Source: Gammaproteobacteria bacterium
Lineage (GTDB): Bacteria; Pseudomonadota; Gammaproteobacteria; Chromatiales; Chromatiaceae
Direction of reading: 5' to 3'
NCBI GenBank assembly: GCA_011390365.1
Contig: JAABSM010000008.1
Coordinates: forward strand, 1 to 64,000
DNA length: 64,000 nucleotides
Part shown: positions 1-64,000 of the stretch, one piece after another
How positions within the stretch are numbered: position 1 is the stretch's first letter
Layout of the letters: each line of letters starts with the position of its first letter
The notes under the pieces: generated by a model
What the model was told of the DNA's origin: nothing
What the model saw: the letters and a program-made list of their open reading frames with translations, nothing else
The model's database searches: none
Made by a program: the position numbers and the translations under genes

Positions 1-2
1 CC

Positions 3-374
3 CATCACATCGACGTTAGCGAGTTACCGCCAGAGCAGCAATTTCAAAAGCTCGCAACCGCCAGCAAACACCTGATCGACACGATCAAAATGATCGCCTA
101 TCGCGCCGAAACCGCAATGGCCGATATCCTGCGCAGCCACCAATTTCGACCGGATGAAGCGCGCCAACTCCTCGCCTCCGTCTATCGCACCGAGGCGGAT
201 CTATTGCCCGATCCGGAAGCTGGAATATTAACCGTCAGGCTTCATCACTTGCCGACCGTTCGCGCCGATACGATCATTCAGGAATTGTGCGAGGAACTCA
301 ATGCGACTGAAACCCTATTCCCAAGAACGAATCTACGGATGTGTTTCAAAGTGGGGTCGTCACAGAATCCCTGA
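3..374 (+). CDS. Transposase-like protein, C-terminal part only
   Basis: The reading frame is open from base 3 and runs off the left edge, so only about 123 C-terminal residues are seen. The segment IAYRAETAMADIL followed by EADLLPDPEAG, LTVRLHHL and the ending LNATETLFPRTNLRM resembles the C-terminus of a widespread putative transposase family whose proteins end in a LNATET..FPGTDLRL-type motif. The catalytic core lies outside the window. The stop at 372-374 falls within the 3' end of the opposing cas3 frame, so this element probably inserted into cas3 and removed its distal part. The family assignment rests on pattern memory, not on a search. Confidence 0.55.
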   Translation, partial: HHIDVSELPPEQQFQKLATASKHLIDTIKMIAYRAETAMADILRSHQFRPDEARQLLASVYRTEADLLPDPEAGILTVRLHHLPTVRADTIIQELCEELNATETLFPRTNLRMCFKVGSSQNP

Positions 375-1584
375 GATCAGGGGGTCTGTCCTTGGGTTGG
401 GTGTCGATGACCAGGACCTGGGCCTTGCCGCCCCAACGGGCGCAGCGCCCGAAACGCTGGACCAGGCTCGCCCAGGGGGCCAGCTCGGTGACCAGCAGAC
501 TGGCGGAGATATCCACCCCGGCCTCCACCACCTGGGTGGAGATGATGATGCGATTGGGCGTGCCCTGGCAGGCGGCCTTGTTGAGAAATTCATCCCGCCA
601 GCTTGCCCGCTCGGCGGGACGAAATCGGCTGTGGATCAGTCGGATCTCGGCGTCTGCATCTTGCAGGGATTTATCCTTGGCGAGTTTTTCGTAAAGCTGG
701 ACCGCCGTCTCCACGCGGTTCACCACCACCAGCGTGGGGCTGTCGGCGGATTCGGGCTTGTCCAGATGGGCCTGTTGAATCAGGCTGGCGAACGCCTTGT
801 CGTTTTCGACCGGGCGGAGTTCGACCGGCTTGGTCACGCCATCCCACAGGGGGCCGCTGCGCGCCTCGACCGGAATGCGGGTGACGGGCAGGTCTTGGGT
901 AAGCTCCATGGTGTCCGGGCTCTTTTGCAGCCAGTCGGGTTGCAGGGTCGCGCTCATCCACCAGGTCCAGGCCGGGCGCGGGGTCTTGCCTTGGCGCTGA
1001 TCGTCGTCGCGGAAGGCCTGGATTTGCGCCGAGGTGGCCAGCCCCACGTCCATCAGTTGCACCTCGTCCATTACCCAGAGGGCGTCCTGTTGGAGTTGCC
1101 CGAACTCCATCGGCCAACGCGCCCGAGGCGATGCGTAACCCCGGTTGAGGGCGCGGGACAGCAGCATGTCCTGGGTGCCGATGAGGACCGCGCACTCTTC
1201 CGGATAGAGGTGCCATTCGCCGGCATCCGCGCCGCCCATCAGGCGGTGGACGCCAATCTTTCCATTATGGGACCCCTTTTCCTTCCACAGGATCTCCAGA
1301 AGGGAGAGCGCCGTTTTCACCTCCTGCTCGGTCTGCTCGACCAGGACTCGCATGGGCAGGCACCAGACCAGCCGGCGCGGCCATCGGTCATCGCCAAGGA
1401 TCACGCGATTCCAGAGCCAGGCTGACAATACCCCTTGGGTTTTTCCAAAACCTGTGGGGATCCTGACCAGCCGGTTCTCCGGGGTTTCGCTGGCAGCCAG
1501 GGCCTTTTGCCAGCCATGGGGCTGGCCATGACCCGTAACGGAAGAAAAAAAGGTCTCGTAGGAGCTTGGGATTGTTTCAGTCAT
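346..1584 (-). CDS. cas3: CRISPR-associated helicase Cas3 (type I-G-like), truncated
   Basis: A DExD/H-box superfamily 2 helicase of about 412 residues. Visible motifs in order: PTGFGKT (Walker A, about residue 43), DEVQLMD (DEAD-like motif II), SATL (motif III), VVEAGVDI (motif V) and QRFGRCARWG (motif VI). The stretch GTQDMLLSRALNRGY is typical, as I recall, of Cas3 from type I-G (formerly I-U) systems, where the HD nuclease follows the helicase. Here the frame stops shortly after motif VI against a transposase remnant, so the C-terminal domain and HD nuclease are missing and interference activity should be lost. ATG at 1584 is chosen over the GTG one codon upstream. A WYL regulator lies upstream on the same strand. 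No other cas gene or array is in view. Confidence 0.8.
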   Translation of the reverse strand: MTETIPSSYETFFSSVTGHGQPHGWQKALAASETPENRLVRIPTGFGKTQGVLSAWLWNRVILGDDRWPRRLVWCLPMRVLVEQTEQEVKTALSLLEILWKEKGSHNGKIGVHRLMGGADAGEWHLYPEECAVLIGTQDMLLSRALNRGYASPRARWPMEFGQLQQDALWVMDEVQLMDVGLATSAQIQAFRDDDQRQGKTPRPAWTWWMSATLQPDWLQKSPDTMELTQDLPVTRIPVEARSGPLWDGVTKPVELRPVENDKAFASLIQQAHLDKPESADSPTLVVVNRVETAVQLYEKLAKDKSLQDADAEIRLIHSRFRPAERASWRDEFLNKAACQGTPNRIIISTQVVEAGVDISASLLVTELAPWASLVQRFGRCARWGGKAQVLVIDTQPKDRPPDLRDSVTTPL

Positions 1585-1710
1585 CACGTTGCTCGATTAT
1601 TCAATTCGTTGGATGGATGTAGTACCGCGGTCATTAACAATTCGTCCTTTTAAATCCGCCATTTTATTTCCTTACGCCTAAGCCACCATTCGTTTGTAGT
1701 CTAACCCAAT

Positions 1711-1735
1711 CACAATGCCACCAGCTGTCATTGTG
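1711..1735. promoter_or_regulatory. 25-bp palindrome, copy 1 (candidate WYL operator)
   Basis: Arms CACAATGCCA and TGTCATTGTG flank a 5-bp centre CCAGC; the arms pair with one mismatch. An AAAAAATTTTT tract follows. It lies about 127 bp upstream of the cas3 start and matches the copy at 1864-1888. The role as an operator is inferred from position and symmetry. Confidence 0.5.
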
Positions 1736-1813
1736 AAAAAATTTTTCGCGCGGCGGAGCGCGGCGCGCCGCCACCTTCGTCTCTGATCAGGGATCTTCGC
1801 CACATCAAACGTT

Positions 1814-1840
1814 CCGGTCGGGAGTGCAACTCCCGACCGG
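1814..1840. repeat. Dispersed perfect hairpin (12-bp arms)
   Basis: CCGGTCGGGAGT and ACTCCCGACCGG flank a GCA loop. The same hairpin, with the same CAAACGTT prefix, recurs at 45974-46000. It lies between the two cas3-upstream palindromes. Confidence 0.8.
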
Positions 1841-1863
1841 CTCAACCCGCAGTCTAAAACACC

Positions 1864-1888
1864 CACTATGACACCAGCTGTCATTGTG
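1864..1888. promoter_or_regulatory. 25-bp palindrome, copy 2 (candidate WYL operator)
   Basis: Arms CACTATGACA and TGTCATTGTG around the same CCAGC centre as copy 1, with one arm mismatch and a following GAAAAATTTTTT tract. It starts 12 bp beyond the stop of the WYL gene, 153 bp from copy 1. Confidence 0.5.
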
Positions 1889-1899
1889 GAAAAATTTTT

Positions 1900-2868
1900 T
1901 CAATCTTGCGCATACTGCAGCGCGGCCTCCTTTAGGGCCTGGGCGACGGCCTGGCGTAGTTCGGGCGGCTCGAGGACTTCGACCTGGTTGCCGTGTTTCA
2001 TGATCTCCATGATCAGTTCGGTGGGGTTGGCGTAGGGGATGCTGAGGTGGTAGCGGTTGTCTTGCCAGTGGCCGACCTGGTCGGGGTGCCAGGTTTCGTC
2101 GGCGATCCAGCGGGCGCGTTGGGGGCTAAAGGCAAGTCGGGCGCGGTGCTGGCTTTCGCCGCCGAAGATGCCGAAGGCGTGGTTGATGTGGCGATCTATG
2201 GCTTTCGGGTCCGGTTGCATGGGCGGTTTGTCGATGGCTTCGGCGCGGCGGATGCGCTCCAGGGCGAAGTTGCGCAGGGCCTGGCGTTTTTCGCACCAGG
2301 CGATGAGATACCAGTTGTCGCGGTAGTGGAGCAGGCGACAGGGGTGGACCTGGCGGATATCACGCTGGTCGCTGCCGCGGCCGTGGTAGTCGATGCGCAG
2401 GGGCGTGCCTTGCAGGGCGGCATCGGCGATGCGGGCGAACTGGTCGTGGCCGCTGGGGCGGTGGGCGACGCTCTTGAGGATGACCCGCTCTTCGACCTTT
2501 TCGCGGCTATGGCCGGAGTGTTCCAGCAGGGCGTCGATGCGCTTGCGCAGGGGGCGCAGATGGTCGGTAAGGAGGCCGGGTTGCAGGGCGTCGAAGAGAC
2601 GTGAGGCGGCAAGCAAGGCATGGAGTTCGTCGGGGCGAAACCAGAAGCCGGGGAGTTCGAAACGGCCTTCGGTGTTGTCATAGCGATATCCGCCCAGGGG
2701 TCGGTCGTAGACAATGGGGGCGCCGAGGCGATCGCGCAGGAAGTCGAGATCGCGGGCGATGGTGCGGTCGCTGACTTCCAGCTCTTCGGTGAACTGTCGC
2801 TTGGCGACGACGGTGCGCGTCTCTTCCAGTCGCCGGTGGATATGATAGATGCGTTCGGTGTCGTTCAT
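1900..2868 (-). CDS. WYL-domain transcriptional regulator
   Basis: 322 residues. The N-terminus is a DeoR/HTH_11-type winged helix (about residues 8-65, with VSDRTIARDLDFLRDRLG). A WYL domain follows (about 150-215, with DNWYLIAWC and NFALERI), and a C-terminal WCX-like domain runs to the end. WYL proteins often control CRISPR-Cas and other defence loci, commonly as ligand-sensing repressors or activators. Here the gene sits directly upstream of the truncated cas3 on the same strand, with a duplicated 25-bp palindrome between them. The ribosome binding site is weak. The target is inferred from context. Confidence 0.88.
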   Translation of the reverse strand: MNDTERIYHIHRRLEETRTVVAKRQFTEELEVSDRTIARDLDFLRDRLGAPIVYDRPLGGYRYDNTEGRFELPGFWFRPDELHALLAASRLFDALQPGLLTDHLRPLRKRIDALLEHSGHSREKVEERVILKSVAHRPSGHDQFARIADAALQGTPLRIDYHGRGSDQRDIRQVHPCRLLHYRDNWYLIAWCEKRQALRNFALERIRRAEAIDKPPMQPDPKAIDRHINHAFGIFGGESQHRARLAFSPQRARWIADETWHPDQVGHWQDNRYHLSIPYANPTELIMEIMKHGNQVEVLEPPELRQAVAQALKEAALQYAQD

Positions 2869-3328
2869 CCGGGCTGAAACTTTTAGTTTTGATGAGTTTT
2901 ATTGTTACATGCTTATACTACTCAAGGCCCAAGGCTTATTCAATGACAATTACGTTGACACTTCGCTAATTACACATATTTTCCATAAATTCCCCAAGCT
3001 CCAGCTTGTGAAGACGGCAAGTATCGTGCAAAAAAAAGGCGTCTGTCGCGAACGACGGACGCCTGGAGGCAAGATTGAGGAGAACAAACCACCAAAATAC
3101 TTTTAATTTACCAAAGAACAAGATTCTGCGCATCGCGCCCCGCCACGACAGAGCCAACGATTGCTCGGTTGTGACAGGAGGGCGTTATTTTCGGTTTGAA
3201 CAATGTGTTGCGCGGATCGACGACTAACCCGTTTGCCCGGGGGCTGTGAAAAACTGCGTTTTTCGCTCCTGGGTCAGACCCTGCCCCGCTTTCGCGGGGA
3301 GGGGTTCAGGGTTGCAAGCCTTTGCCGA
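2869..3328. other. Intergenic gap with possible terminator hairpins
   Basis: No gene seen. The left half (2880-3010) is AT-rich. CCCCGC-TTTC-GCGGGG at 3284-3299 and GGGTCAGACCC at 3271-3281 are short hairpins just beyond the nifJ stop. A stronger terminator-like hairpin is listed at 3030-3064. Confidence 0.5.
3030..3064 (-). terminator. Rho-independent terminator (minus strand)
   Basis: A 12-bp stem with one mismatch, AGGCGTC.GTCG around a CGAA loop (3037-3064). On the minus strand it is followed by a run of eight T. It lies about 265 bp beyond the nifJ stop, so it may end that transcript. Confidence 0.6.
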
Positions 3329-6300
3329 TCAGGCGTTCTCCAGCTCGATCGCGGCCATCTGCTGGTACCGCTCGTAGCGCTTGTGGACCTCTTTCTGGGC
3401 CTCTTCGAGGAGCTGTTCGGCCGCTTCCGGGTCGTGGCGTTGCAGCATTCTGAAGCGGTTTTCCGAATCCATGAAGAGCTTGTAGTCCACCTTCGGCTCC
3501 TTGGAGTCGAGTTGCAGCGGATTCTTGCCCTGCTTCTCCAATCTGGGATCGAAGCGGAACAGGGGAAAATGCCCGCTCTCTACCGCCATCACCTGTTGCT
3601 GGTGGCTCTTGGCCAGCGGTACGCCGTGTTCGATGCAGGGGGCATAGGCGATGATGACCGAGACACCGTTATAGGACTCCGCTTCGGAGAAGGCCTTGAG
3701 GGTGCGCACATCCTTGGCCCCGTAGCAGACCTGGGCGACGTAGACATCGCCGTATGACATGGCGATCAGGCCCAGGTCCTTCTTGCGGAAGCGCTTGCCG
3801 CCGGCGGCGAACTTGGCCACCGCGCCCAGCGGGGTCGCCTTGGACATCTGACCGCCGGTATTGGAGTAGACCTCGGTATCCAGGATCAGGACATTCATGT
3901 TCTCGCCGGAGGCAAGGATGTGGTCGAGGCCACTGTAGCCGATATCGTAGGCCCAGCCATCGCCGCCGAAGACCCAGATGCTCTTCTTGGCCAGCTTGTC
4001 GATCACCGCCATCAGGTTGCGGGCCTCCTCGCTATCGAGCTTGGCGACCTTCTCCTTGAGCTCATCGATGCGCACGCGCTGGGCGAAGATGCCCATCTCG
4101 TCGCCCTGGTCGGCGTTGAGCACGGCATTGAGCAGTTCGTCGTCGTCGATTTCGGGACGCAGCTTCTCCAGCAGTACCCTGGCGTACTCCTCCTGCTTGT
4201 CCACCGACAGGCGAAAGCCCATGCCAAACTCGGCGGTGTCCTCGAACAGCGAGTTGTTCCAGGTCGGGCCGCGCCCTTGCGCGTTGGGGGAGTAGGGGGT
4301 GGTGGGCAGGTTGCCGCCAAAGATCGAGGAGCAGCCGGTGGCGTTGGCGATGTACATGCGGTCGCCGAACAACTGGGTGCTGAGACGCACGTAGGGGGTC
4401 TCGCCGCAGCCGACGCAGGCGCCGGAGGCCTCGAACAGGGGTTCGGCCAGCATCGCGGTCTTCATGGCGCCCCAATTGATGCGTTCACGATCGAACTCCG
4501 GAATGGTCAGGAAGTAGTCCCAATTGCGAACCTCCTGGGCGCGAATCGGCGCCTGGGGACGCATGTTGAGCGACCAGCGCTCCGGGTCCTGCTTGTCCTT
4601 GGCGGGGCAGATGTCGACGCACAGGGTGCAGCCGGTGCAGTCCTCGGGGGCTACCTGATAGCTGATGTGCATGCCCTTGTCGAACTCCTTGCCCTTGACC
4701 TCGATGTGCTTGAATTCGGCGGGGGCGTCGGCGACATCCTCGGGCATGAAGACCTTGGAGCGGATCGCGGAGTGGGGGCAGACGAAGACGCACTTGCCGC
4801 AGAAGATACACAGATCCTCTTCCCACACTGGGATCTCCTGGGCCAGGTTGCGTTTTTCATAGCGGGCCGAGCCGGCGGGCCAGACGCCATCCTGGGGGAT
4901 CGCGCTGACCGGCAGTTGATTGCCGCGCCCGGCGATGATCTCGCCGATGACGTTGCGCACGAATTCGGGGGCGTTGGCGGTGACCGGCGGGCGCATCTCC
5001 TTGTTGCTGGTGACCTTGGCCGGCACCTCGACCTTGTGCAGGCTGTGAACGGCGGCGTCGATGGCGCGGAAGTTCTGATCGACCACCTCCTGGCCCTTCT
5101 TGCCGTAGCTCTTCTCCACCGCCTCCTTGATGCGGGCGATCGCCTCATCCCTGGGCAGCACCCCGGAGATGGCGAAGAAGCAGGTCTGCATGATGGTGTT
5201 GATGCGCATGCCCATGCCGGTCTCGCGGGCGACCTTGTAGGCGTCGATGACGTAGAACTCGATGTTGCGATCGATGAGGGTCTGCTGCATCGATCTGGGC
5301 AGGCTCTGCCACACCTTGTCCTCCCCTTCCGGCGAGTTGAGCAGAAACACGGAGCCGTCCGCCGACTTCTCCAGCACGTCATGGGTCTCCAGGAAGACCG
5401 GCTGATGCACCGCCACGAAGTGGGCCTGACGATCACCGATGAGGTAGGTGGAGCGAATCGGGTCGGGTCCAAAACGCAGGTGAGAGGTGGTCATCGCGCC
5501 GGCCTTCTTCGAGTCGTAGACGAAGTAGCCCTGGGCGTAGAGATCGGTACCCTCGCCGATGATCTTGATGGAGTTCTTGTTGGCGCTGACGGTGCCGTCG
5601 GAACCAAGGCCATAGAAGACGCACTGATTGACCTTCTCCGCGTCGATAACGGTGAAGCCGTCATCCCACTCCAGGCTGGTATTGGCCAGGTCGTCGCGAA
5701 TACCGACGGTGAAGTTGCGCTTGGGGTTCTCCTTGTCGAGTTCGTCGAAGATCGCCTTGATCATGCCCGGGTTGAACTCCTTGGAGGCGAGGCCGTAGCG
5801 CCCGCCGACCACCCGCGGCATGATCGGAAACTTGACGCCGCCGCTGGTGGCATGGGTGGCGAGCGCGGTGACCACGTCCTTGTAGAGGGGCTCACCGTCG
5901 GCGCCCGGCTCCTTGCAACGATCCAGCACGGCGATGTTGCGCACGCTGGCCGGCAGGGCGTCGATGAGGTGCCGGGAGGAGAAGGGACGGAACAGGCGCA
6001 CCCGCAGCAGCCCCACCTTTTCGCCCCTGGCGACCAGGTGCTCCACCGTCTCTTCGCTGGCCTGGGTGGCGGAGCCCATCTGCACGATGACCCGCTCGGC
6101 GTCCTCCGCGCCGAGGTATTCGAACAGCTTGTAGCGACGCCCGGTGGCCTCGCCGAATTTGTCCATCGCCTTCTGCACGATCTCCGGGACCTTGGCGTAG
6201 AGAGGATTGACCGTCTCGCGCCCCTGGAAGTAGACATCCGGGTTCTGGGAGGTGCCGCGAATCGACGGGTGATCGGGGGACATGGCGCGGGCCCGGTGCT

Positions 6301-6907
6301 GGCGGATCAGCTCATCGGGCAGCAGCGACTTCATCACCTCATCCAGGATCGGTTCGACCATATTGACCTCATGCGAGGTGCGGAACCCGTCGAAAAAGTG
6401 CAGAAACGGGATGCGCGCCTCCAGGGTCGCGGCCTGGGCGAGCAGCGCGCCGTCCATCGCCTCCTGGGGTGAGCAGGAGGAGAGCATGCAGTAGCCAGTG
6501 GAGCGCACCGACATCACGTCGCCGTGATCACCGAAGATCGACAGCCCCTGGGCGGCCAGGGCGCGGGCGGCGACGTGGATCACCCCGGGGGTCAGCTCGC
6601 CGGCGATCTTGTACATCGACGGGATCATCAGCAACAGCCCCTGGGAGGCGGTAAAGGTGGTGGTCAGGGAACCGGTCTGGAGCGAGCCGTGTACCGCCGC
6701 CGCCGCACCGCCCTCGTGCTGCATCGCGGTCACCGACGGCACCACGCCCCACAGGTTCTTCTGGCCCTTGGCGCTGTAGGCGTCGGATAACTCGCCCATG
6801 TTGGAAGAGGGCGTGATCGGGTAGATGGCGATCACCTCGTTGGTCTTGTGAGCAACGTAGGCGGCGGCTTCGTTACCCTCAAGGGCAACCAGTTTCTGAG
6901 TAGACAC
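3329..6907 (-). CDS. nifJ: Pyruvate:ferredoxin (flavodoxin) oxidoreductase NifJ
   Basis: Single-chain PFOR of 1192 residues, the usual length. It oxidatively decarboxylates pyruvate to acetyl-CoA, CO2 and reduced ferredoxin or flavodoxin in the cytoplasm. The pyrimidine-binding domain is N-terminal (IAIYPITPSSNMGE), followed by transketolase-C-like and gamma domains, two 4Fe-4S motifs (CIFCGKCVFVCP and CTGCTLCVDICP), then the TPP domain with CVGCGE and GGDGWAYDIG. I start at GTG 6907 (VSTQKLVALEGNEAA) because GGAGG lies 9 bp upstream and homologs begin there; the frame stays open to 7039. It implies low-oxygen or fermentative pyruvate metabolism. It stands alone, with no nif genes around it. 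Confidence 0.95.
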   Translation of the reverse strand: MSTQKLVALEGNEAAAYVAHKTNEVIAIYPITPSSNMGELSDAYSAKGQKNLWGVVPSVTAMQHEGGAAAAVHGSLQTGSLTTTFTASQGLLLMIPSMYKIAGELTPGVIHVAARALAAQGLSIFGDHGDVMSVRSTGYCMLSSCSPQEAMDGALLAQAATLEARIPFLHFFDGFRTSHEVNMVEPILDEVMKSLLPDELIRQHRARAMSPDHPSIRGTSQNPDVYFQGRETVNPLYAKVPEIVQKAMDKFGEATGRRYKLFEYLGAEDAERVIVQMGSATQASEETVEHLVARGEKVGLLRVRLFRPFSSRHLIDALPASVRNIAVLDRCKEPGADGEPLYKDVVTALATHATSGGVKFPIMPRVVGGRYGLASKEFNPGMIKAIFDELDKENPKRNFTVGIRDDLANTSLEWDDGFTVIDAEKVNQCVFYGLGSDGTVSANKNSIKIIGEGTDLYAQGYFVYDSKKAGAMTTSHLRFGPDPIRSTYLIGDRQAHFVAVHQPVFLETHDVLEKSADGSVFLLNSPEGEDKVWQSLPRSMQQTLIDRNIEFYVIDAYKVARETGMGMRINTIMQTCFFAISGVLPRDEAIARIKEAVEKSYGKKGQEVVDQNFRAIDAAVHSLHKVEVPAKVTSNKEMRPPVTANAPEFVRNVIGEIIAGRGNQLPVSAIPQDGVWPAGSARYEKRNLAQEIPVWEEDLCIFCGKCVFVCPHSAIRSKVFMPEDVADAPAEFKHIEVKGKEFDKGMHISYQVAPEDCTGCTLCVDICPAKDKQDPERWSLNMRPQAPIRAQEVRNWDYFLTIPEFDRERINWGAMKTAMLAEPLFEASGACVGCGETPYVRLSTQLFGDRMYIANATGCSSIFGGNLPTTPYSPNAQGRGPTWNNSLFEDTAEFGMGFRLSVDKQEEYARVLLEKLRPEIDDDELLNAVLNADQGDEMGIFAQRVRIDELKEKVAKLDSEEARNLMAVIDKLAKKSIWVFGGDGWAYDIGYSGLDHILASGENMNVLILDTEVYSNTGGQMSKATPLGAVAKFAAGGKRFRKKDLGLIAMSYGDVYVAQVCYGAKDVRTLKAFSEAESYNGVSVIIAYAPCIEHGVPLAKSHQQQVMAVESGHFPLFRFDPRLEKQGKNPLQLDSKEPKVDYKLFMDSENRFRMLQRHDPEAAEQLLEEAQKEVHKRYERYQQMAAIELENA

Positions 6908-7025
6908 GTTATCTGCCTCCAGGACCCATCGGGCCGTTCGTGAACAAACCCCTCCGGGGGGGAGCGGGAAAATAAGAAAAGGTAACGATCTCGTTGTTGT
7001 GGCGCCGCGGCGCGCTTGGGTGTGC

Positions 7026-7055
7026 ATTATAAAACGCAATGCAATGCGCTTGTAA
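7026..7055 (-). promoter_or_regulatory. Candidate sigma-70 promoter for nifJ
   Basis: On the minus strand TTACAA (7050-7055) and TATAAT (7026-7031) are separated by 18 bp, about 120 bp upstream of the GTG start. The -10 box is perfect and the -35 box partial. Confidence 0.4.
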
Positions 7056-7405
7056 TATTTGTTTTTTCAATCTTTTGATTATTTTATGGCAATCATCCAT
7101 TCCCATTGATTTCCTCAATACAACCGCCGCAAGGTGGGGTTCGCCCCCGTCGAACCCAGCCTCGGACGGCTGTCGCAAAAACGACGACCGCTCCAGGCGA
7201 TGGATGCCCCTTCATCTCCAGCGAACGCAAGCCATTGAATATAAATAAACAAAAAAACCACATTTTTCGATTACGCGCCATCACCGCCGATGGCCGGGCG
7301 TGTTACGACCTCCTTCTGAGGTGGAAACGGGATTTTGCACCTTGCCTGCAACCGTCCCGATGTGAAAGAATCACCTTAACAGTATGCGAGAACCCGGGAA
7401 AAACA
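7056..7405. other. Intergenic gap upstream of rppH
   Basis: AT-rich at its left end. The rppH frame is open back to 7106, but this upstream part lacks similarity to the protein family. No promoter or RNA is confidently seen. Confidence 0.4.
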
Positions 7406-7951
7406 TTGATAGACTCCGAAGGATACCGAGCAAACGTAGGGATCATCCTCTGCAACGATGATCGCCGTCTGTTCTGGGGGCGTCGCATCGGCCAGAATGC
7501 CTGGCAATTTCCTCAGGGTGGCATAAAACCGAGCGAAACCATCGAGCAGGCGATGTATCGCGAACTGGAGGAGGAGGTGGGGCTACTCCCCGCTCAGGTC
7601 GAGATCCTCGGCTGCACCGAAAAGTGGCTACGCTACCACCTGCCCCACAAGTTCATCCGCAAGAACTGCCACCCGGTCTGCGTTGGCCAGAAGCAGCGCT
7701 GGTTTCTGTTGCGGGTGCTGTGCGAGGAGGACGCCTTCTGCCTCGACCACTCGGCGACCCCGGAATTCGACCACTGGCGCTGGGTGCGCTACTGGTATCC
7801 GCTGCGCGAGGTGGTCTACTTCAAGCGCCGGGTCTACTCCCTGGCGCTGCGCGAGTTGGCGCCCATACTATTCGGCAAGGATGTTCCCGAGTACCGCATC
7901 CCCACGCCGAGACGACCGAGCGCAACCCATTGCTACCGAAAGAGAAGATAG
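7406..7951 (+). CDS. rppH: RNA pyrophosphohydrolase RppH
   Basis: Nudix hydrolase that removes pyrophosphate from 5'-triphosphorylated RNA and so primes RNase E-dependent decay. The Nudix box is complete ([20 protein letters not shown], then VGL). The N-terminus [14 protein letters not shown] aligns with the typical M-IDDDGYRPNVG start, so I place the start at TTG 7406, giving 181 residues. An ATG in that place is absent and the upstream extension looks non-coding. ptsP follows 140 bp downstream, an arrangement also found in E. coli. Confidence 0.88.
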
Positions 7952-8090
7952 AAGCCCTGACGACATGCCCAGGCGGGCGCTTAGCGAACGCGTGATAAAG
8001 CCTCCGCCGCGCCATCGAAACCGAAGCATTCGCGAATCATCGACCGCCCCGCCGCCTCGATCCTTCGCTAGCCATAACCGAACCTGAAAC

Positions 8091-10355
8091 ATGCTTGAGC
8101 TGCTGCACAAAATCGTCCAACAGGTCAACAGCGCCCCGGATCTCAAGTCGGCGCTGCGCATCATCGTCAATCAGGTAAAACTGGCGGTCCAGGTCGATGT
8201 CTGCTCGGTCTACCTTACCGATCACGAACGGGCGGTGAATACCCTGGAGGCCACCGACGGCCTCAATGACAACGCCGCCGGCAAGGTCGCCATCCCCCTG
8301 GAAAAGGGGCTGGTGGGGCTGGTGTGCCGTCAGGCCGAACCCCTCAATCTCGACGACGCCCCTACCCATCCCGATTACATCTTCGCCCGGGAGACGGGAG
8401 AGCAGGCCTTTCACGGCTTTCTGGGGGTGCCGATCATCCAGAACCGCACGGTGCTCGGGGTGCTGGTGGTGCGGCAGAGCGAACCGCGCCGTTTCAAGGA
8501 TGCCGAGGTCTCCTTTCTCTTTACCTTGGCGGCGCAACTGGCGGGGGCCATCGTCACCGCCAACGCCAACGGCGAGCTGGAGGCGTTGCGCAATCAGAGC
8601 TCCGCCACCACCCACTATCTGCGCGGACGACCGGGGGCGGGCGGCGTGGCGCTGGGGAATATCCTGGTCGCCTATCCGGAGGCGGACCTGAGCGTGGTAC
8701 CGGATCGACCGGCGGAACACCCGGACTTCGAAGAGGATTCACTGCTGGTGGCGGTGGAGGCGGTCAAGGAGGATCTGGGCAATCTCAAGGATCGCCTGGC
8801 TGACAGCCTGCCGGCGGAAGACCGGGCGCTATTCGATGCCCTGATCCTGATGCTGGGCAGCGACGCCTTGGTCAATCACACCATACAGCGTATTCGCGAC
8901 GGCAACTGGGCCGCCGGCGCGCTGCGCCAGACCATCGAGGAGCACGCCAAGATCTTCGACGAAATGGATGACGTGGTGCTACGCGAGCGGGCCTCGGACG
9001 TACGCGACCTGGGCCGCCGTATTCTGACCTATCTGAACCAGGATATCGCGCGCGTGGTGCAGTACCCCGAGCGCACCATTCTGGTGGGCGAGGACGTCAG
9101 CGCCATGCAGCTCGCCGAGATACCGCCGCAGCGCCTCGCCGGGATCGTCTCCGCGACCGGCTCCAGCTCGTCCCATGTGGCGATCCTGGCGCGCGCCCTC
9201 GGCGTGCCTGCGGTGATGGGGGTCAACACCCTGCCGGTAGGGCGTCTCGATGGCCGCGACATCATCATCGACGGCTATCGCGGTCGCGTCTACATCTCCC
9301 CCGCCCGCTCGGTGTGGAAGGAGTACAGCCGGCTACAACGACAGGAGCAGCAACTCTCCAGCGAACTCGACACCCTCCGCGACACCCCCAGCGAGACCCT
9401 CGACAAGGTCGCCGTCACCCTCAACCTGAATACCGGCCTGGTCGCGGAGATGACCACCCTGGGCAAGGAGGTCGCCGACGGCGTCGGCCTCTATCGCACC
9501 GAACTGCCGTTCATGGTGCGCGACCGTTTTCCCAGCGAAACGGAGCAGATGGAAAACTACCGCGGCGCGCTCCAGACCTTTCATCCACGCCCGGTGACCC
9601 TGCGCACCCTGGATATCGGCGGCGACAAGCCGCTAAGCTACTTCCCGGTCACCGAATCCAACCCGTTTCTCGGCTGGCGCGGCATCCGCATCTCCCTCGA
9701 CCACCCGGAGATCTTCTCCACCCAGTTGCGGGCCATGCTGCGCGCCTCGGAGGGGCTCGCCAACCTGCGCGTCATGTTCCCGATGATCAGCGGAGTGGCG
9801 GAGGTGGAGGAGTCGCTGAAACTGCTGGAGCGCGCCTACCAGACGCTGGAGGGCGAGGGGCTGAGCATCACCTGGCCCGAGGTAGGGGTGATGATCGAGG
9901 TCCCCTCCGCCGTCTATCAGACCTGGGAGATCGCCCGTCGCGTCGACTTCATCTCGGTCGGCACCAACGACCTCACCCAGTATCTATTGGCGGTGGACCG
10001 CAACAATGCCAAGGTAGGAGATCTCTACAACGACCTCCACCCCGCCCTGCTGAAGGCGCTGGTACAGGTCATGGAGGGCGCCGATCGCTGCGGGCGGGAG
10101 GTCAGCATCTGCGGCGAGATGGCGGGCAATCCGCTGGCGATACCGCTGCTGCTGGGCATGGGGGTGCGCAACTTCAGCATGAGCTCCACCAGCCTGCTGC
10201 GGGTGAAATGGGTGGTGCGCAGCGTCACCTCCACCCGCTGCAAACACCTGTTGCAGGCGGCGCTACGCTGTGAGGAGGTGGAGTCGGTACAGCGCCTGAT
10301 GGGTGAAGAGCTGGAAAAATTGGGGCTGGGAGGGTTGCTGCGCCCCGGCAAATAG
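8091..10355 (+). CDS. ptsP: Phosphoenolpyruvate-protein phosphotransferase PtsP (EI-Ntr)
   Basis: First enzyme of the nitrogen phosphotransferase system; it takes phosphate from PEP and passes it to NPr. The 754 residues comprise an N-terminal GAF domain (about 1-150), an EI N-terminal domain, the phosphohistidine swivel (SSSSHVAILARALGVPA, His near residue 361) and a C-terminal PEP-binding barrel with GTNDLTQY and ICGEMAGNP (Cys near 673). The GAF domain separates it from sugar-PTS EI. It is probably cotranscribed with rppH. The partner genes ptsN and ptsO are not in the window. Confidence 0.95.
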   Translation: MLELLHKIVQQVNSAPDLKSALRIIVNQVKLAVQVDVCSVYLTDHERAVNTLEATDGLNDNAAGKVAIPLEKGLVGLVCRQAEPLNLDDAPTHPDYIFARETGEQAFHGFLGVPIIQNRTVLGVLVVRQSEPRRFKDAEVSFLFTLAAQLAGAIVTANANGELEALRNQSSATTHYLRGRPGAGGVALGNILVAYPEADLSVVPDRPAEHPDFEEDSLLVAVEAVKEDLGNLKDRLADSLPAEDRALFDALILMLGSDALVNHTIQRIRDGNWAAGALRQTIEEHAKIFDEMDDVVLRERASDVRDLGRRILTYLNQDIARVVQYPERTILVGEDVSAMQLAEIPPQRLAGIVSATGSSSSHVAILARALGVPAVMGVNTLPVGRLDGRDIIIDGYRGRVYISPARSVWKEYSRLQRQEQQLSSELDTLRDTPSETLDKVAVTLNLNTGLVAEMTTLGKEVADGVGLYRTELPFMVRDRFPSETEQMENYRGALQTFHPRPVTLRTLDIGGDKPLSYFPVTESNPFLGWRGIRISLDHPEIFSTQLRAMLRASEGLANLRVMFPMISGVAEVEESLKLLERAYQTLEGEGLSITWPEVGVMIEVPSAVYQTWEIARRVDFISVGTNDLTQYLLAVDRNNAKVGDLYNDLHPALLKALVQVMEGADRCGREVSICGEMAGNPLAIPLLLGMGVRNFSMSSTSLLRVKWVVRSVTSTRCKHLLQAALRCEEVESVQRLMGEELEKLGLGGLLRPGK

Positions 10356-10375
10356 GGCGATTTCCGCAGCGGACC

Positions 10376-10484
10376 ATTACAACCAGCCACAAGCACACCG
10401 AGTGTTAGCAGGACCTTGCATGGTCGGGATAATGGCTGTTATGCGGAATTACAACCAGCCACAAGCACACCGGGTGTTAGCAGG
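10376..10484. repeat. Pair of 37-bp direct repeats
   Basis: Copies at 10376-10412 and 10448-10484 start ATTACAACCAGCCACAAGCA and end GTGTTAGCAGG, differing at one position, with a period of 72 bp. They begin about 20 bp after the ptsP stop. Confidence 0.85.
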
Positions 10485-10506
10485 CGCTTCCAGTATCGAT
10501 TGAAGG

Positions 10507-10627
10507 GTTCCCTCCCCCGCCGGGGGAGGGTCAGGGAGGGGGTGCTGGAGTTGGCGGAATAATTTGAATTCCCCTGCCAATGCCGAAGACCCTCCCCCCA
10601 GCCCCCTCCCAGCGGGAGGGGGAGCGG
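10507..10627. repeat. GC-rich CCCTCCCCC-type dispersed repeat (two blocks)
   Basis: Two hairpin-forming blocks with CCCTCCCCC and GGGAGGGGGAG arms. The second, CCCTCCCCCCAGCCCCCTCC then AGCGGGAGGGGGAG, recurs nearly identically at 22923-22968. The rest of the 10356-10790 gap holds a segment near 10720-10765 (GGAGAAATCCTCCTCCGTGA, CTCCGTACCTCTGTGAGA) that looks like another dispersed repeat. No gene is seen in the gap. Confidence 0.7.
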
Positions 10628-10790
10628 GTTTTGTGACTTTGCTTGATACGCGGGAAATGCCATCAATGTTCCTTTGTATCAGAAAGCTTGTCCCCTGTTT
10701 TCCAAAACTCAACCCGAGGCACGGAGAAATCCTCCTCCGTGATCTCCGTACCTCTGTGAGAGATCGTATGAAAACGTTGGCGCGGCTGTA

Positions 10791-11228
10791 CTACCCGAAA
10801 AACTTCTTCATCGCCGCGCTCACCCAGCCGCCCTTGCCGATATTCTTGACGTAAGGAGAGTAGTCCTTGTCGTCGCGCTTGATGTGGTTCTCCAGCCACA
10901 CCTTCAGGTCCCCCATCAACGCCCGCGTGACATCATCGCCTCTCTTGAAGCGTTCATGGTAATTGTTGACCCGCTTGGTGAAGTTGACGTGGACCTGCTT
11001 GTGGGTGTCGATGAAGGGGTAGCTGCCATGCTCCATCATGTTCTCTTCAAACGAGAAGTGGTTGATGGTGTACTCCACCAATTGCTCGATGACGAAGCGC
11101 ACCTCGTCATGGTCGTGGTTGCGCATGGCATCGTCGAGCATGTTGATGTAATCCACGATCTGCCGATGCTGCGCGTCGATGACCGGTACGCCGATCTCCA
11201 GCGAACTATCCCAATCCCAATATGCCAT
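10791..11228 (-). CDS. Bacteriohemerythrin
   Basis: A single-domain hemerythrin of 145 residues that binds O2 at a non-haem diiron site in the cytoplasm, probably for oxygen sensing, storage or delivery. The ligand pattern is present: DAQHRQI (His21), NHFSFEENMMEHGSYP (His and Glu about 57-61), the THKQVH pair and HIKRDDKD near the end. It opens with the usual MAYWDWDSSLEIGVPVID. It is monocistronic, with repeats downstream and a 130-bp gap to guaA. Confidence 0.93.
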   Translation of the reverse strand: MAYWDWDSSLEIGVPVIDAQHRQIVDYINMLDDAMRNHDHDEVRFVIEQLVEYTINHFSFEENMMEHGSYPFIDTHKQVHVNFTKRVNNYHERFKRGDDVTRALMGDLKVWLENHIKRDDKDYSPYVKNIGKGGWVSAAMKKFFG

Positions 11229-11360
11229 AAGTCGATTCCTCGCGATTAGCCGAGAGCTGCCGGCTTCTGCAACGCCGCGGCGAGCCGCCGCGACCCTGAA
11301 CTGGCCGAATACCGCCCAGCCAATGATTCATCCTGAACAACGGGAGAGTTGAAGCAAGAT

Positions 11361-12941
11361 CTATTCCCATTCGATGGTGGCTGGCGGTTTCCCCGAAATG
11401 TCATAGGCCACCCGTGAGATACCCTGCACCTCGTTGATAATACGCCGCGAGACCTTTTCCAGGAACTCGAACGGCAGGTGGGCGAAACGCGCGGTCATGA
11501 AGTCCACCGTCTCCACCGCCCGCAGCGAAACCACGTACTCGTAGCGCCGGGCGTCCCCCACCACCCCCACCGACTTTACCGGCAGGAATACCGCGAAGGC
11601 CTGACTGACCTTGTCATACAGCCCCGCCTCCCGCAGCTCGCTGATGAAGATATGGTCCGCCAGCCGCAGCAGATCGGCGTACTCCTTTCTGACCTCGCCG
11701 AGGATGCGCACGCCCAGGCCGGGGCCGGGGAAGGGGTGGCGGTAGACCATGTCGGCGGGCAGGCCCAGTTCGACGCCGATGCGTCGCACCTCATCCTTGA
11801 ACAGTTCCCGCAGCGGTTCGACCAGTTGCAGCTTCATGGTTTCGGGCAGGCCGCCCACGTTATGATGGGACTTGATCACGTGGGCCTTGCCCGACTTGGC
11901 CCCAGCCGACTCGATCACATCAGGATAGATGGTTCCCTGAGCGAGAAATTCCACCTCGGAGAGTCTACCCGCTTCCTCTTCGAAGATATCAATGAAGAGA
12001 TTGCCGATTATCTTGCGCTTCTTTTCCGGATCATCCTCGCCTTCCAGCGCGCCCAGGAAGCGCTCTTCGGCGTCGACGCGGATGACGTTGACGCCCATGT
12101 GGCGGGCGAAGGTGGCCATCACCTGATCCCCCTCCCGGTAACGCAGCAGGCCGTTATCGACGAAGACGCAGGTCAGCTGCTCACCGATGGCGCGCTGCAA
12201 CAGCGCCGCCACCACCGACGAGTCGACGCCGCCGGAGAGCCCGAGCACCACCCGGCTATCCCCCACCTGGGCGCGCACCTGCTCGATGGCGTCGTCGATG
12301 ATGCGACCCGCCGTCCACAACGCCTCGCAGCCGCAGATCTCGAAAAGAAAGCGCTCGATGATGCGCTTGCCCTGGCTGGTATGGGTGACCTCGGGATGAA
12401 ACTGCAAGCCATAGAAGCGTCGCGATTCGTCGGCCATGCCCGCCAGCGGCGCGCTATCCGTCTCGGCGATCACCTGAAAGCCGTCTGGAAGGCGCTCGAC
12501 GCGATCACCGTGGCTCATCCACACATCCAGCAGGCCATAGCCCTCGGCGCTGGCGTGGTCCTCGATATCCCGCAGCAACGCCGAGTGGCCGCGGGCACGC
12601 ACCTGGGCATAACCATATTCGTGGCGATCGGAACCGCTCACCTCGCCGCCGAGCTGCGCGGCCATGGTCTGCATGCCGTAGCAGATGCCCAGCACCGGTA
12701 CGCCCAACTCGAACACGCGCTGGGGCGCCCGCGGGGTATCCGCCTGGGTCACCGTCTCCGGCCCGCCGGAGAGGATCACCCCGCTCGGCGCATGCTCATC
12801 GATGGCCGCTTCGCAGTTATCGTAGGGGAGGATCTCGCAGAACACCCCCGCCTCGCGCACCCGGCGCGCGATCAATTGGGTGTATTGTGAACCGAAGTCC
12901 ACGATCAGGATGCGATGTTGGTGAATATCCCGCGTCGCCAT
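11361..12941 (-). CDS. guaA: GMP synthase (glutamine-hydrolysing)
   Basis: Converts XMP, ATP and glutamine to GMP. 526 residues, as in E. coli. The N-terminal class I amidotransferase domain has [16 protein letters not shown] and the nucleophile elbow LGICYGMQ; the ATP-pyrophosphatase P-loop is LSGGVDSSV; the C-terminal dimerisation domain ends in [12 protein letters not shown] 12941 is preferred over an upstream TTG because AGAGG lies 6 bp before it. guaB, often adjacent, is not nearby. Confidence 0.97.
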
Positions 12942-13012
12942 GGGCAACCTCTCGGCGTTTGAACAAAAACGGGATTATCCCACCTCGCGCGACCGCGCGA
13001 CAAGCCTGGATG

Positions 13013-13927
13013 TCAGGCCGGCCCCTCTTCCGCCTTGCCGAAGAGTGAACCCCGCGCCGTCGCCAGCAACTCCGCCACCAGCGGATGGCTGACCCGTCGC
13101 TCGACGGAGATGGCGAAGAAATGCTCCTTGACCTCGTCGACCAGCCCCACCAGCGACACCCGATACTGCTGTTCAACCTCTCGGCGAATGGCATCCGGGG
13201 CGATGAAGACGCCGGCCCCCTGCTGGCCGAAGGCCTTCATCAACGCGCTGTCATCGAACTCCGCCACCACCCGGGGGTGAAGGCGCTGACGATCCAGCCA
13301 CTGATCGATCCCCACCCGCAACTGATTCCCATTGCTAGGCAGCAACAGCGGTGCGCCATCGAGGCACGCGGGGAAGCCCCCCTTGAGCCTCCCTTTCAGT
13401 TCAGCGGTCGCGAACAACCCGACGGCGCACTCGCCGATCTTGTGGCTGAAGGCGCGGGTACTGACCGTCGACGGGATGGGCCGGTCGGCGATCACCAGAT
13501 CGAGCCGGTGCACCGTCAGCTCCGCCAACAAGGTATCGAACTCCGCCTCGCGACAGATCATGCGCACCGGGTCCCCGGTATCCAGCGCCGGCTGCAGGAT
13601 GCGATGGGCGATCGACTTTGGCAGTACATCCACCACGCCCACCTGAAACAGCTGCGGGCGATCCGCCGGCAGTTGATGGATCACCTCCTCCAGCTCGCCG
13701 CCCAGCGAGAAGATCTCCTCGGCGTAACTCAACACCAGCCGCCCCGCCTCGGTCAGCTCCAGATTGCGCCCGACCCGGGCGAACAGGGGCTTGCCCAGCT
13801 GCCCCTCGAGCAGGCTCAACTGGCCGCTGATGGTCTGGGGGGTCAGATGCAAGCGCTCGCTGGCCCGGGTTACGCTCCCCTCTTTCGCCACCACCAGAAA
13901 ATAGTGCAGATGCTTGTAGTTGATCAT
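13013..13927 (-). CDS. nhaR: LysR-family regulator, NhaR-like
   Basis: 304 residues starting MINYKHLHYFLVVAKEGSVT, with the LysR helix-turn-helix at about residues 4-60 (ASERLHLTPQTISGQLSLLE) and an effector-binding domain after residue 90. The sequence pattern, including INYKHLHYF near the N-terminus and IRREVEQQYRVSLVG, matches NhaR, an activator of Na+/H+ antiporter genes. The ATG has GAGG upstream; the frame extends further but lacks family similarity. No nhaA lies nearby, so the target is unknown here. Confidence 0.8.
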   Translation of the reverse strand: MINYKHLHYFLVVAKEGSVTRASERLHLTPQTISGQLSLLEGQLGKPLFARVGRNLELTEAGRLVLSYAEEIFSLGGELEEVIHQLPADRPQLFQVGVVDVLPKSIAHRILQPALDTGDPVRMICREAEFDTLLAELTVHRLDLVIADRPIPSTVSTRAFSHKIGECAVGLFATAELKGRLKGGFPACLDGAPLLLPSNGNQLRVGIDQWLDRQRLHPRVVAEFDDSALMKAFGQQGAGVFIAPDAIRREVEQQYRVSLVGLVDEVKEHFFAISVERRVSHPLVAELLATARGSLFGKAEEGPA

Positions 13928-14048
13928 TACCGCCTCACTTCGAATTTTTCGAAGAGTATAGCAATAATTATCGACTTTTATCTGCTGGCGACCCAGCATA
14001 GACTCCCTAACCGTAGCATCAATGGAAACAACTCAGTGGAGAACGCCC

Positions 14049-14408
14049 ATGAAGATCGAGATCCAGGCCCGCGATTTCCCGATGACCGATGCATTGAGAA
14101 ACCACGCCGAACGGCGCCTTCGTTTCGCGCTGGCGAGCCTTGACGACTACATCCAACGCATCGTCATCCGCCTGTCCGACATCAACGGTCCGCGCGGCGG
14201 AGCGGACAAACGCTGCCAACTGCAACTGGTGCTGGACGGCATGCAGAACGTGGTGATCAAGGACACCCAGGCCGACATGTACGCCGCCATCGCCCGCAGC
14301 GCCGATCGCGCTCGCCGCACTCTGGTGCGCCGGGTGGGGCGGCGCAAGGACCTGCCGCGCAAGAGCGCGCCGCCGGCCTTCGCGGAAACCAGCGAGGACT
14401 TACAGTAA
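14049..14408 (+). CDS. HPF/RaiA-family ribosome-associated protein
   Basis: 119 residues with the short HPF/YfiA fold: MKIEIQARDFPMTDALRNHA at the start, then RRLRFALASL and a basic central strand. Such proteins bind the 30S decoding centre to hibernate or protect ribosomes. ATG 14049 is used because GGAG precedes it by 7 bp. The C-terminal third is rich in Arg and Lys and less conserved. It is separated by 66 bp from the downstream YccA-like gene. It is not next to rpoN, the usual place of hpf, so this may be a second paralog. Confidence 0.75.
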   Translation: MKIEIQARDFPMTDALRNHAERRLRFALASLDDYIQRIVIRLSDINGPRGGADKRCQLQLVLDGMQNVVIKDTQADMYAAIARSADRARRTLVRRVGRRKDLPRKSAPPAFAETSEDLQ

Positions 14409-14474
14409 CGCGACATCCGCCCGGCGACCAATCCGGGCGAGCAACCAACCCAGGTCAATTAAGGAGTAAAGATC

Positions 14475-15146
14475 ATGAACCAGCCAACAGCCATTGCAGC
14501 GAGTCAACAGAGCCACGCCGGCGTACTCGCCACCAACAAGGTCATTCGCAACACCTACACCCTGCTATCCATGACACTGCTGTTCAGTGCCCTGATGGCC
14601 GGGGTCTCCATGGCCCTCAATCTGCCCCACCCCGGGCTGATCCTCACCCTGGTCGGCTACTTCGGCCTGCTCTTCGCCACCGCCAAGCTGCGTAACAGCG
14701 TCTGGGGTCTGGCCAGCGTCTTCGCCCTGACCGGCTTCATGGGCTATACCCTGGGGCCGATCATCAGCAGCTACCTGGCACTGCCCAACGGCGGCCAGAT
14801 CGTGATGACCGCCATGGGCGCCACCGGCGCGATCTTCCTCGGCCTCTCCGGCTACGCCCTGACCACCCGCAAGGACTTCAGCTTCATGGGCGGCTTCCTG
14901 ATGGTCGGCATCGTCACCGCCTTCCTCGCCGGACTGGGGGCGATCTTCTTCGAGATGCCCGCCCTCTCGCTGGCCGTCTCCGCCATGTTCGTGCTGCTGA
15001 TGGCCGGGCTGATCCTCTACGAGACCAGCAACATCATCCACGGCGGCGAGACCAACTACATCATGGCCACCGTCACCCTCTTCGTCGCCATCTTCAACCT
15101 CTTCACCAGCCTGCTGCAACTGCTGGGCTTCATGAGTAGCGACTGA
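14475..15146 (+). CDS. yccA: Bax inhibitor-1/YccA family membrane protein
   Basis: 223 residues with seven predicted membrane helices from about residue 30 to the end and the family signatures GYTLGPI and LYETSNIIHGGETNYI. E. coli YccA is an FtsH-associated inner-membrane protein that moderates degradation of SecY. The start has AAGGAG 9 bp upstream. It could share a transcript with the HPF-like gene. A GC-rich hairpin follows the stop. Confidence 0.92.
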   Translation: MNQPTAIAASQQSHAGVLATNKVIRNTYTLLSMTLLFSALMAGVSMALNLPHPGLILTLVGYFGLLFATAKLRNSVWGLASVFALTGFMGYTLGPIISSYLALPNGGQIVMTAMGATGAIFLGLSGYALTTRKDFSFMGGFLMVGIVTAFLAGLGAIFFEMPALSLAVSAMFVLLMAGLILYETSNIIHGGETNYIMATVTLFVAIFNLFTSLLQLLGFMSSD

Positions 15147-15156
15147 TCGCAACCAA

Positions 15157-15186
15157 CCGCCGCTGGCCCAGGCCGGCGGCGGCTCT
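15157..15186 (+). terminator. Possible terminator after yccA
   Basis: CCGCCGCTGGCC and GGCCGGCGGCGG pair with one mismatch and a very tight CA turn, so the innermost pairs would open to form the loop. CTCTT follows. The T tract is poor, so the call is tentative. Confidence 0.45.
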
Positions 15187-15286
15187 TGCCGCGCCGCCTG
15201 AAAGCTCCATCTCCCTCCCCATGCCCGCGGAGCGCGAGGCTTGACTCGCGCGTGCATGCACTGGCGCGTCAAGCCGCGCGCTCCGC

Positions 15287-15425
15287 TATTTGCAACTGGT
15301 GATTTGCAACTGGTGACACCGCTCCCACGGTGTCACCCATCCATCGGCGCTCCCGCGCCGCGATGGGCGCACGGGGCGCAGGAGCGCCCACGGATGCGTC
15401 ACACCGCTGGAGCGGTGTGACGAGG
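15287..15425. repeat. Cluster of GC-rich hairpins
   Basis: Successive inverted repeats such as GTGACACCG..CGGTGTCAC (about 15313-15337) and GTCACACCGCT..AGCGGTGTGAC (about 15398-15421). No coding capacity. A GCGCAGCTGTACTAG motif just after (15427-15441) resembles the end of the MITE at 47208-47308. Confidence 0.6.
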
Positions 15426-15526
15426 AAAGCGCAGCTGTACTAGGGGGAAGTCACACAGGACACCCAAGTTTGGACAGACTGAAGTTTCGCGCCTTGCCCC
15501 CGGCCTTGATCATCGTTCCGGCCACC

Positions 15527-15682
15527 GGAGCCCGGACTTTAGTCCGGTATGGCGCAATGCCGGACCAAGGAGTCTAGCAGAATCAACTTGAACATTACAA
15601 ATTATCCACTTGATGGGCCAGATATTGTTGTTCGCCAGAAGTGTCCAAGTTATTTTTGCTAGACTCCTAAAGTCCGGGCTCC
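15527..15682. mobile_element. Nested MITE-like element
   Basis: The outer arms GGAGCCCGGACTTTAG (15527-15542) and their exact complement (15667-15682) enclose an inner element with 21-bp imperfect terminal repeats beginning GGAGTCTAGCA (15569-15589 and 15647-15667), 99 bp long and without an ORF. The outer arm contains the GGACTTTAGTCC palindrome, also dispersed at 38394-38409. No clear target duplication is visible. The remaining 15683-15956 shows no gene. Confidence 0.7.
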
Positions 15683-15956
15683 GCGAGCTATTATGGGTCA
15701 CCTGTGAAGAAAGCGGAGGAAAAGTGACCGTAACGTTGATCAAGGCCTTGCCCCCTATTCCGGTCAAGCCACAAGCTTGAGTAGCATTGTGGCGAACTCA
15801 CTTTATCCAGCCTTGACTGGGTCTCCGGTGGGGCGGATACTTCTATGTAGGCGATTGGGTTTCCGATCCTTCCCAAGGTGCTCGTTACTTCTTGACTTGG
15901 GCAGAGCAGAGGGATCCCTGACATCCTTATCCGATGCCGACACCCAGGGGTGAAAC

Positions 15957-18527
15957 ATGAAGCGCTGGATGCTGATCTTTCTGGTAGGGCTGCTTTCCTG
16001 TCTGTTTGCTGGGCTTGTTCAGGCTCAGGCCGCCTACGTGGTCGCTGTCGGCGACAGCCTGACGGAGGGAGACGGGGATGACGGCTCGGGTGGCGGTTAT
16101 CCGGCGCGGCTTCAGACACTCTTGAACACCCCCTACCCGGGGACGACCATGAACAACATGGCCATCTCGGGCGACACCACCACCGATCTTGTTACCAAAC
16201 AGCTGGATGGTGCCGTAGCGGCGCTGAACGCCGCGCCCGCTGGCACGCTCAAGATCGCACTCGTGTGGATCGGCAGCAATGACCTGTTTGGGCTCTACGC
16301 CTCCACCACCTGCCAGGAATATTACGGCGGTGATATGGATCGATGCGAGGCCACGGAGATGGGCTTCTCCACGGACAACGTGGACACCATCCTCGGCGAC
16401 CTGGCCGCCACCGGGGCTGATATCTACCTTGCCCTGCTGGACGACCAATCCCGCCGCCCGGTGATCACCGATCCTACGCTGAGGGCGGATACCTTTCCCG
16501 GCTTTACCGCGGACGAGATCCCGCGCATGTCGACCCAGGTGGGCAACTACAACAGCGCCGTTCAGACCCTGGCCGCCACACACGGGGCGACCACCGTGGA
16601 CTTCTACAACACCACCATCTTCGAAAACTGGGCCACCCTGAGCGACGACGGCAACCACCCCAACGGTTCAGGCTACGACGCCATCGCGGCCATTTGGGAT
16701 CAGGCCATCACCGGCGGCGGTGGCGGAGGGGCCACCTACGACCTGACGGTCGCAAAGGACGGCGACGGAACCGGCACGGTGACCAGCGTCGGCAGCTCGG
16801 CCATCGACTGCGGGAGCGATTGCGCGGAGACCTATACCGAGGATACGGCCGTCACCCTACAGGCCGCAGCGGCGTCCGGCTCGCTGTTCGCCGGTTGGAG
16901 TGGGGCGTGCAGCGGCACCGGCGATTGCGCGCTGGTGATGTCCGCCAACCGCAGCGTTACCGCCACGTTCACTGTCGAGGGCAGCAGCTTGGCCACCCTC
17001 TCGGGGAGCTGCGGCAGCGGGGCCGTTACGGTCACCCTGAGCAACCGTCGAGTCGCGTCCGACACCAGCTATTCCTGTTCCGCCAGTCAAAGCATCACCA
17101 CGACGGGGGAGTTTTTGATCGAAAATCGAGGCGACGTCAGCCTTACCGCGCCAGAAATCCGTTTTCAACCCAATTTCCAGAGCGCTCTCGGCAGTACGCT
17201 TGTGGCCCGTGCGGGAACCGTTTCACCGCCGGTGGACGCTGATCTGATGCAAACCACCGATTTTCAATACCTCGGTGCCTTCCGCCTGCCCGGCGAAGCG
17301 GAGCGTCCCCAAACCTTCGAATACGGCGGCAACGCCATGACCTTCAATCCGGACGGCGACCCCAGCGGCCCCGCGGACGGATTTCCCGGCTCGCTCTTCA
17401 TCAGCGGGCACGACCGAATTGCCTACAACGACTTGCCGGACGGGGGCCAGATTGCGGAGGTCTCCATCCCCGTTCCGATTTCATCGGGCAACCTCGCCAC
17501 CCTGAATACCGGGGGTTTTCTGCAGGGCTTCGCCAACGTCTTTGACGGCTGGTTCACCGATCGGGAAGAGATCCCCCGCATGGGTCTTGAATACCTGAAC
17601 CACACAGTCACCGGCCCCAAGGTGCATGCCACTTGGGGCTCCCATCAGCAGGAGACGGCGGAACACGGCTACACCTGGTTCGAAGCGGACCTCTCCAATC
17701 CGCAGATCGAGGGACCCTGGAATCTCGGCACCCTCAATCGCTACCGCCTGAGCGGCTATATCTTCGAAATACCAGGTTACTGGGCCGATCAGCACACCAC
17801 GGGCCGCTATCTGGGCACCGGGCGCTTCCGTGACGGGGCCTGGTCCGGCATGGGCCCGAACCTTATCGCCTACCGCCCCTGGGTGGATGCCGCCGGCACG
17901 CCGGCCGCGGCCGATGCACAGCTGGCGCAAACTACCCTGTTGGCCTATGAGGACAGCTACACCACCAGCGACGTCACCTACCACTCCCTGGACAACTACC
18001 AGCACGCGGATGAGTGGGAAAGCGGGGCCTGGATCACAACAACTACCGGCAAAGAGGCGGTGCTGTTCGCCGGCACCAAGGGGACCGGCGACAAGTACTG
18101 GTACGGATACGCCAGCATCGACGGCGCCGGCGGCCCCTGCGTCTCCCCCTCCGACCCACGCTGCTACCTCGCCGACGGTTCCTCCTGCCCGCCCGCCGAC
18201 CTCGCCGAGTGCCACGGCACCAGCGATCGCGGCTTCTGGTCCTCCCGCTTCGACGCCTGGCTCATCCTCTACGACCCCGACGACCTGGCCAGCGTGGCGG
18301 CGGGTACTATGGAGAGTTGGGAACCGCAACCCTATGCGCACATCGACATCGACCAGCACCTGTTCATGAACCCGGACAACATCGACATCGCCACCCTGGG
18401 TGAGGGCGACCAGCGCAGATTCCGCATCGGCGCCACCGCCTACGATCGCGCCAACGACCTGCTGTATGTGCTGGAACTATACGCCGACGGCGCCAAGCCG
18501 GTGGTGCATGTTTGGCGGGTACAGTGA
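15957..18527 (+). CDS. Secreted SGNH-hydrolase fusion protein
   Basis: 856 residues with a signal peptide ending near VQAQA (about 24). Residues 27-255 form an SGNH/GDSL hydrolase with GDSLTEG (nucleophile Ser), WIGSND (block III) and DGNHPN (catalytic Asp/His block). A Gly-rich linker leads to a divergent InlB-type B repeat (about 262-345, with GSLFAGWSGACSGTGDC and NRSVTATF). A linker then leads to about 420 residues, from FQYLGAFRLPGEAERP on, that I cannot assign; their D/N/W/Y richness suggests a carbohydrate-binding or propeller-like extracellular module. The substrate is probably an acetylated or acyl-ester polymer, which is inference. The gene stands alone after a long repeat-rich gap. 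Confidence 0.75.
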   Translation: MKRWMLIFLVGLLSCLFAGLVQAQAAYVVAVGDSLTEGDGDDGSGGGYPARLQTLLNTPYPGTTMNNMAISGDTTTDLVTKQLDGAVAALNAAPAGTLKIALVWIGSNDLFGLYASTTCQEYYGGDMDRCEATEMGFSTDNVDTILGDLAATGADIYLALLDDQSRRPVITDPTLRADTFPGFTADEIPRMSTQVGNYNSAVQTLAATHGATTVDFYNTTIFENWATLSDDGNHPNGSGYDAIAAIWDQAITGGGGGGATYDLTVAKDGDGTGTVTSVGSSAIDCGSDCAETYTEDTAVTLQAAAASGSLFAGWSGACSGTGDCALVMSANRSVTATFTVEGSSLATLSGSCGSGAVTVTLSNRRVASDTSYSCSASQSITTTGEFLIENRGDVSLTAPEIRFQPNFQSALGSTLVARAGTVSPPVDADLMQTTDFQYLGAFRLPGEAERPQTFEYGGNAMTFNPDGDPSGPADGFPGSLFISGHDRIAYNDLPDGGQIAEVSIPVPISSGNLATLNTGGFLQGFANVFDGWFTDREEIPRMGLEYLNHTVTGPKVHATWGSHQQETAEHGYTWFEADLSNPQIEGPWNLGTLNRYRLSGYIFEIPGYWADQHTTGRYLGTGRFRDGAWSGMGPNLIAYRPWVDAAGTPAAADAQLAQTTLLAYEDSYTTSDVTYHSLDNYQHADEWESGAWITTTTGKEAVLFAGTKGTGDKYWYGYASIDGAGGPCVSPSDPRCYLADGSSCPPADLAECHGTSDRGFWSSRFDAWLILYDPDDLASVAAGTMESWEPQPYAHIDIDQHLFMNPDNIDIATLGEGDQRRFRIGATAYDRANDLLYVLELYADGAKPVVHVWRVQ

Positions 18528-18808
18528 GAGATTGATTTTATCGGCGCCATGATGGGCGCCGCAGCGGGTTTGCGTGTCTACTATTTCGCCAACTGGTGGC
18601 CTGTAACCGTCCTGGTTCCTCTGATGTCAGAAAGGATGATTACCGCCTTGCGCGGCCTTGCGTCGCGCCGAGACGAAGCCGTGACTTTCTGGGCTTCGGT
18701 CCTGCCCGTTTTTCCCTGGTATCTTGGTGTTCTTGTGGCGCATAACCTGCCCGTACCACGGTTCGATACTTCCCTCTAGACGGTTGGATTTCCTATCCTT
18801 GGAGTCTG

Positions 18809-19558
18809 TTGGGTCTGGTTCAGCGCCGACTACGTGGAGGTCTGGTCAACGACACCGGCATCGGCATTTCCGAAGACCTTGAAGAGCGGCTGTTTCAGCG
18901 TTTCAGCCGCGGGGATAGCGCCGCCGGACGTCGCTATGGCGGCGCCGGCCTTGGCCTGGCGATCTGCAAGGAGTTGGCGGAGGGGATGGGGGGACGTATC
19001 CGCGTTTCCAGTCGCGGGTCCGGCGGATCGAAGTTCTATTTCGATCTGCCGCTTGGCCGGAGCGAGTCGACCGGAAGGCTAAAGGCCTCACCCCCGCCGA
19101 CACCATCGGCAAATCTCGATTTCCTGCGCGACCGCCGCATTCTGGTGGTCGATGACGTCCCGCTCAACCAGTTCATTCTGGAGCAATTCCTGAAGGACGC
19201 AGGCGGCTTGGTGGATCTCTCCGCCAGCGGCCAGGATGCGGTCGCCAAGGCCGTCGACACCCCCTATGACCTGATCCTGATGGACATCAACATGCCGGAG
19301 ATGGACGGCATCGAGGCCACCCGCGCGATTCGCGCCCAGCCGGACGCCAGCGTCGCGGCCACCCCTATCGTTGGCGTAACCGCCAGCGTGCTGCCGAGTG
19401 AGCGGCAAATGTATCTCGCCCAGGGGATGAACGACGTCTTGGCGAAACCCTTTACCCAGCGTGACTTGCAGGCCATGCTGCGTCGCATATTGACGGGCGA
19501 TGAGACACGAGCGCGAACGCAAAACGCGAACACAGGCGGCAGCCTGCTTGATCGCTGA
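18809..19558 (+). pseudogene. Remnant of a hybrid sensor histidine kinase
   Basis: The open frame starts inside a HATPase domain (DTGIGISEDLEERLFQRFSR, then GGAGLGLAI) and continues into a receiver domain (ILVVDDVPLN, phosphoacceptor in LILMDINMPEMDG, Lys in VLAKPF). The sensor, HisKA and first half of the ATPase are absent. Just upstream, YVEV of the expected YVEV-x-VNDTGIGI lies in another frame, so one base seems lost near 18840-18848. 18528-18808 holds a GGCGCC hairpin (18543-18560) and a 76-codon ORF of doubtful reality. I read the locus as a decayed gene, although a HATPase-REC fragment could still be made. Confidence 0.7.
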
Positions 19559-19771
19559 TCCTCCGGGCCATGAAATCTCGCCGGGGCGCCTCCCGAGGAT
19601 TATCCTGAATTGGGCTTTTTGAACCGGGGATTACACAGATCAACGCCGATGTATCAGAAAGTTGTATGGCGCACGGGGGCTCACCCGAAGGGGCAGGCAA
19701 CCATCTCCCATTACGCCCGGTTATCGCGAAACAAAATCCGCGAGCATCCGGATAATCCGCGTTTTTGAGGG

Positions 19772-20869
19772 TTACCCGTTCGCGCCCACCCCACCCCCCA
19801 TCAACGCCACCGATTTGACCTGCGCGAAGACCTCCCTGCCCGCCTTCAGGGCCAGCTCTTCCGCCGATTTCCAGGTGACGCGGGCGAGCAGGATAGCGCC
19901 GTTACAGTCGACCCGCACCAGGGTACGGGCCGGGGGTTCGGCGATGTAGTCGATCACCGTTCCTTTAAAGACGTTGAGGATGCTGGTGCGCCCGGGCGGT
20001 TCCAGGGTGAGGCTGATGTCGCGGGCATGCAGGATGACCCGCACCGGGTGGTCGACGGGGTAGTCGTGGCGGCTGACGGTGAGGCGTCCGCCGGCGAAGC
20101 GCAGGTAGCTGAGATGGTAGTGGTCGTCGTGGCTCTCCACTTGGGCATCGATGATGGCGGCGGCGCTCTCGCCGCGGGCGAGGGTGAGGTCGAGGCGGGT
20201 GGCGAGTTCGACCATGGGGCCGCTGGCGCTGGCCTGGCCCTTGTCGAGGAGCACCAGGTGATCCGCCAGGCGCATCACCTCGTCCGGCGAGTGGGAGATA
20301 TAGAGCACCGGGATGGCGAGTTCGTCATGGAGCCGTTCGAGAAAGGGCAGGATCTCGTTCTTGCTGCGCCCGTCGAGGGCGGAGAGGGGTTCGTCCATCA
20401 GCAGCAGCGAGGGGCTGGTAAGCAGGGCGCGGGCGATGGCGACGCGCTGGCGTTCGCCACCGGAGAGGCGCGCCGGGGCGCGGTCGAGGAGCGGTTCGAT
20501 GCCGAGCAGTTCGGCGACCTGGTCGAATTCGATCTGGCGTCGCTCTGGGGGGATGCGCTTCCAGCCGAAGAGCATGTTGTCCCGTACCGAGAGGTGGGGG
20601 AAGAGGCTCGCCTCCTGGAAGACGTAACCCAGGGGGCGACGATGGGTGGCGAGGTTGATCCCCGCGGCGGAGTCGAACCAGCTCTCGCCATTGACCGTCA
20701 GTTGGCCCGCGTCCGGGCTTTCGAGGCCGGCGACGCAGCGCAGCAGGGTGGTCTTGCCGGAGCCGGAGTGGCCGAAGATGGCGCTGACGCCCTTGCCGGG
20801 CAGGGTCAGGTCGACGTCGAGGCGGAAGCCGCTGAGCCCCAGGTCGAAGCGCATTTCGATATCGTTCAT
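19772..20869 (-). CDS. modC: Molybdate ABC transporter ATP-binding protein ModC
   Basis: 365 residues. The ATPase domain has [11 protein letters not shown] (Walker A, about 34-44), the signature [15 protein letters not shown] and [12 protein letters not shown] (Walker B). The C-terminal Mop/TOBE domain (about 290-360, with [11 protein letters not shown] and [10 protein letters not shown]) is specific to molybdate importers. It energises MoO4 uptake with ModB and ModA. Its ATG overlaps the modB stop by 4 bp, which implies translational coupling. Confidence 0.96.
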
Positions 20870-21534
20870 TGTCCCACCTTCTGCAAACGCTTGTTGAGAA
20901 GGTGCATGATCAGCAACACCAGAAAGGCGAAGACCAGCATGCCGCCGGCGAGGATGTTGGCCTGGTCATACTCCAGCATCTCCACATGGTCGTAGATGGC
21001 CACCGACAGCACCTTGGTCTCGCCGGGGATGTTGCCGCCGATCATCAGGATGACCCCAAATTCGCCGACGGTGTGGGCGAAGCCGAGGGTGGCGCCGGTG
21101 AGCAGGCCGGGACGGGCCAGCGGCAGCACCACGCTGAAGAAGGTGTCCCAGCGACTGGCGCGCAGGGTCGCCGCGACCTCCAATGGACGATCGCCGATCG
21201 CCTCGAAGGCGTTCTGCAACGGCTGGATGACGAAGGGCATGGAGTAGATCACCGAGCCGATCACCAGGCCGGTGAAGGTAAAGGCCAGCGGCTCGCCGGT
21301 GAGTTCCATGGAGAGTTTGCCGAGCGGGCCGTTCGCACCAAGGGCGAGGAGCAGATAGAAGCCCAGCACGGTGGGCGGCAGCACCAGCGGCAGCGCCACC
21401 AGCGCACTGATCGGCTGCTTGCACCAGCAGCGGGTGCGCGCCAGCCACCAGGCGATGGGCGCGCCGATCACCAGCAGCACTAATGTCGTAATACTGGCCA
21501 ACTTGAGGGTCAGCCAGACCGGGGTGTAGTCCAT
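20866..21534 (-). CDS. modB: Molybdate ABC transporter permease ModB
   Basis: 222 residues, with five or six membrane helices and the permease EAA loop ([21 protein letters not shown]). [19 protein letters not shown] is characteristic of ModB. It forms the inner-membrane channel for molybdate. It overlaps modC by 4 bp. It is separated from modA, normally the adjacent gene, by a 466-bp repeat-rich gap. Confidence 0.96.
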
Positions 21535-22000
21535 TTTTCATTACCTACAATTTTGCATTTTTTGGACAGGATTTACAGGATTAACAGGATGCTTCTGGGG
21601 ACATCGGCCGGATATGCGCAACGTTTCCTGCACTGCCAGCCATGGTTCGAGCCAAGGAGTGCCAGTCCTTCGAGGACTGGCACTCCTGAGTTCGATTGAT
21701 GTCCCAGGGTGCCGTGCCGCCGCCATGAACGTTAGTACAACGCATCCAAACCTCGCCAGGAGCCATCACCCTATAAACCGCAGATGAACGCAGATTCACG
21801 CAGATATTTGAAAAAGGAACAGAGTGTTGCGTTATTTGATCGTCTCACCTGCTGGGTGAGACGAATGCTTGACTCAACCAATTGAAGCATCTGTGTTAAT
21901 CGGCGTTAATATGCGGTGAAATGATCAATTTAGGATCACGCAAAATCCCGACCATCCTGTAAATCCCGTCTCATTCTTCAAACCCGTTTAGGCAAAAGCC
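21535..22000. repeat. Repeat-filled gap between modA and modB
   Basis: No gene seen. From left to right it holds an ACAGGATTTACAGGATTAAC array (21565-21592), a GAGTGCCAGTCC..GGACTGGCACTC hairpin (about 21656-21688), CCGCAGATGAACGCAGATTC repeats (21777-21808), a related GTTAATCGGCGTTAATATGC segment (about 21895-21915), and a degenerate CATCCTGTAAATCCCGTC copy (about 21953-21970). Confidence 0.7.
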
Positions 22001-22780
22001 CTATTTCAACCCATATCCATACCGCTCGATGATGGTGCGGGCGGTGTCGCCTTGCAGATAGGCGTGAAGGGCCTTGGCGGCGGCGTTATCGACGCCCTTT
22101 TCCAGCAGTACGGCCTGCTGTTCAAGCGGGGTGTACATCTCCTGGGGGATGATCCAGCGGGATCCCGCTTCACCATCGGGCAGCAGGGCGACCTGGGCGA
22201 GGGCGACGAAGCCCATGGGGACGTTGCCGGAGCCGACGAACTGATGGGTCTGGGAGATGCTGTCGCCCTGGATGAGACGACCCTGGACCTGTCGCCACAC
22301 CCCCAGTTTTTCCATCACCTCACGGGCCGCCTCGCCGTAGGGGGCGGTCTTGGGATTGGCGATGGCGATCTTGCCGTCGTCGTTGACGTCGATGCTCTCC
22401 CCCGCGCGGGTGACCAGGGAGTCGTCCGGGCTCCAGAGTACCAGCTTGCCGATGGCGTAGGTGAAACGTGAGCCCGTCAGCGACCTGCCCCCCTCTTCCA
22501 GCCGTTCGGGGCGGGCGGTGTCGGCGGCAAGGAAGAGACCGAACGGGGCGCCGTTCAAAATCTGTGCGTAGAGCTTGCCGGTGGAACCATAGCTCACCAC
22601 CGCTTGATGGCCGGTTTCCGCCTCGAACTTGCTGGTGATCTCCTTCATCGCGGCGGTGAAGTTGGCGGCCACCGCGACGTTGACCTTTTCCGCCGCGGCG
22701 GGTGCGGCGGCGGCAACCGCTATAGCGCCAACCACATAACGCAGGGCGACGGAGAGTTTGGTGCGAAGGTGTTTTTTCAT
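22001..22780 (-). CDS. modA: Molybdate-binding periplasmic protein ModA
   Basis: 259 residues with a signal peptide ending around AAPAAAEK (about residue 31) and the ModA core: VNVAVAANFTAAMKEI, SYGSTGKLYAQI, PFGLFLAAD and NPKTAPYGEAA. It delivers molybdate to ModBC. ATG 22780 is chosen, with AGAGGTAG upstream, rather than TTG two codons earlier. It heads a split modA/modBC unit and is divergent from nothing; modE lies upstream on the same strand, 254 bp away. Confidence 0.96.
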   Translation of the reverse strand: MKKHLRTKLSVALRYVVGAIAVAAAAPAAAEKVNVAVAANFTAAMKEITSKFEAETGHQAVVSYGSTGKLYAQILNGAPFGLFLAADTARPERLEEGGRSLTGSRFTYAIGKLVLWSPDDSLVTRAGESIDVNDDGKIAIANPKTAPYGEAAREVMEKLGVWRQVQGRLIQGDSISQTHQFVGSGNVPMGFVALAQVALLPDGEAGSRWIIPQEMYTPLEQQAVLLEKGVDNAAAKALHAYLQGDTARTIIERYGYGLK

Positions 22781-22922
22781 GATCAACTACCTCTTGTTTA
22801 CATCTTTACAAAAAATTTTCGCTTGGCGACTATTGGCCCCCGTGGCTCAATAAAAAGCCACTTACCACCAATGTTATCGCAAAAGTGTCGGAATGTAGCC
22901 TTCGACTATCCTGCCCATTTAA

Positions 22923-22968
22923 AGACCCTCCCCCCGGCCCCCTCCCAGCGGGAGGGGGAGTGGGTGTG
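22923..22968. repeat. CCCTCCCCC-type dispersed repeat
   Basis: Near-identical to 10588-10627: CCCTCCCCCCGGCCCCCTCC, then AGCGGGAGGGGGAG. It can fold into a GC hairpin in the modE-modA gap and might act as a terminator for modE. Confidence 0.7.
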
Positions 22969-23034
22969 GAGGTCTTTTTTGGCATCAGGCGCTACCCTTC
23001 AACGCATTGAGAATCGCGCCATCTTCATCCACGC

Positions 23035-23844
23035 TCAAGGCCGCGCAAGAATGACGCTGGAGGCCTTGAACAGGGCGCACACCCCCTGCCCTTCGCCCAG
23101 CCCCATGGCGGCACGACTGGCGCGGGTAACCACCGCGGTAAGCAGTTTGCCGTCGCCGATATCCAGGGTAACCTCACTGCTCACGGGTCCGTCGACGATG
23201 CGGGCGATGGGGCCGCAAAGGCGATTGCGGGCGCTGAAGACCGGCCCGCCCCCCTCATCCGCCAGCAACACCGAGGAGGCCTTGACCAAGGCGTGGACCT
23301 CCGTGCCCTGCTTCAGGTCCATGCGCTCGGCGCTGGAGTTGGTGATCGTCGCGATCAGGCTGCTGGCGGGGGTCAGTCGGACCTCCACCTCGGCGCTGAC
23401 CGGTCCGGAGATCACCGCCTCCACCGTGCCGCGATATTGATTACGTGCGCTTGTTTGCATGTTGAATCGTTCCATCAAGCCCAGAAGTCCCCGGGGGTCT
23501 TCGATATGTTCGGCAAGGTCGTCCAGCCATTCGGTGTAGATCCCTTGCATTCGCTCCATCAACTCCACCAGCCGCCGGCCATAGTCGGTCAGGTGACTGC
23601 CGCCGCCATGCTTGCCGCCGGTGGCGCGCAACACCACCGCGCTGGGTGAAAGATTGTTGATCGCCTCCACCGCCTCCCAGGCGGCCTTGTAGCTCATGCC
23701 AATCTCCTTGGCGGCGCGGGTGATGGAGCCGCTGCGTTCAATGGCGCGCAGCAGGGCGATGCGTCGCCCGCCGAGGAAGGCCTTGCCCTCCTTCTCCAGG
23801 ATCCACCCGCCGGAGAGGTCCGTGTTGCCGCTATCCGCGCCCAT
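23035..23844 (-). CDS. modE: Molybdate-responsive regulator ModE
   Basis: 269 residues. An N-terminal winged helix (about 20-115, with GSITRAAKEIGMSYKAAWEA) is followed by two Mop domains (about 130-265) that bind molybdate; ARNQYRGTVEAVISGPVSAE and ARNRLCGPIARIVDGPVSSE are the paired openings. ModE with molybdate typically represses mod genes and activates Mo-enzyme operons. A palindromic TATA-rich site just upstream suggests autoregulation. Confidence 0.95.
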   Translation of the reverse strand: MGADSGNTDLSGGWILEKEGKAFLGGRRIALLRAIERSGSITRAAKEIGMSYKAAWEAVEAINNLSPSAVVLRATGGKHGGGSHLTDYGRRLVELMERMQGIYTEWLDDLAEHIEDPRGLLGLMERFNMQTSARNQYRGTVEAVISGPVSAEVEVRLTPASSLIATITNSSAERMDLKQGTEVHALVKASSVLLADEGGGPVFSARNRLCGPIARIVDGPVSSEVTLDIGDGKLLTAVVTRASRAAMGLGEGQGVCALFKASSVILARP

Positions 23845-23864
23845 GTCCGCTTTCCTGTTTCGTT

Positions 23865-23888
23865 CGCCATATACCAGAGACTATAACG
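23865..23888. promoter_or_regulatory. Candidate ModE box upstream of modE
   Basis: CGCCATATA and TATAACG are separated by 8 bp, resembling the CGTTATATA-type half-sites bound by E. coli ModE. The site ends 20 bp upstream of the modE ATG. I found no comparable site at modA. Confidence 0.35.
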
Positions 23889-24115
23889 CATAGTAAGCAG
23901 GCCTCATGCCAACACATACTAGCCATTGATTTAACGCACTTTCTCGTTAACGAAGGAGTCGCCAGCCGGCGTTATGTCGTCTTGACTACAACGATTTGCG
24001 ACAATCGAGGCATGACTTTCACGACATATCTCACGGATTCGCGGAGTGTGTCGCCACACCAAAAACATGAATCGTGCTCGGGACTGGCAGTCCTCGGCCA
24101 ATTCAGAGTAAGGGC

Positions 24116-25486
24116 TTAACGCTCAATGCCCGTATGTTCAGGCAACAGCCGCGCCAACAGCTCCACCAGATGCACGGGACGATCATCGCCCAGGGTACGA
24201 ATCTGATGGCGGCAGGAAAAGCCGTTGGCGATCAGCTGGGCATCGGGCCGTTCACGCAACGCCGGCATCAGGGCACCTTCCGCCATCTCTTGCGAGATCT
24301 CGCGGTGTTCAGCTTCCAGCCCGAAACTGCCAGCCATGCCGCAGCAGGAGGCATCGATGAACTCGAACTTGAGACCCTTGATCGACTTGAGGAGTTTGCG
24401 CACCGAACGCATCGCCCCTACCGCCTTCTGGTGGCAGTGGCCGTGAATGAGGATGGGCGGCAGACCCTCCGCGGGCAGGGTCCACTCCAGCTTGAGCCGT
24501 TTGGCCTGAATCTCTTTGGCGAGAAACTCTTCCAGCAGCAGCGCCTTCTCGGCCAGCGCCCCCGCCTCTTCGCCGAGATCCAGCAAGCGATATTCGTCGC
24601 GAAAGGTGAGCAGACAGGATGGCTCCAGACCGACGATGGCGCGCCCGGCCTGGAGGTGGGGCTTGAGGACATTCAAAACCCGCTCGGCCTCGGCGCGGGC
24701 CTCGTCGACCATGCCCTGGCCGAGCCAGGTGCGCCCGCAACAGAGGGGCCGCTCGCTTGCTTCCCCGTCACGATCCCCGACCACCTCTACCTGATATCCC
24801 GCCGCCCGCAGCAGACGCAAGGCGCTCTCCGCAATACCCGGCTCAAACTCCCGCGAGAAGGTGTCGACAAACAGCACCACTTCCCCCGTCGACTCTTGGG
24901 CCGACGAAGATTCCGGGGCAGGCGAGGTAAAAGGTCTCACACTCGGCTCGGGCAATGGGGCATTGGCGAGACCGAGCAGGCGCCGCATCGGCGTACCAAG
25001 CGGTCCGAGACGATTAACCACGGCAGGCAATCTTCGCATCCAAGGGCGCTGATGGAGCCACTGGGGCAAGGAGGCGAATAGATGGCCCCGCGAACTCAAC
25101 CCGCGGTGATGATTGCGCTGGGCGAGATACTCCAGCTTGATCATCGCCATATCCACTTCGTTCTCGCACTCCCGTTTGCAGCCCTTGCAGGCGACGCAAA
25201 GATCCATGGCGCGGGCTAGTTCGGCGTCACCGAGAGCCCCATCTGGATCATCGCTATTCAGGGCCGCCTTGAGCAGCCTGACCCGTCCGCCGGTACTCAA
25301 GGCGGGATCGTCGGTCACCCGAAAGCTGGGGCACATCACCCCCTTCTTGCCCTTGTCTTCGCACTGACGGCTGTTGATGCAGACCGCCACCGCCTTGGCG
25401 AAGTCGCCCCCGGCTTTGGGGATGTCGGCATAGGCATCGCCCATGCCGGCGTTTTCATAGTCCGACCAATCGAGGAATCTTTTCAT
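24116..25486 (-). CDS. CCG-domain Fe-S oxidoreductase (GlpC/LldE-like)
   Basis: 456 residues. One 4Fe-4S motif is clear (CVACKGCKRECENE, about 120-133), preceded by another Cys set (CINSRQCEDKGKKGVMCPS). The C-terminal half has two CCG motifs (PLCCGRTWLG and DASCCGMAGSFG) that bind a non-cubane Fe-S cluster in heterodisulfide-reductase and lactate/glycolate oxidase subunits. The N-terminus resembles the Fe-S module usually attached to, or encoded beside, a FAD-linked D-2-hydroxyacid dehydrogenase; no such partner is present. ATG 25486 is chosen because the frame further upstream reads through dispersed repeats. Confidence 0.8.
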   Translation of the reverse strand: MKRFLDWSDYENAGMGDAYADIPKAGGDFAKAVAVCINSRQCEDKGKKGVMCPSFRVTDDPALSTGGRVRLLKAALNSDDPDGALGDAELARAMDLCVACKGCKRECENEVDMAMIKLEYLAQRNHHRGLSSRGHLFASLPQWLHQRPWMRRLPAVVNRLGPLGTPMRRLLGLANAPLPEPSVRPFTSPAPESSSAQESTGEVVLFVDTFSREFEPGIAESALRLLRAAGYQVEVVGDRDGEASERPLCCGRTWLGQGMVDEARAEAERVLNVLKPHLQAGRAIVGLEPSCLLTFRDEYRLLDLGEEAGALAEKALLLEEFLAKEIQAKRLKLEWTLPAEGLPPILIHGHCHQKAVGAMRSVRKLLKSIKGLKFEFIDASCCGMAGSFGLEAEHREISQEMAEGALMPALRERPDAQLIANGFSCRHQIRTLGDDRPVHLVELLARLLPEHTGIER

Positions 25487-25588
25487 GGTTTGCATCTTTT
25501 GCGAGGATGTCGCGGCTGTGTCGCGAAGCGCACAACCAATGGAGGATGGTGGGGGGAAGCAGCTTTCGTGCCGGGGGGAGGACTCGTA

Positions 25589-25704
25589 GCCGGACGGGGC
25601 TTGCAGCCCCGTCCGCATCGTTACCGCACCGATACCCGCGAGCAATGCAGTTGCAGTGGGGGAGATTAGGTAACGATAGGGACGGGTGTGCAACACCCGT
25701 CCCG
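25589..25704. repeat. 115-bp direct repeat, copy A
   Basis: Begins GCCGGACGGGGCTTGCAGCC and ends GTGCAACACCCGTCCCGC; contains two hairpins (GGACGGGGCT..AGCCCCGTCC and GGGACGGGTGT..ACACCCGTCCC). Copy B is at 25789-25903. The 25487-25943 gap has no gene. Confidence 0.85.
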
Positions 25705-25788
25705 CGACGCAACACCCGTCCCGCGACGGCGCGCGCGGCTTGACGCGCCAATGTCACCGACGTGATCTGCTTGATGTCACGTCTACCT

Positions 25789-25903
25789 GCCGGACGGGGC
25801 TTGCAGCCCCGTCCGCATCGTTACCGCACCGATACCCGCGAGCAATGCAGTTACAATGGGGGGGATAGGTAACGATAGGGACGGGTGTGCAACACCCGTC
25901 CCG
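25789..25903. repeat. 115-bp direct repeat, copy B
   Basis: Nearly identical to copy A except around TTACAATGGGGGGGATAGG. Both are followed by degenerate extra CAACACCCGTCCCGCGA or CAACATCCGTCCCGCGA units. Confidence 0.85.
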
Positions 25904-25943
25904 CTGCCAGCAACATCCGTCCCGCGAGCGACCGGCTGAAGCC

Positions 25944-26942
25944 TCAACCGCGATGCTGAACGATGGCGTCGGCGATCTCCTTGAGCAGGGATGCGCCGCG
26001 GTAGATCAGCCCGGTATAGAGTTGGATGGCGTTGGCCCCGGCGTCGAGCAGACGCACCGCATCGGCGCCGCTCTGGACGCCGCCGACGCCGATGATCGGC
26101 ACGTCGGGGCCGAGTTGATCGCGGCATTCGCTGGCCATGAAGCAGGTGATGTCGAGTAGCGCCGCGCCGCTGTAGCCCCCCACCGGCTGTTGTTCGTGGC
26201 GAGGCCATTCGAAGCCGTTGTCGCCGATCAGTTCCCGCTTGTCCCAGGGCAGGGTGTTGGTGGCGACGATACCCGCCGCGCCCGCCTCCATCGCCGCATC
26301 GACCATCAGCCGAATGGCGGCGCTATCGGTGCTGGGCCCCAGCTTGAGCAAAACAGGCTTCTCCTGGGCACGGCGCACCACCGCTTCGAGCTGTCGTTTG
26401 GCGGTGCGCGCCGGGTCGTTCTCGCAGGCGTGGAAGACATTGGGACAGGAGGCGTTGAGGGTGAGGTAGTCAACCCAGGGGGCGCAGCGCTCCGCCAGTT
26501 CGCCGAACTCGCCAAGATCGCCATCGGGAGAAGCCAGACTGGCGCCCAGTAGCAGCTCATCCCGGGCCTTGTGCTGATGAAAGGCGCGCAAGTTGGTGAC
26601 GAAGCTGCCGATGCCATCCCCAGGGAGGCCCATCCAGTTGACCACGCCTTGGCCAGGAACACGCCAGAGACGGGGCGCGGGGTTGCCTTTGCGCGCCTTG
26701 AGGGTGACGGTACCCGCCTCGACCATACCGAAGCCCATGGCGCGCCAACCGGGGAGCGCCTCCGCCTTCTTTTCCGCACCTGCGGCAAGGCCGATGGGGT
26801 TAACCAGATTCCTGCCCAGCAGCCGGGTGCGCAAGGCGGGATCATCGAGTTGTTGGCGCGGGCCGAGGCCGTGCCTCAAGGCCCACAGCGCCAATTGGTG
26901 GGCCGGTTCCGGTTTGAGGAGATGAATCAGCGGATTAGCCAT
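25944..26942 (-). CDS. pyrD: Dihydroorotate dehydrogenase, class 2-like
   Basis: 332 residues; oxidises dihydroorotate to orotate in pyrimidine synthesis. NPIGLAAGAEKKAEAL, MGFGMVEAGTV and GNPAPRLWRV follow the membrane-associated class 2 pattern (GLAAGFDKNGEA, GFGFVEVGTVT, GNPKPRLFRL). The catalytic loop reads LNASCPNV with Cys166, whereas E. coli PyrD has Ser (NISSPN) and class 1 enzymes have Cys (LSCPN). The N-terminal amphipathic part is short. The ATG lies 3 bp after the pyrC stop, so the two are coupled. Confidence 0.88.
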   Translation of the reverse strand: MANPLIHLLKPEPAHQLALWALRHGLGPRQQLDDPALRTRLLGRNLVNPIGLAAGAEKKAEALPGWRAMGFGMVEAGTVTLKARKGNPAPRLWRVPGQGVVNWMGLPGDGIGSFVTNLRAFHQHKARDELLLGASLASPDGDLGEFGELAERCAPWVDYLTLNASCPNVFHACENDPARTAKRQLEAVVRRAQEKPVLLKLGPSTDSAAIRLMVDAAMEAGAAGIVATNTLPWDKRELIGDNGFEWPRHEQQPVGGYSGAALLDITCFMASECRDQLGPDVPIIGVGGVQSGADAVRLLDAGANAIQLYTGLIYRGASLLKEIADAIVQHRG

Positions 26943-26945
26943 GGG

Positions 26946-28070
26946 TTACAGCTCCAGCGACCAGGCCAGTTCGCCCCGGCCTTCGGGACAGCCGGGACCG
27001 ATTCCCAGGGGCAAGGGGGTGATCTCGCCGGCGGAGGTGGAAAGGGGGGTGACGGAAGTTGGCCGGCGTATCAGGCGAAAGGTGTCATCGCTGACCGGCA
27101 ATCCGTAAAAACCCGCGCCATTCTCCACCAGAAACCGCCGCAGCGCGTCGACACCCTGCTGCTGGTCGAGGTCCGCCCCCGCCAGTTCGAAGGCCTCGGC
27201 GTAGAGCTGGGGGGCGATGCCGCCGGTGAAACAGCCGGCGGCGCAGCCGCAGGGGGTAATCTTGGCGGTGTGGGGGGCGCTGTCGGTACCGGCGAAGAAT
27301 TGTCGATTATCCGGATCCAGTACCGCCTCGCGCAGGGCGGCGCGATCCTCATCGAACTTGACCAGCGGCAGACAATAAAGGTGATATTTGAAATTTTGCA
27401 ACAGATCGCCCACGGTGTAGATGAGGTGTTGCGGGGTGACGCTGGCGGCGACCCCCTCCCCGGCCTGACGCACGAAATCGACACCCAGCTTGCTGGTGAG
27501 ATGCTCGGCTACCACCCGCAAATCGGGAAAGCGCTCCCGCAGGCGGGGCATGCGTTGGCGATAAAAGCGCTCTTCGGCATTATCCTTTCTTCCAAAATAG
27601 TCTTCACCACTAAGGCCATGCTCTTCGCCGTGGATACACAACACCACGCCGTTATCCTGCATCGCGGCGAATACGCCATTGCCCATGAACGCCTCGAAAT
27701 GCTGAGCGAATTCAGACCCGGTGGTACCATGGGGCGGGTAATATTTGCAGGCGCGCAACAGTCCGGACCGGGCGCCCCGCTCGATCATCCCCGGCGTGGT
27801 GGCCTGGGTCAGATAGAGGGGGACGATGATTTCGTCCAGCTGATCGTTGGCGGCGGCGAAAAGCTGGTCGCGATAGGCCGTGACGCTGATCTCTTCCCCG
27901 GGATCCTCATCAAACACCTTGGCCACCGGCGGACGAGTATTGGGCATGGCGACCACGCCGGCGCAGCCCATGGCGAGATGGGCCTCGACCAGCGGCGCGA
28001 GCAGCTCATCCTGACGAAAGTGGGCATGAAGGTCATACCATTTGGGCAGGGTAATGACGGTGTCGCTCAT
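26946..28070 (-). CDS. pyrC: Dihydroorotase PyrC
   Basis: 374 residues; cyclises carbamoyl aspartate to dihydroorotate. Zinc-site motifs are YDLHAHFRQ, the likely carboxylated Lys in CKYYPPHGTTGS, CIHGEEHG, EHLTSK and GTDSAPH. MSDTVITLPKWYD at 28070 has GGAGG 8 bp upstream and matches homologs; the frame open to 28196 does not. It leads a pyrC-pyrD pair. Confidence 0.95.
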   Translation of the reverse strand: MSDTVITLPKWYDLHAHFRQDELLAPLVEAHLAMGCAGVVAMPNTRPPVAKVFDEDPGEEISVTAYRDQLFAAANDQLDEIIVPLYLTQATTPGMIERGARSGLLRACKYYPPHGTTGSEFAQHFEAFMGNGVFAAMQDNGVVLCIHGEEHGLSGEDYFGRKDNAEERFYRQRMPRLRERFPDLRVVAEHLTSKLGVDFVRQAGEGVAASVTPQHLIYTVGDLLQNFKYHLYCLPLVKFDEDRAALREAVLDPDNRQFFAGTDSAPHTAKITPCGCAAGCFTGGIAPQLYAEAFELAGADLDQQQGVDALRRFLVENGAGFYGLPVSDDTFRLIRRPTSVTPLSTSAGEITPLPLGIGPGCPEGRGELAWSLEL

Positions 28071-28333
28071 GTGGTCCCGCCTCCGATCGGGGATACTGCT
28101 CTGCACAGCCGGCGAGTTTAAACCAGTTGCAAAAAGGCCGCCACCCTGAATTTTGTTGCAATCAGGCAACAAGCCCCTCGAAGGCTTGGTGTGCATGGGG
28201 GCAATTAGTGATCACTCCGCCGACACCAGAAGCAGACGACGAGAAGGATTCGCCCCCCAATCCACAGGGAGCTGGCAGACTGCAAACCCGACCCCGCACG
28301 CCGCCGTCCGTGGCCGCGGCCCCCTGTGTCATA

Positions 28334-29551
28334 TCAGCCGTTCATCGCCGCCTTGAGATTTTCATCCAGCTTGGCGAGAAACTCCTGGGTGGTCATCCAG
28401 GCCTGGTCCTTGCCTACGAGAAGCGCCAGATCCTTGGTCATGTGCCCCGCCTCGACGGTGTCGATACAGACCTTCTCCAGGGTCTCGGCGAACTTGACCA
28501 CCTCCGGGGTATCGTCGAAGGTTCCGCGATAGAAGATGCCGCGGGTCCAGGCGAAGATGGAGGCGATGGGGTTGGTGGAGGTCTGTTCGCCCTTCTGGTG
28601 CATGCGGTAGTGGCGGGTGACGGTGCCGTGGGCCGCTTCCGCCTCGACGGTGTTGCCGTCGGGGGTCATGAGCACCGAGGTCATCAGGCCAAGGGAGCCG
28701 AAGCCCTGGGCGACGGTGTCGGATTGGACGTCGCCGTCGTAGTTCTTGCAGGCCCAGACGAAACCGCCCTCCCACTTCATGGCGCAGGCGACCATGTCGT
28801 CGATCAGGCGGTGTTCGTAGGTGAGGCCCGCGTTGTCGAAATCGGCCTTGAATTCGTTCTCGAAGACCTCTTCGAAGAGATCCTTGAAGCGACCGTCGTA
28901 CTTCTTGAGGATGGTGTTCTTGGTGGACATGTAGACCGGGTAGCCGAGCTTCAGACCATAGTTGAAGCAGGAGCGGGCGAAACCGCGGATCGATTCATCC
29001 AGGTTGTACATGGACATGGCGACGCCGCCGCCGGGGAAGTCGAAGACCTCGTGTTCGATGCTGTCGCTGCCGTCCGCCGCCTCCCATTTGATGGTGAGCT
29101 TGCCGGCCCCAGGGACCACGAAGTCGGTGGCGCGGTATTGATCGCCGAAGGCGTGACGGCCGATGACGATGGGTTTGGTCCAGCCGGGAACATAGCGGGG
29201 GATGTTGTTGCAGATGATCGGCTGGCGGAACACGGTGCCGCCGATGATGTTACGAATGGTGCCGTTGGGGGAGCGCCACATCTGCTTGAGGCCAAACTCC
29301 TCGACCCGCCCCTCGTCGGGGGTGATGGTGGCGCACTTCACGCCTACGCCGTAGCGCTTGATGGCGTTGGCTGCGTCAACGGTGATCTGATCGTCGGTCT
29401 CGTCCCGCTTCTGCACCGAGAGGTCGTAGTACTTCAGGTCGACGTCGAGATAGGGGAGGATCAGCTTCTCCTTGATGAACTCCCAGATGATGCGGGTCAT
29501 CTCGTCGCCATCGAGCTCGACGATGGGGTTCTTTACCTGAATTTTTGACAT
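28334..29551 (-). CDS. icd: Isocitrate dehydrogenase, NADP-dependent (homodimeric, eukaryote-like)
   Basis: 405 residues; converts isocitrate to 2-oxoglutarate. [20 protein letters not shown] and the segments [23 protein letters not shown] and [14 protein letters not shown] belong to the subfamily that includes mitochondrial and many proteobacterial NADP-IDHs, not the E. coli type. GAGG precedes the ATG. It stands between pyrC and a repeat-containing gap (28071-28333 has no gene). Confidence 0.95.
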
Positions 29552-29925
29552 GACTTTACCTCTTTGGATTTTTCAAACTCGATGAATGGTGCGTTACGGC
29601 GCGCCCAAACCTTGGCGCATGCCGTCAATTCCGTGCAACGCGCGCCTAACGCACCCTACGCTGCCGGCCTTGCTCGCCTCAAGCATTCGCAAAACCCGTC
29701 ACTTAACCACAAACCAGGGGAAAGTGGAACCCGGAACTCTTCAATGCAAACCATCGATCAATGCCAGCATGCGTTGGTGGGGGTGAAGGGCCGGATCCGT
29801 CCCGCCAGTTGCAGCCGGTCCACCAGATACCCCAGTTGCTCCAGCGGGTTGTCGCGCTTGCGTTGATCCCTTGGGAGAAAGTCGTTCAGCTCTTCATGCC
29901 TGCGTTTATCGGCGTTAATCTGCGG
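29552..29925. repeat. Gap with GGTGCGTTA inverted repeat
   Basis: GGTGCGTTACGGCGCGC and GCGCGCCTAACGCACC (29588-29655) form an inverted repeat around a 35-bp centre, the common GGTGCGTTA type of intergenic element. A minus-strand open stretch near 29762-29893 (NPLEQLGYLVDRLQLAGRIR) looks protein-like but has no start and is probably a remnant. A TTTATCGGCGTTAATCTGCG repeat is at about 29905-29925. Confidence 0.55.
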
Positions 29926-31140
29926 TTAACCATTATCCATCCAGCCATCGAAAAGCGTAATCGTCGAGACGCAATAGGCCTCGCCGCCGATGATGGTGGC
30001 GGGATCGATGCGTCGGCGGGCGGCGATCAGGGCGTCGCGAATGCGCGTGTCGGTTACGTGATAGCGCTCCGCCAGTCCCGCTTCGGCGGGGCCGGCGCAG
30101 GGCTCCTGGAAGATGTGGCGATACATGCCGCTCATCATCGCGTAACGGCCGGTCATGAGCATGTTGACCGCGTTCTTGATGCGGCGCACCGCCTCATCGT
30201 CGGTGGCGTAGAGGGCGGTGACCATCATCACCGCGATGGCGTGCATCACGTCGTATTGCACATGGGCGATGAGAACGAACAGGTGCTTCCGGGTGAGGGG
30301 GATCTTTTCGCGGTGGGCGAAGCGGATAAGCCCGCCCAGCAGCAGGGTGAAGAACTCCGGCACGCCCCACTCCATACCCAGGCCCACCGACGAGAGGGCC
30401 TCCAGCAGCGCGAAATCCTCATTGCCGGCGACCAGTCGCTGAATGGTGATGTTATCCGCCACCTCGGGGATAAATGGCCGATCCTGTTGGTCATAGGGGA
30501 TGCCAAGACCCTCGAAGATCCAGCGATACATCACAATGTGGGTGGTGGAGCTGAAGATGCCCGCCAGATCCGGGTAGTCATCCACCGCCGCCGTTCCCAC
30601 GCCATACTCATCCGCCAGCAGCTGAGCCAGAACAATTTGGGTGACCTCGGAGACCCGCTCGCTGAGCACGCCGAAGTGGCGGGGCTGGGTGGAGCTGAAG
30701 CGCCCGCAGGCGAGGGCCACGCACTGGCGGGTGTTCTTCACCTGATTGAAGTATTGCAGGGAGAACTCCCGCGCCTGGGCGGGATCGAATTCGCCGCGAA
30801 AGATGCGCAGAAAGAAGGGGTGCCGCCATACCGGGTGATCCATGACATGGTCGTGGAGATCCCGAAACAGTCCATCGAGCCGTTCGGCGGAGACCAGCTC
30901 CACCGGAATATCCTTTTCGTCACCGCCAAGGCGGTCAAAACCCAGCGCCTGCTTGAGGGGATGCCCCTCCTCCGTCATGCGCCGGATCGTCTCTTCGAAA
31001 TCCTTGCGCTGGCTCTGTTTGAACCAGGCAAGGATCTCCTCTGGCTCCATCTCCAACAGGTTCTCCAGGGAGTGAACCCCGGGTTGCAGGAGGAGCTTGC
31101 CATCGCTGGTGACGTTGAGCAGATCGGAAAAGGGGGTCAT
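29926..31140 (-). CDS. Haem-oxygenase-like iron-containing redox enzyme family protein
   Basis: 404 residues starting MTPFSDLLNVTSDGKLLL, with GAGG 8 bp upstream. The segment HPFFLRIFRGEFDPAQAREF, then FNQVKNTRQ, EVTQIVLAQLLADEYGVG and HVQYDVMHA fits the HDO/TenA/PqqC-like helical fold that binds one or two irons through Glu and His. Members oxidise diverse small molecules or amino acids, so no reaction can be given. The N-terminal 90 residues are helical and unassigned. It is flanked by repeats and is not in an obvious operon. Confidence 0.65.
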   Translation of the reverse strand: MTPFSDLLNVTSDGKLLLQPGVHSLENLLEMEPEEILAWFKQSQRKDFEETIRRMTEEGHPLKQALGFDRLGGDEKDIPVELVSAERLDGLFRDLHDHVMDHPVWRHPFFLRIFRGEFDPAQAREFSLQYFNQVKNTRQCVALACGRFSSTQPRHFGVLSERVSEVTQIVLAQLLADEYGVGTAAVDDYPDLAGIFSSTTHIVMYRWIFEGLGIPYDQQDRPFIPEVADNITIQRLVAGNEDFALLEALSSVGLGMEWGVPEFFTLLLGGLIRFAHREKIPLTRKHLFVLIAHVQYDVMHAIAVMMVTALYATDDEAVRRIKNAVNMLMTGRYAMMSGMYRHIFQEPCAGPAEAGLAERYHVTDTRIRDALIAARRRIDPATIIGGEAYCVSTITLFDGWMDNG

Positions 31141-31278
31141 ATCGGGAACCTCGAAACAGCTTTGAGAGGTGTAAGATTGGGACAGGAGAAGCCTGAGTAA
31201 AGGGTACGGGGAAGAGGACAATAGACAGGATGCACAGGGCTTTCAGGGCGGACGGGATGGGACGAAAAGCACGCGCAC

Positions 31279-31497
31279 AATGTCATTAACTTAAGCCACC
31301 ATGGCATTTTCCGGGAATGATGCGCCTCATTTCGTGGGTGCGCCGAGCGTTTTTGGTTCTGCATAGGATGTGCCGTCGACCGAGCGACAAGGCTTTTTAT
31401 TCGGCACATCCTATGCCGGCCCGGCGATTTCCGGGCTGCCCCGGAGTAAGGCGCATCAAGGGCGGGAACCTGGCGTGGCGCTTAAGTTAATGACATT
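31279..31497. mobile_element. MITE-like element with 18-bp perfect terminal repeats
   Basis: AATGTCATTAACTTAAGC (31279-31296) and its exact complement (31480-31497) bound 219 bp without a transposase. Inside, GCATAGGATGTGCCG (31360-31374) and its complement (31399-31413) form a second strong hairpin. Confidence 0.75.
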
Positions 31498-31510
31498 GAA
31501 CACGCGCAGG

Positions 31511-31630
31511 TTTAGCTCGTTCCCAAGGTCTCCTTGGGAACGCACGTCTTGCAAGCTCTAGCTTGCTACCCGTTGGCTCAGCTAGAGCTGCCAAGACCTG
31601 GGTTCCCAAGCTGGAGCTTGGGAACCAGCG
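31511..31630. repeat. Three palindromic hairpins
   Basis: GTTCCCAAG..CTTGGGAAC (about 31511-31541), GCAAGCTCTAGCTTGC (about 31552-31567) and GGTTCCCAAGCTGGAGCTTG..GGAACC (31601-31626). All have the inverted style of the dispersed hairpins elsewhere in the window. Confidence 0.7.
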
Positions 31631-31634
31631 GACA

Positions 31635-32675
31635 CTACCCCCGCCGCAACTCCTCCAGCTTCTCCTTTGCCCTGCCGGACTTTATCAACTCCCGCGCCAT
31701 CTCGATCCCATCGGCGATCTTGTCGCACTTCTCCACCAGTTGCAGGCGCACGCCGGCGTTGTAGATGACCGCATTCACCAAGGCCTGATCCTCGCCGGCC
31801 AGCACGCCCTCGATCCGTTTCGCCGATTCGGCGACATCGGGACAGGGGATATGGGCCAGTTCGTTGAGGCCGAAGTGGGTGGGTGAAAGGGTGTAGCTTT
31901 CGCCGCGGCCGTTTTCATAACGCAGCGCGGCGACCTCGTGCATCGGCAGTTCGTCGGTACCGTCCAGCCCCTGCACCGCCAGCACCCGGCGTACGCCCCG
32001 TTCGCCCTGGGTCTTGGCGAAGCGTTCCAGGAAGGTGTCGTGGGCGGCGCCAACCATGGAGAACTCGGCGCCGGCGGGATTGAGCATCACCTCGCTGGCG
32101 TGCAGGAAGGAGCGGTAGAAGAGCACCTGGCGAATGGGCTTGAGGGATTCCACGCCGTGCAGGTACTTGACCGAGGCGAGGTGTCCGAAGCCTTTTTGTT
32201 CGATATCCTTCTCCACCGCTTCGGGCTCCTTGTAGGCGGAGACGCCAAGCTGTTCCAGGATACTTCCAGTGGTAACGCCATCCTTTGGCGGCAGATCCGA
32301 GCCGGAGTGCATGATCACCGGCACGCCGGCGGCGGCCATGACGATGGCGGTAGGCAGGGAGAGGTTGAGGGCCTTCTTGCGGCCGTCATAGGGGCCGTTG
32401 ACGTTGAGCAGGCCGGAGACCCTGGGGCGAATCAGGGTCGCATGGGCCTCCATCGCCTCCAGAAAGCCGGCCATCTCCTCCCACTTGGCGCCCTTGAAAC
32501 GCATGGCGGTGAGGAAGGCCCCTACCTGCTCGGGTCGCGCCTCGCGGGAGAACAGGAAGGTCAGCGCCTCTTTGGCCTGCTCGCGGGTCATGTCCTTGGC
32601 GCCGTGCTTGCCCTTGGCCACCGCGATGAGAATCTGGCGGAAGGATTCCGCCTGCTCGGAGTGATATCGACTCAT
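31635..32675 (-). CDS. TrpD2/YbiB-like phosphoribosyltransferase-family protein
   Basis: 346 residues with the anthranilate phosphoribosyltransferase fold: a helical N-terminus (REQAKEALTFLFSREARPEQ) and a catalytic-like loop GPYDGRKKALNLSLPTA in place of the GTGGDG..NIST of TrpD. This pattern matches E. coli YbiB (TrpD2), which lacks TrpD activity and binds nucleic acid. It is therefore unlikely to act in tryptophan synthesis, and no trp gene is near. It begins 3 bp after the upstream Uma2 stop. Confidence 0.7.
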   Translation of the reverse strand: MSRYHSEQAESFRQILIAVAKGKHGAKDMTREQAKEALTFLFSREARPEQVGAFLTAMRFKGAKWEEMAGFLEAMEAHATLIRPRVSGLLNVNGPYDGRKKALNLSLPTAIVMAAAGVPVIMHSGSDLPPKDGVTTGSILEQLGVSAYKEPEAVEKDIEQKGFGHLASVKYLHGVESLKPIRQVLFYRSFLHASEVMLNPAGAEFSMVGAAHDTFLERFAKTQGERGVRRVLAVQGLDGTDELPMHEVAALRYENGRGESYTLSPTHFGLNELAHIPCPDVAESAKRIEGVLAGEDQALVNAVIYNAGVRLQLVEKCDKIADGIEMARELIKSGRAKEKLEELRRG

Positions 32676-32678
32676 GGG

Positions 32679-33284
32679 TTACTGCTCGTCTTGGAAAGGT
32701 GATTTTGGGGGATCAGGAAGGTCAACTCCCTCGTAGAGGTCCGCCAGCTTGAGGCTCGCGTCGATGGCTTTCAGTTCGATTTCGTCATCCTCGCCGGTGT
32801 AGAGCTCCCACTCCCAGTTGGTGTCGCGACGAAAGATCTCCAGCCTGCGGGTATCCTGGGCCACCAGCACATACTCCTGGAGGCTCTCCAACTGACGATA
32901 GGTGAAGAATTTCTCCGCTCTGTCTTTGCGCTCGGTGGAGCTGGAGAGGACTTCGATGATGAGCTTGGGCTCCCGCTCTTCATGACTATGCCCCTCATCC
33001 CCTCCACACCCCACCTGAATATCGGGATAGTAGTAACAATCACTCGTCCGCGTCTTGATTCGGGCTTTCACGTTCTCCATGAATACCCGGCAAGGTGAGC
33101 CTCGCAACTGACTCCGTAGCGCCATATAGATATTACCGCAGACCATGTTATGGTCTCGGCTCTCCCCCGCCATGGCGAAAACCTGACCATCGATGTACTC
33201 GTGACGAATATCGCTTACCTTCTCCCCTTCGACATACTCCTCAGGGGTGATATACAGGGAATCTGAAACTGCGCTAAGTGCCAT
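32679..33284 (-). CDS. Uma2 family PD-(D/E)XK endonuclease-like protein 1
   Basis: 201 residues, DUF820/Uma2 fold: ITPEEYVEGE, HEYIDGQVFAMAG, YYPDIQV and PKLIIEVLSSSTERKDRAEK carry the expected restriction-endonuclease-like acidic and Lys positions. The family is abundant in cyanobacteria and Chromatiales; its function is not settled. GGAGG precedes the ATG. It is a tandem duplicate of the next gene, the C-terminal half being nearly identical. Confidence 0.88.
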   Translation of the reverse strand: MALSAVSDSLYITPEEYVEGEKVSDIRHEYIDGQVFAMAGESRDHNMVCGNIYMALRSQLRGSPCRVFMENVKARIKTRTSDCYYYPDIQVGCGGDEGHSHEEREPKLIIEVLSSSTERKDRAEKFFTYRQLESLQEYVLVAQDTRRLEIFRRDTNWEWELYTGEDDEIELKAIDASLKLADLYEGVDLPDPPKSPFQDEQ

Positions 33285-33334
33285 GGACGCCTCCGCTTCA
33301 ATGGATGCTTAATCGATTATCGTGGCAAAAATCA

Positions 33335-33943
33335 TCAGTCCCGTTTGACTTGGTCGGATGATGGAGGTGATTCTGGAAACTCAACCCCCTCGTAGAGGTC
33401 CGCCAGCTTGAGGCTCGCGTCTATCGCTTTCAGTTCGATTTCGTCCGCTTCGCCGGTGTAGAGCTCCCACTGCCAGTTGTTTTCGCGACGAAAGATCTCC
33501 AGCCGACGGGTGTCCTGGGCCACCAGCACATACTCCTGGAGGCTCTCCAACTGACGATAGGTGAAGAATTTCTCCGCTCGGTCTTTGCGTTCCGTAGAGC
33601 TGGAAAGGACTTCGATGATGACCTTGGGGTCTCGTACTTCGTAGCGGGAACTTGAGCGCGGACCACAGGTAATCTGGATGTCAGGGTAGTAAAAACGATC
33701 CGTAAGGTCGTTCTTGATGTGAACTTTTACGTCTTCCACATAAAGCTTGCAAGGCTTACCCGCCAACTGCCTCTTTAGAGACACAATCATATTTACTACA
33801 ATTTCATTGTGCTCTCTACTCTCCCCCACCATGGCATAAACTTTACCATCAATATACTCATGCCTTAGATCACTGAGCTTCTCGCCTGCGATATACTCTT
33901 CTGGGGTGATATATGGTGATCTTGAAAGCGCGTTCAGTGCCAT
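33335..33943 (-). CDS. Uma2 family PD-(D/E)XK endonuclease-like protein 2
   Basis: 202 residues, paralogous to the preceding entry, with HEYIDGKVYAMVG, FYYPDIQITC and PKVIIEVLSSSTERKDRAEK. The start has the same GGAGG context. The shared C-terminal half is also close at the DNA level, while the middle has diverged and is more AT-rich (33660-33900), which suggests a recent duplication or gene conversion limited to the 3' half. Confidence 0.88.
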   Translation of the reverse strand: MALNALSRSPYITPEEYIAGEKLSDLRHEYIDGKVYAMVGESREHNEIVVNMIVSLKRQLAGKPCKLYVEDVKVHIKNDLTDRFYYPDIQITCGPRSSSRYEVRDPKVIIEVLSSSTERKDRAEKFFTYRQLESLQEYVLVAQDTRRLEIFRRENNWQWELYTGEADEIELKAIDASLKLADLYEGVEFPESPPSSDQVKRD

Positions 33944-34025
33944 AAATCCCTCCGCGGTTCGGCTGATGCGTTCAATCTATCCTGTTAGAAGAAAATTTCA
34001 AGCACCACAAGGAAAAAAAGCGGCT

Positions 34026-34637
34026 TCAGCCCTCGTACCGCGCCATGGCGACGGTATAGGTCTTTCCCTGCTTGACCTTTTCGTAGTTGCCGAAGACCTC
34101 ATCGAAGGCGCGGGCGACGAACTTGCGCAGGCCGGTGATGGTGACCACGTAGATCCGCCCGCCTGGGTTGAGACGCTCCAGGGCGTCGTAGAAGTAGAGG
34201 TAGTAGAGCTCCTTGCCGGTCTTCGCGGGCAGGTTGGAGACGATCAGGTCAAAGGGGCGCATGCCGACCTGATCGAAACCGTTGCTGAGGAAGGCCTCTA
34301 CATTGTCGATGCCGTTGAGTTCCGCGTTCTTGCGGGCGTAATCGACGGCGACGAAATCCTTGTCCACCAACACGCTGATTCCCTTGGGGGCGCAGCGAGC
34401 CAGGGTCAGGCCGATGGGGCCATAGCCACAGCCAAGGTCCAGGGTGTCGTCATCGTCCCGGATCTCCATATGATCCAGCAGCAGCCGGGTCCCCTCGTCG
34501 ATGCCCTTCGGGGAAAAGATACCCCAGGTGGAGCGGAACTGGAGGGGGTGTCCCAGCAGGGTATCGCTGAAGGCGATATCCCTGCGCAGGTCGGCGAGGT
34601 AGTCGCGGGTTTGATTATCGAGTCGGGATTTGCTCAT
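34026..34637 (-). CDS. RsmC-like class I SAM methyltransferase
   Basis: 203 residues with the MTS domain: LDLGCGYGPIGLTLARCAPK binds SAM, and SNLPAKTG replaces the NPPF motif of RsmC-type 16S rRNA guanine-N2 methyltransferases. FSPKGIDEGTRLLLDHM is a typical N-terminal element. An RNA substrate is likely but unproven. The 34638-34925 gap contains no gene, only degenerate ACAGGAT repeats at both ends. Confidence 0.8.
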   Translation of the reverse strand: MSKSRLDNQTRDYLADLRRDIAFSDTLLGHPLQFRSTWGIFSPKGIDEGTRLLLDHMEIRDDDDTLDLGCGYGPIGLTLARCAPKGISVLVDKDFVAVDYARKNAELNGIDNVEAFLSNGFDQVGMRPFDLIVSNLPAKTGKELYYLYFYDALERLNPGGRIYVVTITGLRKFVARAFDEVFGNYEKVKQGKTYTVAMARYEG

Positions 34638-34925
34638 TTGGGCTACTTGTTTTGGTGGGAGAAGAATTGGACAGGAGTAACGGGATTATTTATTGGCATG
34701 AATTCAGCCGCGCACGATGGGCAAGGGCGCTCCACCAGTCCTCAAACATTGACACGACCCCATCAGCGCCATGCGCATCCCCTCCTTTTGGGAGGCCTTA
34801 AGAAATGGATGTCTACGCGGCACTTTGCCCATGCGTTGATTTCACACCGGTCTGATTTCCACCCTATCACTTCGCTTACAACATATTACCAATCCCGTTT
34901 ATCCTGCGAATCCTGTCCATCCTGC

Positions 34926-35681
34926 CTATTCTTCCCGAACCCGCCCCGCGCAAACCGAGCACGCGGGATCGGTCTTGAGACGCAGGGTCCGCCAGTCGCC
35001 ACGCATGGCATCAAAGAGGGCGAGCTTTCCGAACAGGGGCTGACCGAAACCGGCGAGCACCTTGATCGCCTCCACCGCCTGCATGCTGCCAATGACGCCG
35101 ACCAGCGGGGATAGCACGCCGTTTTCGCTACATGTCTCTTCCAGCTCCCCCTCGATGCCGTACAGGCAGTGGTAACAGGGATCGCCAGGCTGACCGGAGA
35201 AGAGCGCCAGCTGTCCCTCCATGCGGATCGCCGCGCCGGAGACCAGCGGTTTGCGGTGCTCGACGCAGGCCTGGTTGACGGTGAAACGGGTCTGGAAGTT
35301 GTCACAGCAATCCAGTACCAGATCGACCCGGGCGACCTGTTCGGTCAACGCCGCTTCATCCAGGAGTTGATTGACCGCATCGACCCGACATTCCGGATTG
35401 AGGGCGGCAATGGCGTTGGCGGCGGATTCCACCTTGGGCTGACCTATGGAAGAGGTGTCATGAATGATCTGGCGCTGGAGATTCGAGAGATCGACCTTGT
35501 CGTAATCCAGCAGCACCAGTTCACCAACCCCCGCCGCCGCGAGATACATGGCGACCGGGGAACCAAGACCGCCTAGCCCGACTATCAGTACCCGCGAGTC
35601 GAGCAACCGCTGCTGCCCCTCCATGCCCATTTGCGGGAGCATGATCTGGCGGCTGTAACGGAGGAGTTGGAAATCGTTCAT
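34926..35681 (-). CDS. moeB: MoeB/ThiF-family sulfur-carrier adenylyltransferase
   Basis: 251 residues. The ATP site GLGGLGSPVAMYLAAAGVG, the adenylation Asp region LVLDCCDNFQTR, the conserved Cys in ETCSENGVLSPLVG and paired zinc cysteines (CYHC and CSVC) match MoeB, which adenylates MoaD for molybdopterin synthesis. HesA or ThiF function cannot be excluded. It fits the Mo theme of the window. Confidence 0.9.
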   Translation of the reverse strand: MNDFQLLRYSRQIMLPQMGMEGQQRLLDSRVLIVGLGGLGSPVAMYLAAAGVGELVLLDYDKVDLSNLQRQIIHDTSSIGQPKVESAANAIAALNPECRVDAVNQLLDEAALTEQVARVDLVLDCCDNFQTRFTVNQACVEHRKPLVSGAAIRMEGQLALFSGQPGDPCYHCLYGIEGELEETCSENGVLSPLVGVIGSMQAVEAIKVLAGFGQPLFGKLALFDAMRGDWRTLRLKTDPACSVCAGRVREE

Positions 35682-35742
35682 TGGAAGATGCGTCTAGCTA
35701 CTAGCAACCAGAAGCTAAATCTCAGTAACCATTCAGCATAAG

Positions 35743-35943
35743 AATTGGACAGGATTAACAGGATTTTGAGGATTGACATGATGTGATTGCGGTGCCAGCT
35801 GGGAGTTCTGTCCCACTTGGGCGCAGAGTTGATGCATGCCCATCTCGCAACATGGCGGCATCAGCTCTCTACACCAGAACATTATTCGCGAACTGAGCAT
35901 CCTGTAAATCCTGAATAATCTTGTTAATCCTGTCTATTCTCCC
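35743..35943. repeat. ACAGGATTA-type periodic repeats
   Basis: GAATTGGACAGGATTAACAG (35743-) with a 9-10-bp internal period, and the inverted version CATCCTGTAAATCCTGAATA (35899-). They bracket about 110 bp of unique sequence before accC, forming a large imperfect inverted pair. No gene in 35682-35975. Confidence 0.7.
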
Positions 35944-35975
35944 TATTGCACTGTCATGCTGAATAGTTACAAATC

Positions 35976-37316
35976 TCAAAGCCCCAGCTTCTTCTCCAGA
36001 TAGTGGATATTCGCCCCGCCCGCGGCGAAGGCGGCATCGCGCATGATGTCCTGCTGGAGGGGGATATTGGTCTTGATTCCCTCGATGACCATCTCCGACA
36101 GGGCGATACGCATGCGCGCGATGGCGGACTGGCGGGTCTCGCCGTGGGCGATCAGCTTGCCGATCATCGAGTCGTAGTAGGGCGGCACGGTATAGCCCTG
36201 ATAGAGATGAGAGTCGAAGCGAATCCCCGGGCCGCCGCCGACATGCATCTGGGTGATCTTGCCTGGACTGGGGAAGAAGTTGCTCGGGTCTTCGGCGTTG
36301 ATACGACACTCCACCGCGTGGCCGTGCAAGACGATATCGTCCTGGGTATAGGACAGTTTCTCGCCGGCGGCAATGGTGATCTGCTCACGCACGATGTCGA
36401 CGCCGGTCACCATCTCGGTCACCGGGTGTTCGACCTGGACCCGGGTGTTCATCTCGATGAAATAGAACTCGCCGTTCTCGTAGAGAAACTCGAAGGTGCC
36501 GGCGCCGCGATAGCCGATCCGGCGACAGGCCTCGGCGCAGCGTTCGCCGATACGCTTGCGCTGCTCCTCGGTAATACCCGGGGCGGGCGCCTCTTCCACC
36601 ACCTTCTGATGGCGACGCTGCATGGAGCAGTCCCGCTCGCCCAGATGGATGGCGTTGCCGTGGATATCGGCGAGCACCTGGAACTCGACGTGACGGGGGT
36701 TCTCCAGGAATTTTTCCATGTAGACGGTATCGTTGCCAAAGGCGGTCGCCGCCTCGCTCTTGGTAAGGGTGATGGCGTTGAGCAGCGCCGCCTCCGAGTG
36801 GACCACGCGCATGCCCCGCCCGCCGCCGCCGCCGGCCGCCTTGATGATGATCGGGTAGCCGATCTCCCGCGCCATGCGGATAACCTCCTCCTTGTCATCG
36901 CCGAGCGGGCCGCCCGAACCGGGCACCGTGGGCACGCCGCTGGCTTTCATCGCCTCGATGGCGGTGATCTTGTCGCCCATCTGGCGAATGGTCTCGGAGC
37001 GGGGGCCGATGAAGATGAAGCCGCTCTCCTCCACCCGTTCGGCGAAATCGGCATTTTCCGAGAGAAAGCCATAGCCGGGGTGGATCGCCACCGCATCGGT
37101 CACCTCGGCGGCGCTGATGATGTTGGGGATCTGCAGGTAGCTATCGGCGGAGGCCGCGGGGCCTATGCAGACCGTCTCGTCGGCGAGGCGCACATGCTTG
37201 AGATCCCGATCCGGTTCGGAGTGCACCGCCACCGTCTTGATACCCAACTCGCGACAGGCGCGCAGGATGCGCAGGGCGATTTCGCCGCGGTTGGCGATTA
37301 CGAGCTTGTCAATCAT
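35976..37316 (-). CDS. accC: Acetyl-CoA carboxylase, biotin carboxylase subunit
   Basis: 446 residues; ATP-dependent carboxylation of biotin on Acc[21 protein letters not shown], the Gly-rich ATP loop [12 protein letters not shown], and [14 protein letters not shown] are diagnostic. AAGG precedes the ATG. It follows accB by 8 bp in an aroQ-accB-accC unit. prmA, often next in gammaproteobacteria, is replaced here by a repeat gap and moeB. Confidence 0.97.
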
Positions 37317-37324
37317 GGCGACCT

Positions 37325-37756
37325 TTATTCGATGATGAAGAGGGGCTGGTTGTACTCGACGGGCTGGGCGTTATCCACCAGGACCTTCTTCACCGTACCC
37401 GTCTTGTCGGTCTCGATCTGATTGAGGATCTTCATCGCCTCGATGATGCACAGGGTATCCCCGACGCTCACCTTGTCGCCCACGTCCACAAAGGCCTTGG
37501 CGCCCGGCGAAGGGGCGCGGTAGAAGGTGCCCACCATGGGCGACTTGATCTGATGGCCGGATATCTCCTCGGCGACCGACTCATCCGCCGCCTGGCCGGC
37601 GGCGGATGCCTGAGCCGCGGGCTGGGGCATGACCTGGTGGACGGCGGCCATGCCGCGGCTGATGCGCACCGATTCGTCATTCTCGTGGATCTCGATCTCG
37701 GTCACATCCGACGCTTCGAGCAACTCGATCAACTTCTTGATTTTGTGAATATCCAT
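37325..37756 (-). CDS. accB: Acetyl-CoA carboxylase biotin carboxyl carrier protein
   Basis: 143 residues. The C-terminal biotinyl domain has the acceptor Lys in [11 protein letters not shown] (most AccBs have EAMKMMNQIE) and the thumb segment [14 protein letters not shown]. The N-terminus [16 protein letters not shown] and an Ala/Gln-rich linker are typical. It carries biotin between AccC and AccAD. Confidence 0.96.
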
Positions 37757-37777
37757 GGATTCAGGTCTCGTTATTCT

Positions 37778-38218
37778 TTATGCCGTCCCTAATCGTCGCA
37801 TCGCGGCGGCAAGCGCCAGTTCGTAGCCCTGGGCGCCGAGTCCGCTGATCACGCCAACGGCAATATCGGAAAAATAGGAGTGCGCCCGAAACGGTTCCCG
37901 GGCGTGCACGTTTGAGAGGTGTATCTCGATAAAGGGTATCTTCGTTCCCGACAGCGCATCGCGCAGGGCGACGCTGGTGTGGGTAAAGGCGGCGGGATTG
38001 ATAAGGATGAAATCCACGCCCTGGGTGATGGCCTGATGCACCGCCTCCACCAATTCGTGTTCGGCGTTGCTCTGCCGAAAATCCAGCGAATATCCTCCGG
38101 CGGTCGCCTGTTCCACCAGGCGCGCCCGAATCGAGTCGAGGGTATCCGTGCCGTAAATCCCGGGCTCGCGGGCGCCCAGCAGGTTGAGATTGGGTCCGTT
38201 GAGTACAAGAATCGCGGC
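37778..38218 (-). CDS. aroQ: 3-dehydroquinate dehydratase, type II
   Basis: 146 residues; dehydrates 3-dehydroquinate in the shikimate pathway. [20 protein letters not shown] (Tyr lid), [26 protein letters not shown] and [18 protein letters not shown] are the family motifs. ATG 38218 has ACGGAG 5 bp upstream; the frame reaches 38272 without support. It is first of the aroQ-accBC unit. Confidence 0.96.
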
Positions 38219-38393
38219 CATCGAAACTCCGTCAGAACAGGTGCCGGGGATAGGGGCCGAATTGTGCGCCACTCGGCCCTTTTTGTCCAGTTAGGCGCAA
38301 GTTTTCATGGTTTCGCCGCGGAACATTAACTTTTCGCGTCCACGTTGATCGATTCGAGTCGCGTTGCGCAGCGATGAATGCCGCGGGGCCTTC

Positions 38394-38409
38394 CCGGACT
38401 AAAGTCCGG
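38394..38409. repeat. CCGGACTAAAGTCCGG palindrome
   Basis: A perfect 16-bp palindrome in the gap between aroQ and the tlpA-like gene, related to the outer arm of the 15527-15682 element. Nothing else is seen in 38219-38441. Confidence 0.7.
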
Positions 38410-38441
38410 CCTGCCGGCTTCAGCCCGATTGGACGGGGGTC

Positions 38442-38990
38442 TCACTCCTGATCCAGCAATGGCGCAACGATCTCATACAGCTGTTCACGGCTGATCGCCC
38501 CGGCCTGGGCCGCCACGGCGTTGCCGTCCCGATCGTAGATCGCGGTAAACGGCAGGGAGTCGAAGCGGTTGCCCATCTTCTCCGACAGCTTCATCCCCTC
38601 CACGCCGCCGATCATCACCGGAAAGTCGATGTTGTAGACGTCGACGAAGTCCTGAACCAGGTTGGGTTGATCGATGGCGATCCCCACCACTTGCAGGCCA
38701 AGGGACCCATACTTGTCGTGGGCCTCGATGAAATAGGGCATCTCGGTGCGGCAGGGCGGACACCAGGTGGCCCAGTAGTTGATCACCACCACCCTGCCTT
38801 GCCAGTCGGCGCTGTCGATCGGCTCGCCGTCGAGACCGGGGAGGCGGAACGCCGGCAGTTGCGCCAGCTGTTCGCCAACCCGGCCCGACGGCTGGGCGCC
38901 GTCCTCCCTGGCCGCCCACAAGGCCCCGAAACCAACGATGCCGACGGCGATCAGGCTCAGGGCCAGAGCAATCAACAGGGAACGCCTCAT
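38442..38990 (-). CDS. TlpA-family periplasmic thiol:disulfide oxidoreductase
   Basis: 182 residues with an N-terminal membrane anchor (about 4-26) and a thioredoxin fold containing WATWCPPCRTEMP (active-site CPPC near residue 78) and the cis-Pro region DSLPFTAIYD. Such proteins reduce periplasmic disulfides, for example in apocytochrome c maturation. The start overlaps the dsbD stop by 4 bp, so DsbD probably supplies its electrons. That may serve the multihaem cytochrome encoded further along. Confidence 0.92.
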   Translation of the reverse strand: MRRSLLIALALSLIAVGIVGFGALWAAREDGAQPSGRVGEQLAQLPAFRLPGLDGEPIDSADWQGRVVVINYWATWCPPCRTEMPYFIEAHDKYGSLGLQVVGIAIDQPNLVQDFVDVYNIDFPVMIGGVEGMKLSEKMGNRFDSLPFTAIYDRDGNAVAAQAGAISREQLYEIVAPLLDQE

Positions 38991-41287
38991 CGTACCGCCT
39001 CGCGGGCATGGGCGGCAAAGGTCTCCGCATCCATGAAGCCGACCACCCGATAGTTACTGCGCTCCACCCCATCGGCGCCGTAGAAGATGATCGCCGGCGG
39101 ACCGGGCAGGCCGAAGCGCCCTTGCAGCAGGGCACGATCCTGCTCATCGTCGGCGGTCACATCGGCCTGCAACACCAGGTAGCTCTCCAGGGTCTTGATC
39201 ACCTCCGGATCGGAGAAGGTATAGCGCTCCATCTCCTTGCAGGAGACACACCAGTCGGCGTAAAAGTCCAGCATCACCGGACGGTTGGCGTTGGCCACCT
39301 CGCGCTGGAGATCCTCCACCGTCTTGATGCGCTTGAACTCCACATGGGCCGGACCCCCCGCCCCCGCCACGCCGCCGAAGCCGATGCCGCGCAGCGGCTG
39401 CACCGTATCCTTGCCGCCGGCGGCCGCGCCGATCAGCATCAGCGCGCCGTAGATCACCAGCACCAGACCCAGCCCTTTCCACAACTTGCGCCAGCCGGAG
39501 ACCGCCTCATCAAGCTGGCTGAGCGCCCCCATATAGACGCCGGAGACCACCATCAGCGCGCCCCACAACACCAGCGACACCGCCGGCGGCAGGATGCGTT
39601 CCAGCAGTACGATCGCCACCGCCAGCAGGCCGACGCCGAACACCGCCTTGATCGCCTCCATCCACATGCCGGCGCGGGGCAGCAGCTTGCCGGCGGAGGC
39701 GCCGATCAGCAGCAACGGCAGACCCATGCCCAGCGCCATCACGAACAGTGCCGCGCCGCCGAGCATCCAGTCGCCGGTCTGACCGACGTAGATCAGCGCC
39801 CCGGCCAGCGGCGGCGCGACGCAAGGGCCGACGATCAGCGCCGACAGAAAGCCCATCACCGCCACCCCGGTAAAGCTACCGCCTTGCTGGCGATTGCTCA
39901 CATCGGAGATGCGGGATTGCAGGGAGGATGGCAGTTGCAGCTCGTAGAAGCCGAACATGGAGAGGGCCAGCAGCACGAAGACGACCGCGAAGCCGCTGAG
40001 GATCCAGGGATCCTGAAAGGCGGCCTGAAGGTTCTGACCAAATACCGCCGCCAGCACGCCGGCGCCCGCGTAGGTCGCCGCCATCGCCAGCACATAGACC
40101 AGGGATAGCATGAAGGAGCGGCGGGTGGTGAGGTTCTTCTGGCCGGCGATGATCCCCGACAGGATCGGAATCATGGGGAAGACGCAGGGGGTCAGCGACA
40201 GCAGCGCGCCGAAGCCGAAGAAGGTGAGCAGAATCAACCACACACTGCCGCCGCGCAGGGTATCGGCGATGCGATCCTGCTCCGCCACCGGCGCGCCGCT
40301 GGAGGCGGCAGGGGCTGCCTCGCTTGCCTGGGATGCATTGGCGTCCGCGGGCTGAGCTCCCGCGGCCTCTTCGGCGACATTCGTCGGGGCCGCCAGATCG
40401 AAGGAGAGCTGGACCTTGCGCGGCGGATAGCAGATGCCGATCTCGGCGCAGCCCTGAAAACCGAACTCCAGGCTGATCGCCTTTTCGCCCCCTGCGGTGT
40501 GAATCAGGGGCAGCGTCGCCTCGAAGTCATGCTCGTAGACCGCCACATCGCCAAAGGAGCCATCGGGACGCACGCCATCCTTCTTGATCTTGGGTTGGGG
40601 CAGCTCGATCTCGCCCAGCCTCACCCCCTGCCCTTCCAGCAATTTGACCTCGATCTTCTCCTGGTAGAGATAGGTCCCCTCGGCGATCCGCCAGGCGAGC
40701 CTCAGGGATTCGCCATTGATCGCCTCGGCCTCGAAGAGGAAGGCCTTCTCCACCGGGATGAAACCGTCCTCCTCTTCGTCATCGATTCCCACCTCCTCGC
40801 CGAAGGCGGCGAGCACATCGGCGGGGGATGCCGGGGATTGGGACGGGGAGGCCTGGGGCGGCAGGGTAAGATCGAAGCTCTGCCGTTGCGGGGGATAGCA
40901 GAGCCCGGCGTCGGCGCAGCCCTGGGATTTGGTCTTCAGCACCAACTCATTGCCGGCATCGGCGCTACGAATGACGGGGATCGCCACCTCGACCCGCCCG
41001 CGCAACACCTCGACCTCGCCGAAGTACTCATCCTGCTTGATCTTGCCGGCGGGTCGCTCCGGCTCGCCCAGCTCGAAACCCGGCGATTCGGTGGAGAAGG
41101 CGAACTTGCCGCCATAGAGATAGTAGCCGTCGGTCACATCCCAGATGACCGATACCTGCCCCGCCCCATCCACTCGGGTCTCGACGGGAAACGCCTCTTC
41201 CGGCGGCAGGAACTCCTGCGCCGCTACGGATCCGGCGCAGAGCCAGAACAGAATCAGGGAAAAAATCAATCCGCGCCGGATGTGCAT
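38987..41287 (-). CDS. dsbD: Thiol:disulfide interchange protein DsbD with duplicated N-terminal domain
   Basis: 766 residues. After a signal peptide (ending near VAAQE) come two tandem DsbD-alpha domains, each with its own redox pair: CADAGLCYPP (about residue 125) and CAEIGICYPP (about 280). Eight membrane helices follow (about 350-600, with SLTPCVFPMIPILSG and VGPCVAPP), then a C-terminal thioredoxin domain with DWCVSCKEME. E. coli DsbD has one alpha domain. It moves electrons from cytoplasmic thioredoxin to the periplasm. ATG 41287 is preferred over GTG 41299. The start overlaps the cutA end, as in the E. coli cutA-dsbD order. Confidence 0.95.
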   Translation of the reverse strand: MHIRRGLIFSLILFWLCAGSVAAQEFLPPEEAFPVETRVDGAGQVSVIWDVTDGYYLYGGKFAFSTESPGFELGEPERPAGKIKQDEYFGEVEVLRGRVEVAIPVIRSADAGNELVLKTKSQGCADAGLCYPPQRQSFDLTLPPQASPSQSPASPADVLAAFGEEVGIDDEEEDGFIPVEKAFLFEAEAINGESLRLAWRIAEGTYLYQEKIEVKLLEGQGVRLGEIELPQPKIKKDGVRPDGSFGDVAVYEHDFEATLPLIHTAGGEKAISLEFGFQGCAEIGICYPPRKVQLSFDLAAPTNVAEEAAGAQPADANASQASEAAPAASSGAPVAEQDRIADTLRGGSVWLILLTFFGFGALLSLTPCVFPMIPILSGIIAGQKNLTTRRSFMLSLVYVLAMAATYAGAGVLAAVFGQNLQAAFQDPWILSGFAVVFVLLALSMFGFYELQLPSSLQSRISDVSNRQQGGSFTGVAVMGFLSALIVGPCVAPPLAGALIYVGQTGDWMLGGAALFVMALGMGLPLLLIGASAGKLLPRAGMWMEAIKAVFGVGLLAVAIVLLERILPPAVSLVLWGALMVVSGVYMGALSQLDEAVSGWRKLWKGLGLVLVIYGALMLIGAAAGGKDTVQPLRGIGFGGVAGAGGPAHVEFKRIKTVEDLQREVANANRPVMLDFYADWCVSCKEMERYTFSDPEVIKTLESYLVLQADVTADDEQDRALLQGRFGLPGPPAIIFYGADGVERSNYRVVGFMDAETFAAHAREAVR

Positions 41288-41592
41288 TGTGCTACCCACT
41301 CCAAGTATCCACTCAAACCATTGCTTACAGGGACCGCGATCACCTCGGGAAGTTCGTAGGGGTGCAGCGCCACGATACGATCACGCAGCGCCTCGAAACG
41401 GGCCATTGTCGTCTTGATCAGCAACACCAGCTCCCCATCCCGTTCGATCTGGCCCTGCCACTCGTAGACCGAAACCGCCCCCGGCAAAATGTTGACGCAG
41501 GCGGCCAGTCGCTCAGACACCAATGCGTCGGCGATGGTGTCCGCGGTCGCCCTGTCGGGACAGGTGGAAACAGTCAACAAGACATCGTCCAT
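41266..41592 (-). CDS. cutA: Divalent-cation tolerance protein CutA
   Basis: 108 residues; a trimeric copper-binding protein of uncertain role. VLLTVSTCPDRATADTIADA, RLAACVNILPGAVSVYEWQG and LHPYELPEVIAVPV are the family motifs. ATG 41592 lies 6 bp after GGAGG, and the ATG two codons upstream abuts that site. It leads a cutA-dsbD-tlpA unit by overlapping ends. Confidence 0.94.
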   Translation of the reverse strand: MDDVLLTVSTCPDRATADTIADALVSERLAACVNILPGAVSVYEWQGQIERDGELVLLIKTTMARFEALRDRIVALHPYELPEVIAVPVSNGLSGYLEWVAQCTSGAD

Positions 41593-41670
41593 CGGCATCC
41601 TCCGGTTCTCTTGGCCGAAACGAACGAAGCATACCAGCCGGCGCGATCTTTTTCACCGCTTTGAGTTTGA

Positions 41671-41700
41671 AGAATGGACAGGATGGACAGGATTTTCAGA
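41671..41700. repeat. GGACAGGAT-type repeat
   Basis: AGAATGGACAGGATGGACAG followed by GATTTTCAGA, in the gap between trhP and cutA. Same family as 35743 and 46017. Confidence 0.65.
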
Positions 41701-41779
41701 ATGGAAACGGATGTTTCTCGGCTAAAATCCCCTTCAATCCCGCGCATTCCAGGGCTGAAGGCCCCTCCCATGGTCCGAC

Positions 41780-43036
41780 CTACCCCGTCAACACCCGCGT
41801 CACCAAACCCTTTCCGTCGCACGCCGCCGGCAACTCGATACGCACTCGATATCCGCTACCCGGCGCGCAATCAAGAGGCCTGCCATTCTTGTCCTGCATG
41901 GCGTCCAGGGTGAAGTCATGGTTACCCCGAGGGGTGACGAGCCGCAGCCGATCACCAACGGCGAAGCGGTTCTTCACCTCGATCCAGCCATCCCCCTCCT
42001 CCGCCACCTCGCCGACGAAGATCTCCCCGGCGTTTTCCGAGCTGTTACTGCGATAATTCTGTAGCTCCCGGGTTTCGTGACGCTGATAGAAGCCATCGGT
42101 ATAGCCGCGGTTGGCGAGCCCATTGAGCTCACCGATCAATTCGGGGCGAAACGGACGCTGGGCGACGGCATCGTCGATCGCCCAGCGATAGGCCTGGGTG
42201 GCACGGGCGGCGTAGTAGTGGGATTTGGTGCGGCCTTCGATCTTGAGGCTGTCGATCCCCATCTCCACCAGCCGCTGGACATGCTCGATGGCGCGCAGAT
42301 CCTTGGAGTTCATGATGTAGGTGCCGGTCTCATCCTCGAATACCGGCATCAGTTCCCCGGGACGCTCCCGCTCCTCCAGCAGATATTCCTGCTCGGCGGC
42401 GGGGTGGCGCGGCTGATTGGTATTGGAGAGCTTGTACTCCCAACGACAGGAGTTGGTACAGCTACCCTGGTTGGCGTCGCGATGGTTGAAGTAGCCCGAG
42501 AGGAGACAGCGACCGGAATAGGCGATACACAACGCGCCGTGGACGAAGACCTCCAGCTCCATCTCGGGAGACTGCTGGCGGATCTCCGCCACCTCCTCCA
42601 GGGATAGCTCTCGGGAGAGGATTACTCGACTCAGGCCAATCCCCCGCCAGAACTCCACCGCCGCGGCGTTCATGGTATTGGCCTGGACCGAAAGATGTAT
42701 CGGCATCTCCGGCCAGCGTTCTCTTGCCCACATGATGAGCCCGGGATCGGCCATGATCAGGGCATCCGGCCCCATCGCCACCACCGGCGCCAGATCCGCC
42801 ATGAAGGTCTTCAGCTTCGCGCCATGGGGCAGCAAGTTGCAGGCGAGATAGAACCTCCTGCCGGCGGCATGGGTCGCCGCGATCCCCTTGGCCAGATTAT
42901 CCCCCATGAAGTCGTTATTGCGTACCCGCAGGCTGTAGCGGGGCATGCCGGCATAGACCGCATCCGCGCCATAGGCGATGGCGTAGTGGAGGTTGTTCAG
43001 GGTGCCGGCGGGGGAGAGGAGCTCGGGGGCTTTCAT
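41780..43036 (-). CDS. trhP: tRNA 5-hydroxyuridine modification protein TrhP (YegQ), peptidase U32 family
   Basis: 418 residues. PELLSPAGTLNNLHYAIAYG opens the U32 barrel, and the four-Cys set (HGALCIAYSGRCLLSGYF and GSCTNSCRWEY) probably binds an Fe-S cluster. IMNSKDLRAIEHVQRL and SLKIEGRTKSHYY are typical of YegQ/TrhP, which uses prephenate to hydroxylate U34 of tRNAs. It is slightly shorter than E. coli YegQ. It appears monocistronic. Confidence 0.92.
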   Translation of the reverse strand: MKAPELLSPAGTLNNLHYAIAYGADAVYAGMPRYSLRVRNNDFMGDNLAKGIAATHAAGRRFYLACNLLPHGAKLKTFMADLAPVVAMGPDALIMADPGLIMWARERWPEMPIHLSVQANTMNAAAVEFWRGIGLSRVILSRELSLEEVAEIRQQSPEMELEVFVHGALCIAYSGRCLLSGYFNHRDANQGSCTNSCRWEYKLSNTNQPRHPAAEQEYLLEERERPGELMPVFEDETGTYIMNSKDLRAIEHVQRLVEMGIDSLKIEGRTKSHYYAARATQAYRWAIDDAVAQRPFRPELIGELNGLANRGYTDGFYQRHETRELQNYRSNSSENAGEIFVGEVAEEGDGWIEVKNRFAVGDRLRLVTPRGNHDFTLDAMQDKNGRPLDCAPGSGYRVRIELPAACDGKGLVTRVLTG

Positions 43037-43093
43037 GTGGTTTGCTGCATGATTGTCGAAAAAGCATAGACGGGATGGACGGGATTTTCAGGA

Positions 43094-43723
43094 TTAAACC
43101 TTTTGCACAATCCCAATAGACCCTACCCGCCCGAGTTGATGAACCTCCCCGGATGCGGACTGAACCAACTCATTGTAATAGCGGGTACAGCCTTCCCAAG
43201 CGCCAATATCGTGAAAACAGACGATGCCGCCGCTGCACACAAAGGGGAACCAAAGGGAAAAGTCCAGGCGGGTGGCCTCATAAGAGTGGTCGCCATCAAT
43301 GAACAGCAACCGAATCGGATCCCTCCACCCGCCAGCCGCCTCCTCGGACGACGCCTTGATCGGGTCGATATATCCTTCAACACCTACGGAACGAATGTTG
43401 TCGAGAAAGCGGTTATAGGTCGTTCCCTCCCGTACGATTGCCTCGCACTCAAAACCCTGACCCGGCTGATGCTCGGGAGAACCTGAAAAATGGTCGACAG
43501 CCGCCACTTTCTCTCTGCTGGCTTGCTGGCTTCCCGTCGCCAGCCAGCAGGTTGACTTACCCAGGAATGAGCCGATCTCCACGATTCGTCCGACCCCTGG
43601 GCCGATTTCCGCCAGCTTGAAGAGCGCATAACCCTCCAGCGCGGTGAGCCAACCTTCAACCGACGCAAATTGCTGCCGCAACCGCTCATACTCCGCCACA
43701 CTATTTATTTCATTGAAATTCAT
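43094..43723 (-). CDS. Class I SAM-dependent methyltransferase (Methyltransf_24-like)
   Basis: 209 residues. VGRIVEIGSFLGKSTCWLA is the SAM-binding glycine region, and RLLFIDGDHSYEATRLDF with FVCSGGIVCFHDIG is characteristic of the Methyltransf_24/cephalosporin-hydroxylase-like group, often found among surface-polysaccharide genes. The substrate is unknown. ATG 43723 is one choice; a GTG six codons upstream is equally possible. Neighbours give no pathway. Confidence 0.78.
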   Translation of the reverse strand: MNFNEINSVAEYERLRQQFASVEGWLTALEGYALFKLAEIGPGVGRIVEIGSFLGKSTCWLATGSQQASREKVAAVDHFSGSPEHQPGQGFECEAIVREGTTYNRFLDNIRSVGVEGYIDPIKASSEEAAGGWRDPIRLLFIDGDHSYEATRLDFSLWFPFVCSGGIVCFHDIGAWEGCTRYYNELVQSASGEVHQLGRVGSIGIVQKV

Positions 43724-43804
43724 ATCAATTGTTTCTATCACCGCTACGGAAATATGACGTCGCGCCGCGGGCGGAGCAAAGCGGAATCCGGATGAAGCTT
43801 CCCC

Positions 43805-44395
43805 TCAATCCAACGGCCCAAGATCCTCCCACACCTCCTCCCAGTCGATCTCCAATCCTTTCAGAGTGGTCACGGGCGTCGTCCCCTCCATGGCGAGGAT
43901 TTGCGGCGGCTCGAAACGACCATCCTTCAGCCGGTAGAGGGTCAGGATGCGATCCAAAGGATGCGCCAGCCAGTATTCGCGTACACCGTGGCGTTGGTAG
44001 AGTTCCCGCTTGCGGATCTGGTCCTTGCTGGCGGTGCAGGGCGAGAGCACCTCGATGACCCAGTCCGGCGCGCCGCGACAGCCCTTGTGATCCAGCTTGC
44101 CGGGGTCGCAGACCACCGACAGGTCGGGCTGCACCACCGTGTCGATCCTGTCATCCGCCTCATTCGCCTTGGGCAGGCGAACGTCGAAGGGGGCGATGAA
44201 GACGCGACAGGGCCTGCCACGCAAAAAATTGGTGATTTGCGTGGCAACTTTAAGCGCGACATCCTGATGCGGAAGCGAGGGCGCGGGACTCATGTCATAT
44301 GCCTCACCATCGATCAGCTCCCAGCGCTCATCATCCGGCCAGGCAGTGTAGTCGCCGTAGGTATAATGTTGATCCTTTGGTAGCGGGTTTTGCAT
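43805..44395 (-). CDS. Uma2 family PD-(D/E)XK endonuclease-like protein 3
   Basis: 196 residues beginning MQNPLPKDQHYTYGDY; AAGGAG lies 6 bp before this ATG, so the upstream ATG at 44416 is less likely. RWELIDGEAYDMSPAP, VVQPDLSVVCD and DWVIEVLSPCTASKDQIRK show the Uma2 fold. It is more distant from the tandem pair at 32.7-33.9 kb, so it is an independent acquisition or an older paralog. Confidence 0.88.
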   Translation of the reverse strand: MQNPLPKDQHYTYGDYTAWPDDERWELIDGEAYDMSPAPSLPHQDVALKVATQITNFLRGRPCRVFIAPFDVRLPKANEADDRIDTVVQPDLSVVCDPGKLDHKGCRGAPDWVIEVLSPCTASKDQIRKRELYQRHGVREYWLAHPLDRILTLYRLKDGRFEPPQILAMEGTTPVTTLKGLEIDWEEVWEDLGPLD

Positions 44396-44467
44396 CTCTA
44401 GCTCCTTAAGATCCATGCGGGGACAAACCTCGTTTGTCGCTCCGGCTCTCGCGGCTTGAGCAATACC

Positions 44468-45460
44468 TTACCCCGATTCGCCGACTTTCGCCATTTTGGG
44501 CTGCTGCACAAACAGACTCCCAAACCAGAAGGCGATGCCCTTCTCCATGAATTCATCCCAGCGCAGATAGTGGGAGCCGTCGCAGGAGAAATTGAGGGCG
44601 ACCATACCGTTACAGACATTGAGGGAACCTGCGCGCAGGTAAACATTCTCGTCGGCGAAGCGCAGTTCCCGAAACAGTTCGAACACCGGCGTGATATCCC
44701 GCGGCGGGACGATCGCCAGCTCGGTATAATCCCGCTGGGGATAGGCCAGGCAGATATCCGGGTCGATGAGGTCGTCAATGCCAAGGATCCGGTAGCGATA
44801 AGGGTCATCCACCAGCCAGATCGAGGAACGGCTGCTGGAGAAGTGAAACTTGCCGTGAAACACGCCCCGCTCCACCATCAACTCATTCATCAGCGGTAGC
44901 ACCTCGTCCATGTGGTCATCCATCACGCTCTGGGTGCGCGCTTGCAGGAACAGGCCGCCGCGAATCGCCGGATCACCCTTGATCTGTCGCCAATTGTCCG
45001 GCTCCTGATAGACCCCCTGAGTCCCCGGCAGTTCGCGCAGATCATAATCCGCGCCGAGAAAACCGATCCGCTCCCCCGCCTCGTCGCGCACCACTTGAAC
45101 GGCGGTCAGGGAAGGTCGCTTCTGATTGCGGCTGATGTAGGCCTCGGAGAGCTTGAAGTCGGTGGTGCCGACGATCCCCTGCATGTAGGGACGTGCCATG
45201 CGATCCCGCCCGAAATGTTCCTCGTCGGCCCCAGTACGGGTGATATTGGCGCACACCTGCACCCCGTCGGCGTCCATCACGTAGAGGTGCTTGCAGTAGT
45301 TGATGCGCGGCAGGGTCTCGGCGAGGATCTGTTCCAGCGCCTCCCGCTCCTGGATGAGCGGCGCGCACGCCCGCGCCAGATCGAACATCACGCCGCTAAG
45401 CAGACTGGTCAGATTTTCACGCTGCTGGCGTACGCTTCGCTTTAGCGTTGACTCATTCAT
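44468..45460 (-). CDS. PDC/Cache-like sensor domain protein
   Basis: 330 residues. After a short basic helix (about 5-45) comes a double PDC (Cache)-like region: CKHLYVMDADGVQVCANITR, GRDRMARPYMQGIVG, RPSLTAVQVVRDEAGERIGF and LGADYDLRELPG are typical of ligand-binding PDC sensors. The C-terminal half is unassigned. No output domain or clear membrane helix is seen, so it may sense a small ligand for a partner protein. ATG 45460 has GAGG 9 bp upstream; ATG 45469 is possible. Confidence 0.6.
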   Translation of the reverse strand: MNESTLKRSVRQQRENLTSLLSGVMFDLARACAPLIQEREALEQILAETLPRINYCKHLYVMDADGVQVCANITRTGADEEHFGRDRMARPYMQGIVGTTDFKLSEAYISRNQKRPSLTAVQVVRDEAGERIGFLGADYDLRELPGTQGVYQEPDNWRQIKGDPAIRGGLFLQARTQSVMDDHMDEVLPLMNELMVERGVFHGKFHFSSSRSSIWLVDDPYRYRILGIDDLIDPDICLAYPQRDYTELAIVPPRDITPVFELFRELRFADENVYLRAGSLNVCNGMVALNFSCDGSHYLRWDEFMEKGIAFWFGSLFVQQPKMAKVGESG

Positions 45461-45630
45461 ACTCGACATCCTCGGAAACGACGGTGGTTTTCATTCGAGC
45501 AACCCGCGGGTAATCTTTCCGCGCACGACGGGTCGTCAAGGACAGTCACGGCTTTTTCGTACAAATCATCACTGCCTGACCATGCAATGATCAATACATT
45601 GGCATCGATGACCGTACGCTTGTCAGTCAT
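45457..45630 (-). pseudogene. Truncated PIN-domain toxin (VapC-like)
   Basis: MTDKRTVIDANVLIIAWSGS is the start of a PIN ribonuclease (first catalytic Asp in IDANVL). After about 35 codons the sequence stops looking like PIN, and the frame closes where the next gene begins, so the remaining catalytic residues are gone. Its ATG overlaps the upstream antitoxin stop by 8 bp, a typical toxin-antitoxin arrangement. The product should be inactive. Confidence 0.55.
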
Positions 45631-45889
45631 TGGAAACACCACCCCGCCGCCGCCGGACCTCTTCGTTGACCTCATCGATACTCAACAATTTGCCGCCACG
45701 CTTGAGATATGCCCGCCGCGCCGCGAGGGCGAGCCTACGAATCTCGCTTTGCCCCTGAACCTGTTCTGAGGCGGTTGCGTCGCTCAGTGGCTCAACATGG
45801 ATACGCACGCGAGTCCCAACCGGCAACTCCTCCGGCAAATGCACATTGTGATTGTTGTCAATCTCCGCCTCGAATACCAAGCTATTCAT
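45623..45889 (-). CDS. Antitoxin-like protein paired with broken PIN toxin
   Basis: 88 residues. The N-terminal 35 residues (FEAEIDNNHNVHLPEELPVG, then TRVRIHVEP) resemble a small swapped-hairpin domain seen in antitoxins; the C-terminus is basic and Glu-rich (SIDEVNEEVRRRRGG). The position before a PIN ORF with overlapping ends supports an antitoxin. The exact family is not recognised. Confidence 0.55.
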   Translation of the reverse strand: MNSLVFEAEIDNNHNVHLPEELPVGTRVRIHVEPLSDATASEQVQGQSEIRRLALAARRAYLKRGGKLLSIDEVNEEVRRRRGGVSND

Positions 45890-45973
45890 GTTTCTCTCCT
45901 CCTACGCGATGCAGAAAATTTGAGTCTCATGGCAATCATAGTACCCCCAACGAGTAAACCGCTGCCAAACGTT

Positions 45974-46000
45974 CCGGTCGGGAGTGCAACTCCCGACCGG
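45974..46000. repeat. Dispersed perfect hairpin, second copy
   Basis: Same 27-bp hairpin as 1814-1840, with the shared CAAACGTT prefix. It is followed at 46017-46057 by CATCCTGAAAATCCTGTCCA-type repeats. Confidence 0.8.
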
Positions 46001-46076
46001 CCCATTACTCCATCCCCATCCCGTCCATCCTGAAAATCCTGTCCATCCTGTCTATTCTTCTCTTCAAAACCCCGGC

Positions 46077-46103
46077 AAAAAAACGCCGGCGCGAAGCCGG
46101 CGT
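46077..46103 (-). terminator. Rho-independent terminator of ilvC
   Basis: On the minus strand ACGCCGGC and GCCGGCGT (arms 8 bp, loop 5 nt) are followed by seven T. It begins 26 bp after the ilvC stop. Confidence 0.85.
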
Positions 46104-46129
46104 CTTTACATGGACCGATCGGAGACCAA

Positions 46130-47176
<1,047 letters not shown>

Positions 47177-47207
47177 TTATCAGCTTCCAGACGCTAGCGG
47201 CTGGAAG

Positions 47208-47308
47208 CTAGTACAGCCGCGCGCAAATTTCGGAAACGTCATGTGGGTGCAAATCCATTCACGACAATGCATCGCGTTGTTTCCGATAGTTGCGAACGCC
47301 TGTACTAG
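47208..47308. mobile_element. MITE-like element between ilvH and ilvC
   Basis: CTAGTACAG at both ends, extending to an imperfect 30-bp inverted repeat (through CGGAAAC and GTTTCCG) around a 41-bp centre; 101 bp in all. An AGCTTCCAG..CTGGAAGCT hairpin abuts it at about 47183-47209. No coding capacity. Confidence 0.7.
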
Positions 47309-47319
47309 TCGCTGTAATT

Positions 47320-47811
47320 TCAGACTCCCAGACTTTTGGGGCCGCGGGCGATACCGGAGGGGCCGGTGCGCACGACCTCGACCACCAGGTCCTCGTGGAC
47401 CGCCTCGATGAAGGCATCGAGCTTGCTGACGGAGCCGGTCATCTCGACGATGTAGCTGGTGTCGGTGACATCGATGATGCGCCCGCGAAAGATCTCGACC
47501 AGACTGGTGATCTCGGCGCGGTGGGCGCGCTCCGCCTTGAGCTTGATCAGCATCATCTCGCGCTCGATGTGCGGGCCTTCGGTCAGCTCGACGAGCTTGA
47601 CCACGTCGATCAGCTTGTTGAGCTGCTTGGTGATCTGCTCGACGATCTCCTCGCTGCCATTGGTGACCAGGGTCATGCGCGACAACGAGGTATCCTCGGT
47701 GGGGGCGACGGTGAGGGACTCGATGTTGTAGCCGCGCGCCGAAAAGAGCCCCGCCACCCGCGACAGGGCACCCGCCTCGTTCTCCATCAGGATCGAAATA
47801 ATATGTCTCAT
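47320..47811 (-). CDS. ilvH: Acetolactate synthase small (regulatory) subunit
   Basis: 163 residues. The ACT domain opens RHIISILMENEAGALSRVAG with FSARGYNIESLTVAPTED, and the C-terminal regulatory domain contains RTGPSGIARG. It confers valine feedback inhibition on the large subunit. It starts 4 bp after the ilvI stop. Confidence 0.96.
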   Translation of the reverse strand: MRHIISILMENEAGALSRVAGLFSARGYNIESLTVAPTEDTSLSRMTLVTNGSEEIVEQITKQLNKLIDVVKLVELTEGPHIEREMMLIKLKAERAHRAEITSLVEIFRGRIIDVTDTSYIVEMTGSVSKLDAFIEAVHEDLVVEVVRTGPSGIARGPKSLGV

Positions 47812-47815
47812 CTGC

Positions 47816-49534
47816 TTACACCAGCTCGCTTTCCGGGGAGAGATACATCTCGTGGTGGCCCTTGCCCGCCTCGATCATGGGATAGACGTTCTCGCCCGGA
47901 TCGATGACGATATCCAGGAACACCAGGCGATCCTTCATGGCGAAGGCCTCCTTCATCGCGCCCTCCACGTCGCCCGGCTTTTCGACCCGCATGCCGACGT
48001 GGCCGTAACTCTGGGTGAGCTGGACGAAATCGGGCAGCGCCTCGACGTAGGAGTGGGAATAGCGGCTGTCGTAGAAGAACTCCTGCCACTGGCGCACCAT
48101 GCCCAGGTAGCCGTTGTTGAGCAGGATGATCTTCAGCGGCAGGTCATACTGCTTGCAGGTCGCCAGCTCCTGGATGCACATCTGGATACTGCCCTCGCCG
48201 GTCACCACCGCCACATCCTTGTCGGGATGGGCCACCTTGCAGCCCATCGCCGATGGCAGGCCGAAGCCCATGGTGCCGAGACCGCCGGAGTTGATCCAGC
48301 GCCGCGGCTTGTCGAAGCCGTAGAACTGGGCGGCGAACATCTGGTGCTGGCCGACGTCGGAACAGACGATGGCGTCGCCGTTGGTCACCTTGTGCAGGGT
48401 CTCGATGACGTATTGGGGCTTGATCACGCTGGAGTTGCGGTCGTAGCGCAGGCAGTGCATGCCGCGCCAGCGGTCGATCTGGCCCCACCAGTCGTTGATC
48501 GCCTCGGCCATGGGGCGCTTCTTGTGCTCGCCCAGGGCCTTGAGCATGTCCTTCAGCACCGAACGCACCGGGCCGACGATAGGCACGTCGACGCGCACGT
48601 TCTTGGCGATGGATGACGGGTCCACATCGACGTGAACGATCTTGGCGCCGGGACAGAACTTCTCCACATGGCCGGTCACCCGGTCATCGAAGCGGGCGCC
48701 GATGGCGATGATCAGATCGGACTCGTGCATCGCCATGTTGGCTTCGTAGGTGCCGTGCATGCCGAGCATGCCCAGGAACAGACGATCGCTGGATGGGTAG
48801 GCGCCCAACCCCATCAAGGTGCTGGTGATGGGGAAGTTGAGCTTGCGCACCAGTTCGATGAGCTCCTGGTCGGCATCGCCCAGCACCACGCCGCCGCCGG
48901 TATAGATCACCGGCCGCCGCGCCTCCAGCATCAGATCCATGGCGCGCCGGATCTGGCCCATGTGGCCCTTGGTCACCGGATTGTAGGAGCGCATCTTGAT
49001 CTTGTCCGGGTAGGCGTAGGGGATCTTGATGTTGGGGTCGGTGATATCCTTGGGGATATCGACCACCACCGGCCCCGGCCTTCCGGAAGTCGCGATGTAG
49101 AACGCCTTCTTGAAGGTCTCGGCGATATCCTCAACCCGCTTGATCAGGAAGTTGTGCTTGACGCAGGGGCGGGTAATGCCGACCGTGTCGACCTCCTGAA
49201 AGGCGTCGGAGCCAATGAAGGGGCTCGCCACCTGGCCGGTCAGCACCACCATCGGGATCGAGTCCATGTAGGCGGTGGCGATGCCGGTCACGGCGTTGGT
49301 CGCGCCCGGGCCGGAGGTGACCAGCGCCACGCCGGCCTTGCCGGTGGAGCGGGCGAAGCCATCCGCCGCATGCACCGCGCCCTGTTCGTGACGGACCAGT
49401 ACGTGCTGCACATCGTCTTGTTTGAAAATCGCATCGTAGATGTGCAGCACCGCCCCGCCGGGGTAGCCGAAAACCACATCCACGCCCTCGTCCTTCAAGC
49501 ATTGAACGACGATCTCGGCACCACTCAGTTCCAC
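47816..49534 (-). CDS. ilvI: Acetolactate synthase large subunit
   Basis: 572 residues; the TPP/FAD enzyme condensing pyruvate to acetolactate. VDVVFGYPGGAVLHIYD, HEQGAVHAADGFARSTGKAG and the TPP motif GEGSIQMCIQELAT are present. I start at GTG 49534 (VELSGAEIVVQ), 9 bp after GGAGG and in line with family length; the frame runs open to 49741. ilvB is the alternative symbol. Confidence 0.95.
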   Translation of the reverse strand: MELSGAEIVVQCLKDEGVDVVFGYPGGAVLHIYDAIFKQDDVQHVLVRHEQGAVHAADGFARSTGKAGVALVTSGPGATNAVTGIATAYMDSIPMVVLTGQVASPFIGSDAFQEVDTVGITRPCVKHNFLIKRVEDIAETFKKAFYIATSGRPGPVVVDIPKDITDPNIKIPYAYPDKIKMRSYNPVTKGHMGQIRRAMDLMLEARRPVIYTGGGVVLGDADQELIELVRKLNFPITSTLMGLGAYPSSDRLFLGMLGMHGTYEANMAMHESDLIIAIGARFDDRVTGHVEKFCPGAKIVHVDVDPSSIAKNVRVDVPIVGPVRSVLKDMLKALGEHKKRPMAEAINDWWGQIDRWRGMHCLRYDRNSSVIKPQYVIETLHKVTNGDAIVCSDVGQHQMFAAQFYGFDKPRRWINSGGLGTMGFGLPSAMGCKVAHPDKDVAVVTGEGSIQMCIQELATCKQYDLPLKIILLNNGYLGMVRQWQEFFYDSRYSHSYVEALPDFVQLTQSYGHVGMRVEKPGDVEGAMKEAFAMKDRLVFLDIVIDPGENVYPMIEAGKGHHEMYLSPESELV

Positions 49535-49620
49535 TTCACTCAACCTCCAGGGAGAACTCGGAACGGCCCCCGGGCCGCCCGATGGGGGGATAAATCCGTT
49601 AACAATAGAAGAACCGTGCA

Positions 49621-49649
49621 ACTTACTGAGATTCTCGGCCCTGGTCAAG
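49621..49649 (-). promoter_or_regulatory. Candidate promoter of ilvI-ilvH-ilvC
   Basis: Minus-strand TTGACC (49644-49649) and TAAGTT (49621-49626) with a 17-bp spacer, about 87 bp upstream of the GTG. No leader peptide rich in Ile, Val or Leu codons was recognised. Confidence 0.35.
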
Positions 49650-49808
49650 CGCTGTTTTGCGCGTGATATGGGGACGCCGCGACGGCCGCGACCGCATCCC
49701 CATGGCGGCAACGGATTCACGCCCCCTGCCCCGCGCCGCACCGGATTTGGCGCCAGGGGCGGATAAACGGCGCAACGGCAAACTATCGAACGGGGTTCAC
49801 AAAAGGCT

Positions 49809-49838
49809 TTCCCCTATTCCCCCGATCTCCGTTATAAT
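49809..49838 (+). promoter_or_regulatory. Candidate promoter of the kinase pair
   Basis: A perfect TATAAT at 49833-49838, 47 bp before the ATG of the REC-kinase; the -35 region (TTCCCC) is poor. Confidence 0.3.
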
Positions 49839-49885
49839 CTTGCAAACTATAGCGATATGGAGCGGCCAACACCGGGGCACCGCTT

Positions 49886-51085
49886 ATGAACACAGAGAAA
49901 AAACGCGCCAAGATACTCATCGTTGACGACTCAGCGGAGACCATTCGGCTGTTGAGCGGCATCCTCAAGGAGGATTATCAGGTGGTCATCGCCAAGGACG
50001 GGGAGAAGGCCCTAGAGCGGGCCGCCAATCCCTGCCCGCCGGATCTGATCCTGCTCGACGTGGTGATGCCCGGCATGGATGGCTACGAGGTCTGTCACCG
50101 CCTCAAGCGGGATAATCATACCCGGGATATCCCGGTGATCTTCACCACCATTCGGGACGAAGAGCAGGACGAGACCCGGGGCTTCGAGGCCGGCGCGGTG
50201 GACTACATCGGCAAGCCCCTGCGCGCCAGCATCCTCAAGGCGCGCATCAAGACCCACCTGGAGCTCAAGCGCCATCGCGAAGAGCTGGAGGAGCTGGTGG
50301 CGGAACGCACCGAGGCCCTGCGCAAGGCCAACGCGGAGAAGGAAGACGCGCTGCGCACCAAGAATGAGTTCCTCTCCTGCGTCACCCATGAATTGCGCAC
50401 CCCCATGAGCGGCGTGATCGGCATCAGCGACGTAATGCGCTCGCGCTGCGCCGATCCGGAAGACAAAAAGCTGCTGGGCTTCATCCGCTCCTCGGCCAGC
50501 GCGCAGATGCGGCTGATCGATGACATCCTCGACTTCGCCCGCCTGGAACTGGGCAAGGGACGGGCGGAAGAGGAAGAGATCTACCTTGAACGGGTAATGG
50601 CCACCGTCTCCGACATGTTTCTGCCCGAGATCCACGACAAGAAGCTCCACTACTCCCATCGCATCGATCCCGCCATCCCCCCTCGCCTGATGGGCGACAT
50701 CCGACTGTTGCGCCAGACCCTCATGAACCTGCTCGGCAACGCGATAAAATTCACCGAACAGGGTAAAGTGGAGATCAGCGTCACCCCCGGCGCCAATCCG
50801 GACGCCACGCCCGGTGAGTCGATCGAGCTGATCTTCGAGATACGGGATACCGGCGTGGGCATCCCGGAAGACAAGAAGGAGCTCATCTTCGAAGGGTTCG
50901 CCCAGGCCGACAGCTCCTCCACCCGCCGCTTTCAGGGGCTGGGGCTGGGGTTGAGCACCGCCAAGCGCATGATCGACCTGATGGGCGGAGAGATTACCCT
51001 GGAGAGCAGGGAAGCCGAGGGGGCGACCTTTCGCTTCAACGCGCGCTTCAGCGTCCCGCGCTCCGACGCCATCGGCTTAGGCTGA
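49886..51085 (+). CDS. Receiver-histidine kinase protein
   Basis: 399 residues, cytoplasmic. A receiver domain (about 8-125; ILIVDDSAE, phosphoacceptor Asp58 in LILLDVVMPGMDG, Lys in DYIGKPL), a coiled coil (about 125-155), HisKA (CVTHELRTPMSGVIG, His near 163) and HATPase (NLLGNAIKFTEQG, RDTGVGIPEDKK, GLGLGLSTAK). It takes input by phosphotransfer rather than a sensor. The next gene, 19 bp downstream, encodes the BvgS-like kinase, so the two likely form one relay. Confidence 0.88.
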   Translation: MNTEKKRAKILIVDDSAETIRLLSGILKEDYQVVIAKDGEKALERAANPCPPDLILLDVVMPGMDGYEVCHRLKRDNHTRDIPVIFTTIRDEEQDETRGFEAGAVDYIGKPLRASILKARIKTHLELKRHREELEELVAERTEALRKANAEKEDALRTKNEFLSCVTHELRTPMSGVIGISDVMRSRCADPEDKKLLGFIRSSASAQMRLIDDILDFARLELGKGRAEEEEIYLERVMATVSDMFLPEIHDKKLHYSHRIDPAIPPRLMGDIRLLRQTLMNLLGNAIKFTEQGKVEISVTPGANPDATPGESIELIFEIRDTGVGIPEDKKELIFEGFAQADSSSTRRFQGLGLGLSTAKRMIDLMGGEITLESREAEGATFRFNARFSVPRSDAIGLG

Positions 51086-51104
51086 ATCGTCGGCGTCATC
51101 AGGA

Positions 51105-56462
<5,358 letters not shown>

Positions 56463-56485
56463 GACTTACGTAACCGCTCACCCAA

Positions 56486-57559
56486 TCAGCCGTAACAGAC
56501 CCGGTCCGGTCGATGGTGGCGCTGGCGGCAGATCGCACAGGGCGCGTTCGCGGGTAGCGGCTGGGAGGCGGTATGGATCGCCATGCCGCATTGCGGGCAG
56601 TGGTGGCTCAGGCGCAAACCGAGCGCCGCCTGGGCCTGGGGCCGCCAGTGGCGGAGGGTGATCGCGCCGGGGCGGCAGAGGTCGATGCATACCCCGCAGC
56701 CACTGCAATCACTGGCGGAGATGGCCAACTCCAGCCCTTGCCCGGGGGCGCCGGCATCGCCCCCTCCCCGCAACGCCAGGGCCGAATGGGGGCAGGCGCG
56801 GACGCAGTCGAGGCAGGCGTCGCATCGCAGCGGATCGATTTCCGGCAAGTTAGGCGGCAGACGGCTTGCGCCGAGCTCCCGCAACAAGCGTCCCAAGGGT
56901 TCGTTAGCCCTCTCCGCGGCGACCTCAGCCCCCCCATCGGGGAGCTGTTCCAGGCCCCCGTGCAGGGCACGGCGGAAGAATGCCCGCCTGTCGAGCCCCG
57001 CCTTCATGCCGGGGGAGAAATCCTGGCGCTGACGACTCCATGCCTTAACCGAAAGGAAGGCGAGCCGGATTTCGCCCAGGCCGTCGTGGCGCAGGGCACG
57101 ATTAAGCCTGGCGACCCGCTCTTCAAGACCCAGGCGCGGTCGCCTGGAACAATCGGCGCAATCAGCGACGGCGAGTTTCAAGCGACGGATGCGCCGGCGA
57201 TAGAGCTTGAGCAGATCACCCGCGCTCAGGGCGTGAATACAGGGGACGATGCCGAGGCCGGCGCGCGCGCCGCTGCGATCACAGGCGAAAAGGGCGGCAT
57301 CTCCGTCGTCGGCGGCGGGTGCGTAGGCATCCGGCGGCCTCAGCGCCTGCTCCGGGCAGGCGGGCACGCACAATCCGCAGCCGTCGCAGCGTTCACTGTC
57401 CAGGCTCAGGCCGTCTTCATCAAGGCGCCAAGCCTGGCTGGGACAGTGTTCGACGCAACAGCGGCAGGTGGCCGCCGCGAATCGATGATGGATGCAACGC
57501 TCGCCGAACCACTCGATGATGGGCAGTGGCGCATTCGAGAAGAAGTCCCGGAGCGACAT
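56486..57559 (-). CDS. NapF/MauM-like polyferredoxin
   Basis: 357 residues. Two ferredoxin-type regions hold four 4Fe-4S motifs: CRCCVEHCP and CDGCGLCVPACP near the N-terminus, CDACLDCVRACP and CSGCGVCIDLCRPG after residue 240. Other Cys pairs occur in the middle (ACDRSG, VADCADCSRR) and in a C-terminal zinc-ribbon-like end (HCPQCGMAI, CAICRQRH). NapF-type proteins help cytoplasmic maturation of Mo enzymes. It is last in the Mo operon, 6 bp after the torD-like gene, and convergent with the giant kinase (23-bp gap). Confidence 0.8.
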   Translation of the reverse strand: MSLRDFFSNAPLPIIEWFGERCIHHRFAAATCRCCVEHCPSQAWRLDEDGLSLDSERCDGCGLCVPACPEQALRPPDAYAPAADDGDAALFACDRSGARAGLGIVPCIHALSAGDLLKLYRRRIRRLKLAVADCADCSRRPRLGLEERVARLNRALRHDGLGEIRLAFLSVKAWSRQRQDFSPGMKAGLDRRAFFRRALHGGLEQLPDGGAEVAAERANEPLGRLLRELGASRLPPNLPEIDPLRCDACLDCVRACPHSALALRGGGDAGAPGQGLELAISASDCSGCGVCIDLCRPGAITLRHWRPQAQAALGLRLSHHCPQCGMAIHTASQPLPANAPCAICRQRHHRPDRVCYG

Positions 57560-57565
57560 CGCCGG

Positions 57566-58294
57566 TCAGAACGAAGGTGCGTCCACCGGCATGTTGCAGG
57601 GTGGCGGCAGCTCCTCGCGCGGTCGCCGCTGGGCCAATTCCCGCTCCAACTCCTCCGGATCGGGGCGGGGTAGGCCGACGATCCGCGCCAGATGATCGCG
57701 CAACTGCTCCAGATAATGCGTGGTCAGCAGCGCCAGTCCGCGAAAGTACTCACTGGCGCAGCGTTCGGCGACGCCGTCGGCGAAACGAGGCAGCCATCGC
57801 AACAGGTGGTGATCCATGAACTCGGCCGCCTTGTCGAGCCGGCCCTCGGCAACCAGGTGGGCGATGAAGTCGAGCTGGGGAACCAGATGATCGTCGCCCC
57901 GGTCACGCCGGTCGCCCAGCATCAGCCCCTCCGTCTTATAGGCCTCACGCACCTCGAACATCGCCACCTGGCGCTCCAGCCCCTCCTCGTCGAACCAGAC
58001 CGATTCACAGGGCGAGACGCGCAAGGTGTGATTGAGATAGATGTCCGCGAAATCCACTGCCAGGTGAACCAGATACTCATCATCCAGGCGCTGGGCCAAG
58101 GCCCCGCCCAGCCGCTCCACCACCTCCAGCGCGATCGGGTCTTCCAGACGCATCCCAAGCCGCTCGGGAAAACCCTGATCCCGAAGGCGCGTCAGCGTCT
58201 CCTCCTGCGGTTCCCGGTCGTGCAGCCGGGCGAGCAGGCGCAGGTCCGCCGCCACCGCCTGGCGATACTCCGCGAGGCGCTGCTGGGCGTTCAC
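57566..58294 (-). CDS. TorD/DmsD-family chaperone
   Basis: 242 residues, all helical. DFADIYLNHTLRVSPCESVW and AEFMDHHLLRWLPRFAD are characteristic of TorD-like proteins that bind the Tat leader of a molybdoenzyme and aid cofactor loading. It starts with GTG; GTGA overlaps the upstream Fe-S gene stop by 4 bp, and the ribosome site is GGTGGA. It serves, by context, the Mo subunit encoded in the same operon. Confidence 0.88.
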   Translation of the reverse strand: MNAQQRLAEYRQAVAADLRLLARLHDREPQEETLTRLRDQGFPERLGMRLEDPIALEVVERLGGALAQRLDDEYLVHLAVDFADIYLNHTLRVSPCESVWFDEEGLERQVAMFEVREAYKTEGLMLGDRRDRGDDHLVPQLDFIAHLVAEGRLDKAAEFMDHHLLRWLPRFADGVAERCASEYFRGLALLTTHYLEQLRDHLARIVGLPRPDPEELERELAQRRPREELPPPCNMPVDAPSF

Positions 58295-58953
58295 TCCACC
58301 TTCCCCTTACTATGGGCGACGAAGCGAATCGAGGGGTTGGTCAGGTCCGGGTTGGACATCCCCTTGACCTGGCGCGTGACCTCTTCGTTCGGGCCCACCG
58401 CCTTGGTCACCAGGGTGCCGTCGGCGATGCGGTCGATGGTGCCGATATCGAGCACCCGCATCATGCAGGCCATGACGCAGTACGGCTTGCGCCCCGCCTC
58501 CAGCTCGTCGATACACATGTTGCACTTCTTGACGATATTGTCGACCGGGTCGAACTGGGGCGCACCGAAGGGACAGGCCGCCTCGCAGCGCCGACAACCG
58601 ATGCATAGGGTCGAATCGATATCCACCACGCCGTTGTCCTTGCGCTTGAAGATGGCGCCGGTGGGACAGGTCGGCAGACAGGCCGGTTGCGCGCAGTGGT
58701 TGCACGACATGTTGACCTTGTAGGCATAGACCTCGGGATAGGTTCCACCCTCGATGTACTGAACGCGCCGAAAACGCGGCCCGGGGCCGAGCCCGTTCTT
58801 GTCCTTGCAGGCGATCTCACAGGCGCGGCAGCCGATGCAGTCGACGTTATTGTGGACGAAGCCCAGCTGATTGATCGGCTTGACCGGCACATAGTGCTCA
58901 CGCTTGCGCTTCTGTACCGCGTTCTTGATCTTTTCTTTGTCTTTCGCAGCCAT
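58291..58953 (-). CDS. DmsB-like four-cluster Fe-S subunit
   Basis: 220 residues. Four 4Fe-4S motifs: CIGCRACEIACKDKNG, CNHCAQPACLPTCPTGA, CIGCRRCEAACPFGAP and a final set from CNMCIDELEAG. This is the electron-transfer subunit of complex iron-sulfur molybdoenzymes. It has no signal peptide and would be exported bound to the Tat-targeted Mo subunit. Start ATG 58953 has GGAG 6 bp upstream. The C-terminal 60 residues lack a typical DmsB tail. No DmsC or NrfD anchor follows. Confidence 0.92.
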   Translation of the reverse strand: MAAKDKEKIKNAVQKRKREHYVPVKPINQLGFVHNNVDCIGCRACEIACKDKNGLGPGPRFRRVQYIEGGTYPEVYAYKVNMSCNHCAQPACLPTCPTGAIFKRKDNGVVDIDSTLCIGCRRCEAACPFGAPQFDPVDNIVKKCNMCIDELEAGRKPYCVMACMMRVLDIGTIDRIADGTLVTKAVGPNEEVTRQVKGMSNPDLTNPSIRFVAHSKGKVE

Positions 58954-58964
58954 GGGTATCTCCG

Positions 58965-61529
58965 TCAAAGGTCACGCCGGAAGACGTGGGAACGGGCGGT
59001 GGCCAGCTGGTCCCAGCCGGGACGATGGGCCTTGTCACTCTTGCGCACATCGCACAGTACGGTGTTGTAGGCGAAAGCGCCCGCCGGGCTGGGCTCATCA
59101 AGGGTCAGCACATCCGGATTGCCGGAGAGGTCGTCCCCCTCCTGGTCCAGGTCCAGCCAGGCCCCTTCGTGCAATACCACCACGCCGGGCATGCAGCGCT
59201 CGGTAACATAGAGCGGAACAATGCACTTGCCGCGATCGTTGAAGACCTCTACCGTATCGCCGGTCTTGAGTCCGAGCTTGCGGGCGTCGGAGGCGTTCAT
59301 GGTCAGCTCCTGATCGTAGGTCTCACGCAGCCACGGGATGTTATGGAAGATGGAGTGGGTGCGCCAACGCGGATGGGGCGAGATCATGTGGAAGGGGTGC
59401 TTCTTGATCTTCTCCTTTTCGCCCAGCCACTCCCAGGGCTCGATCCACTTGGGGATGGCGGGGATCGGGTAGCCCCAGGCGGTACGGGTGAAGTCCTTGG
59501 TCTGGGCCAGTTGGGTAGAGAAGATCTCGATCTTTCCCGACGACGTCTGCCATTGACCATTCTGCATGCGGCTTTCGACGATATCCTGAAAGGCGACATG
59601 GGGGCGGTCGAGCTTGAACTTGTAGGAGCCGGTATTCTTGAACTCCTCCCAGCTCATCTCCACGCCCTGGTGGCTTTGCACCTTGTGCCACCAATCCACC
59701 AGATAGGCCTCGTCGACCGGGTCGGGATTATCGAAGTAGTCGCGCCCCGCCTTGGGATTGTAGGTTCGACCGAACTTCTCGCCGCCGATGCGCCAGGCGA
59801 GCTCGGTGAAGACCTGAAAGTCGGTCTTCGACTCGCCCATCGGCTCGATCACCTTGGGGCGATGGATGTAGTAGTGGCCCTTGTACCAGGGCAGCGCCAC
59901 GTCGTGACGTTCGAAGTGGGTGGCGATCGGCAGCAGCACATCGGCGTAGAGCCCGGAGGGGGTGATGGTGGAGTCCATGCAGACCACCAGCTCCAGCTTG
60001 TTGATTGCCGCGATCTCCTTGTTGATGTTGGTCAGCTGGTTGAACCAGTCGGACCCCTGCCAGAAGATCCCCTTGATGTTGGGTATCACCCCATCCAGCT
60101 CATCGGTGCGCGGCCACAGGCCGATCTCCTCGCGCTTCACATTAGGGTAGTTGAGCACGCAATGGGCCCAGCGATCCGACTTGATGGAGGCGAACCAGGT
60201 GTTGGCGTATTGATCGTAGGGATAGGCCACCGCCTCGGCGTGCCAGGCCTTGCCGACCCCTTCGGCGCAGCCGCCGAGGACGCCGATATTGCCGGTCATT
60301 GCCTGCAACGCCGCCGCCATGCGGTTGTACTGCTCGCCATAGGCGTTGCGGCCCGGCGACCAGGAGGCCTTGAGCGCCGCTGGCTTGGTGGTGGCGTACA
60401 TACGCGCCAGCTTCTTGATGTCGTCGGCGGAGACGCCGCAGATCTCGGCGGCCCACTCGGGGGTCTTGGGCTGATCGTCGTAGTTGCCGAGGATATAGTC
60501 CTTGAAGTTCTCCTGGCCCTGCGCCCAATCCGGCATGGTACCGGCATCCATTCCCTGCACGAAGGTATCGATAAAATCCTGATCATGCAGATTATTGGTA
60601 AAGATATAATGGGCCATACCGGCCATCATCGCCGCATCGGTATTGGGCCGAATCGGGATCCACCAAGCGTCGTAGGTCGATGCCGAATCGGTGTATTGCG
60701 GATCGATCAGGACAAATTTGCAACCCTTCTGCTTGGCCATGCGCATGTAGTAGAAGGTATTGCCGCCGTGGAAGGTGTAGGCCGGATTCCAGCCCCACAT
60801 GATGATCAGCTTGGAGAAGGCGAAGGCGTCGTCCTCGTTGCCATCCTCGATGGTGCCGAAGGTGATGCGCGAGGAGAAGGTGGTGCCCTGGTAGGATGGA
60901 ACCGACCAGGAGTTGGTGCGACAGCCGAACATGCCCATGAAGCGACCGAGCAGCCCCTCAATCTGGTCCGACTTGTGCAGCACCCCGTAGGAGGCGCCGG
61001 CGTAGCTCTGGTCGACCAGCGCGGTGGGGCCGTAGGTGTCGCGAATGCGGATCATCTCCTTGGCGACATGGGTCAACGCCTCGTCCCAGGATACCCGTTT
61101 GAACTTGCCTTCCCCACGCTTGCCAACCCGCATCATGGGGTGCAGCAGGCGTTCCGGCGAATAGAGGCGGGAACGATAGGAGCGTCCGCGCAGACAGGCG
61201 CGCAGTTGCGGCTCTTCGAAGGTGTCCTTGCCGAACTCGCCGTCCTTCTGATAGCGCCCGTCGTCGGTGGAGAGGCGCACGATGACGTCGCCCTTCTTGT
61301 GCGCCACCAGCATATGCCGGGAGCCGCAGTTGTGGGCGCAACTGGTGGGGACCGTGGTCAGTTCGTCGTCCCGGGGGTAGGGCTCATAGGCGAACGCCTT
61401 GGCCTCCCTGGTCGCGTCGATACCGACCAGACTGCCCGCCGCCAGCGCGGCGCTGCCCTTGAGAAAATCCCGCCGGTTGACGTTGAGGGATGTTTCGAGA
61501 AATTCGAGTGGATCTTTTGGTTCTTTCAT
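58965..61529 (-). CDS. Molybdopterin oxidoreductase, DMSO-reductase family, Tat-exported
   Basis: 854 residues. The Tat leader NRRDFLKGSAALAAGSLVGI (about 18-37) is followed by the Fe-S0 region TSCAHNCGSRHMLVAHKKG and ACLRGRSYRSRLY: Cys64, Cys68, His72 and Cys112, with His where DmsA has the third Cys. The bis-MGD domains follow (IIMWGWNPAYTFHGGN, VLIDPQYTDSAST, IFWQGSDWFNQ), with the dinucleotide-binding domain from PFHMISPHPRWRTHSIFHN. It resembles DmsA/YnfE-like and selenate or sulfoxide reductases; the substrate is unknown. ATG 61529 lies 6 bp after AGAGG. It sits between a pentahaem cytochrome and the DmsB-like gene. Confidence 0.92.
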   Translation of the reverse strand: MKEPKDPLEFLETSLNVNRRDFLKGSAALAAGSLVGIDATREAKAFAYEPYPRDDELTTVPTSCAHNCGSRHMLVAHKKGDVIVRLSTDDGRYQKDGEFGKDTFEEPQLRACLRGRSYRSRLYSPERLLHPMMRVGKRGEGKFKRVSWDEALTHVAKEMIRIRDTYGPTALVDQSYAGASYGVLHKSDQIEGLLGRFMGMFGCRTNSWSVPSYQGTTFSSRITFGTIEDGNEDDAFAFSKLIIMWGWNPAYTFHGGNTFYYMRMAKQKGCKFVLIDPQYTDSASTYDAWWIPIRPNTDAAMMAGMAHYIFTNNLHDQDFIDTFVQGMDAGTMPDWAQGQENFKDYILGNYDDQPKTPEWAAEICGVSADDIKKLARMYATTKPAALKASWSPGRNAYGEQYNRMAAALQAMTGNIGVLGGCAEGVGKAWHAEAVAYPYDQYANTWFASIKSDRWAHCVLNYPNVKREEIGLWPRTDELDGVIPNIKGIFWQGSDWFNQLTNINKEIAAINKLELVVCMDSTITPSGLYADVLLPIATHFERHDVALPWYKGHYYIHRPKVIEPMGESKTDFQVFTELAWRIGGEKFGRTYNPKAGRDYFDNPDPVDEAYLVDWWHKVQSHQGVEMSWEEFKNTGSYKFKLDRPHVAFQDIVESRMQNGQWQTSSGKIEIFSTQLAQTKDFTRTAWGYPIPAIPKWIEPWEWLGEKEKIKKHPFHMISPHPRWRTHSIFHNIPWLRETYDQELTMNASDARKLGLKTGDTVEVFNDRGKCIVPLYVTERCMPGVVVLHEGAWLDLDQEGDDLSGNPDVLTLDEPSPAGAFAYNTVLCDVRKSDKAHRPGWDQLATARSHVFRRDL

Positions 61530-61553
61530 AGCCATCCTCTTCCGGCTGCGGGG

Positions 61554-62336
61554 TTAATTGTCGGCGGATGTGTCGAGACGGTAGCGCGCCTCGGATTGCG
61601 TCGGCCTGTCCTTCGCCCACTCCGGAATGGTGTCGGAGATTCCTGGCCACGAGTTGCGCGGATAGGGGAAACTGGTCTGATACCATGACCTTCCGCCGTG
61701 ACAACCGTAGCAAACATCCGCATCCTTGTTGCCAAGGTATTCAATGTTGCCAGGGTGCAGATAGCTGACCTTATGACGGTTGGTGCGTATGGTCTGGTGA
61801 CACAGCGTACAGCTGTCATTGAACATATCCCGGGTTTCGTGCCAAGGGCCGGGAAGGTTCATGACCTTGTAGTCGTATTGACCATGGCAACGCAGACAGG
61901 TCTTTTCCACATCGACCATCTTGCGCAGGTTGTAACCGGAATCATCCTGATTGTCGGCATGGGATGCGGGCGCCTCCTCGCGGGGATCGCTACCGCGATG
62001 GCAGAAATTGCATTGCAGGTTCATCACCTGTCGCGCCAACTGAGATTGCAGGTGGCGATAGTGGAAAGACTCCTGCTCTCCGGCATAGCTATTCAAGGTC
62101 TGGTACCAAGCCTCGGTATCGGATCGCTTGACCCCGGCCGGACTGGTTTTCAGCGGCTTGCGGATCAGGATTTCCAAATGACATTCGAGACATTGCTCAT
62201 TGGTGGCGGAATCTATGGCTGGCTGGAAATGGATCGGATCCCACTTCGCGGCCTGATAGTCCTCGTTGGCTGTCACCGAAAAGACGAGCGGCAAAAGCAT
62301 CAAGGGTACAAGATGTCTGAGTCCGATTATCCGCAT
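61554..62336 (-). CDS. Periplasmic pentahaem cytochrome c
   Basis: 260 residues with a signal peptide (about 1-23, ending SVTANE). Five CXXCH motifs: CLECH (49-53), CNFCH (109-113), CLRCH (147-151), CTLCH (176-180) and CYGCH (209-213). Other His residues (for example in ESFHYRHLQ and NRHKVSYLH) could be distal ligands. It probably passes electrons to or from the Mo enzyme, as NrfB or DmsE do in other systems. It starts after GGGGGAG and 18 bp or more before the Mo gene. Confidence 0.93.
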   Translation of the reverse strand: MRIIGLRHLVPLMLLPLVFSVTANEDYQAAKWDPIHFQPAIDSATNEQCLECHLEILIRKPLKTSPAGVKRSDTEAWYQTLNSYAGEQESFHYRHLQSQLARQVMNLQCNFCHRGSDPREEAPASHADNQDDSGYNLRKMVDVEKTCLRCHGQYDYKVMNLPGPWHETRDMFNDSCTLCHQTIRTNRHKVSYLHPGNIEYLGNKDADVCYGCHGGRSWYQTSFPYPRNSWPGISDTIPEWAKDRPTQSEARYRLDTSADN

Positions 62337-62370
62337 ATTCTTATTCTCCCCCTGTTATATGGCCGGTCGG

Positions 62371-62410
62371 AAAAAGAACGGTAGGCGACGCCCTCGCCGC
62401 CTACCGTTCT
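62371..62410 (-). terminator. Intra-operon terminator/attenuator
   Basis: A perfect 13-bp stem (AGAACGGTAGGCG, 62375-62387, with its complement 62398-62410) and 10-nt loop, followed on the minus strand by TCTTTTTCC. It lies between the Gly-Met-Ser gene and the cytochrome gene, so read-through must express the enzymes. Confidence 0.75.
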
Positions 62411-62431
62411 ATCGGGCCTGACTAAAGGCGA

Positions 62432-63343
62432 TTATTGGGCAGGAGGGGTCCAACCGCCCATGCCACCCATGCCGGACATGCCACCCATGCCGGACATGCC
62501 ACCCATGCCGGACATGCCACCCATGCCGGACATACCAGCCATGCCACCGGGGATCCATACCCAGTTACCGGACATACCGGACATACCGCCCATGCCGGAC
62601 ATACCGCCCATGCCGGACATACCGCCCATGCCGGACATTCCCGACATACCGCCCATTCCGGACATGCCGCCCATGCCACTCATTCCGGACATGCCGCCCA
62701 TGCCACTCATTCCGGACATGCCGCCCATTCCGGACATGCCGCCCATGCCGCTCATTCCGGACATGCCACCCATTCCGGACATGCCGCCCATTCCGGACAT
62801 TCCGGACATTCCGCCCATTCCGGACATGCCGCCCATGCCGCTCATTCCGGACATGCCGCCCATTCCGGTCATCGGATAAAAGAAAATCTCACCCTGAGGT
62901 GAGATTCTGAAATATCCGCTCATGCCCGCCATGCCGGACATGCCGCCCATGCCGGACATTCCCGACATACCGCCCATGCCACTCATCCCGGACATGCCGC
63001 CCATCCCGGACATACCGCCCATGCCACTCATCCCGGACATGCCGCCCATCCCGGACATACCGCCCATGCCACTCATTCCAGACATGCCGCCCATCCCGGA
63101 CATACCGCCCATGCCACTCATTCCGGACATGCCACCCATGCCGCCCGGAATCCAGACCCAGACGCCATTATTGCCGGACATACCCGACATGCCACCCATT
63201 CCTGACATACCTGACATGCCGCCCATTCCGGACATGCCGCCCATGCCGGACATACCGCCCATTCCGGCCGTAGCCGCAGGCGCAGCCACCAGAGAACCGA
63301 TGATCGCGGCCAAGCCTGCCATTTTCTTGAAAGTCTTCAACAT
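62432..63343 (-). CDS. Secreted Gly-Met-Ser/Gly triplet-repeat protein
   Basis: 303 residues. Signal peptide 1-26 (MLKTFKKMAGLAAIIGSLVA, cleavage after AATA). The mature chain is about 78 tandem Gly-Met-(Gly/Ser/Ala) triplets in four blocks of 10, 25, 33 and 10. The blocks are split by NNGVWVWIPG (58-67), YFRISPQGEIFFYPMT (about 144-159) and NWVWIPG (260-266), and the chain ends GWTPPAQ. No Cys, almost no charge; Met is over a quarter of the residues. GGGGG lies upstream of ATG 63343. I know no family with this repeat. Possible roles are Cu(I) or other soft-metal binding, methionine-sulfoxide buffering, or a structural polyglycine-II-like assembly. The function is unknown. Confidence 0.85.
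   Translation of the reverse strand: MLKTFKKMAGLAAIIGSLVAAPAATAGMGGMSGMGGMSGMGGMSGMSGMGGMSGMSGNNGVWVWIPGGMGGMSGMSGMGGMSGMGGMSGMSGMGGMSGMGGMSGMSGMGGMSGMGGMSGMSGMGGMSGMSGMGGMSGMAGMSGYFRISPQGEIFFYPMTGMGGMSGMSGMGGMSGMGGMSGMSGMGGMSGMGGMSGMSGMGGMSGMGGMSGMSGMGGMSGMSGMGGMSGMGGMSGMSGMGGMSGMGGMSGMGGMSGMSGNWVWIPGGMAGMSGMGGMSGMGGMSGMGGMSGMGGMGGWTPPAQ
62456..63267. repeat. Tandem DNA repeats coding the Gly-Met triplets
   Basis: Units of 9 and 18 bp such as CCCATGCCGGACATGCCG and CCCATGCCACTCATTCCG, with synonymous changes (ATGCC/ATTCC, GGACAT/GGACAA-type) between blocks. The DNA repeat is interrupted at the three non-repeat inserts. The repeat is prone to slippage and to assembly error. Confidence 0.85.
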
Positions 63344-63407
63344 AACAGTAACCCCCTTTCGAGTTATTGATGGTAATCGAACGATTAGAACTTGTGGACC
63401 AATCCCT

Positions 63408-63719
63408 TCAGCGGCCTTTGTGCCAACCACGAAGATCGTAGTAACCCGGCATTCCCGGATGACTGAAGGGCGTATACCATGCCCCCTGATCCTCCAGAAA
63501 ACCCAAGCTGCTCGGGTAGGGCGCCGTTAGGCCCGTTAGGGCCTGCGCATACCATCCTTTTCCCTTCACATATTCCGTTATCGTCGGCGCCCCAGCGGGC
63601 CTCTCCGCCGGATTGACTCCGCTGATGGGATACTCCGCCCCGAAACAGGCATTGCCGCCAAAACAGGCCAAACCGAACGCCAACAGCGCCGCTTTCTTTG
63701 GATACGCATATCGATGCAT
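63408..63719 (-). CDS. Small secreted protein of unknown function
   Basis: 103 residues with a signal peptide (about 1-27; LLAFGLACFGGNACFG, cleaving near GAEYP). The mature part is rich in Gly, Pro and Tyr (GKGWYAQALTGLTAPYPSSL, then PGMPGYYDLRGWH). Two Cys lie in the signal region; LACFGG could be a lipobox-like site, so a lipoprotein is possible. It is the first gene of the sigma-54 operon, 64 bp before the triplet-repeat gene. No family recognised. Confidence 0.65.
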   Translation of the reverse strand: MHRYAYPKKAALLAFGLACFGGNACFGAEYPISGVNPAERPAGAPTITEYVKGKGWYAQALTGLTAPYPSSLGFLEDQGAWYTPFSHPGMPGYYDLRGWHKGR

Positions 63720-63809
63720 CGGTTATCCCCCTTCGCCAACAATGCTTGATTTCAAAGACGAGCGGGCAGTCACTATGTTGTTCGCGGACCGCCTCGCCGA
63801 ATTGAAGGT

Positions 63810-63825
63810 AGCAACCCCTGTGCCA
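63810..63825 (-). promoter_or_regulatory. Sigma-54 (RpoN) promoter of the Mo operon
   Basis: On the minus strand TGGCACAGGGGTTGCT: the GG and GC elements are 10 bp apart and both half-sites match the consensus TGGCAC-N5-TTGCW. The GC lies about 92 bp before the ATG of the first gene. Activation would need an enhancer-binding protein. Confidence 0.75.
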
Positions 63826-63894
63826 GCTCCCCCTGATTGAATTTGTTCTTTTACATTCAACATCTTATAAATACAACCCAAACCCAGAGGAAGA

Positions 63895-63909
63895 CGCCTC
63901 GAGGAGGCG
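63895..63909. promoter_or_regulatory. Candidate enhancer palindrome
   Basis: CGCCTC-GAG-GAGGCG, centred about 77 bp upstream of the -24 element, the usual distance for a sigma-54 activator site. Only one copy is seen. The rest of 63720-64000 shows no gene. Confidence 0.35.
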
Positions 63910-64000
63910 ACCTGCCAAGCTGTCATAGCCAAGCTGAAGAATTCGGGGAAAAAGCCCGTAACTGCGCACTTTCCCGGTCATGTCAAATTGGCAGTCCAGC

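Follow-up and report, generated by a model that had tools for sequence, protein, structure and literature searches.

The Met-rich open reading frame on the reverse strand of the window (the whole 64,000-nt stretch that was analysed) is a real gene, and its product is unusual. It belongs to a cassette that runs in the order small exported protein, Met-rich protein, multihaem cytochrome c, DmsA-like molybdoenzyme, DmsB, TorD-type chaperone and ferredoxin (Table 1). A spacer of 95 bp follows the Met-rich gene, and the subsequent junctions are 18 bp, two 4-bp overlaps and 6 bp. The first gene product (P0007) had no Pfam or NCBIfam family match over its 103 aa, and shows conserved stretches resembling WYxxALTG, FLExQGxWYTPF and PGMxGxYDIRGWH. 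Shortly after the window ends, the same contig (L006) encodes a HAMP histidine kinase in divergent orientation and a response regulator of the sigma-54 type. The kinase (L006:4227-6161, +) has two N-terminal CxxCH motifs and is possibly a haem-c sensor; its plasmid relative retains one. At the other end, a 1785-aa hybrid sensor kinase (51105-56462, +), seemingly with repeated substrate-binding domains when inspected by eye, faces the cassette and is preceded by a smaller response regulator/kinase at 49886-51085.

Table 1. Features of the cassette and its upstream region in the window
Feature	Position	Strand	Basis or remark
Polyferredoxin	56486..57559	-	NCBIfam
TorD-type chaperone	57566..58294	-	NCBIfam
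DmsB-like 4Fe-4S subunit	58291..58968	-	NCBIfam; start codon uncertain
DmsA-like molybdopterin oxidoreductase, TAT signal	58965..61535	-	NCBIfam/Pfam, structure comparison
c-type cytochrome, five CxxCH, signal-like start	61554..62336	-	Annotation and motif count
Predicted 16-bp stem-loop, then U4-5	62375..62410	-	Folding; between Met-rich and cytochrome genes
Met-rich (GMx)n exported protein	62432..63343	-	ATG start, 303-aa ORF, homologues
Insert NWVWIPG, residues 260-266	62546..62566	-	ORF translation
Insert YFRISPQGEIFFYP, residues 144-157	62873..62914	-	Predicted beta hairpin; near copies in several relatives
Insert VWVWIPGG, residues 61-68	63140..63163	-	ORF translation
Putative signal peptide, residues 1-26	63266..63343	-	Ends ATA before GMGG; cleavage site judged by eye
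Small exported protein (P0007), 103 aa, first operon gene	63408..63719	-	Signal-like start
Sigma-54 promoter match TGGCACAGGGGTTGCT	63810..63825	-	Single match in window, 0.06 expected
Degenerate palindrome copy TGCCAAGCTGTCA	63913..63925	.	Same search as TGTCAAATTGGCA
Palindrome TGTCAAATTGGCA	63981..63993	.	Possible upstream activator site

The Gly/Met triplet periodicity described in the initial annotation is real: 78 GMx triplets were counted in the reading frame, with Ser (45), Gly (31) or Ala (2) as the third residue, and TRF reported the array as periods of 9, 18, 27 and 45 bases. Secretion and lack of charge, which had also been proposed, were borne out by a predicted export signal and by a mature part of 277 residues that lacks Cys, His, Asp and Lys altogether and contains 117 Gly, 79 Met, 46 Ser and a single residue each of Arg and Glu. 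The claimed lack of Cys holds for the window protein and fails as a general trait, with Cys present in 18 of 68 related arrays. Similarly, two of the inserts are the Trp-rich VWIPG type that had been described, and the third (YFRISPQGEIFFYP) differs. The protein ends in WTPPAQ, and a Trp stood among the final nine residues in 13 of 16 aligned Met-rich sequences (window counted), in the context WTPP in five and WSPP in one. Two proteins just past the window, at L006:2016-2813 (-) and 3346-4020 (-), have GWxVxxxxxGxLxLYPP-like motifs that resemble the hairpin insert by eye; they had no Pfam match, and a similar cluster was present in 13 of the 80 related loci. A sigma-54 match at L006:2760-2775 lies near the likely start of the first of them. 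Another Met-rich gene of the same genome, at L005:7372-7902 (contig 169 of G000), is shorter (176 aa) and contains the insert YGAYKVHGNGVVTLHP; a subtilase-like ORF and a transposase-like one lie nearby, and no enzyme cassette was recognised within 15 kb.

The initial annotation had raised the concern of an assembly artefact, which is contradicted by comparable Met-rich genes on single-contig chromosomes (G037, G043, G096, G139, G163), in CP059265.1 (L112), which is titled a complete genome and whose gene encodes 140 Met, and on a complete plasmid. The array is of low complexity, and in 27 of the best 80 of 315 related loci it starts no more than 30 nt from a sequence end, so that the sequence ends within the array, as an artefact or a decaying, functionless DNA repeat would predict. 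Given the complete replicons, the codon-level conservation and the spread over three proteobacterial classes, we regard that explanation as negligible. The exact repeat number in the window's 169-contig draft could still be off. In the window array, all four codons were used for the first Gly of the triplet (41/19/13/5) and six for the triplet Ser; Gly and Ser codons also varied among the arrays of 67 related loci. With all Gly and Ser codon forms in use, the array is maintained at the protein level and is not a fresh DNA expansion.

Selection on Met was then counted in 67 of the 80 loci, over runs of at least 10 GM unbroken by N and only for triplets with Met on both sides. Among 2836 interior triplets, position 2 was Met in 2796, Gln in 36, Leu in 2, Ile in 1 and Ser in 1, and position 3 was free (Ser 1588, Gly 973, Asn 165, and others). 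Leu and Ile are nearly absent, though either would be tolerable in a merely hydrophobic or helical role; the thioether sulfur is therefore likely to be the working part of the array and to be selected as such. This strong selection on Met itself favours the thioether array that had been suggested as the functional feature.

Structure prediction gave little order in the repeats. In an AlphaFold run with 16 sequences, most repeats had no predicted secondary structure and a pLDDT of about 36-43, which climbed to about 50 towards the C-terminus; a helix was predicted at residues 2-19 (the signal region), and the YFRISPQGEIFFYP hairpin (pLDDT 82) was the sole confident part. These values give no support to the polyglycine-II-like methionine ladder of three residues per turn that the initial annotation had put forward, nor do they speak against it. 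NCBIfam matched the Met-rich protein (P0001) to collagen-like adhesin models alone, at 28 bits against cut-offs of 500 and 325, and seven relatives gave models of this kind plus one weak Spy and one weak BRANT match. We rejected a collagen-like adhesin identity because scores so far under the cut-offs reflect composition. The Pfam Collagen model (PF01391) likewise scored 17.2 bits, under its gathering threshold of 27.2. The C-terminal tail of GroEL, which shares the Gly-Met repeats and is a 24-residue part of a chaperonin whereas our protein is an exported one, has been measured to adopt polyproline II, according to the accessible part of that paper (PMC12571646). By analogy, a polyproline-II tendency of the GMx array is plausible, and it would place Met on one face.

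The export signal, the repetitive and almost uncharged sequence, the weak Collagen match and the polyproline II of Gly/Met tails could all suit a structural protein, which might form a fibre or coat of hydrophobic Gly/Met character, for instance around sulfur globules, or serve as a scaffold in the periplasm. We consider this improbable, since swaps to Leu, Ile or Val should then be tolerated, yet they are nearly absent. Some hosts (Paracoccus, Hyphomicrobiaceae, Methylocystaceae) are, to our knowledge, not known for stored globules. The sulfur globule proteins SgpA-D have regular P-X2-P prolines, whereas the window protein has 7 Pro in 303 residues, mainly in the inserts and at the C-terminus; the accessible text of PMC10386293 also describes regularly spaced prolines in known globule proteins.

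To follow the cassette across genomes, we made one scan with the molybdoenzyme and took the best 80 of 315 relatives, whose enzymes were 77-81% identical to that of the window and at least 74% identical to each other. The host titles included Thiothrix, Thiolinea, Thiofilum, Ca. Thiodiazotropha, Sedimenticola, Thiohalocapsa, Rhodovulum, Paracoccus, Sulfuritalea and Thermopetrobacter, together with Hyphomicrobiaceae, Methylocystaceae and many MAGs placed only to family, order or class, so that these loci span Alpha-, Beta- and Gammaproteobacteria. Many of the named hosts belong to sulfur-oxidising genera. The search for GMx repeat proteins that had been recommended was productive: a cluster of at least six GMx lay upstream of dmsA, on the same strand and less than 4 kb away, in 68 of these 80 loci, and none lay elsewhere in them. 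Eight of the 12 loci without an array have less than 1.5 kb of upstream sequence, and among the loci with more than 1.5 kb the array preceded cytochrome-dmsA in 45 of 49. It was absent despite upstream DNA in L107, L146, L155 and L157, the last of which retains a short MGGMSGWTP.

The other cassette members were counted among these 80 loci wherever enough sequence is available. The cytochrome was found in 77 of 78 eligible loci, the DmsB-like subunit in 79 of 80, the TorD-type chaperone in 73 of 75 and the polyferredoxin in 56 of 72, and the small exported protein in 35 of the 37 with more than 3 kb upstream. The kinase was present in 21 of 24 loci in which both flanks are long (over all 80, kinase 41 and regulator 40). 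A complete plasmid of Rhodobacter xanthinilyticus carries the whole set with kinase and regulator immediately downstream; there the Met-rich protein is annotated as hypothetical, the small exported protein was matched by eye only, and the regulators are 42-43% identical to those near the window. The locus counts include near-duplicates (Thiodiazotropha strains) and overlapping records (G064 contig 14, LVKA01000015.1) and are not counts of independent events.

We also examined the association in genome samples. In 195 genomes of the same family, 48 had both genes, 4 the Met-rich gene only, 4 the enzyme only and 139 neither (Met-rich E<=1e-12); at a looser Met-rich threshold of 1e-6 the values were 48, 19, 4 and 124. 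A class sample of 273 further genomes gave 12, 2, 0 and 259 in the same order, and a phylum sample of 298 genomes gave 4, 3, 0 and 291; in these two tables a Met-rich gene means about 50% identity or more, and in the phylum table G544 (47%) and G488 were counted on identity alone. G552, one of the three phylum genomes with the Met-rich match only, is spurious, with no GM repeat at the match. Weak Met-rich matches outside the clade (about 16-47% identity) were set aside by identity, and the matched stretches of L236 (G552) and L234 (G206) are other simple repeats without GM. The enzyme clade itself is separate: scoring the three best candidates per genome in 274 and 299 genomes (overlapping samples), we found no enzyme between about 37% and 71% identity at E<=1e-120, clade members being at 71% or above and ordinary DmsA at 37% or below.

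Among the unselected clade copies of the class and phylum samples (all 17 listed there, the window's own excepted), 14 had the array, as did 11 of the 13 with more than 1.5 kb upstream. A further 15 copies, chosen as second copies or as odd-looking, had it in 5, giving 19 of 32 in total. Second enzyme copies lacked the array in L209, L210, L212 and L213 and had it in L198, L208 and L211. Copies without it despite more than 1.5 kb upstream were L194, L197, L209, the second copy of L210, L212, L213, L216, L217, L218 and L221; the genomes of L194, L197, L216, L217 and L221 have a Met-rich match elsewhere, and that of L218 has none at 1e-6. By eye, a Crp/Fnr-like regulator is encoded upstream of the array-less dmsA-like copies in L209, L210 and L216. 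The array was missing from all four loci of ordinary DmsA (34-36% identical), a small control from two families.

The molybdoenzyme is related to S/N-oxide reductases and departs from them in several motifs. The DmsA-like protein scored 608.5 bits against TIGR02166 (DmsA), under the cut-off of 777.7, and the DmsB-like subunit scored 184.1 bits against the NCBIfam Dms model, under 214.1. The closest solved chains were DMSO reductase and then 7l5i, labelled TMAO reductase, the MetO reductase MtsZ. An AlphaFold model of the enzyme (mean pLDDT 41.8 from 12 similar sequences) was unusable for a fold search. Ser214, invariant in 12 of 12 aligned sequences, aligns with Ser147 of DorA (1eu1), presumably the Mo ligand. 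The clade has SYAG where DorA has SYGW, with DQSYAGASYG in at least 95% of the clade alignment. Its FS0 motif is C-x3-C-x3-H...C (P0003 residues 66-114), with His74, invariant in 12 aligned members, at the third Cys of the usual motif; ordinary DmsA has CGSRC in three of four sequences and CGGKC in the fourth. No DmsC-type subunit was recognised by eye in the window cassette, the recurrent locus clusters or the annotated plasmid region. A class I cytochrome c domain was found in 4 of 4 six-haem alphaproteobacterial cytochromes scanned and in 0 of 4 five-haem ones.

SYAG, the unrecognised DmsC, His74, the class I fusion and a likely MsrP elsewhere in the genome make an oxidising enzyme the main rival, namely a sulfur-compound dehydrogenase whose Met-rich partner binds, stores or presents substrate or shields the complex. 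In that case the multihaem and class I cytochromes would be the electron acceptors, and the Met-rich protein would have no part in MetO reduction. Many host genera are sulfur oxidisers, SoxB was over cut-off in 9 of 13 DmsA-clade genomes of the class sample against 112 of 274 overall, and the His in FS0 could make the redox tuning unusual. As evidence for sulfur oxidation the SoxB linkage is weak, and 4 of the 13 clade genomes have no SoxB over cut-off. The closest characterised relatives are S/N-oxide reductases, and the near-absolute retention of Met needs a thioether role; we judge a dehydrogenase unlikely.

Regulatory elements were found by reading, folding and pattern search. The predicted stem-loop after the Met-rich gene folded with z -4.2, and none of 200 shuffles was equally stable. 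A strong stem followed the Met-rich stop in 37 of 68 related loci, compared with 2.9% of 1360 shuffles (permuting non-overlapping dinucleotides) and 0 of 80 coding controls; a T-run was present in only 7 of the 37. A stricter terminator script, which gave 13 of 65 loci, was too strict and is superseded by this count. The stem probably acts as a terminator/attenuator or 3' stabiliser, and it may lift the Met-rich product over the enzyme through attenuation or 3' protection, which is what a substrate pool needs. Upstream, we searched with the sigma-54 consensus. Of the 37 loci whose first repeat has 700 nt or more of sequence before it, 14 had a match ahead of the array in a strict search and 20 in a relaxed one; the remainder of the loci gave expectations of 0 and 0.015 per 900 nt, respectively. 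Sigma-54 control of the cassette is probable. Of 36 related loci, only 3 contained a strict copy of the palindrome TGTCAAATTGGCA. A generic sigma-70 promoter and terminator scan of the window gave 1 promoter and 5 terminators, where shuffled sequence gave 2.2 and 4.8, and missed the 16-bp stem.

Taken together, we consider it slightly more probable than the reverse that the Met-rich protein serves as an exported oxidant sink present in many copies and that the molybdoenzyme reduces its sulfoxides back. The thioethers of the exported protein would absorb oxidising equivalents as its methionines turn into the sulfoxide. Electrons passed on by the multihaem cytochrome and by DmsB, the iron-sulfur subunit, would allow the DmsA-like enzyme to restore methionine, so that protein and enzyme together may work as a methionine sponge that soaks up oxidants and can be recharged. 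We infer the role of the Met-rich protein as substrate, the reducing direction and the nature of the oxidant, as well as the periplasmic location and the excess over the enzyme. The reading draws on the conserved linkage and co-occurrence of the array with the enzyme clade and its absence from ordinary DmsA loci, on the selection of Met amid varying Gly and Ser codons, on the closest solved chains and the Mo-ligand Ser position, and, for dosage, on the strong stem-loop. The DorA and E. coli DmsABC precedents also speak for it. According to the accessible text, DorA reduces protein-bound MetO and prefers the peptide GAGM(O)Q over GYM(O)E (PMC7402097), and E. coli DmsABC reduces MetO, with dmsA induced by hypochlorite (PMC12096835).

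Several results weigh against the oxidant sink. The clade has SYAG in place of SYGW, a motif that has been called necessary for sulfoxide reduction; DmsC was not recognised; the Dms models scored under cut-off; and class I cytochrome c domains may fit electrons leaving the enzyme. The genome likely contains another MetO reductase, having one match over cut-off to NF003767/PRK05363 (presumably MsrP) on another contig (C122). Some clade copies have no array, and few of the stems carry a T-run. DorA has been reported to reduce Met-S-O only. One E. coli strain became more resistant to being killed by HOCl when DmsA was lost, as described in the accessible part of PMC12096835.

Two further readings concern what the thioethers would do. 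As a rechargeable, protein-bound terminal electron acceptor, the Met-rich protein would be charged to sulfoxide by oxidants, its 79 Met then holding about 158 electrons' worth of capacity per molecule, and would be discharged by the respiratory chain through cytochrome, DmsB and the DmsA-like enzyme once other acceptors are exhausted. We think this quite unlikely; if true, cells at oxic-anoxic boundaries would carry their own electron sink. Metal buffering is also doubtful, and a little more so. MxxM is a Cu(I) motif, and the 78 triplets provide it serially, which could buffer periplasmic Cu(I), Ag(I) or Hg(II); the mature window protein, however, contains no His, its constant partner is a molybdoenzyme, and no copper-export gene was seen among the 14 clusters found in at least 8 of 80 loci (inspected by eye over the first 150 residues of one representative each). 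Because the Met-rich gene is part of a molybdoenzyme cassette, the purely structural or metal role originally proposed ranks below a redox role. The conserved seven-gene cassette, often accompanied by a two-component regulator of its own, couples a Mo enzyme to a thioether polymer that seems made for the purpose. Should the two cycle MetO, the function of this distinct DmsA-like clade in the cell could be tested directly, and a natural Gly-Met polymer would become available for materials and redox chemistry.

In a search of the literature outside subscription journals, none of the titles and abstract openings listed describes the cassette, and no paper contained the strings GMGGMSG, GMSGMGG or GGMSGM, which is not proof of absence. 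With DmsABC and DorABC the window system shares a DMSO-reductase-family catalytic subunit, a TAT signal, a DmsB-type subunit and a TorD chaperone, and its Ser214 appears to occupy the Mo-ligand position of the Ser-ligated S/N-oxide reductases. It differs in its 34-36% identity to four ordinary DmsA, the FS0 His, SYAG for SYGW, the absence of a visible DmsC, and its own cytochrome and Met-rich partner. The accessible text of PMC12096835 names E. coli-, Shewanella- and Ynf-like DmsA groups and none like the window clade. Bacillus cereus uses exoprotein Met as an antioxidant that is recycled by a reductase; its MsrAB acts with many proteins, and no dedicated Met-rich carrier is seen in the accessible text, unlike in the window cassette (PMC5526929). 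Similar in design are MrpX-YedYZ (MsrPQ) of Azospira suillum and BcrXQP of Brucella, in which a Met-rich peptide is likewise encoded with a Mo MetO reductase and its Met cycling is described, in the parts accessible, as oxidant scavenging (PMC4623255, PMC8315932). BcrX is, in the same accessible text, an MXKDX repeat protein and its enzyme is of MsrP/YedY type under an ECF sigma factor, whereas the window protein consists of GMx triplets without that pentapeptide and its enzyme belongs to the DMSO-reductase family, has iron-sulfur and multihaem partners and is probably under sigma-54 control. The operon partner in the window is also DmsA-like in place of the MsrP of an MsrP/MsrQ operon, the NF003767 match lying on C122. 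We therefore claim no membership of the MrpX, DmsABC or DorA systems; the system resembles the MrpX/MsrP cycle but is built from unrelated proteins, and if it does cycle MetO, Met-rich scavenging arose at least twice.
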